From IMG/VR virus record IMGVR_UViG_3300014913_000073, positions 1 to 25,042 of that record: 25,042 nucleotides of DNA. One strand, 5' to 3'. The notes below the pieces were generated by a model. That model was given only the letters and a program-made list of their open reading frames with translations. It was not told the DNA's origin and searched no databases. The stretch is from a virus. Below are positions 1 through 25,042 of this stretch, piece by piece. How positions within the stretch are numbered: position 1 is the first letter of the stretch; each line of letters starts with the position of its first letter. A program made the translations under genes and the position numbers.

Positions 1-312
1 CAAAAAGGCGACAGAGTAGGAAAGGGTAAAGACCCAGAGAAGGAGAAGGCAATGAAACGAGCCTGGCTTCTGCATGTTCACAGAAACAAACATCATTGGA
101 ATTGGTGGGTAGTTGTAGATGGGAAAGACAAGGTTCAGGCGCTTGATATGCCGGAGAGATACATAGTTGAGATGGTGTGCGATTGGGAAGGAGCTGCAAA
201 GGCAATTAGAGGAAAGACAGCTTCTGCAAAGGAATGGTATAAAAGGGTAAAATCATTGTTGCTTTTGAGCGAGAAGACAAGAAAAAGGGTGGAGGAATTG
301 TTGAATACTTAA
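1..312 (+). CDS. Hypothetical small protein, possibly 5'-truncated by the window edge
   Basis: I do not recognise this protein. The reading frame is open from base 1, so the gene may begin upstream of the window. An internal ATG at 52 has a good AGGAG six bases before it and gives an 86-residue product ending at 312. That form is Trp/His-rich near its N terminus (HVHRNKHHWNWW) and ends in a Lys/Arg-rich helical tail. No catalytic motif is visible. It is followed by a strong terminator at 391-422, so it is the last gene of an upstream transcription unit. The ATG at 52 is the preferred start because of its ribosome binding site; the upstream extension has only charged, low-complexity residues. 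Confidence 0.6.
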   Translation, partial: QKGDRVGKGKDPEKEKAMKRAWLLHVHRNKHHWNWWVVVDGKDKVQALDMPERYIVEMVCDWEGAAKAIRGKTASAKEWYKRVKSLLLLSEKTRKRVEELLNT

Positions 313-390
313 TATATAGGTAAATGATTGAACAGAAGAATTATTCATTGATTGAACGAAAATAATTTAATTTTTTTGTAACTTATTGAT

Positions 391-422
391 AAACAAGGGG
401 TTATCGCCCCTTGTTTTTTTTT
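391..422 (+). terminator. Rho-independent terminator
   Basis: A 10-bp stem has left arm 391-400 (AAACAAGGGG) and right arm 407-416, a 6-base loop (TTATCG), and an uninterrupted T run to 422. It separates the first gene from the promoter at 431-459. Confidence 0.9.
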
Positions 423-430
423 ATAACCTG

Positions 431-459
431 TTGACTTTTTTAAAGGGGTATGGTAGATT
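431..459 (+). promoter_or_regulatory. Sigma-70-type promoter with extended -10, upstream of the DUF932 gene
   Basis: A -35 TTGACT at 431-436, a 17-base spacer and a -10 TAGATT at 454-459. The -10 is preceded by TGG at 451-453, an extended -10 element. Transcription would start near 466, giving a purine-only leader of about 90 bases before the ATG at 557. The promoter lies immediately after a terminator, as expected for a new operon. Confidence 0.75.
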
Positions 460-465
460 ATATTT

Positions 466-530
466 AAGAGAGAGAGAGAAAATGAAGAGAGAGAAATGGA
501 GAGAGAGAAATGGAGAGAGAAAAAAAGAAG
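466..530 (+). repeat. GA-rich tandem repeats in the mRNA leader
   Basis: The leader of the DUF932 operon is almost pure purine. It carries near-identical units of about 14 bases (GAGAGAGAAATG at 487-498 and 501-512, with degenerate copies on either side). Three ATGs occur in it; the one at 482 opens a 17-codon frame that closes at 535. Whether this is a translated leader, a slippage-prone repeat or an unstructured UTR cannot be told from sequence. Confidence 0.6.
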
Positions 531-556
531 GATAAGAAAAAAACCGGAGGTGCGAA

Positions 557-1528
557 ATGGCTCATAACTTAAATTTCAAAAATGGAAAGGCGAGTATGTT
601 CTATTATGGAGAGAAGCCATGGCATGGGTTAGGAACGGAACTTTCTCACCCTGCGACGGCGGCTGAGGCGATTAAAGCGGCGCAGTTAGATTATATTGTA
701 GAAACAAAATCTATTTATCTTGAGAACGGCAAAGAGATTGGCATTGCCAAGGCAACAGTCAGGGAAGACACAGGCGAGGTATTAGGAGTGGTTGGCAATC
801 AGTATCGGGTAATTCAGAATGTAGAAGCGTTTAATTTTTTTGATGTTCTGGTTGGAGAAGGCCAGGCGATATATCATACAGCAGGAGCGTTGGGTAAAGG
901 CGAGAGAGTGTGGATATTAGCAAAACTTCCTCAGAATATTGTGATACAGCGGGAAGATGTAGTTGAGAAGTATCTGGTGCTTACGAACAGCCACGATGGG
1001 ACAAGCGCGTTGAGAGTGTATTTTACGCCGATTAGAGTTGTTTGCCAAAATACTCTTATTATGAGTTTGCAGTGCAGGGCAGAAAGTATTGTTATAAGAC
1101 ATAGCGGCGATATTATGAGCAAGATTAAGGAAGCAAGAAGGGTTCTTGGCATTGCGATTGATTATTATGCTCAATTTGAGCAGATAGCTAATCAGCTTGT
1201 TGATGTTAAATTAAATAAAGCAAAAGCAGAAGATTATTTTGAGCGGGTTTTGTTAGGAGAAGAAAAGAAAAAGGAAGAAACTACAAGGGCAAAAAATATA
1301 AAGAATGATTTGCTTGCGTTGTTTGACCATGGCAGGGGAAATGATTTATCGGGAATAAGGCATACTCTGTGGTCAGCCTACAACTCAGTTGTTGAGTATG
1401 TTGATTATTACAAGACAGTAAAGGGAGAAAAAGAAGATAAAAGCAACAGGTTAAAATCAATCTGGTTTGGCGCAGGGGCAAGGCAGAAAGCAAAGGCGTT
1501 AGAGGTTGCGTTAGCAATGACAAAGTAA
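557..1528 (+). CDS. DUF932 phage/plasmid-like protein
   Basis: This 323-residue protein matches the DUF932 family (phage/plasmid-like protein of the TIGR03299 type), found widely on phages and plasmids and of unknown biochemical role. Recognisable blocks are the N-terminal PWHGLGT segment (about residues 21-27), VVGNQYRVIQN (about 78-88), and the central LTNSHDGTSALRVYFTPIRVVCQNTL region (about 142-167), which is the family hallmark. The C-terminal third is helical and Lys-rich, ending in a segment that resembles the usual YNSVVEYVDY tail. Length is typical. GGAGG at 546-550 sets the ATG at 557. It is the first gene after the promoter at 431-459. Assignment to the family is secure; the function is not known. 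Confidence 0.92.
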   Translation: MAHNLNFKNGKASMFYYGEKPWHGLGTELSHPATAAEAIKAAQLDYIVETKSIYLENGKEIGIAKATVREDTGEVLGVVGNQYRVIQNVEAFNFFDVLVGEGQAIYHTAGALGKGERVWILAKLPQNIVIQREDVVEKYLVLTNSHDGTSALRVYFTPIRVVCQNTLIMSLQCRAESIVIRHSGDIMSKIKEARRVLGIAIDYYAQFEQIANQLVDVKLNKAKAEDYFERVLLGEEKKKEETTRAKNIKNDLLALFDHGRGNDLSGIRHTLWSAYNSVVEYVDYYKTVKGEKEDKSNRLKSIWFGAGARQKAKALEVALAMTK

Positions 1529-1538
1529 GGAAGGGGTT

Positions 1539-1724
1539 ATGGAGATAAAGAGAAAGATTGAGTTGATAGTTGAGCGATTAAACAGAGTTAAAGATAAACC
1601 AATTGACTTGAAGCTGGCTGGCTATCTGTATTGGCTGGCCAGCGATTTGCAAGAGGTTGCAGATGAAGTTGTCAGGCAAGCGCCTGGCTGGGAGAAGGAG
1701 GGCAAAGATGGGGAAAACCATTAA
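1539..1724 (+). CDS. Small hypothetical protein (61 aa)
   Basis: A short acidic/basic helical protein, not recognised. The ATG at 1539 follows the DUF932 stop by ten bases and has AAGGAAGGGG just before it. The first 50 residues read as two helices (MEIKRKIELIVERLNRV and a LAGYLYWLASDLQEVADEV stretch), suggesting a small helical bundle or dimer. Its 3' end overlaps the next gene (ATG at 1708) by 17 bases, which indicates translational coupling. No known function can be assigned. Confidence 0.65.
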   Translation: MEIKRKIELIVERLNRVKDKPIDLKLAGYLYWLASDLQEVADEVVRQAPGWEKEGKDGENH

Positions 1725-1896
1725 AATCCCAGTGCAGTTGGTAGTAACCGTAGAAAGCGAAGATCATCTTAAAAAAATCACTAAAGTATTAGTGGAGATA
1801 GGACATCATGTTTATCTGGAGTTGGAAAAGAAAACGATTCCAGAAGAGCTTTGGAAAGAGATTTGGAGGCAAATTCAGAACAAGAGCGAGAAATGA
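1708..1896 (+). CDS. Small hypothetical protein (62 aa)
   Basis: The frame is open from an ATG at 1657, but the ATG at 1708 is preferred because AAGGAGG at 1695-1701 lies six bases ahead. The product alternates beta-strand-like (IKIPVQLVVTVES) and helical (DHLKKITKVLVEIGHHVYLEL) segments, an alpha/beta pattern seen in many small phage proteins. It ends in a Lys/Glu/Trp-rich tail. No motif points to a function. Its stop overlaps a possible 24-codon ORF in ATGA fashion. Confidence 0.6.
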   Translation: MGKTIKIPVQLVVTVESEDHLKKITKVLVEIGHHVYLELEKKTIPEELWKEIWRQIQNKSEK

Positions 1897-1967
1897 GAAG
1901 GGCGGATATATACAGAAGTTATCTTTTAGGGATATTATCAAGTTTCGGGAGAATAAAAAGTTTTTGA
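1893..1967 (+). CDS. Possible micro-ORF (24 aa)
   Basis: An ATG overlaps the previous stop (ATGA) and opens 24 codons, MRRADIYRSYLLGILSSFGR plus four residues. The ribosome binding site is weak (GAGCGAG). It is helical and amphipathic and could be a coupled micro-protein or chance. Listed only because this gap would otherwise be unexplained. Confidence 0.3.
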   Translation: MRRADIYRSYLLGILSSFGRIKSF

Positions 1968-1992
1968 TGTTGGTTTAAAGGGAAGGAAAAGC

Positions 1993-2232
1993 ATGATTGA
2001 GCTGGAAAAGTTAACGGACAAAGATGTCGGCAAATGGGTTCGCTTCAGGAAATACGATTGGAAAGGAAATGTTATTCAGGAAGAGTTTGGAAGAGGACTG
2101 GAGTGGATGAGGTGTATAAGGAGGGGATATGGATATATTAGATGTTATAGCGTGTATAATTGGATGGGCTGTGTTGTGTATTCTATTGTATTTCTGCCTA
2201 TTAGGGATAACTACTTTTATTATAACCAGTAA
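1993..2232 (+). CDS. N-terminal half of a split small phage protein, with an out-of-frame tail
   Basis: The ATG at 1993 has GGGAAGG upstream. The first 34 residues (MIELEKLTDKDVGKWVRFRK onward to about EEFGR) look like the N-terminal half of a common small phage protein of the type 'VGKWV-Y ... GRIKSWN-KFVFVVY ... ATNPEDLEF'. After that the frame runs through a region that encodes a membrane protein in a different frame (2129-2296), so residues 35-79 (Tyr/Cys/Ile-rich) are probably not native. The expected C-terminal half is present downstream at 2300-2422. I infer that the gene has been split by insertion or rearrangement; whether the 79-residue form is made is unknown. Confidence 0.5.
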   Translation: MIELEKLTDKDVGKWVRFRKYDWKGNVIQEEFGRGLEWMRCIRRGYGYIRCYSVYNWMGCVVYSIVFLPIRDNYFYYNQ

Positions 2233-2296
2233 ACCATTTGATATGATTAGGAAGAAGTTGAGGGTGAGTGAGAAGAAACAACAATTCGGAGGGTAA
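2129..2296 (+). CDS. Small single-span membrane protein (55 aa)
   Basis: This ORF is preceded by a strong AAGGAGGGG at 2118-2126. Translation gives 55 residues, starting MDILDVIACIIGWAVLCILL, with one long hydrophobic segment at about residues 3-33. A basic cytosolic tail rich in Arg/Lys follows (IRKKLRVSEKK). The layout suggests a single transmembrane helix with the C terminus in the cytoplasm. It overlaps the 79-codon frame that begins at 1993 and sits exactly between the two halves of the split gene. It could be a superinfection-exclusion or lysis-accessory protein, but nothing in the sequence decides this. Confidence 0.6.
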   Translation: MDILDVIACIIGWAVLCILLYFCLLGITTFIITSKPFDMIRKKLRVSEKKQQFGG

Positions 2297-2299
2297 TAA

Positions 2300-2422
2300 T
2301 GGTTAAAGAGCTGGAATAAAAGGTTTGTGTTTGTTGTGTATGAAAGGCCGGGAAGAGATATGAATCTTTTTGAGCATTATACAGGAGTAGCAACGAATCC
2401 AGAAGATTTAGAGTTTGCGTAG
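2300..2422 (+). pseudogene. C-terminal half of the split small phage protein
   Basis: After two tandem stops at 2294-2299 this frame reads WLKSWNKRFVFVVYE, then a variable stretch, then NLFEHYTGVATNPEDLEFA and a stop at 2420. This is the expected continuation of the domain begun at 1993. It has no start codon of its own except an ATG at 2360 (20 residues); the ATG at 2299 with GGAGGG in front is in another frame and closes after six codons. It is therefore most likely a non-translated remnant. Confidence 0.55.
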
Positions 2423-2433
2423 GGAGGTTAAAA

Positions 2434-2583
2434 ATGAAGAAAAGAAAAGAAAAACAACATACTAATCACAAAGATTTAGTTTGTCCTAATTGCAGAACTA
2501 CTGGCCAGGTAAGGACGCGCATTCGCACGGGAGAGAGGGTTTGTTATCGGTGCGGGTATGTTTGGAAAGAAGAGAATAAGTAA
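2434..2583 (+). CDS. Zinc-ribbon micro-protein (49 aa)
   Basis: The ATG at 2434 has GGGAGG at 2422-2427. The 49-residue product begins with a very basic tail (MKKRKEKQHTNHK) and then carries two knuckles, C17-P-N-C20 and C37-Y-R-C40-G, spaced by 16 residues. That is the classic pattern of a treble-clef or zinc-ribbon fold binding one zinc. Such stand-alone ribbons are common in phages and usually bind nucleic acid or a protein partner; which applies here is unknown. It is too short to be picked up by most ORF-length cut-offs. Confidence 0.8.
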   Translation: MKKRKEKQHTNHKDLVCPNCRTTGQVRTRIRTGERVCYRCGYVWKEENK

Positions 2584-2612
2584 GGCGTGTGTTTGTGTGT
2601 GGGGTTGTTGGT

Positions 2613-3236
2613 ATGAAGACGTTTATTCGCAAAGATTATAAGTTTTGGGTTTGCAAGTATAGGGGCAGAAAGGCCTCAATCGTTTATCCCTGCCTGGTGT
2701 CGCTTAAACGGCACGGAGAACTTCAGTATATTGTCAATTTTAACGGCAAGCCTTATTGCGTAAATAAAGATAAGTTTGGAAGACACAGGCTTGATTTTCC
2801 TGCCTTGAAGGAGTTTGAGAAATTCAACCTTCCTAAAGGAATTTATCTTGGCGAATTGTATTATGGAGAAGGAAAAACGGATGAAGATTTTTACACTTTT
2901 TTAAGCAGGAAAACTTCAGATGAGCTGCGGCTTGATGTTTTTGGAGTGTATCAGTTAGGAAAAAGAACAGGGATAATGACAGAGGAGACAGTAAGGGTTT
3001 TGTTAAAAATCAAGAATGGAAAGCATTGCAGGAAAGCAAAGTTCTGGCTGGTAAGGAACGAGAAAGAGTTAAAGAAGCTGATAGATAAATGGATAATCAA
3101 AGAGGGATATGAAGGCCTGGTGGTCAGGAACATGAAGGCCTGGTGGCTGCCAAGGGCAAGTTACAATTGGGTTAAGATTAAAAAGAAGAGCAGAGAGCAA
3201 AATTATAAGAACGGTAAATATGGGTGGTGGTTATGA
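2613..3236 (+). CDS. Putative ATP-dependent ligase-like nucleotidyltransferase without OB domain
   Basis: Counting from the ATG at 2613 (207 residues), the motifs of covalent nucleotidyltransferases appear in order: motif I K32-R-H-G35 (usual form KxDG), GRHRLDFPAL (about 56-65), motif III with YLGEL and E81, a IIIa-like RLDVFGVYQL (about 106-115), motif IV EGLVVR with E167, and motif V WVKIKK with K188/K190. This predicts transfer of AMP (or another NMP) to Lys32, as in DNA/RNA ligases. Only about 17 residues follow motif V, so the OB-fold of ordinary ligases is missing. The motif I Asp is His. A GTG at 2589 would add eight residues; neither start has a strong ribosome binding site. RNA ligase or a degenerate ligase are alternatives. 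Confidence 0.68.
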   Translation: MKTFIRKDYKFWVCKYRGRKASIVYPCLVSLKRHGELQYIVNFNGKPYCVNKDKFGRHRLDFPALKEFEKFNLPKGIYLGELYYGEGKTDEDFYTFLSRKTSDELRLDVFGVYQLGKRTGIMTEETVRVLLKIKNGKHCRKAKFWLVRNEKELKKLIDKWIIKEGYEGLVVRNMKAWWLPRASYNWVKIKKKSREQNYKNGKYGWWL

Positions 3237-3306
3237 TAAAGAGAGGTTGGCAAGACGGAGGAAAAAGGCAAGCTTAAGGCACTGGGCTTGACGAGGAGGT
3301 GAAAAG

Positions 3307-3744
3307 ATGGGGTTTGATATTTACGGCAATAAACCTAAAAGCGAGAAGGGAGAGTATTTTCGCTCTAATGTATGGTATTGGCGGCCGTTATGGGATTATA
3401 TCTTCAGGGTCTGCAGCGACGTTATTACTGAAGAGGATTATAAGAAAGGGCATTACAACGACGGGCATTTAATTGATGCAAGAAAAGCAAAAAGAATAGC
3501 AAAACGTCTTCGGTTTCTTTTGGACGAGGGAGAAGTGAAAAGATGGGAAAGGGTTTATAAGAGAAGGCTTAAATCCTTGCCGGATGTAAAATGCGATGCT
3601 TGCAATGGAACGGGCAAAAAATGCAATAAATGTCAAGGAAAAGGAAAAGTAAGGCCTTATGAAACTTTCTACCCTTTTGAAGAAAATGTCGTCAGGGAAT
3701 TTTGCGAGTTTGTTGAAGATAGTGGTGGTTTCAGGATCTATTAA
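3307..3744 (+). CDS. Hypothetical phage protein with DnaJ-type Cys-rich repeats
   Basis: This 145-residue protein opens with MGFDIYGNKP and a YFRSNVWYWRPLWDYI segment, a combination I associate with a widespread uncharacterised phage family. At about residues 96-114 it carries two CxxCxGxG-like units, CDACNGTG and CNKCQGKG, the zinc-binding pattern of the DnaJ central domain. Four cysteines could therefore bind one zinc. The last 30 residues are acidic and aromatic. GAGGAGGTG just before the ATG at 3307 fixes the start. There is no J domain, so it is not a DnaJ homologue; the role is unknown. Confidence 0.75.
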   Translation: MGFDIYGNKPKSEKGEYFRSNVWYWRPLWDYIFRVCSDVITEEDYKKGHYNDGHLIDARKAKRIAKRLRFLLDEGEVKRWERVYKRRLKSLPDVKCDACNGTGKKCNKCQGKGKVRPYETFYPFEENVVREFCEFVEDSGGFRIY

Positions 3745-3758
3745 AAAGAAAGGAGGGA

Positions 3759-4289
3759 ATGATGTCAACAAGAAGCTGTTTAGCGTATAAGAAAGGGAAA
3801 GGATGGAAAGGAGTTTATTGCCATTGGGGCGGCTATCCGACTAACCGAGGACAGCAGATATGGGAAATCATTATGCAGAAATTTTTGTTGAACAAGGGAA
3901 GGTTTGGAGTAACGAACGAAGCAAGTAGGGAACAAAAATTACAGGCTTTTGTAGATATTTACATCAAAGGGCACCCTGGCGGGTGGAGCGTGTTTCCAGA
4001 GCAGTGTTATTGCCATGACCCAGATTTTGTTATGAGAGATGGGTTAAGAGAAAGCATCCTTACCAATAAAACTGCAAATGCGCTTTTTATTGAGTGGGTA
4101 TATGTCATTGATATAAAGAAAGGAAAGTTAATTATTTATGCTTCAGGCAAGGATAAAAGCGAAAAGGATAAATACAAACATTATAAGGTTACGGAAATAG
4201 AGTTGAACCCTGATTCTCCGGAGCCAGATTGGAAGGAAATAGAAAGAATGGGAATGGAAATTGTTTTGGAAAAGGAGGTGAACCTGTGA
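3759..4289 (+). CDS. MSTRS-family hypothetical protein
   Basis: The N terminus (MSTRSCLAYKKGKGWKGVYC followed by HWGGYPTNRG) matches a family of uncharacterised proteins found in bacteria, phages and plasmids that share 'MSTRS-I-YK ... YCHWDGYP'. Function is unknown. The rest is alpha/beta with a CHDPDF segment (about residues 84-89) and a strand-rich WVYVIDIKKGKLIIYAS stretch. GGAGGG lies before two adjacent ATGs at 3759 and 3762; the second gives the usual family start. Its stop overlaps the GTG of the next gene. Confidence 0.75.
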   Translation: MMSTRSCLAYKKGKGWKGVYCHWGGYPTNRGQQIWEIIMQKFLLNKGRFGVTNEASREQKLQAFVDIYIKGHPGGWSVFPEQCYCHDPDFVMRDGLRESILTNKTANALFIEWVYVIDIKKGKLIIYASGKDKSEKDKYKHYKVTEIELNPDSPEPDWKEIERMGMEIVLEKEVNL

Positions 4290-4642
4290 GAAAGAAAGAG
4301 GAATATGCAAAAAGATTATTTTATAGTCGGCGAGGCCAATACATAATTGGACAGGCGCTTAGCATTGCTATCAGAACAATGAAACTTGCAAAAAGGCCTG
4401 AATCTTCAAATATTGAGGATATGGAAGTTTTACTTGAGGAGTTGTTTCCTTTGGGGAAAGCGGTTGAGCAGTTCAGGTTTGATGGTGTCAAGCAAAAGAT
4501 TATTGAAGTAATGGCTAATTTTGATGACATCTTAAAAGCAGTAGGCATAAGAAAGTTAAGGGACGAATATAAAGTCGGCAAATCGGTGAGGGCCATTCAA
4601 AAGGCTTTGAATCAGCTGCTTGAAGTTGTTGACGGGAGGTAA
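4286..4642 (+). CDS. Small helical hypothetical protein (118 aa)
   Basis: The frame is open from 4229, but GTG 4286 is the likely start: AAAGGAGGTG at 4271-4280 sits in front and the GTG overlaps the preceding stop (GTGA). The product is all helical and basic at the N terminus. It has a SRRGQYIIGQALSIAIRTM segment (about residues 13-31) and an ELFPLGKAVEQF segment, both like conserved parts of uncharacterised phage proteins. No enzyme motif is seen. The strong coupling to the preceding gene suggests co-expression. Confidence 0.65.
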   Translation: MRKKEEYAKRLFYSRRGQYIIGQALSIAIRTMKLAKRPESSNIEDMEVLLEELFPLGKAVEQFRFDGVKQKIIEVMANFDDILKAVGIRKLRDEYKVGKSVRAIQKALNQLLEVVDGR

Positions 4643-4643
4643 T

Positions 4644-5138
4644 ATGCAGAGGATAGAGCCGATTAAAGGTTATCCGCAAAACAGGTGGGAGATGGTTGAA
4701 AAAATCAATGAGGTAATAGAGGTTTTCAACAAAGTTCTTGATCCAAATGCGAAAGATATAATGCCTAAGGAAGGCAAAGAAAGGTTTAAGAGGTTAAAGA
4801 AACTGGCTGATAAGAAATTCTTCCCGGATTGGAAAGAGTTTAAAGTAAAGTTTAAGCGGTTAAGAGGAGAGGTCGGCGATTGGAAACCTCAAGAGAATTG
4901 CATTTATATCCACCCTGATTTGCCGGAAAAAAATAAGATTGGGGTTTTGGTGCATGAGTTTGTTGAGATGGTTGTTGCAGGAGCGCTGGGAATAGAAGAG
5001 AGCAAGTGGAATAGAAACAAGAACAAGTTGCATAAGGCTATTCATAAGTTAGCGGATAAGGTTGAAAGAGAGGTAATGGCTTTTCTTGGCGTTGATTGGG
5101 CAAAGCATCAGGATGTCTTGAGGAAGAAAATATGGTAA
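4644..5138 (+). CDS. Hypothetical protein with HExxE motif (possible metal-dependent hydrolase)
   Basis: Start ATG 4644 is chosen for the GGGAGGT at 4634-4640; a start at 4620 would lie inside the previous gene. The 164-residue product has a strand (NCIYIHPDLPEKNKI, about 85-99), then a helix with H104-E-F-V-E108, then H130-x3-H134. This resembles phage proteins with 'IYID ... LVHELVE ... H' arrangements that look like minimal zinc peptidases. However, the motif is HExxE and not HExxH, so catalysis is uncertain. The second His pair could supply the third ligand. It overlaps the next gene by seven bases. Confidence 0.55.
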   Translation: MQRIEPIKGYPQNRWEMVEKINEVIEVFNKVLDPNAKDIMPKEGKERFKRLKKLADKKFFPDWKEFKVKFKRLRGEVGDWKPQENCIYIHPDLPEKNKIGVLVHEFVEMVVAGALGIEESKWNRNKNKLHKAIHKLADKVEREVMAFLGVDWAKHQDVLRKKIW

Positions 5139-5500
5139 ACGGATGGAAAACAATAAAATGGTTTATAGGGCAAGGCAAGGCTATTGAAGGCCAGATACTT
5201 AAGGATTGTGGAAGTTTTGTATATGGAGTAGAAAGAGCGAAAGAAGAGTTTAAAGTATATTTGGTAGCAAAAGAAAGGGTGATTGTTATGGAGTGTAATT
5301 ATTGCAGATTGCAAAGGATTAAAAGAGAGGCTAAAGGCAAAGCGAGAGTATATGTTGTGCCAAGTGTGAGGTATCCGGGTTATGATATTTTTGTTGTCCC
5401 TCATGGCGAAAAACTTGATAAAAGGACGCCGGATGAAGGAGGAAAACACTGGAAATGCTGGTTTATGGGACTGCCAGAACGGTGCGTGTGCGATGAATAA
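5132..5500 (+). CDS. Hypothetical protein (122 aa)
   Basis: Not recognised. ATG 5132 overlaps the previous stop by seven bases and has GAGGAAG upstream; a TTG at 5096 in the same frame is less likely. The product is strand-rich in the middle (EFKVYLVAKERVIVMECNYC) and carries one CxxC at MECNYCR plus a C-terminal cluster CWFMGLPERCVCDE, so it may bind a metal. The region ARVYVVPSVRYPGYDIFVVP looks like a beta hairpin. No function can be assigned. Confidence 0.6.
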   Translation: MVNGWKTIKWFIGQGKAIEGQILKDCGSFVYGVERAKEEFKVYLVAKERVIVMECNYCRLQRIKREAKGKARVYVVPSVRYPGYDIFVVPHGEKLDKRTPDEGGKHWKCWFMGLPERCVCDE

Positions 5501-5527
5501 ATAAAACATAAAAGAAAAGGAGGAAGA

Positions 5528-5707
5528 GTGCCTTTAAAGGAAAGGGAGTTAACGTGGGATGAGTTAGCCTACTATTATGATAAATACCACAAAGGAGGAA
5601 GGCCAGCAAGAACTTTGCCAATGGAGGATGTTTGGGATTGGGCTGCTAGCCGAAAAGATTTGTTTTATGTAAACAAAGACAAGTGTATTTGTTTAAAGGA
5701 GGTGTAA
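5528..5707 (+). CDS. Small hypothetical phage protein (59 aa), GTG start
   Basis: The GTG at 5528 is preceded by AAAAGGAGGAAGA, a strong ribosome binding site. The 59-residue product contains ELTWDELAYYYDKYHKGGRP and then ARTLPMEDVWDWA. I recognise 'TWDELA-YD ... R-ARTLPM--V-DWA ... DLF-V' as a recurrent uncharacterised phage protein pattern. It ends shortly before the next ATG (5711), and its last codons include the next gene's AAAGGAGGTG ribosome binding site. Function unknown. Confidence 0.7.
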   Translation: MPLKERELTWDELAYYYDKYHKGGRPARTLPMEDVWDWAASRKDLFYVNKDKCICLKEV

Positions 5708-5710
5708 AGA

Positions 5711-6013
5711 ATGAATAGAAAAAAACAAAAACAAATGACCCCGCCTGAAAAGTTTATTCTGGAAGCAGCCAGGCGCGAGGGGTCAGTAACAAATTGGGGG
5801 TGGAACGAAAATTTTCTTGATTTTTGGGATAAGTTTTATTTTTTAGAACCGAAAGAAAGTGTTGTTAAACAGAAGTTTAGATATTATGCCAATAAGTTAG
5901 TTAAGAAAGGGTATTTAGAGAAGGCAGTAAGGATGGGTTTAGGCCCAGGTGGTTATTCAGAATTCGGAGTCAGGACGCAGACTACCTGGCTTTTGAATAA
6001 GGAGACAAGATGA
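5711..6013 (+). CDS. Possible winged-helix protein (100 aa)
   Basis: Strong AAAGGAGGTG precedes the ATG. The product begins with a basic tail (MNRKKQKQ), then a helix (PPEKFILEAARREG), a Trp-rich turn, and a C-terminal block KFRYYANKLVKKGYLEKAVR followed by a glycine-rich loop and a strand (TQTTWLL). Helix, recognition-like helix 'YYANKLVKKGYLE' and strand-loop-strand fit a winged helix-turn-helix. This is pattern reading only; I cannot name a family. It could be a small regulator. Confidence 0.55.
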   Translation: MNRKKQKQMTPPEKFILEAARREGSVTNWGWNENFLDFWDKFYFLEPKESVVKQKFRYYANKLVKKGYLEKAVRMGLGPGGYSEFGVRTQTTWLLNKETR

Positions 6014-6029
6014 GGAGGTGATGTCGATA

Positions 6030-6563
6030 ATGGGGAACATTGATATGGTGGAGGAATTCGCAAGAGACAGGAGAAAAGGAGAAAGGATTTGTTGCTGGAA
6101 AGGCTGTGGAACGATACTTTCACGATACAACAAAAATAGATTTTGCATGACGCATTTGCGGAAGATAAGGTTAATGCAGGACAAAGAAAGGGAAAAGGCG
6201 TTGAAGGAAAATGACCTTCAATTATTGAAAGCGAAGAAGAAGAAAAAGGGGAAAGAGAAGAGAAAAATGGTTGCCCACAGACTTGAAGGAATAGCAAAGA
6301 CAAAAGAGGTGTTTTTAGATGGGGAAAAATTAAATCCTGAAGAAAGCCAGAAGATAAGAAACCATAGCCCTGATGGGTTCAATTGGGGTTATGGCGGCAG
6401 CGGTCCTGCGCAGCTGGCGTTAGCGGTAATGTTAAAGTTGACTGGCAAGGCTGACGGTTATCAGGAGTTTAAGTGGGATGTAATAGCAAAGTTGCCAGCA
6501 GGAGAGGATTTTGAAATTGAGTTTAAGTTGTTGGACGGCGGAAGAGCATTGTTTATAGCGTAG
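6030..6563 (+). CDS. Zinc-finger plus DUF6166-like fusion protein
   Basis: ATG 6030 lies seven bases after AGGAGGTGAT; GTG 6018 and ATG 6021 overlap that ribosome binding site and are less likely. The N-terminal 50 residues hold ICCWKGCGTI and FCMTHL, a small Cys/His knuckle seen in phage proteins. A very Lys-rich linker (KAKKKKKGKEKRK) follows. The C-terminal part contains NHSPDGFNWGYGGSGPAQLA, then LAVMLKLTG, then the stretch from YQEFKWDVIA, which is the signature of DUF6166. The combination suggests a nucleic-acid- or protein-binding knuckle joined to an uncharacterised domain. The function of DUF6166 is unknown. Confidence 0.72.
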   Translation: MGNIDMVEEFARDRRKGERICCWKGCGTILSRYNKNRFCMTHLRKIRLMQDKEREKALKENDLQLLKAKKKKKGKEKRKMVAHRLEGIAKTKEVFLDGEKLNPEESQKIRNHSPDGFNWGYGGSGPAQLALAVMLKLTGKADGYQEFKWDVIAKLPAGEDFEIEFKLLDGGRALFIA

Positions 6564-6642
6564 AATTGCGCGGCAATGCCCAGTCCAGTTTTGTGATGTC
6601 AGGTGAAGTGAAGTTGTTTATTAAAACAAAAAGGAGGGGAAG

Positions 6643-7203
6643 GTGAGAGTAGAGGTTAAAATTAAAGGGATAACGCCATATATGCAGCATAGGTTTCCTA
6701 TTGAAGATATGAGGGAAATCCTTGATAAAGTTAAGATTAAAGTTATTAAAACAAAAACTCCGCCGGTTATAAAAGCCCTTTATAAAGAAGGAGATAAAAT
6801 TTACCTGCCAGCGGCGCATCTTGAAGGAGCAATTAAGGAAGCAAGCAAAAACTTCAAAGGAAGGGGCAGAAGCAGCTTGTATAAGGTCCTGTGCGGAATT
6901 TTGAGCGTTGAGCCGGAGAAGATATTCAACTTCAAGCCTCAGAAATGGGTTATTGATGAAAGGGTAGGCAATAACCCGAATACTGGCAAAGGGGGCAATA
7001 AAGTTATTATTGAAAGGCCTAAATTCGAGGATTGGGAAGCTGAGTTTGTAATAAGAGTGGATACAAGCGATATTTCTTCAGAAAAGCTTAGAGAAGTGGT
7101 GGAGTTTGCAGGCAATTATGTTGGAATAGGAAGTTACCGGCCTTCTAAAGGCGGCAAGTTTGGAAGGTTTAAAATTGTTAAATGGGAAGTATTAGAGAAA
7201 TAA
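6643..7203 (+). CDS. Uncharacterised phage protein with Gly-rich C-terminal motif
   Basis: The GTG at 6643 is preceded by AAAAAGGAGGGG. The 186-residue product opens with a strand (VEVKIKGITPYMQHRFP), has a KIYLPAAHLEGAIKEASKNF segment (about residues 52-71) and ends with GIGSYRPSKGGKFGRFKIVK. The arrangement 'G-TP-M-HRF ... LPA-HLEGA--- ... G-RP---GKFGRF' recalls the strand/glycine-loop layout of RAMP/Cas7-like folds. There is no CRISPR locus here and the resemblance is weak. Similar proteins occur in phages next to recombination genes. Function unknown. Confidence 0.65.
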   Translation: MRVEVKIKGITPYMQHRFPIEDMREILDKVKIKVIKTKTPPVIKALYKEGDKIYLPAAHLEGAIKEASKNFKGRGRSSLYKVLCGILSVEPEKIFNFKPQKWVIDERVGNNPNTGKGGNKVIIERPKFEDWEAEFVIRVDTSDISSEKLREVVEFAGNYVGIGSYRPSKGGKFGRFKIVKWEVLEK

Positions 7204-7241
7204 ATTTTTGTGGCGGTGCGGTGTAGACTGAAGCGGAGTGA

Positions 7242-7388
7242 AGCATATTAGTAAAAGTAGTGTATGTCCAAATCCTTTCTGATATGGATGTAGAAATTGA
7301 GGCTCTGGAGAAAAAAAAGGATAAGTATAAAATGATAAAACAAGGTGCAATGCAGTTGCTTTTGACGGGGAAGGTAAGGTTGGTTTAA
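7242..7388 (+). pseudogene. hsdS: Remnant of the C-terminal end of a type I restriction specificity subunit (HsdS)
   Basis: After a stop at 7239 the frame reads 48 codons to TAA 7386. Residues from VQILSDMDVEIEALEKK through KYKMIKQGAMQLLLTGKVRL match, nearly residue for residue, the conserved end of HsdS proteins ('AIAQILSDMDAEIEALE-K--KY--IKQGMMQELLTGKIRLV'). That is the second coiled-coil conserved region that contacts HsdM. The target-recognition domains are absent and no ribosome binding site precedes it. I read it as a fossil from recombination with a host restriction locus, though a short coiled-coil peptide from GTG 7260 or ATG 7284 cannot be excluded. Confidence 0.75.
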
Positions 7389-7397
7389 ATTAAGAAG

Positions 7398-7446
7398 TGT
7401 TTACAATTTATTGACAATGTAAACGAAATAGGCTAAAATGTTTACA
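7398..7446. promoter_or_regulatory. Operator-like half-sites overlapping the promoter
   Basis: TGTTTACA at 7398-7405, TGTAAACG at 7418-7425 (inverted) and TGTTTACA at 7439-7446 repeat every 20-21 bases, two helical turns, around the -35, in the spacer and over the end of the -10. Such phased, inverted half-sites are typical of repressor operators. The repressor is not identifiable in this window. Confidence 0.6.
7411..7439 (+). promoter_or_regulatory. Near-consensus sigma-70 promoter
   Basis: TTGACA at 7411-7416, a 17-base spacer and TAAAAT at 7434-7439: the best promoter in the window. Transcription would begin near 7446 and run through the origin-like region toward the gene at 8023, leaving an unusually long leader of about 580 bases. 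Confidence 0.8.
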
Positions 7447-7531
7447 TCTCTTGGAAAATTTATTAGTTATAATGCAAAGTCCTGTAGAGCAGAGTTATCC
7501 CCGGCGGTGTAAAGTGAAGTAAAGTTTTTTT

Positions 7532-7558
7532 ACAACTTATTGAAACACAATGAGTTGT
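7532..7558 (+). repeat. 11-bp inverted repeat (hairpin)
   Basis: Arms ACAACTTATTG (7532-7542) and CAATGAGTTGT (7548-7558) pair fully, with one G-T wobble, around the loop AAACA. T7 precedes the hairpin and no T run follows, so it is not a + strand terminator. Confidence 0.65.
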
Positions 7559-7599
7559 GAACGGCGCCCCCCTTATGCTCATAATTTAATTATATAATT

Positions 7600-7678
7600 C
7601 TGTATATATTACTGTATATAATAATGACTACTTCGTAAGTCTTTACTAACTAAACTATAACATAACTAAACTATAACA
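7600..7678. repeat. AT-rich tandem repeats (possible unwinding element)
   Basis: Two 12-bp units, CTGTATATATTA (7600-7611) and CTGTATATAATA (7612-7623), are followed after a short spacer by a perfect 16-bp tandem duplication TAACTAAACTATAACA at 7647-7662 and 7663-7678. The surrounding DNA from about 7580 to 7695 is nearly all A/T. This fits a DNA-unwinding element of an origin, by analogy. Confidence 0.7.
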
Positions 7679-7699
7679 TATATATATTATTAACCCACC

Positions 7700-7755
7700 C
7701 CACAGATTCTTATCTAACCTGTATAACTACACTAAGGAAAGATAAGAATCTGTGG
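7700..7755. repeat. Perfect 16-bp inverted repeat with 24-base loop
   Basis: Left arm CCACAGATTCTTATCT (7700-7715) and right arm AGATAAGAATCTGTGG (7740-7755) are exact complements. The 24-base loop is the first copy of a direct repeat that recurs at 7876-7900. The size and perfection suggest selection as a protein-binding cruciform or a structured RNA. Confidence 0.85.
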
Positions 7756-7900
7756 CAACCGCACTGGCGTGCGGTTGCTATGATAGGGTTGTAATGCCTG
7801 AAAATTTGCCGGGAATAGTCTACCTACTGAGAGGATTATCTATTAGACGTTACGACTCTGTAAAACCTTCAGATATAACCTGTATAACTACACTAAGGAA
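7715..7900 (+). repeat. 25-bp direct repeat, two copies 161 bp apart
   Basis: The segment 7715-7739 recurs without mismatch at 7876-7900. The first copy fills the loop of the 16-bp inverted repeat. The second lacks the arms but is preceded by CAGAT, also present in the left arm, which suggests a degenerate second unit. Confidence 0.85.
7755..7778. repeat. Perfect 10-bp hairpin with 4-base loop
   Basis: GCAACCGCAC (7755-7764), loop TGGC and GTGCGGTTGC (7769-7778). It shares its first base with the end of the preceding inverted repeat, so the two stems could stack in single-stranded DNA or RNA. It is GC-rich in an AT-rich setting and has no T run after it. Confidence 0.85.
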
Positions 7901-8022
7901 TCCCCCCGATAGGAAGTTTTTTCGCTGGCGAGTTGCGGCGTGGGAGTGCTGGCTGCAAAAAAAATTGAAATTTTTTGAGAAAAAATCGGGATTTTTGACT
8001 CTATATTGTAAGAGGGGCGTTT

Positions 8023-9039
8023 ATGAAGGCAAAGATTTTGAAGGCAGAGGCTAAGCCTTCCCGTTGGGGCGGGGTAGCGTATCTTGTTTGTTTTAAAGGG
8101 GAAGATGGACGGTCTTATCGTTCCTGGGTGTATGAGAGGTGCAATAATTACAAGCGGTGGAAGGATGTGATAAAGGAGGCTCAGAAAGGGCAGCAAGAAG
8201 TATGGCTCAGCGGGTTGGTGTTGAGAGAGGAAGGGTTGATAGACGCTGATAGTTCATTTGATGTTCTTGTCAGGAAAGGGAGGAAAGGAGTTATGGGGAT
8301 TGATAAGAAGAAGTTGTTGTGGGAGAGGTTCAGGGAAGTGTTCGGCAAGACGACAACGGTTTTGCGGAGGAAGGTGGAGAAGTTTTATTTTGGCGAGAAA
8401 GACGAGATGGTCGCAAGGGCAGTTCTTTACTACTGCGCAGTAATGGTTGAAGAGGAGAGATTGGGAAGGGTTGAAGTGAGGCTGGGAGAGATTGTCGAGG
8501 CAATGGCAAGGTTCAGGAAGACAGTTGAGGTGGGGAGGGAGAAGTATGGCGACGCGATAAAGTTGTTTGAGATGTATAATTTTGGGAAGTTCTGGTATCT
8601 TGTTAAGGAGTATGGGAAGATTGTGTGGATGGACAGATACGCTCATTTTTTGAAAGTTGTTGAGTTTATGCAGTGGTTCGATAAGAGCAGGTATCCGTGG
8701 GCAAGCTGGGACGATTTTGTTGAATACATACCGTTTATGGCAAGAGAGGCGAAGAAGATGCAGCCGGAGAAGGCGTTTAATAAAGAACCAATTAGTCTGG
8801 GTCTTTATTTTGAAGGGGTGAAGAGGGGAGTGTTTGAATTATTTTACAAGATGAGGTTTGGGTATAGGGGCGATAGAGTTAAAGATTTTTTTCTTGCTTT
8901 TGAAGAGGAATTGCGGACAATGACAGGAAAGCAGTTGATTGAGGCGTTAAGGAAGGAAGGGTTGTGGGGGAAGGAGAGAATTGTTAAGGAGATTGAGAGG
9001 AGAAGGAAAGTGGTTAGCGAAGATTTAAAGAGGAGGTAA
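8023..9039 (+). CDS. Unknown first gene of the replication operon, possible OB-fold N terminus
   Basis: Not recognised. ATG 8023 has GAGGGG at 8012-8017. The first 85 residues of this 338-residue protein are strand-rich (GVAYLVCFKGEDGRSYRSWV, then a basic stretch, then GLIDADSSFDVLV) and read like an OB-type nucleic-acid-binding barrel. The remainder is helical and basic, with Trp/Tyr-rich stretches such as FGKFWYLVKEYGKIVW. Its position, after the origin-like region and ahead of loader, helicase and primase, makes an initiator or origin-binding role attractive, but this is inference from position only. No ATPase, HUH or winged-helix initiator motif is visible. Confidence 0.7.
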   Translation: MKAKILKAEAKPSRWGGVAYLVCFKGEDGRSYRSWVYERCNNYKRWKDVIKEAQKGQQEVWLSGLVLREEGLIDADSSFDVLVRKGRKGVMGIDKKKLLWERFREVFGKTTTVLRRKVEKFYFGEKDEMVARAVLYYCAVMVEEERLGRVEVRLGEIVEAMARFRKTVEVGREKYGDAIKLFEMYNFGKFWYLVKEYGKIVWMDRYAHFLKVVEFMQWFDKSRYPWASWDDFVEYIPFMAREAKKMQPEKAFNKEPISLGLYFEGVKRGVFELFYKMRFGYRGDRVKDFFLAFEEELRTMTGKQLIEALRKEGLWGKERIVKEIERRRKVVSEDLKRR

Positions 9040-9042
9040 AAA

Positions 9043-9249
9043 GTGAGCAGAATGATTTTGATACAGCGAGTTGAGTTTTTGGCCGGGACTTCTCTTCAAG
9101 AGGCTGTTCGAGAAGCTTATGAGTATGCTTGCAGGAACCGTTGTATTGTGCAGTTTAATTTTAATGGCGTAGAAATGTCAGTATCCTGGGTTTCAGAAGT
9201 GGAGGAAAAGATTGATTATTGGGAAAAGAAAATAAGCCAAATTGTTTGA
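9043..9249 (+). CDS. Small hypothetical protein (68 aa)
   Basis: GTG 9043 follows the previous stop by three bases; AGGAGG at 9032-9037 is the ribosome binding site. The product has an N-terminal strand, a helix rich in Ala/Glu (LQEAVREAYEYACRNRC), a two-strand piece (CIVQFNFNGVEMSVSW) and a Lys/Trp helix at the end. This alpha-beta-beta-alpha layout is common in small phage proteins of unknown role. Tight spacing places it in the replication operon. Confidence 0.65.
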   Translation: MSRMILIQRVEFLAGTSLQEAVREAYEYACRNRCIVQFNFNGVEMSVSWVSEVEEKIDYWEKKISQIV

Positions 9250-9257
9250 GGGGAACA

Positions 9258-9560
9258 ATGCGAGGCGAAGTTCTTGTTGTTGAGAGAAAGGATGGCTGGC
9301 GGGTTGTTAAAAGGAGAGTGTTTGTTGCGGGTTTTCTTGGAACTGGACAGCTGAAAGTTAAGTATTCAAAAGAGGGGCGTAGTGCGGTTGTGTGTAAAAG
9401 CGGTGGGGAAGGTTTTGTGAGGTTTATGCCTCCTTTGGTGTTTGAACGAGGAACTCTTTATAAAGTAATTGGCGAAGGAGATATAAGAATGTCTTTGCAG
9501 GAATTGTTAGAGGAACAGCGAAAAGGAGGAAGGGGGAATGTTGAAGGAAGACAAAGATAA
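9258..9560 (+). CDS. Small beta-rich hypothetical protein (100 aa)
   Basis: ATG 9258 is chosen over the in-frame ATG 9219 because GAGGGG lies just in front and the longer form overlaps the previous gene. The first 75 residues are almost all strands (GEVLVVERKDGWRVVKRRVF and on to GFVRFMPPLVF) and could be an OB or SH3-like barrel. A short helix, MSLQELLEEQRK, and a basic Gly-rich tail follow. No known family recognised. Its 3' end overlaps the next gene by 23 bases. Confidence 0.6.
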   Translation: MRGEVLVVERKDGWRVVKRRVFVAGFLGTGQLKVKYSKEGRSAVVCKSGGEGFVRFMPPLVFERGTLYKVIGEGDIRMSLQELLEEQRKGGRGNVEGRQR

Positions 9561-9837
9561 GCGGCGGGGCGGCTCTGTTTTGTATATTAAGTTTGTGAAA
9601 ACTCATGACAGGAAGATTTTTAGAGATGTTTGCCCTGATTGCGGAAGGAAGTCTTTCTTTTTGGCTTTTTTTGAGGATTGGTATGGCTGGTCGACGACTT
9701 GTTTGTGTTGCGGCAGGGAATGGCAAAACGGGGAATGGATGCCGCTTCCGTTTAGCAGGTTTGCAAGGAAAAACAACATAGAGAGTGCGAAGGCAAGATG
9801 GAGAAGGGGGCTTGATGAGAGGCCGAAACTGGTTTAG
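9538..9837 (+). CDS. Zinc-ribbon protein (99 aa)
   Basis: AAAGGAGGAAGGGGG precedes the ATG. The protein has C33-P-D-C36-G and C55-L-C-C58-G, two CxxC knuckles separated by an aromatic stretch (FFLAFFEDWYGWSTT), giving a one-zinc ribbon. The N and C termini are basic. In a phage replication operon such proteins often bind single-stranded DNA or an enzyme partner. No closer identification is possible. Confidence 0.72.
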   Translation: MLKEDKDKRRGGSVLYIKFVKTHDRKIFRDVCPDCGRKSFFLAFFEDWYGWSTTCLCCGREWQNGEWMPLPFSRFARKNNIESAKARWRRGLDERPKLV

Positions 9838-10045
9838 GAAAAATTTTGTTCAAGCATGGGCGGAATGTTTGTCCCGGAATTTTGAAATAGCAGGGAGAAC
9901 AGCAGCCTGGCCTCAGTTTACTGCGCTTGTTTATGGCAGCAGTATAAGAGAGAAATGGTTTTGGCTAGAGAGGATTGGTTTGAAGAAGTGTGTGCGGCTT
10001 TGGTTTTTGGAGAGGCGGATATGCAGAATTTTTGGGAATTGTTAG
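9815..10045 (+). CDS. Possible small overlapping ORF (76 aa)
   Basis: ATG 9815 has GAAGGGGG five bases ahead and overlaps the previous gene by 23 bases. The first 50 residues (RNWFRKNFVQAWAECLSRNF and on) look like a real helical protein. The last 30 lie inside the helicase-loader gene in another frame and are Trp/Arg/Cys-rich, as expected for a shadow. It could be a short gene, or the original N terminus of the loader lost by a frameshift near 9950. The evidence does not separate these. Confidence 0.4.
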   Translation: MRGRNWFRKNFVQAWAECLSRNFEIAGRTAAWPQFTALVYGSSIREKWFWLERIGLKKCVRLWFLERRICRIFGNC

Positions 10046-10638
10046 TAATTACAGGCATACAACCTGACCATTTTCGGTCAACATTCTCTAATTTTGAGGA
10101 TAGATACACTAAAGGGTTCTACAAAACTCTTATGCAGATTAAGGAGGATGTGTTGGCAGAAAAGCTGCGGAAGAACTTTGTGTTTTTGTGCGGGTCAAGC
10201 GGTTGCGGGAAGACGCACTTTTTGGTGTCTTTGTTCAGGGCGAAGGTGGCCGTAGATAAAGGTGTTATGGGCGCTGATAGGGCGTTGTATATACAGTTTC
10301 CGCTTTTGGTTCAGGAGATTATTGCGGGGTTTGATAAGGTGAAGTCAACGAGGATTGGGCTTTTGAAGTATCTTGAGGCAAAATGGCTGTTTCTTGATGA
10401 TTTGAGTAAAGCAGAGAGGGTTGTTGACGAAGGGAGGATTGAGTATCAGATTTTTAAGGATACGCTTCTTGACAGGTTTGAGAACAGGCGGTATCTTTTG
10501 ATGTCAAGCAATTACACTTCAATAGAGTTGAGAAGGTTGATAAAGTCAGTTTATGGAGAGTATATGTTTTCAAGGGTTGACAATAATTGTTTGTGGGTGG
10601 ATTTTCCTAAAGCTGATTTTAGGAAAGGGTCAACATAG
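9955..10638 (+). CDS. DnaC-like AAA+ helicase loader
   Basis: This 227-residue AAA+ ATPase has Walker A GSSGCGKT (residues 80-87), Walker B WLFLDDL (144-150), a sensor-1 type LLMSSNY (181-187) and an arginine-containing SRVDN (206-210). These fit the DnaC/DnaI/IstB-type clade that loads replicative helicase onto DNA. The N-terminal 70 residues are helical and would contact the helicase. It lies directly before the DnaB-type helicase gene; its stop overlaps that gene's GTG by one base (TAGTG). The ribosome binding site is weak, so translation may depend on the upstream overlapping frame. The AAA+ call is secure; the loader role rests on motif style and position. Confidence 0.85.
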   Translation: MVLAREDWFEEVCAALVFGEADMQNFWELLVITGIQPDHFRSTFSNFEDRYTKGFYKTLMQIKEDVLAEKLRKNFVFLCGSSGCGKTHFLVSLFRAKVAVDKGVMGADRALYIQFPLLVQEIIAGFDKVKSTRIGLLKYLEAKWLFLDDLSKAERVVDEGRIEYQIFKDTLLDRFENRRYLLMSSNYTSIELRRLIKSVYGEYMFSRVDNNCLWVDFPKADFRKGST

Positions 10639-11963
10639 TGTTAGAAAAAATACTGGCTAAGTCAATTATAGATAATTCGTTTTGGTTTAAAGTTAAGGAC
10701 GATGTTTTTGAAATAGAGAAGTCGATTGTTGAAGAACAGGTTGTTTTAAACATTTCGTCTTTTTTCAAAACCTACCAAAGGATGCCTTCCCGAAGCGAGC
10801 TTATTCTTGTATGCGAGAGAAATCTTAAATCTGAAGAGAAGAAGTTTTGGTCGGAATATAAGGAGTTTATCGGGAAAGTTTATTCGCAGGCTGGCGAGAT
10901 GGGAGGTGTGGGCGAAGAGGTGCTTGTTGAGGTTTTGGCTGAGGAAAAGAAGAGGACGAAACTTAAAAGAGTTATTCAAGAGGCAGGAGTTCTGGTTGAA
11001 AAGTCAACAGGCGAGGCGTTGAAGTTTTTGGAGAAATTTATATTCAAGCAAGAGGTGTTTAAGAAGGATAGGAAGATAGTTGCGGTTGAGGATGTGGATA
11101 ACAACTTTGAGGCAATGAAGTATCGAATGTCAGAGAGAGTGCCGACTTTGATTAAGAGCCTTGATGAGGCTTTATATGGAGGGTTAGGCGTTAGAGAACT
11201 TACTTGCTTTATCGCTCCGACGGGAAAAGGGAAGACAACTTTTCTGGTTAATTTGATGTATGGTTTTTTAAGCCAGGGGAAAAATTGTCTTTATCTTACG
11301 CTTGAGATGGGAATAAGGGATATTTTGAGAAGGCTTTATAGAAGGATCTTGTTTGCAAGCAAAGAGGAGTTTTCTGAAGGGAGTGATGAGGAGAGGCTTA
11401 AGAAATGGCTGAATAAGTTTTTCGGGATGAGCGGGGCGAAAGGCAAGGTAGTATATTATCCGCCGAACAGCTTAGGCGTTGAGCAGGTGATGGAAGAGAT
11501 TAAGCGGATAGAGTTTGAAGATGACATTAAAATTGATGTTTTGTTGATTGACCATCTGGATTTGATGACTTCATGGACGAGGTCTATCAGGCAGAAGGAG
11601 AGTTTTTCGTTTTGGAGGCTTGTTGTTGACGAGTTAAGGCAGATTGCGCTGAAGGAAGGAATACCAGTTGTTACGGCCACGCAATCAAACAGAGGCAGTG
11701 TCAATAAGACTGTGATTACGGAGGTAGATGTTGGCGAAAGTTTTGGGAAGGTGCAGAGTTCAGATGTTGTGTTGACACTTAACCAGACGGCGGAAGAGGC
11801 TGATTTTAACAGGATAAGGGTTGTGGTGCTTAAAAACAGAGATTTTTTAAGAGGAAGGTCGGTTGAGCTTTATGTTGATTTTAACAGAATGATGATTTGC
11901 GATTTAATGTTTGCTCAGGCGAGCGGATGGCTGGTGGGAGATGAAGCAGAAGGAGTTGATTGA
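10638..11963 (+). CDS. DnaB-type replicative DNA helicase
   Basis: The 441-residue product has a helical N-terminal region (about 1-150) and a RecA-like motor domain: Walker A APTGKGKTT (193-201), LTLEMG (220-225), Walker B VLLIDHLDLM (301-310) and TATQSNR (346-352, the glutamine motif). This is the layout of hexameric 5'-3' helicases such as DnaB, T4 gp41 and T7 gp4, which unwind the fork and engage primase. The N-terminal region has the size of a DnaB N-domain plus linker but does not closely match it. GTG 10638 overlaps the loader stop. The 3' end overlaps the primase start by 23 bases. Confidence 0.92.
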   Translation: MLEKILAKSIIDNSFWFKVKDDVFEIEKSIVEEQVVLNISSFFKTYQRMPSRSELILVCERNLKSEEKKFWSEYKEFIGKVYSQAGEMGGVGEEVLVEVLAEEKKRTKLKRVIQEAGVLVEKSTGEALKFLEKFIFKQEVFKKDRKIVAVEDVDNNFEAMKYRMSERVPTLIKSLDEALYGGLGVRELTCFIAPTGKGKTTFLVNLMYGFLSQGKNCLYLTLEMGIRDILRRLYRRILFASKEEFSEGSDEERLKKWLNKFFGMSGAKGKVVYYPPNSLGVEQVMEEIKRIEFEDDIKIDVLLIDHLDLMTSWTRSIRQKESFSFWRLVVDELRQIALKEGIPVVTATQSNRGSVNKTVITEVDVGESFGKVQSSDVVLTLNQTAEEADFNRIRVVVLKNRDFLRGRSVELYVDFNRMMICDLMFAQASGWLVGDEAEGVD

Positions 11964-12771
11964 GTTGATAAGCACGAGGATGGCCACTGATGTAAAGCTA
12001 AAAGGAAAAGAGTATTTGTTTAAGGTGTGTTATTTTTGCGGTAACCCTAACTGGAACTTTCAGGTTAATTTTGAGAAGAACGCAGTTCACTGCTGGGCGT
12101 GTGATTGGGGAGGCAGCGTGGCTAAGTTGTGCAGGGTTTTGAAAATACCTTACGAAGGGAAAATGTCGTTGGCGGCTGGCAGCGAAAGGCAAGTAATAAC
12201 TGAGGCGGGCCTTCCTGAGGGAGTGGTAGAGATTGATGAGGCGGGAGAAGATGAGAAACGGAAGATTTGGCGCTATTTAAAGGCAAGGGGAGTTAGTAGA
12301 GACGATGTGAAGAGGTTTAATATTAAATGGTGGCGGCCAAAGGGAAGGATTATTTTTGTTTTTTATGATGCCTTTGGAGAAGTTATGTTCTGGACGGCGA
12401 GGACTATCTATAAAGGCGTAAAGCCTAAGTATTTGCATGCAACGGCAACGAAGAAGGATAAACTTTTTATCTGGTGGGGAGAAGAGAGGGAAGAAATATG
12501 GATTGTAGAAGGGGTGTTTGATGGAATGCGGCTTAATAAGACAGGCAAAAGCGTTATAATGCTTTTCGGGTCAAGTTTGACAGATAATTTGATTGCTTTT
12601 TTGAGGCTGAATAGAAAGAAAGCAGTGATTTGCCTGGACTTTGATATGAGAGAGAAACAATTAAGATATGAAAGAGTTTTGAAGAGGTATCTTGGCAAAG
12701 ATAAGGTTAGGTCCTTTTGGGTTGAGGGAAAAGATGTGGCTGAGGCCGGGCTTAAAGGAAGGTTTGGTTGA
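11941..12771 (+). CDS. DNA primase (zinc-binding plus TOPRIM)
   Basis: Counting from ATG 11941 (276 residues) there is a CHC2-like zinc module, C30-x2-C33 and H50-C51-x2-C54 with FQVNFEKNAVHCWACDWGG, then a TOPRIM core with the glutamate in WIVEGVFDG (E190) and the metal-binding pair CLDFD (D233, D235). These are the hallmarks of DnaG/T7 gp4-type primases that make RNA primers. It is smaller than DnaG and has no C-terminal helicase-interaction domain. A TTG at 11911 would extend it. It overlaps the helicase gene, as is common for phage primase-helicase pairs. Confidence 0.9.
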   Translation: MKQKELIELISTRMATDVKLKGKEYLFKVCYFCGNPNWNFQVNFEKNAVHCWACDWGGSVAKLCRVLKIPYEGKMSLAAGSERQVITEAGLPEGVVEIDEAGEDEKRKIWRYLKARGVSRDDVKRFNIKWWRPKGRIIFVFYDAFGEVMFWTARTIYKGVKPKYLHATATKKDKLFIWWGEEREEIWIVEGVFDGMRLNKTGKSVIMLFGSSLTDNLIAFLRLNRKKAVICLDFDMREKQLRYERVLKRYLGKDKVRSFWVEGKDVAEAGLKGRFG

Positions 12772-12819
12772 GGATTTGAGGTCTGGAGTTGTTTAGAAGA
12801 CAAAGAAGGTAAAGGAGAA

Positions 12820-14340
12820 ATGAAGTTGATAATTTATCCCAGCATTGTAAAAGTATTGTTTGATTCAGAGTTTGAAAGGAAGAGGCTTAAGGATAGCCTT
12901 ACGGTTAGAGTGCCGGGGGCAAAATATACTCATTTATATCGAATGAAGAAGTGGGACGGGAAGAGGTGTTTTTTGAGTTTGGCGCATACTTTTGGAATAG
13001 GATTTTTGTATAGGGTGTTGAGGGAGTTCCCTGAAGCGAAGGCGGAGGATAAAAGGTTTTTTGGCGAGAGAAGGTTCTTTGTGCCGCAGTTGAGTTTACA
13101 ACTGCGGGATTATCAGAAAGAGGCGCTTCTTTACGCTTTTGACAATAGGACTTGTTTGATTGAAGCGTGCACGGGTTCAGGCAAAAGCCTTATTATGGGC
13201 GGGCTTCTTAAACTTCTTGAAGGAGAAACAACGCTTATTTTTGTCCACAGGATAGAGCTTCTATGGCAGCTGAGAAAGATGTTAATGGATTATACTGGAA
13301 TAAATATTGGGTATATTACGGCTGATAAGGTTGAGTTAGACCCTCTGGTGAATATTACAATGATTATGACGATAAAGAACAGGCTGGATATAGATGATGA
13401 AGTAACGGCGTTTTTTAAGAGGGCGAGAGTGCTTATTGTTGATGAGGTTCATAGAAGCCAGGCGAGGACTTTTCAGGCGGTCTTGCGCAGGTGCAAGGCA
13501 GTGTGGAGATTTGGGTTTTCAGGGACGATACAACCGGAAGATACTTATGAGGGGATGCTTGTTCGGCAGTATTTAGGCGGTGTGGTTTTTAATATTACGA
13601 ATAAGGAGTTGATTGATAAGGAACTTTTGGCAAAGCCGAAGATACGGATGGTGGAGATAAGGCATTTTATCAATTATCAGAAACTGCTTGAGCAGTTGAT
13701 TGATGAGGAAGGATTGGACAGGAATTTGCCGAAGTGGTCGCCGCAGATTAGAAACCTGTATAGGAAAATGTATCAAAAGGTTGTTCTTGAATATGTTGTC
13801 AGGAATGAACAGAGAAACAGGAAGATTGTGGAAATACTTGATAGAGATTACAGGGACAGAAAGGCGATTTTGATTATTGTTGATTTACTTGAGCAGGGAG
13901 AGAGGATTGAGGATTTATTGGGCGAGAAGTTTGATGAGGAAGAGTTTGCTTATATTCATGGCGAAAGCCCGTATAGGCAGGGGATGCTTTTGAAGTTTAA
14001 AGAGGGGAGTTTGAAGATACTTTTGTCTTCTTCTATTCTTGATGAAGGGATTGATATTGAAAGGATAGATACGCTTGTTTTGGCGTCTGCAAGAAAATCA
14101 AGAAGGCAGATATTGCAGAGGATAGGCAGAGGCTTAAGAAGAAAGCGTGGCGAGAATGTTGTTGATATAATTGACTTTTTTGATTTGGACGGAAAGTATC
14201 TGGAAAAGCATTCACGGGAAAGATTAAAGCTTTACAAAAAGGAAAAGTTTGATATAATAATTGAAAGTTTTGACGGTAAGGTAGTTGAACAATATAAAGA
14301 AGGTCGGATGGCGTTAGAGAAAAGAGAAAATGAAATTTAA
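12820..14340 (+). CDS. SF2 DEAD/DEAH-family helicase, UvsW-like
   Basis: This 506-residue protein has a short N-terminal domain with TVRVPGAKYTHLYRMKKWDG (about 28-47), as found in T4 UvsW and related phage helicases. An SF2 core follows: ACTGSGKS (116-123), FVHR motif Ia, DEVH (208-211), GFSGT (232-236), a variable insert, and motif VI QRIGRGLRR (about 446-454). UvsW-type enzymes remodel recombination and replication intermediates and drive branch migration. AAGGAGAA precedes the ATG. A terminator follows its stop directly, marking the end of a transcription unit. Confidence 0.9.
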   Translation: MKLIIYPSIVKVLFDSEFERKRLKDSLTVRVPGAKYTHLYRMKKWDGKRCFLSLAHTFGIGFLYRVLREFPEAKAEDKRFFGERRFFVPQLSLQLRDYQKEALLYAFDNRTCLIEACTGSGKSLIMGGLLKLLEGETTLIFVHRIELLWQLRKMLMDYTGINIGYITADKVELDPLVNITMIMTIKNRLDIDDEVTAFFKRARVLIVDEVHRSQARTFQAVLRRCKAVWRFGFSGTIQPEDTYEGMLVRQYLGGVVFNITNKELIDKELLAKPKIRMVEIRHFINYQKLLEQLIDEEGLDRNLPKWSPQIRNLYRKMYQKVVLEYVVRNEQRNRKIVEILDRDYRDRKAILIIVDLLEQGERIEDLLGEKFDEEEFAYIHGESPYRQGMLLKFKEGSLKILLSSSILDEGIDIERIDTLVLASARKSRRQILQRIGRGLRRKRGENVVDIIDFFDLDGKYLEKHSRERLKLYKKEKFDIIIESFDGKVVEQYKEGRMALEKRENEI

Positions 14341-14341
14341 C

Positions 14342-14377
14342 CCCGAAGCCGAGAAAAGGTTTCGGGATTTTTATTTT
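14342..14377 (+). terminator. Rho-independent terminator after the UvsW-like gene
   Basis: Stem CCCGAAGCC (14342-14350) with GGTTTCGGG (14358-14366), including one G-T wobble, a 7-base loop, and a T-rich tract to 14377. It begins within two bases of the stop codon and lies 30 bases before the polymerase gene, so it probably attenuates rather than isolates downstream expression. Confidence 0.85.
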
Positions 14378-14406
14378 ATCAGAAAGAAACAAAAAGAAGG
14401 AGAAAG

Positions 14407-17400
14407 ATGGATATAGAGAGGATCAAGAGAAGCCCTTTGTATTCAGTAGACAAAAAAATTGTAATCGGCAGAGGCAAAAAGCCTGCCGATTTTTTGTTTA
14501 TAGGAGAGGCAAGCGGCAAAACAGAAAACCGGATAGGCAAGCCTTTTGTAGGAAGAAGCGGAGAGCTTCTTAACTGGTGGATACAGGAGGCCGGAATTAG
14601 CAGTTTTTATATTTCTAATGCTGTTCCTCTTATGCCTGTTGACGCTATGGGGCAGATAAGGAAGCCTACTCTGGAGGAGATAGAATATTTTAAGTTTTTT
14701 GTTGACGAGATATTTGAAGAAGTCAAGCCAAGGTTTGTGGTTGCTATTGGCGATACTGCGTGTTTATCTCTTTTTGGGAAACCTATCAGAGAATGCTTAG
14801 GGAAAGTATTAAAGGTTAAAGGCGCGAGGGCGATAGCTGTCTATCATCCTGCTTATTTTTTAAGAAGAGGGACAGAGGAAGAAGGGAAAAGAAAGTTTCT
14901 TGAGGCGTTTGAACTTTTAAAGAGCGAAACAAGCCAGGAGTATTTTCCATTGCATTTACACACTGATTTTTCAGTAGGGGATGCTGTTGCAAGCGTTAGC
15001 GAGTATGTTAAGGTTTTTACGGTTATGGGGTTTCGAGGCGGAGGAATTTGCGAGCATGGGAATTTGAGTTCAACGTGGCAGTGGCAGAAGAAACTCAGGG
15101 AAGTGGACAAGAAGCCTCTTTTTGGCGTGGAGATGTATGTATTTGATGGAGAAAGCTATGATGATTTGAGGCCGAAATCGAAGGATAAGAACGAAAGAAG
15201 GATTTACAGGCATTTGTGTTTGTATGCGAAGAATGAGGTTGGCTGGAAGAATTTGCTTAAACTTAATTGGCTGTCGGTTGTTAAAGGTTTTTATTATAAG
15301 CCGAGAGTTTTGTTAAAAGATGTTTTTGAGAACAGCAAAGGCTTGATAGCGACGAGTGCCTGCACGAGTGGATTTTTGATTTATTATCTTATGAGAAATC
15401 AGGTAGAGGAAGCGTTTAGATACGCGGAGATGTTTAAGAAAGTATTTGGTTCTGATTTTTATATTGAAATTATGCCTCATTATGAAATTAAAGAGTATTG
15501 TGCGGTTGTTCCTGCGTTGATTAAGATGGCGGATAGTTTGGATGTAAAAATGGTAGTTAGTTTAGACGCTCATTATGTTCATAAGGATGAGAAGGATTTG
15601 CATAGATGTTTGCTGGCGATTGACAGGAAGAAGAAGTTTAAGGATGAGCCTGGCTATACAGGGAATACATATTTTTTGATGAGCAGCGAGGAGTTAAGGG
15701 AAAATTTGAATAAAGTATGCAGCGAGCTTAATGTTGATGAATTATTTCGGAATAGTTTTGAAATAGCAGATAAGTGCAATCTGGTTCTTAAACCATTTGA
15801 ACCGGAAGAAATTTTGCCTTCATTTGGAGGAGAGAAAAAACTTATTGAGATTTTTAATGACAGGTTTGAGAGGATGGAGATAAGGAAAGGCAAAGAGTAT
15901 GTTAAGAGAGCAAAGATTGAGATTGACAGAATTTGCCGGAAAAAATTTGCGGATTATTTTTTGCTTGTAGATAGGATACTTGATGAGGCAAGAAAGATGG
16001 ATATAAGGATTGGCGTAGGAAGAGGGTCAGTAGGAGGTAGTTTGGTGGGATATGTTATGGGGTTTCATATTGCTGACCCTATTAAATATGATTTGATTTT
16101 TGACAGGTTTATTTCAGAGGCAAGAAAAGACCTTCCTGATATAGATTTGGATTTTCAGGATACCAAAAGAGAACAATTGATTGCAAGGCTGGTTGAGATA
16201 TTTGGCAATGAGAATGTCTGCAAGATAGTTACCTTTTCGCAGTTGCTGGGGAGAAGTGCGGTCAGGGATGTAGGAAGGATACTTGATGTTGACAGAAAGG
16301 AATATGAGCAGCTGGCTTCAAAGATTTACAGGGATATGAATCTTGAGTGGGAGTTTAGAGATGGGAGGCTTAAATTTTATATAAGAAGTTTCCCTAAGAA
16401 ATTGGTTAGTTTTGTTTTAGGATGTCAGGGGATAAAGAGGCATAGGGGTGAGCATGCTGCTGGTGTTGTGTTGACGAAGAAACCTTTGTTTGAATATATA
16501 CCGGTTTTAAGGGTAAGAAATAATATTGTGAGTGCGTGGGATAAGGATGATTTAGCGGAGATGGGTTTGATTAAGATTGATATATTGGGGTTGAAGGTTC
16601 TGGATATTATAGATAAGGTTGTGAAAATGACAGGGGCGAAACTGCCTAAGGATTTTAATGATAAGAATGTTTATGAAAATATTATAAAGCAGGGGAACAC
16701 TTATGGCGTGTTTATGCTTGAAACGGAAGGAATGAGAAATTTTGTTAAAAACCTTAAACCTGATAATTTTTTTGAATTGATAGATGCTAATGCCTTATTC
16801 AGGCCGGGTCCGTTGAGAAGCGGATTGGCAGATAAGTATGTGGCAAGGAAGTTTGGCAAAGAAAGGATACGGTATTTTTGCGATGCAATGAAAAAACTGA
16901 CTGAGGCAACAAGGGGGATAATAATTTATCAGGAAACAGTTATGAGAATAATGCATGATATTGGAGGGTTTAGCTGGGAAGAGGCGGAGAAGGTTAGAAA
17001 AGTGGTGGCCAAAAGTAAAGGCGAACAGGAAATAGAGAAATTAAGAGGCAAGTTTATTAAAGGCGCACTTGAAAGAGGAATTGACAAGATACAGGCAGAT
17101 AAAGTTTTTGATGATTTAAAGAGGTTTGGAGCATACGGCTTTAATAGGTCGCATAGCTGTTTGTATGCCATATTGGCTTATTATATGGCGTGGCTTAAGT
17201 ATTATTATCCGCTTGAGTTTTATAAAGTTATTCTGGATAGAGAAACAGATGTAACGATGAAGGAAAAATACCTTGCGGAAGCAGTTAAGCTTGGAGTTAA
17301 GGTTGTTCGGCCGCATATAAACAAGTCAAAAGAAGGTTGGACGCTTGACAAGGAAAAGAAAGAGCTTATTGCGGGGTTTTCAAGTATAAAAGGATTGGGC

Positions 17401-17679
17401 GAAAAGTATGTTGCAAAACTTGTTGAAGGACAGCCTTATAAGAGCATTGATGATGTGGTTAAGGTGGTTAATAAGGCGGTTGTGCGTTGTTTGATTAAGG
17501 CAGGGGCAATTGATGAATTTATTCCTTCAAGGAAGTGGGCTCTTGAAAACATAGACAGTTTAATGAAGGGGCTGACTATGTTTGAGATGTCTAATGAGAA
17601 AGAGAAAGAGTTTTTTGATGCAGAGAAGAGGCGGATTGAAAGGGAAATTCTTGAAGGTTTTGGATTAGTTTTGAAGTGA
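14407..17679 (+). CDS. dnaE: Uracil-DNA-glycosylase-like domain fused to DnaE-type DNA polymerase III alpha
   Basis: This 1090-residue protein starts with a domain (about 1-178) of the family 4/5 uracil-DNA glycosylase fold: GEASG (33-37), GKPFVGRSGELLN (44-56), SNAVPLMP (70-77) and the catalytic-type YHPAYFLR (146-153). The four Fe-S cysteines of family 4 are missing. A PHP domain follows, LHLHTDFS with H183/H185, EHGN (216-219) and LDAHYVH (386-392), suggesting possible 3'-5' exonuclease activity. The polymerase core has GRGSVGGSL (538-546), PDIDLDF with D580/D582, and IDILGLKVL with D725. Helix-hairpin-helix segments lie near 1000-1045. The usual C-terminal OB and tau-binding parts are missing. 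AAGGAGAAAG sets ATG 14407. It is the replicative polymerase of this phage. Confidence 0.93.
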   Translation: MDIERIKRSPLYSVDKKIVIGRGKKPADFLFIGEASGKTENRIGKPFVGRSGELLNWWIQEAGISSFYISNAVPLMPVDAMGQIRKPTLEEIEYFKFFVDEIFEEVKPRFVVAIGDTACLSLFGKPIRECLGKVLKVKGARAIAVYHPAYFLRRGTEEEGKRKFLEAFELLKSETSQEYFPLHLHTDFSVGDAVASVSEYVKVFTVMGFRGGGICEHGNLSSTWQWQKKLREVDKKPLFGVEMYVFDGESYDDLRPKSKDKNERRIYRHLCLYAKNEVGWKNLLKLNWLSVVKGFYYKPRVLLKDVFENSKGLIATSACTSGFLIYYLMRNQVEEAFRYAEMFKKVFGSDFYIEIMPHYEIKEYCAVVPALIKMADSLDVKMVVSLDAHYVHKDEKDLHRCLLAIDRKKKFKDEPGYTGNTYFLMSSEELRENLNKVCSELNVDELFRNSFEIADKCNLVLKPFEPEEILPSFGGEKKLIEIFNDRFERMEIRKGKEYVKRAKIEIDRICRKKFADYFLLVDRILDEARKMDIRIGVGRGSVGGSLVGYVMGFHIADPIKYDLIFDRFISEARKDLPDIDLDFQDTKREQLIARLVEIFGNENVCKIVTFSQLLGRSAVRDVGRILDVDRKEYEQLASKIYRDMNLEWEFRDGRLKFYIRSFPKKLVSFVLGCQGIKRHRGEHAAGVVLTKKPLFEYIPVLRVRNNIVSAWDKDDLAEMGLIKIDILGLKVLDIIDKVVKMTGAKLPKDFNDKNVYENIIKQGNTYGVFMLETEGMRNFVKNLKPDNFFELIDANALFRPGPLRSGLADKYVARKFGKERIRYFCDAMKKLTEATRGIIIYQETVMRIMHDIGGFSWEEAEKVRKVVAKSKGEQEIEKLRGKFIKGALERGIDKIQADKVFDDLKRFGAYGFNRSHSCLYAILAYYMAWLKYYYPLEFYKVILDRETDVTMKEKYLAEAVKLGVKVVRPHINKSKEGWTLDKEKKELIAGFSSIKGLGEKYVAKLVEGQPYKSIDDVVKVVNKAVVRCLIKAGAIDEFIPSRKWALENIDSLMKGLTMFEMSNEKEKEFFDAEKRRIEREILEGFGLVLK

Positions 17680-17689
17680 GGTGGTGTGG

Positions 17690-18058
17690 ATGAAAAAATT
17701 GGTGGATAGGCTGAGGGAAGAGCTTAAGAAAAATCTGGCAGAAATAAAGAAGTTGAAGGAGGAAAGGAAGATTTATTTAACTGCTTGCCAGGAGGATAAC
17801 GGAGCGTTAAAATCTTTGGCTTTAAAGTTAGAAGAAAATAAAAAACAAAGAAAAAAGCTGGAAGCTGAAGCAAAGGAAATTAAGAAGAGTATAGAGGATT
17901 TAAAGAAGGAGAGGAATAATATAATTAAGTTTTTTTCGGAGAGGATAAGGGAGCTTACAAAGAAGAGCAAGGAGCTTAATGATAGAATAGCAGAGGTAAC
18001 CGGAAGAGAGTTGGCCAGGGAGCAGAAGAAAGGAGGAAAAAGAGATGGCGGAAAATGA
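17690..18058 (+). CDS. Coiled-coil protein (122 aa)
   Basis: ATG 17690 is preceded by GAGGTGG; a GTG nine bases earlier is possible. Nearly the whole chain is charged heptad sequence (LREELKKNLAEIKKLKEERK, and KKLEAEAKEIKKSIEDLKKE further on), predicting one long coiled coil with a break around residues 30-45, where a CQEDNGAL turn occurs. It ends in a Gly/Lys-rich tail. Its last 14 bases overlap the next gene. It could scaffold replication or recombination proteins, but nothing identifies a partner. Confidence 0.7.
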   Translation: MKKLVDRLREELKKNLAEIKKLKEERKIYLTACQEDNGALKSLALKLEENKKQRKKLEAEAKEIKKSIEDLKKERNNIIKFFSERIRELTKKSKELNDRIAEVTGRELAREQKKGGKRDGGK

Positions 18059-18479
18059 ATTTGATATGCGTGTTTCAATCGAAGTAAAGGATTATAAGTG
18101 GTCAGGCAACTTGAAGGATTTGGCAAGGATTGAGGTGGTTAATCTTAACAGGGAGCTTCAAGATCAGCCTAATTTGGTTGCTTGGTTTGGGGTTGTCCTG
18201 GCAGAGGCAGTAAGCATACAGAAGGAAGTTGAGTGGGAGCTTGATAAAGCGTTTGCGCGGTTGCATTTGGCGGAGAAAGCAAAAGGACAGAAAGGGGTAA
18301 CTGAAACAGAGATACGCTCAAGAATTCATAGCGACCCTGAGTATCAGCAGAAGGTTGAGGATTTGATGAAGATTACTAAGCAGGTTGATATTTTGAAAAA
18401 GATTATGGTTGCGCTTGACCACAAGAGAGATATGCTTGTTCAGTTAAGCGCAAATACAAGAAAAGAGTATGGAGGATAG
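18045..18479 (+). CDS. Helical hypothetical protein upstream of SSB (144 aa)
   Basis: AAAGGAGGAAAAAG precedes ATG 18045, and the start overlaps the coiled-coil gene by 14 bases. After a short strand region (MRVSIEVKDYKW) the protein is helical: LNRELQDQPNLVAWFGVVLA, a charged helix with EVEWELDKAF, then TETEIRSRIHSDPEYQQKVE and a final long helix. The order 'L-xEL--P---AW---L-EA----- ... KxTE-EI-S-I--DPEY' resembles a family of unnamed phage proteins found beside recombination and ssDNA-binding genes. No biochemical role is established that I can cite. Confidence 0.7.
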   Translation: MAENEFDMRVSIEVKDYKWSGNLKDLARIEVVNLNRELQDQPNLVAWFGVVLAEAVSIQKEVEWELDKAFARLHLAEKAKGQKGVTETEIRSRIHSDPEYQQKVEDLMKITKQVDILKKIMVALDHKRDMLVQLSANTRKEYGG

Positions 18480-18537
18480 TAATAAGCAGAGGTTAGTAAG
18501 ATAGTGTGGGTTTGTTTTTAAAAGAAAGGAGGAGGAG

Positions 18538-19446
18538 ATGCCTTTAGATGTCAAAAAATTTAGGGAACAGCAGGAAAGCAGGAATGAAAGAAAGAATTAT
18601 ATTAAGTTAAAGCCGGGTGAAAACTACATACGGTTTTTGCCTCATACATTGAAGTATTTTACGGAAGAGGTTACAGAGGTAGCATATTCTTATTATATTC
18701 ATTTCAATGTTGGCCCCGAAGGAGCTGAGCAGGCAGTGGTTTGCCCGAAAACAAAGGATATTAAGGCAAGGTGTCCAGTTTGCGAGGCAGTAGCAGTAAT
18801 GTCAAAGTCAGAGGATTTGCATGAGCAGGCTAAGGCAGAAAAGATGGGCAGAAGAAAGAGGTATCTGTTTAATATTTTGTGTTTGGACAGCGAGGAGGAA
18901 GTTAAGAAAGGGATACAGATACTTGAGTGCGGCCCTCAAATTTATCATGGGTTTATTCAGTGGATCAATGAAAAGTGGGGAGATCCTTTAGATTTGACGA
19001 ATGGCAGGAATATGACTATTCATATGATTGTTCCGCCCTCAGGGAATAAGTTCAGGACAGAGTATCGGGTAGAACCTGATCCGAAAACCTCGAGTGTTGT
19101 AAACTATTTGCCTAAAGATTGGAAAGAGCAGATTAAAAGGCTGGAAGAGCAGGTGCCACCAGTTCTGCCTTATGCAGAGATTAAGAAGATTTTAGAAGGA
19201 GAGATTGACGAGCCAGTTGTTGAAGAAGAGGCAAGTAACGATGTTCAACAGGAAGTTGTTAGTGGTGATGTTCAAGTAGGGCCTTCTGCTAAGATTTTGA
19301 ATGAGGCTTCTCCTTCAGCTGGATCCGGTCCAACGGAGAAGAAAAAACCTGATTGCTTTGGGGTTCTTTTTTCTGCAAGGGTAGGTTCAAAGTGTGAGAA
19401 TTGCCCTTGGAGGGATGAGTGTAAAGTAGAATTTTTAGGGGGATAA
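18538..19446 (+). CDS. gp32-like single-stranded DNA-binding protein
   Basis: The 302-residue product matches the T4 gp32 type. The zinc ligands H55, C69, C79 and C82 have almost the same spacing as T4 gp32 (H-x12-C-x9-C-x2-C; here H-x13-C-x9-C-x2-C). The basic/aromatic core includes YIKLKPGENYIRFLP at the start and ILECGPQIYHGFIQWI around 128-143. A flexible acidic region (EGEIDEPVVEEEAS, about 221-234) corresponds to the partner-binding tail. Unusually, the chain continues into a C-terminal Cys4 cluster (CFGVLF ... CENCPWRDEC). It coats ssDNA for replication and recombination. AAAGGAGGAGGAG gives a strong start. Confidence 0.88.
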   Translation: MPLDVKKFREQQESRNERKNYIKLKPGENYIRFLPHTLKYFTEEVTEVAYSYYIHFNVGPEGAEQAVVCPKTKDIKARCPVCEAVAVMSKSEDLHEQAKAEKMGRRKRYLFNILCLDSEEEVKKGIQILECGPQIYHGFIQWINEKWGDPLDLTNGRNMTIHMIVPPSGNKFRTEYRVEPDPKTSSVVNYLPKDWKEQIKRLEEQVPPVLPYAEIKKILEGEIDEPVVEEEASNDVQQEVVSGDVQVGPSAKILNEASPSAGSGPTEKKKPDCFGVLFSARVGSKCENCPWRDECKVEFLGG

Positions 19447-19540
19447 GGTTTGCTGTGATGCTACGTAAGGCCAGGCCAAGCGTAGTGAAGCTTTGTTGCG
19501 TTTAGTTATGTAAAGTAAAGAAAGTTATAGGAGGTGCGTT

Positions 19541-19714
19541 GTGGTTAAGATTGGAATGTTTAATATGGACGGAGTGTTGCTTCGGGAGAAGGAAATCACA
19601 AAGGAAGAGTTTGCGCAGATGATTGAGGAGAATGGAAGGTATTGGTTTAGCGAAGAGAGCAAGGATGCTGGTCAGGTTTATTGGAAGGTTTTAGAGAGGG
19701 AGGTGAAAGAGTGA
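19541..19714 (+). CDS. Small hypothetical protein (57 aa), GTG start
   Basis: GTG 19541 has GGAGGTG upstream. The product (MVKIGMFNMDGVLLREKEIT and on to YWKVLEREVKE) has a short strand, a helix (KEEFAQMIEENGRYW) and a Trp/Glu-rich end. It resembles small uncharacterised phage proteins with 'G-GGV--------T-E-FA-M---N--YW', but I cannot name a family. Its stop overlaps the next GTG. Confidence 0.6.
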   Translation: MVKIGMFNMDGVLLREKEITKEEFAQMIEENGRYWFSEESKDAGQVYWKVLEREVKE

Positions 19715-19836
19715 AAAGATTAACTGAAGGGAAAACTAAAAGCAGTAGAAAGGAATTGAAGCCATCTAAAGCGCCAATAAAACCACCTGATGAGGCAAAG
19801 AAGTTTAAAAGATTATCAGCTTTTAGCGAAGATTAG
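19711..19836 (+). CDS. Small basic hypothetical protein (41 aa)
   Basis: GTG 19711 overlaps the preceding stop (GTGA) and has GGGAGG about ten bases ahead. The product is Lys/Ser/Pro-rich (MKRLTEGKTKSSRKELKPSK and on), likely disordered. It could be a DNA-binding micro-protein or chance; the coupling and ribosome binding site favour a real gene. Confidence 0.45.
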   Translation: MKRLTEGKTKSSRKELKPSKAPIKPPDEAKKFKRLSAFSED

Positions 19837-19859
19837 GTTTATTGAAGAGGGGGTGTGAG

Positions 19860-20600
19860 ATGGGGTTTTTGAAGTTAACCCCTGTGTGGGGCAAGCATAG
19901 ATATAAGTATATTTTGGACAAGGTTCTTTTGAAAGTGTTGGGCAGCAACTACGCTAAGGTTAAAGGGTATTATGTCGCTGGCGGGGCAGTAAGAAGCGCT
20001 TTTGCTGGCGAAAAGATAAAGGATTTAGATATTTACTTTCTTTCAACATCGGACTGGGAGAAGAGGAAAGAGTTTGCTAATTTCAAGAATATGAAGTTTC
20101 TTTTCGGGACAGAGTTTGCTGAGACTTACGAGACCGAAGGGGTTCCTGTTCAGTTTATTAAGAGGTTTTACGGCGAGCCAGAAAGAGTGATGAGCGAGTT
20201 TGATTTTACTATTTCAATGGCTGCTTATTTGCCGGAAAGAGAGGAATTTTGCCTGGGGGAAGATTTTTTGCATCATTTGTGTGAGAGAAGGTTAGTGTTT
20301 AACGAAAATACAAGGTTTCCTGTTTCAAGCCTTTGGCGGGTGAAGAAGTTTTTGAAGAGAGGGTATAAAATTGGTGCCAGGGATATAATTGTTTTGGCAT
20401 TGGCGGTTCACAATCTTAAAATTGAAACTTTTCGGGATTTAAAAGAGCAGCTTGACGGGATTGACACCTGGCTTTTGAAAGATATTACTGACAAGATGAT
20501 TGAGGATAAAGGAGAGGCTGAGTATGATTTGGTTGAGTTTATAGCGTATATTGACGAAAAAATAGCAGATTTGTGGGGTAGAGTAGAAGAGGAGGATTAA
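19860..20600 (+). CDS. Pol-beta superfamily nucleotidyltransferase (PAP/CCA-adding head-like)
   Basis: From ATG 19860 (246 residues), GYYVAGGAVRSAF (about 36-48) followed by KDLDIYFL (54-61) is the GG-x-R plus DxD signature of the poly(A) polymerase/CCA-adding enzyme head. D55 and D57 would bind metal. The rest of the fold, including FDFTISM (about 118-124), is consistent. Many phages carry such a gene next to recombination genes; its substrate is unknown. A TTG at 19842 is an alternative start, but GAGGGGG lies between it and the ATG. It is followed one base after its stop by the recombinase gene. Confidence 0.82.
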   Translation: MGFLKLTPVWGKHRYKYILDKVLLKVLGSNYAKVKGYYVAGGAVRSAFAGEKIKDLDIYFLSTSDWEKRKEFANFKNMKFLFGTEFAETYETEGVPVQFIKRFYGEPERVMSEFDFTISMAAYLPEREEFCLGEDFLHHLCERRLVFNENTRFPVSSLWRVKKFLKRGYKIGARDIIVLALAVHNLKIETFRDLKEQLDGIDTWLLKDITDKMIEDKGEAEYDLVEFIAYIDEKIADLWGRVEEED

Positions 20601-20601
20601 G

Positions 20602-21579
20602 ATGGCCGGCATTAAAGAATTGCTGGAAGATGTTTTAAAGGAAGCGGAAGGAGTATCACTTGGTATTGACAAAAATATTAACGATTATCTTGATACGGGC
20701 AATCTGGCTTTGAATAAGATAATAAGCGATGATTATTTTAAAGGTTATCCTTTAGGCAGGATTGTGGAGCTTTACGGAGACCCCTCAACCGGGAAGTCAA
20801 TGTTGATTTATCAAGCAATGGCTAATTGGCAAAAGAAGTATGAGGAGAAGGCTGTTTGTATATTGGATGATACCGAGGATGTGTTTACAGAGTTTGTGGC
20901 AAGAATAGTTGGGCTTGATGGCTCGAAGGTTTTAGTGGTGAGTTCGGAAACTGTTGAAGACCATTTTGAAACAGTGTTTTTGGGGGCTAAGAAGAAGCAA
21001 AGCCTTGTTGATAGGATTTTGTCAAGGAATAAAGATTTTAAGATTATCGTGGCGCTGGACAGCGTGGCGCATTTGTCGACCAGGCATGAGAAAGAAGTCG
21101 GGTTAGATAAGAGCGATTTGAGTAAGGCTAAGCAGATTAGGGCAGGTTTAAGGCTGGCGCAGAAGACAGTTAGCTCTAATAACATTTTATATTTGATTTC
21201 AAACCATGTGTATGCTCCGTTGTCTGCGATACGACCGACAAAGACTACTCCTGGCGGTAAGGCTATACCCTTTTTGAGTTCTGTGAGGATTGAACTGGAA
21301 TTGAAACAAAAGATAGGAACACAAGGAGTTGTTAGTAAAGCTTTTGTCAAAAAGAACAAGGTTGCCCAGCCATTCAGGAGTTGTGAGTTATATATAGATT
21401 TTAAGACTGGCTTAGATAGAGTGTCAGGGGTAGAGAGTTATCTGGTTGAAGATGGGTTGCTTAAAGACAGGGCAAGTTGGTGGGAGCTTCCTGATGGCAA
21501 GAAAATTCGTAAAGGAGAGTTAGATGAAGATGTAGTAATGAGTTTATTTAAGAAGAGCGAAAAAAAGAATGGCAAGTGA
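20602..21579 (+). CDS. uvsX: RecA/UvsX-type recombinase
   Basis: A 325-residue RecA-fold ATPase: Walker A GDPSTGKS (59-66), the catalytic-glutamate region LDDTED, Walker B IIVALDSVAHL (about 148-158), YLISNHVY with NH in place of RecA's NQ (as in T4 UvsX), and TTPGGKAIPFLSSVRIEL typical of the RecA/UvsX L2-C region. It forms filaments on ssDNA for strand exchange, assisted by the gp32-like protein upstream. UvsX is favoured over RecA because of the NH(T/V)Y motif and the T4-like neighbours. ATG 20602 begins just after the previous stop. Confidence 0.9.
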   Translation: MAGIKELLEDVLKEAEGVSLGIDKNINDYLDTGNLALNKIISDDYFKGYPLGRIVELYGDPSTGKSMLIYQAMANWQKKYEEKAVCILDDTEDVFTEFVARIVGLDGSKVLVVSSETVEDHFETVFLGAKKKQSLVDRILSRNKDFKIIVALDSVAHLSTRHEKEVGLDKSDLSKAKQIRAGLRLAQKTVSSNNILYLISNHVYAPLSAIRPTKTTPGGKAIPFLSSVRIELELKQKIGTQGVVSKAFVKKNKVAQPFRSCELYIDFKTGLDRVSGVESYLVEDGLLKDRASWWELPDGKKIRKGELDEDVVMSLFKKSEKKNGK

Positions 21580-21588
21580 TTGAACTTG

Positions 21589-21597
21589 TGCTATAAT
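21589..21597 (+). promoter_or_regulatory. Extended -10 promoter before the sigma-like gene
   Basis: TGC followed by consensus TATAAT (21592-21597) is a perfect extended -10. No good -35 is seen at 16-18 bases upstream. Transcription would begin near 21604, only about eight bases before the GTG at 21612, so the message would be close to leaderless. It may give extra expression of the downstream genes. Confidence 0.6.
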
Positions 21598-21611
21598 AAA
21601 TTGGAGCAAGT

Positions 21612-22061
21612 GTGATTGTTGTTGACAAGGAATTAACTCCGTTATTGTATTCAATTAAAAATAAAGTGGTGAAGATAGCACGACAATTTTATTATCCGCC
21701 TGAAGACGCCTTACAAGAATTGGCCATTATTGAATGGTTTAAAAAGCCAGAAACAAAATCCTATCTTATTTCTTCTTTATACAATTTGATTTTTAAGCAG
21801 AAAAATTGGGTTCAGTTAGATGAGAATAATCTGTTGATTGTAGATATGCAACAATTGTTTGCCAAATTGTATGTGCAGGAATTGATGGAGATTTTATGCT
21901 ATTTGGATAAGGAGTGCTTCAGGATAGTAAAAGTTTTTGTAGAAGAGCATTGTTCGAATTGGATGGAAGTTTACCGGTTGGTTGGGCGGAATAGAAGTAT
22001 TGCAGGATTTTACAGGAAAGTAGAAATGGTGAAGAGGGTTGCGTTGTCTTTAAGGGGTTGA
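21612..22061 (+). CDS. Sigma-factor-like protein (possible late sigma)
   Basis: This 149-residue helical protein opens with LLYSIKNKVVKIARQFYYPP and then EDALQELAIIEWF, which follows the pattern of sigma region 2.1-2.2 ('---A-------EDL-QE--L--W'). Its C terminus (CFRIVKVFVEEHCSNWMEVYRLVGRNRSIAG) could form a region-4-like helix-turn-helix. A small sigma such as T4 gp55 is expected beside the 46/47 genes, so position supports the idea. The match is to short patterns, so this is a moderate call; a structural adaptor is possible. The GTG start has GGAG five bases ahead. It has its own extended -10. Confidence 0.55.
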   Translation: MIVVDKELTPLLYSIKNKVVKIARQFYYPPEDALQELAIIEWFKKPETKSYLISSLYNLIFKQKNWVQLDENNLLIVDMQQLFAKLYVQELMEILCYLDKECFRIVKVFVEEHCSNWMEVYRLVGRNRSIAGFYRKVEMVKRVALSLRG

Positions 22062-22063
22062 AG

Positions 22064-22384
22064 ATGAATGATTTTGAATTTAATTTGCCTTTACAGGCTT
22101 ATAGATTGCGAGATGGTATTTCTGTTATAAATTATATGCCGAGGAAGGCGAATTGCGAAGAAATAGATTTGGAAGAGTTTAATGAAGATGGTCTTAAAGA
22201 AAAGGATGTTTTTTATAAGGCGGCTTTTTATTTGTTGAATTTAGCTTTGTTGTTTATTGAGTTTGCCGACGGCGAGAGGGAAGCTGTTTATTATCATGAT
22301 GAAGATGTAGAGAAACATTTTGGGAAGAAAGATTATAAAAAGATTGTATTTCTTCTTAAAAAGACTTTCTTAAAAAAGAAGTAG
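22064..22384 (+). CDS. Hypothetical protein (106 aa)
   Basis: Not recognised. ATG 22064 starts two bases after the sigma-like stop and has AAGGGG in front. The protein is acidic and has a hydrophobic helix (VFYKAAFYLLNLALLFIEF, about residues 49-67), long enough to be membrane-associated but within a chain that otherwise looks soluble. It ends in a Lys-rich tail. YHDEDVEKHFGKKDY could bind metal. Position between the sigma-like and SbcCD genes gives no further clue. Confidence 0.6.
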   Translation: MNDFEFNLPLQAYRLRDGISVINYMPRKANCEEIDLEEFNEDGLKEKDVFYKAAFYLLNLALLFIEFADGEREAVYYHDEDVEKHFGKKDYKKIVFLLKKTFLKKK

Positions 22385-22393
22385 GGGGGATTT

Positions 22394-22882
22394 ATGGAAG
22401 GAACATTAAAGCTTGAAATTATTATCAGGAAGAATGAACAGAAGAAGGAAGCTGTTAATCTGGTGAAGAATATGCTTCGGGATTATATGATTTATGAAAC
22501 TGATGACAAGATTGCTTTTAATTTTGGCAATAATTGGGAAGGGACAAAAGATGGCACTTTTCAGGAGATTTGGAAGATGTTTAATAGGGATATGTATATT
22601 TCTTTGGCTTATTATACGATAGATGATGATGTTTATGTTACGGATTTTGAAGGCAATCCTGTTGAGCATTATGAGGTTGTTATTGATGACAGAAGGATGA
22701 TTAAGTATTTGAAAAGAAAGATGAGGATTATAAAACTTTTTGATAAGGAAAAGGAGATTTTTGAAGCGAAGGCTTATCTTTTAGACCTTAAAAATACAAC
22801 TGGAGTTATAGTTAAGGTTCTTGATGTGTTTAGCGTTGGGGTTGAAAGCGGCTTGAGGTTGTGTGATTTTATCAAAAATTAA
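22394..22882 (+). CDS. Hypothetical protein (162 aa)
   Basis: Not recognised. A G-rich ribosome binding site (GGGGGG) precedes ATG 22394. The chain alternates strands and helices: an N-terminal LKLEIIIRKNEQ strand, a helix (EAVNLVKNMLRDYMI), a DDDVYVTDFEGNP turn, and IDDRRMIKYLKRKMRIIKLF, ending in a strand-rich VIVKVLDVFSVG. This could be a small alpha/beta domain. It is the gene directly upstream of the nuclease-ATPase fusion and is co-oriented, so a role in DNA metabolism is possible but unproven. Confidence 0.6.
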   Translation: MEGTLKLEIIIRKNEQKKEAVNLVKNMLRDYMIYETDDKIAFNFGNNWEGTKDGTFQEIWKMFNRDMYISLAYYTIDDDVYVTDFEGNPVEHYEVVIDDRRMIKYLKRKMRIIKLFDKEKEIFEAKAYLLDLKNTTGVIVKVLDVFSVGVESGLRLCDFIKN

Positions 22883-22894
22883 AGGAGAATTGAG

Positions 22895-25042
22895 ATGAAA
22901 GTTTTGTTATTTAGTGATTTTCATTTTCATACGTGGTCAAAGTGGGGTGTGAACAGCGACGGTAAGTGGAAGAGGTTTGTTGAGCAGGAAGAAGCGTTAG
23001 AGCAGATAGAAAATATTATTCAAACAGAGAGAATTGAAAAAGTTATTTTTGGGGGAGATTGGTTTCATAAATACGGAGAAATACCTGTTGAGTGTGTTAA
23101 TAGGAGTTTAAGGTTTTTTGAGAAGTTGAAAAAATGGGGCGTTAAGTTTTATTTGACTTCGGGCGAACATGATGTGGCAAGAAAGGAAAGTCCGGATTGG
23201 GTGCATATAGCTTTATACGATTTGAAGGGCGGCATAGAAACAGGAATAAAGCTTGTTAATGTTTATGATGATATTGATGTAGAGAAAATAAAAGATTATG
23301 AGTTTGTTGTTTTACATAAAACTCCTTTAATGAAACCTTGGGCGGAATGGATTAAGGATTGCGTAGATTGGGGGAAACTGGCAAAGCAGAATAAGTGGGT
23401 ATTTTTTGGGCATATCCATTTCCCGGCGAGGTTAGCGAGAAATTGTGTGGTAATGGGTTCGGTTATGGACCTTAATTTTGATGGTAATACGGCTGAGAAA
23501 GGAGTTTATGTTGTAGAAAAGTATGATATTAAGTTTGTTCCTATTAAAGCGCCTAAATTTAGGATTGTTAAGAAGGCTTCGGAGATAAAAGATGATTACA
23601 ATTATTACAAAATTGTTGAAGCGGTAGATAGCAGCGAAGTTTTAAGTTCTAAAGTTGTCGCTGCGAGGAAGCAGGGAGAAGTTTATGAGGAGAAGCTTAA
23701 AGGCGGGAGTTTAGAAGATATTGCAAAAGAGTGGCTTGATATAAGTGGCATTGATGATAAAGAAAAGTATTTTCGGGCAATAAAAGATGAGTTAGTTGAA
23801 GGTAGAAGAGTGAAAGTTTATTCTGGCAGGCTGACGAAAGTGGAGATAAGAGATTTTATGAGTTTTGCCAATGTGCAATTTTCCCTTCAGAAAGGGGTTA
23901 ATTTTATTTATGGCTGGGATGAGCGCGGAGAAAGCAACGGTGTTGGCAAAAGCAGTTTGATGGAAGCTGTTTATTGGTGTTTGTTTGGCAGGACGACTAA
24001 GTGGCTTACAGGGAAAGATGTTGTAAGAGATGGGCAGAAAGAGGCGTGTGTGAGGTTAAAGTTTGACGACGGGATTGAGATAGAAAGGACGACTTCTAAA
24101 GGAGTGAGTGTTTATTCTTTAAATTTGGTTTATAAGGAACTTACGGAAGGCCTGAGAAAGCCTGATAGGGATAAGTATGTTGAGACTTATTTGGGGATAG
24201 ATAATATGTTTTTTTTGGCGAGTTGTTATTTTGCTCAGGAAAATTTGGTTATGCTGACCACGATGGGAGCAGCGCCAAGGACGGCTTTAGTGGCTGATTT
24301 GTTAGGGTTTCAGAGGTTTGATGATTTATATACTTTATGTTTGCAGAAGAAGGGAGAATGGGAAAAGAGGCATGCTGAAGTAAGGGATAATATTATTTCA
24401 CAGGAGACAGTTATAAAGACAAAGAAAGAGGCGCTTGAAGAGTGGGATGGGCTTATTGAGGATTCGGATAGGAAAATTAAGGAGTTAGGGGAACATGCAG
24501 AGAAAGTTAAATTTGAAATAAGCAAACTTAACCAAGAGTTAGGGGAATTGAGGTTGGTGGAAATAGATTTAAGCGGCTTTGAGAAATCGTTAGTTGAGCT
24601 AAGAGAAATGATTGAAGGCGTCTCTGGCAAAGAGGAGCAGCTTTTAAACGAGAAATTGCAGCTTTCCCGGAAAGCGGAGGAGTTGAAATCGCAGATGAGG
24701 GTCCTGGACACGGAGATTGTTTATCGGGATAAAGAGCGAGAAAAACTGAAGAAAGAGATAGAGAGTTTGAAAAATTTGAATTTTGGGGAGAGGTGCGATA
24801 AGTGCGGGGCGGTAATAAGCGAGGACAATGTTAAGGCATTTGTTAAAGAGAAGCAGGAAAGGATTAAGGAAATTGAAGGGCAGATTGGCGAGTTTGTTGA
24901 GAAAAAGAAAGAGGTTGTTAAAGAATTTGATGAAGCAAATAGTGAGTTGAGAAAAAACGGGGAAAGACAGGCAAAACTTAAAGAAAAGAAGAAGTTTTTG
25001 CAGGAAGAGGAAAAAACGACAAAATTGAAGTTAGAAGAAGAA
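22895..25042 (+). CDS. SbcD/Mre11 nuclease fused to SbcC/Rad50 ATPase, 3' end outside the window
   Basis: One unbroken frame of 716 codons reaches the last base. Residues 1-300 are an SbcD/Mre11 (T4 gp47-like) phosphoesterase: DFH (8-10), GGDWFH (53-58), GEHD (90-93; usually GNHD), H141, and GHIH (172-175). Residues 310-716 are the start of SbcC/Rad50 (T4 gp46-like): KVEIRDFMSF, Walker A GESNGVGKSS (345-354), FAQENL as the Q-loop, then coiled coil with a zinc hook C634-x2-C637. Signature motif and Walker B lie beyond the window. The pair processes DNA ends for recombination. AAAGGAGAATTGAG sets ATG 22895. I followed codons across the junction near residue 300 and found no stop or shift. Confidence 0.92.
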   Translation, partial: MKVLLFSDFHFHTWSKWGVNSDGKWKRFVEQEEALEQIENIIQTERIEKVIFGGDWFHKYGEIPVECVNRSLRFFEKLKKWGVKFYLTSGEHDVARKESPDWVHIALYDLKGGIETGIKLVNVYDDIDVEKIKDYEFVVLHKTPLMKPWAEWIKDCVDWGKLAKQNKWVFFGHIHFPARLARNCVVMGSVMDLNFDGNTAEKGVYVVEKYDIKFVPIKAPKFRIVKKASEIKDDYNYYKIVEAVDSSEVLSSKVVAARKQGEVYEEKLKGGSLEDIAKEWLDISGIDDKEKYFRAIKDELVEGRRVKVYSGRLTKVEIRDFMSFANVQFSLQKGVNFIYGWDERGESNGVGKSSLMEAVYWCLFGRTTKWLTGKDVVRDGQKEACVRLKFDDGIEIERTTSKGVSVYSLNLVYKELTEGLRKPDRDKYVETYLGIDNMFFLASCYFAQENLVMLTTMGAAPRTALVADLLGFQRFDDLYTLCLQKKGEWEKRHAEVRDNIISQETVIKTKKEALEEWDGLIEDSDRKIKELGEHAEKVKFEISKLNQELGELRLVEIDLSGFEKSLVELREMIEGVSGKEEQLLNEKLQLSRKAEELKSQMRVLDTEIVYRDKEREKLKKEIESLKNLNFGERCDKCGAVISEDNVKAFVKEKQERIKEIEGQIGEFVEKKKEVVKEFDEANSELRKNGERQAKLKEKKKFLQEEEKTTKLKLEEE

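What the first reader, a model, noticed from the sequence alone, without database searches (positions are those of the whole stretch)
14407..17679. Uracil-DNA-glycosylase-like domain fused to a phage DnaE polymerase
The N-terminal ~178 residues keep the family 4/5 glycosylase landmarks (GEASG, GKPFVGRSG, SNAVPLMP, YHPAYFLR) but have lost the four Fe-S cysteines, and they run directly into the PHP domain of a DnaE polymerase. A glycosylase-like domain is known on the family A polymerase of SPO1; on a C-family enzyme it is unusual. It could remove or sense uracil ahead of the fork, or serve only as a docking module.
Basis: partly seen in the sequence, partly recalled or inferred. Interest (0 to 1): 0.78.

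Follow-up and report, generated by a model that had tools for sequence, protein, structure and literature searches.

The report
Uracil-glycosylase domain on phage DnaE polymerase
A virus of microbes carries a replicative DNA polymerase whose front end is a uracil-repair enzyme domain that has lost its iron-sulfur cysteines but kept its uracil pocket; other viruses have joined the same two parts at least once more, in the opposite order, which suggests that uracil is handled directly at their replication forks.

Summary
ORF 14407-17679 (1090 aa) is a family-4-like uracil-DNA-glycosylase (UDG) domain (residues ~1-173) running straight into an otherwise complete C-family DnaE core (PHP from 182, polymerase, finger, HhH). 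The UDG lacks all four Fe-S cysteines but keeps the uracil-pocket residues (E34, F47, N71, H147, R153) and is modelled as a family-4 fold (pLDDT 95.8). The join is not an assembly error: two further virus lineages from other metagenomes have the same N-terminal architecture, with intact Fe-S UDGs, and their DnaE groups with this one (bootstrap 99). About 70 other viral contigs, one cultured phage and ~107-kb Acinetobacter plasmids carry the UDG at the C-terminus, a layout noted in one sentence of a 2013 survey; in three contigs a UDG gene lies between two pieces of a split dnaE. So N-terminal UDG-DnaE is a new variant of a known kind. Most likely it is a uracil-excising or uracil-recognising module tethered to the replicative polymerase. 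Pocket residues are conserved in most fusions, although some C-terminal fusions have lost them and kept the fold, so a purely structural role is possible in some lineages. Activity is untested.

The parts
14407..14925 (+). UDG domain, residues ~1-173, family-4-like, no Fe-S cysteines
   Evidence: PF03167 E 1.3e-22; TIGR00758 100.4 bits, below its curated cut-off of 125.3; AF2 model pLDDT 95.8, PDB matches 1l9g/1vk2 TMq 0.84, UdgX 0.82
14503..14517 (+). UDG motif A GEASG (E34; Pro replaced by Ser36)
   Evidence: alignments A1, A8
14536..14562 (+). GKPFVGRSG, uracil-stacking Phe47
   Evidence: F47 invariant in 30 UDGs
14614..14625 (+). SNAV, Asn71 (uracil recognition)
   Evidence: N71 invariant in 30 UDGs; TNAV in UdgX
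14842..14865 (+). UDG motif B YHPAYFLR (H147, R153)
   Evidence: H147 and P148 invariant in 30 UDGs
14950..14952 (+). in-frame TTG (codon 182) with AGGAG 9 nt upstream; possible but unproven internal start of a DnaE-only product
   Evidence: sequence only
14950..15570 (+). PHP domain with the nine metal ligands H183 H185 D192 H217 E242 H269 C319 D387 H389 (last ligand at 15571-15573)
   Evidence: PF02811; ligand columns invariant in 17 aligned proteins
15868..17076 (+). C-family polymerase core and finger; catalytic Asp D578, D580, D725
   Evidence: PF07733 and PF17657; invariant columns
17293..17535 (+). helix-hairpin-helix region (HHH_6)
17572..17589 (+). LTMFEM, candidate sliding-clamp-binding motif
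   Evidence: aligns with MTLFDI/MSLFDF of other phage DnaE; function inferred from knowledge of DnaE
14342..14366 (+). terminator-like hairpin and T-run upstream of the gene
   Evidence: consensus scan only

Best explanation
The gene encodes the replicative polymerase of a tailed virus in which a family-4-like UDG has been fused to the N-terminus of a DnaE that lacks the OB and C-terminal domains. Shown: fused reading frame, UDG fold, intact uracil pocket, intact PHP ligands and polymerase aspartates, same architecture in two related viral lineages, convergent C-terminal fusions elsewhere. Inferred: the UDG is still an enzyme without its cluster; tethered to the polymerase it scans DNA at the fork and removes uracil that arose by cytosine deamination or dUMP incorporation, so that uracil repair is coupled to replication. 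The resulting abasic sites would have to be handled by other enzymes not identified here.
For: UDG fold by profile and structure. E34/F47/N71/H147 all kept; invariant in 30 diverse UDGs. The pocket E-F-N-H is complete in 3/3 N-terminal, 49/63 C-terminal and 42/45 long-ORF (PolA-type) fusions, as expected if uracil binding or excision is selected. Loss of the cluster with the pocket kept is seen elsewhere: 11 of 12 cysteine-poor polymerase-sized fusions keep E-F-N-H, and at least 5 changes of cysteine state are needed on the UDG tree, so lost cysteines need not mean a dead enzyme. The association recurs: N-terminal fusion clade (DnaE tree 99/98), C-terminal fusions, UDG gene between two pieces of split dnaE (L031, L353, L354).
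Against: No activity data. All four Fe-S ligands lost, whereas the closest fusions keep them; motif A is GEASG, not GE[AG]PG; score below the curated UDG_fam4 cut-off. Some C-terminal fusions keep the fold but have lost pocket residues (hairong, Acinetobacter plasmids, L271, L298, L324, L283), so catalysis is not required in every fusion. Excising template uracil at a fork is hazardous. No close relative of this protein was found, so selection on the domain itself could not be measured.
Confidence: 0.5

Rival explanations
1. Uracil sensor without excision: the domain binds template uracil ahead of the active site and stalls the polymerase, as the N-terminal pocket of archaeal B-family polymerases does (own knowledge).
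For: Pocket kept while the cluster is lost; 4 of 63 C-terminal fusions have Q for the motif A glutamate with N and H kept, compatible with binding without efficient cleavage.
Against: E34 and H147, expected to matter for chemistry and not only for binding, are kept here and in most fusions.
Confidence: 0.2
2. DNA-binding, processivity or docking module whose glycosylase chemistry is irrelevant, comparable in role to poxvirus D4, a UDG that serves as processivity factor (PMC10253040).
For: The protein lacks OB and C-terminal domains (47 residues after HhH); in the C-terminal layout the UDG takes their place (PMC3919608); several C-terminal fusions keep the fold with a degenerate pocket.
Against: An intact pocket would not be maintained in most fusions by such a role. 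L028 and L029 carry UDG plus a further ~240-residue C-terminal region, so the UDG need not replace anything.
Confidence: 0.22
3. Relic: a fused UDG that is decaying and has no present function.
For: Cluster lost, Pro36 lost, long branch.
Against: Nine columns invariant in 30 UDGs are all kept; the model is well folded.
Confidence: 0.05
4. Artefact: chimeric assembly or wrong start.
For: An in-frame TTG with AGGAG upstream lies at the junction, so a DnaE-only product is conceivable.
Against: Uninterrupted ORF, strong SD at the ATG, same architecture in independent metagenomes.
Confidence: 0.02

Closest known systems
DnaE with C-terminal UDG ('DnaEX' of some Yersinia pestis and Salmonella enterica strains, Timinskas et al. 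2013, PMC3919608)
   Same: C-family polymerase joined to a PF03167 domain; OB and CTD absent
   Different: UDG at the opposite end; the C-terminal fusions in viruses keep the Fe-S cysteines (60 of 63 have all four), this one has none
N-terminal UDG-DnaE of uncultured viruses L028 and L029 (IMG/VR 3300005326_000042, 3300005323_000046)
   Same: same order UDG-PHP-Pol3-HhH; DnaE clade with the window (99/98)
   Different: all four cysteines present, UDG passes the UDG_fam4 cut-off, ~50-residue linker, extra ~240-residue C-terminal region
Phage family A polymerases with N-terminal UDG (SPO1 gp31, Thermus phage phiLo PDB 9qhs, PaBG gp205 PMC7412058)
   Same: UDG at the N-terminus of a replicative polymerase; many also lack the Fe-S cysteines
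   Different: polymerase is PolA with DEDD exonuclease, not C-family with PHP
Bacillus phage SP-15 stand-alone UDG (AMM44899.1)
   Same: among the best UDG matches by tblastn (36.5%), shares the insert after motif SN/SS
   Different: separate gene, keeps three cysteines
Thermotoga maritima TM0511 and Thermus thermophilus TTUDGA (family 4 UDG)
   Same: fold and pocket residues
   Different: stand-alone, [4Fe-4S] cluster

Membership tests
Family 4 UDG | UDG superfamily fold | tested here: met
   PF03167 E 1.3e-22; Foldseek 1l9g E 1.3e-15, TMq 0.84
Family 4 UDG | motif A GE[AG]PG | tested here: not met
   GEASG: glutamate kept, Pro replaced by Ser
Family 4 UDG | pocket Phe, Asn and motif B HP[AS]..LR | tested here: met
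   F47, N71, H147, R153
Family 4 UDG | four cysteines for [4Fe-4S] | tested here: not met
   I/S/L/F at the four columns
Family 4 UDG | curated TIGR00758 score of 125.3 bits | tested here: not met
   100.4 bits
Family 4 UDG | uracil excision | not testable with these tools
   needs an assay
UdgX | GEQPG and KRRIH R-loop | tested here: not met
   GEASG; no KRRIH in the sequence; motif definition from PMC10359453
DnaE (C-family) | PHP-Pol3-HhH core and catalytic Asp | tested here: met
   TIGR00594 698 bits against a cut-off of 434
DnaE (C-family) | PHP active set HHDHEHCDH | tested here: met
   nine ligands in invariant columns; motif from PMC12926913
DnaE (C-family) | OB fold and C-terminal domain | tested here: not met
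   protein ends 47 residues after HHH_6; no OB match
C-terminal DnaE-UDG fusion | UDG after HhH | tested here: not met
   UDG is N-terminal
N-terminal UDG-DnaE (this clade) | UDG before PHP and DnaE monophyly with L028/L029 | tested here: met
   UDG monophyly not rejected, p-AU 0.8
UDG-PolA fusion | family A polymerase domain | tested here: not met
   C-family domains only

The most novel reading that the evidence does not exclude
A cluster-free uracil glycosylase built into a C-family replicase works as a replication-coupled uracil checkpoint: the UDG domain takes over the template-strand role of the missing OB domain, reads uracil at the fork, and works with the PHP exonuclease and polymerase sites of the same chain. 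Viruses have evolved this coupling more than once, at either end of DnaE and on PolA.
Probability: 0.2. Interest if true: 0.75.

Novelty: new variant of a known kind. Interest (0 to 1): 0.55.

Why it matters
If the domain acts on uracil, it would be a replicase of the bacterial C family with uracil handling in the same chain, which to my knowledge has not been shown for any DnaE. The recurrence on DnaE (both ends) and PolA suggests that uracil at the fork is a general problem for these viruses. The three architectures (intact; cluster lost with pocket kept; pocket lost with cluster largely kept) let the catalytic and structural roles be separated by experiment. Many DnaE-UDG proteins are annotated only as DNA polymerase III alpha.

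Tried and rejected
Single-protein pattern scans with P0001, with its UDG part and with the window's UvsX found no close relative. A first UDG alignment was too divergent to search with. A mixed alignment of 50 UDG-only and DnaE-only rows was misaligned and discarded. Separate origins of the window's and L028/L029's N-terminal fusions, suggested by the quick UDG tree, were dropped after the AU test and the DnaE trees. A fold-library hit with an unnamed 1348-aa viral protein (A7KV44) could not be resolved to a gene. The stand-alone UDG of Bacillus phage KLEB27-3 lies beside a primase, not beside a dnaE, in the 18 kb shown. Literature searches found no report of an N-terminal UDG-DnaE, but the library is incomplete. 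Searches failed on wrong frames and were repeated or replaced.

Full report
Observation. The window is a 25,042-base virus record. ORF 14407-17679 encodes 1090 aa with a strong Shine-Dalgarno. Pfam finds UDG (21-171), PHP, DNA_pol3_alpha, finger and HHH_6, all above curated cut-offs. NCBIfam gives UDG_fam4 at 100.4 bits, below its cut-off of 125.3, and DnaE (TIGR00594) at 698 bits, above its cut-off of 434. Sequence search of the PDB places the N-terminus with TM0511, TTUDGA, phiLo polymerase 9qhs and UdgX. The domain alone is modelled at pLDDT 95.8, pTM 0.90 and matches family-4 UDGs and UdgX (TMq up to 0.84). The full-length model (pLDDT 87.2) matches bacterial Pol III alpha, and separately 9qhs and UDGs.

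State of the active sites. Uracil-pocket residues E34, F47, N71 and H147 are present and invariant across 30 viral UDGs; the four Fe-S positions hold I, S, L and F. Pro of motif A is Ser36. The nine PHP ligands and the polymerase aspartates are kept. OB and C-terminal domains are absent. LTMFEM 1056-1061 aligns with the clamp-binding-like motif of other phage DnaE (function inferred).

Not an assembly artefact. Scanning IMG/VR with UDG patterns and confirming with the whole protein gave two further lineages with UDG-PHP-Pol3-HhH: L028 (1341 aa) and L029 (1340 aa; also L030, L108), from other metagenomes. They keep all four cysteines and pass the UDG_fam4 cut-off. The DnaE parts of window, L028 and L029 form one clade (SH-aLRT 98 in the quick tree; bootstrap/SH-aLRT 99/98 in the careful tree). 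The UDG parts are compatible with one origin: the constrained tree was better by 28 log units and p-AU was 0.8. So one N-terminal fusion and a later loss of the cluster in the window's lineage is the simplest history.

A second layout. Four DnaE hits carried the UDG at the C-terminus. A scan with these returned 80 loci; in all, 68 viral ORFs (some of them duplicates between contigs) have a C-terminal UDG, plus L351. This sample is the best hits to a fusion query and says nothing about frequency. None of 81 DnaE ORFs from bacterial genome contigs carried a UDG, but that sample too is limited. Pseudomonas phage hairong and ~107 kb Acinetobacter baumannii plasmids have the same layout under the name DNA polymerase III alpha. 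Timinskas et al. 2013 mention a C-terminal UDG replacing OB and CTD in some Yersinia and Salmonella strains (PMC3919608), so this layout is known; I found no report of the N-terminal one. In L031, L353 and L354 a UDG ORF lies between two pieces of dnaE.

Function. Across fusions the pocket E-F-N-H is complete in 3/3 N-terminal, 49/63 C-terminal and 42/45 PolA-sized ORFs. Twelve PolA-sized fusions have at most one cluster cysteine and eleven of these keep the pocket; at least five changes of cysteine state are needed on the tree (which includes one poorly extracted row, L032). Loss of the cluster is therefore compatible with a maintained pocket. Conversely hairong, the Acinetobacter proteins, L271, L298, L324 and L283 have lost pocket residues, most of them keeping the cysteines, which points to a structural role in those lineages. 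For the window protein I favour an active glycosylase or uracil reader at the fork (0.5), then docking or processivity (0.22) and sensing without excision (0.2). Poxvirus D4 is a precedent for a UDG in polymerase processivity (PMC10253040). Whether the domain excises uracil has not been tested.

Context. The window also encodes a gp32-like SSB, UvsX-like recombinase, UvsW-like and DnaB-like helicases, a primase and a DnaA-like AAA protein. Protein composition (charged minus polar 0.188, IVYWREL 0.454) is of the kind seen in thermophiles; this is a hint only, and in a hot host cytosine deamination would be faster.

Noticed in passing
L031:4923-10264, L353:791-5377, L354:4980-10020: dnaE split into two ORFs with a UDG ORF between them, in three viral contigs
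   Followed up: partly
L285/L306, 1544-aa ORF; L343, L302 and L272, 1445-1527 aa: long DnaE-UDG ORFs; in L285/L306 the UDG is interrupted by ~350 residues, a probable intein
   Followed up: no
L348:2474-5857, L349:2483-5938: DnaE-UDG of phage hairong and an Acinetobacter plasmid: three of four cluster cysteines kept, pocket E/N/H all replaced
   Followed up: partly
window 14950-14952: in-frame TTG with AGGAG 9 nt upstream exactly at the UDG/PHP border; possible internal start
   Followed up: no
L108:10677-11054: ORF that reads like archaeal-type peptidyl-tRNA hydrolase (Pth2) near the N-terminal fusion gene
   Followed up: no
hits H169-H172, H165, H186, H187, H192: Serratia and Pseudomonas phages with UDG-PolA overlapping or next to a dCMP/cytidine deaminase gene
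   Followed up: no
window 19842-20600: weak match to poly(A)-polymerase head (nucleotidyltransferase) domain, below the curated cut-off
   Followed up: no
window 2589-3236: weak match to ATP-dependent DNA ligase domain, below the curated cut-off; possibly a ligase fragment
   Followed up: no

Follow-up and report, generated by a model that had tools for sequence, protein, structure and literature searches.

A single-chain Mre11-Rad50 (SbcDC) gene among the replication and recombination genes of an uncultured phage

Mre11-Rad50 (SbcCD) processes DNA breaks with a nuclease and an ATP-driven part. Proteins that carry both parts in one chain were described in 2011 from Mimivirus (R555), Bacillus phage 0305phi8-36, bacteria, plasmids and eukaryotes (Yoshida et al. 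2011, PMC3175470), and several separate origins of such fusions in viruses were suggested (PMC3175470). On SbcD-SbcC fusions in phages, this was the one directly relevant paper in a literature search that covered subscription journals thinly. Other relatives consist of two components. E. coli SbcCD adopts a closed configuration with ATP and a cutting state with DNA and ADP (PMC7260605), and phage T4 gp46/gp47 is thought to resect DNA, exposing 3' single strands that are then covered by gp32, so that resection feeds both gp32 and UvsX (PMC3016280). The same two enzymes are encoded next to replication genes in T4 and, as SbcD and SbcC, in the Herelleviridae (Staphylococcus and Listeria phages).

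The window analysed here is an entire IMG/VR virus record of 25,042 bases and represents a partial phage genome. Its last open reading frame (22895..25042, plus strand, as are all window features given below in the form start..end) extends over 716 codons, meets no stop and is cut by the contig end, where the 3' end of the gene is lost. Over this interval, 65 and 83 stops interrupt the remaining two plus-strand frames. Shuffling the same bases 500 times gave open frames of at most 129 codons, which places the observed frame far above chance. A ribosome-binding-like AAAGGAG, read from the sequence, lies at 22881..22887, seven bases 5' of the ATG at 22895. Within this single frame an Mre11-like domain comes first and a Rad50-like domain second, as judged by motifs and by Pfam: Metallophos matches residues 1-175 (E 9e-8) and AAA_23 residues 315-549 (E 1e-16), both passing the curated cut-off. 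The corresponding PHROG matches are phrog_100 for the SbcD-like half (E 5e-24) and phrog_77 for the SbcC-like half (E 3e-35). An earlier note on this DNA had described a continuous frame leading from nuclease motifs through a Rad50 Walker A to a CxxC hook, and the open codons, motifs and Pfam matches bear this out. Its name for the gene, a single-chain Mre11-Rad50 (SbcDC), is correct and is supported by the motifs, the Pfam matches, complete fused relatives and the confidently modelled fold of the closest one.

The second half of the chain begins with a Rad50/SbcC N-terminal ATPase lobe (23831..24319; Pfam AAA_23), which carries the Walker A sequence N348-G-V-G-K352-S-S (NGVGKSS, residues 348-354) and a Q-loop glutamine, Q448, and which matches Rad50 of M. 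jannaschii (E 5e-12). An outgoing coiled coil (24320..24793), assigned from long helices in the structural model of the relative L013 and from the alignment, leads to a zinc-hook motif located by its position, C634-D-K-C637 (24794..24805), whose two cysteines are invariant in the fused and split relatives aligned. Only the beginning of a returning coiled coil (24806..25042, from the sequence and its alignment with L013) precedes the contig end, and the Rad50 signature and Walker B would fall past this point, outside the window.

No relatives were found when viral contigs were scanned with the window SbcDC protein alone, and bacterial and archaeal genomes, when scanned, likewise yielded no relative and so pointed to no host. 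Relatives in viral contigs were recovered by alignment-based scans, the first yielding L013 and the second L094, L095 and L097. The L013 protein is 35% identical to the window protein over residues 2-714, and L013, L094 and L095 together span 32-36% identity. These three are complete single chains (943, 987 and 985 amino acids, respectively), all with an LSGGEK signature and a Walker B motif, whereas L097 encodes a fused chain that is cut by its own contig end. Because the three relatives are complete, the absence of the Rad50 C-lobe from the window is, judging from these sequences, an end-of-contig effect, and the complete enzyme is seen in the relatives only. In 145 other loci the SbcD and SbcC halves occupy separate frames, so the comparison is able to tell fused from split arrangements. 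Full-length fused proteins have also been deposited: Rhizobium phage RHph_TM61 encodes a single-chain SbcDC of 959 amino acids (QIG77826.1), and further examples come from Escherichia, Acinetobacter, Vibrio, Cobetia and Thermus phages. The search for homologous fusions that had been proposed as a check therefore found them among contigs, deposited phage proteins and published examples (PMC3175470).

A single-chain SbcDC is not new as a class. Such proteins are present in many phages and in giant viruses, and the window holds a further member. Like the fusions of Mimivirus and phage 0305phi8-36, the window protein is a viral single chain with the nuclease first and the ATPase and coiled coil second, and it shares with Mimivirus R555 a His in place of the third Asp of GDxxD. 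It differs from both in belonging to a different phage lineage and in an Asn-to-Glu change in nuclease motif III. The deposited Rhizobium-to-Thermus phage fusions are, like three of the window's relatives, complete single chains with a CxxC hook, signature and Walker B, but they are 17-21% identical to the window protein and form a separate tree group. The Herelleviridae and T4 enzymes show 22-26% identity to the nuclease half and 19-26% to the ATPase half, yet are encoded by two separate genes where the window has one continuous frame. Finally, E. coli SbcCD and T. maritima Mre11-Rad50 share the Rad50 head fold with the L013 model, but these cellular enzymes are built from two separate chains rather than one.

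We placed the protein in an unrooted tree of 45 sequences, in which the split rows chosen depend on the search patterns. L013, L094 and L095 form a group with the window (100/100), and one branch (98/92) has all split pairs on one side and all fused rows on the other. On these sequences, one fusion event could be enough to explain the tree, and a constraint that makes a single clade of the five nearest fused rows was not rejected (p-AU 0.29). Since both halves resemble split phage genes, an origin of this fusion separate from that of the Rhizobium-type fusion had been considered; the tree does not show it.

The L013 model (mean pLDDT 85.3, pTM 0.54) presents, in order, a nuclease part, three short helices (276-302), a Rad50 head, a coiled coil and a hook. 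Its pTM is modest, and thus the placement of the nuclease relative to the head is not fixed by the model. Structure comparison (VIA-align) covered residues 313-943 of this model, and the nuclease half is assigned from Pfam, PHROG and motifs. The segment compared matches T. maritima Rad50 (3tho; Z 31.0, 342 residues at 3.4 A) and E. coli SbcC in its cutting state (6s85; Z 30.4, 334 residues at 4.7 A). Among the best whole-chain matches in a viral structure library are a Listeria phage protein of 1009 residues and giant-virus proteins, including those of Tupanvirus and Catovirus.

The domains, motifs, chain continuity and neighbouring genes are direct observations, and the explanation that best accounts for them, to which we assign a probability of roughly 0.88, is that the gene encodes a phage single-chain SbcDC nuclease that acts as an ATP-gated dimer in end processing of the T4 gp46/gp47 kind. 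From these features we infer dimerisation, activity and a role in recombination for the window protein. Two SbcDC chains would pair at three places: the nuclease domains, the ATPase heads and the zinc hooks. As in E. coli SbcCD, the nuclease would stay closed while the Rad50 heads carry ATP and would open onto a DNA end once the ATP is hydrolysed. The enzyme would then make 3' single-stranded ends for loading of the phage's own single-strand DNA binding protein (SSB) and RecA/UvsX-like protein, and these products would serve recombination-dependent replication and repair, the same job as that of T4 gp46/gp47. This last role we infer from the neighbouring genes and from homology.

One residue in the nuclease part (22895..23569, residues ~1-225; Pfam Metallophos and motifs) invites a different reading. 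The motifs of this part are D8-x-H10, G54-D55, G90-E-H92-D93, H141 and G172-H173-I-H175, so the calcineurin-type DxH, GD, H141 and GHxH elements are all in place, and the motif columns are conserved across the 45-sequence alignment with the exception of the motif III Asn. Motif III, GNH[D/E] in its usual form, reads GEHD in the window. This change might weaken the metal site, if the sequence is any guide, and one could then imagine that the nuclease of this single-chain SbcDC is crippled or changed and that the protein mainly tethers or signals DNA ends. Consistent with this idea, only the window among the 45 sequences has Glu (42 N, 2 Q and 1 E), and its codon, GAA, is two changes from an Asn codon and hence no single simple base error. 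However, the remaining metal-binding positions are retained, Glu is also able to bind metal, and Gln occupies the position in two other fused phage proteins. We consider a crippled nuclease improbable; the Glu is a point change within an otherwise intact domain, and family membership stands.

An SbcDC nuclease that works in recombination also fits the surroundings of the gene, which sits among genes for a helicase, primase, polymerase, SSB and RecA. The SSB (18538..19446; PHROG 1192, E 2e-25), which has homologues in L013 and L097, and the RecA/UvsX-like recombinase (20602..21579; PHROG 97, E 2e-49; Pfam RecA, E 1e-23) are likely functional partners of the enzyme. The order helicase, UDG-polymerase, SSB, RecA, SbcDC is partly repeated in L013 and L097. 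Mre11-Rad50-like and SMC-like complexes also act both in attacking foreign DNA and in defending against it (PMC10586767), and the protein could by analogy be a counter-defence or host-DNA-degrading nuclease rather than a recombination enzyme. The location of the gene in a partly conserved replication and recombination cluster makes this highly unlikely.

Directly 5' of the SbcDC gene lies a gene for a 162-amino-acid protein (22394..22882) that is kept in L013 (3434-3949), L094 (4504-4998) and L095 (4349-4831), where the counterparts of ~160 amino acids are 36-40% identical to it (E 2e-30 to 1e-35). Such a gene is directly upstream of SbcDC in four of the five related contigs; L097 has a RecA gene there. 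The window protein matches no Pfam family above the cut-off, and its model, made from four sequences, is poor (mean pLDDT 52). It is conceivable, though doubtful, that this lineage runs a dedicated end-processing unit composed of the single-chain SbcDC, whose metal site is changed in the window, and the ~160-amino-acid protein as a regulator or anchor, in a role like that of Nbs1 or some other accessory factor.

Several other genes of the window deserve mention in their own right. The gene at 14407-17679 encodes a uracil-DNA glycosylase (UDG) domain (PF03167, residues 21-170, E 4e-21) fused ahead of a DNA polymerase III alpha with PHP, DNA_pol3_alpha, finger and HHH_6 domains. None of 50,697 phages reached 80% coverage of the joined UDG and PHP stretch, and a viral contig scan with the window's DnaE returned no match. 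The four contigs with the closest SbcDC fusions instead have UDG joined to a family A polymerase, and the same glycosylase domain therefore seems to occur on two unrelated polymerases across related gene clusters. Within the window, the UDG-DnaE fusion is more unusual than the SbcDC fusion. On the L095 contig, an insert of ~345 residues that has a LAGLIDADG domain and looks like an intein splits the first UDG motif (GQC...CGNSPG) of the UDG-PolA gene (L174, 304-3399). A DUF932 protein (PF06067, E 3e-66) is encoded early in the contig (557-1528), and between SSB and RecA lies a gene (19842-20600) for a nucleotidyltransferase-like protein with a weak PolyA_pol head match, related to phage families PHROGs 4400, 18122 and 27100.

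The junction between the two halves was examined through the L013 model and the alignment. The model helices (276-287, 292-295 and 298-302) map to window residues ~273-284 and 291-300, a low-confidence stretch follows at model residues 305-309, and the Rad50 match starts at window residue 312-315. Ordinary Mre11 grips Rad50 via a helix-loop-helix domain at the equivalent place (PMC7260605). For this reason, the region of residues ~265-310, which the earlier note took for a short helical linker, is on the model most simply seen as the ordinary Rad50-binding domain of Mre11 (helix-loop-helix at 23711..23794, residues ~273-300). The model does show helices there, but what the fusion itself contributes appears to be a join of ~12 residues (301-312; 23795..23830). 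The note's further point, that fusion fixes a 1:1 stoichiometry, adds little since the complex of separate chains is already M2R2 (PMC7260605). Across 23750-23900 (residues ~286-335), the window and its four closest relatives share one reading frame and align with short gaps only, which makes a frameshift or lost stop very unlikely. Although two adjacent genes, some with a one-base overlap, are the usual phage arrangement, we reject the notion that neighbouring sbcD and sbcC genes were joined by a missed stop or frameshift in assembly or sequencing, because four other contigs, three of them with complete chains, keep the same open frame across the junction.

Understanding of the Mre11-Rad50 complex is otherwise unchanged by the window's single-chain SbcDC. 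These contigs enlarge the known class by a few conserved single-chain enzymes of uncultured phages, of which three are complete. Half-assembled complexes are impossible with a fused chain, which may therefore be a handy reagent for structural work on Mre11-Rad50.
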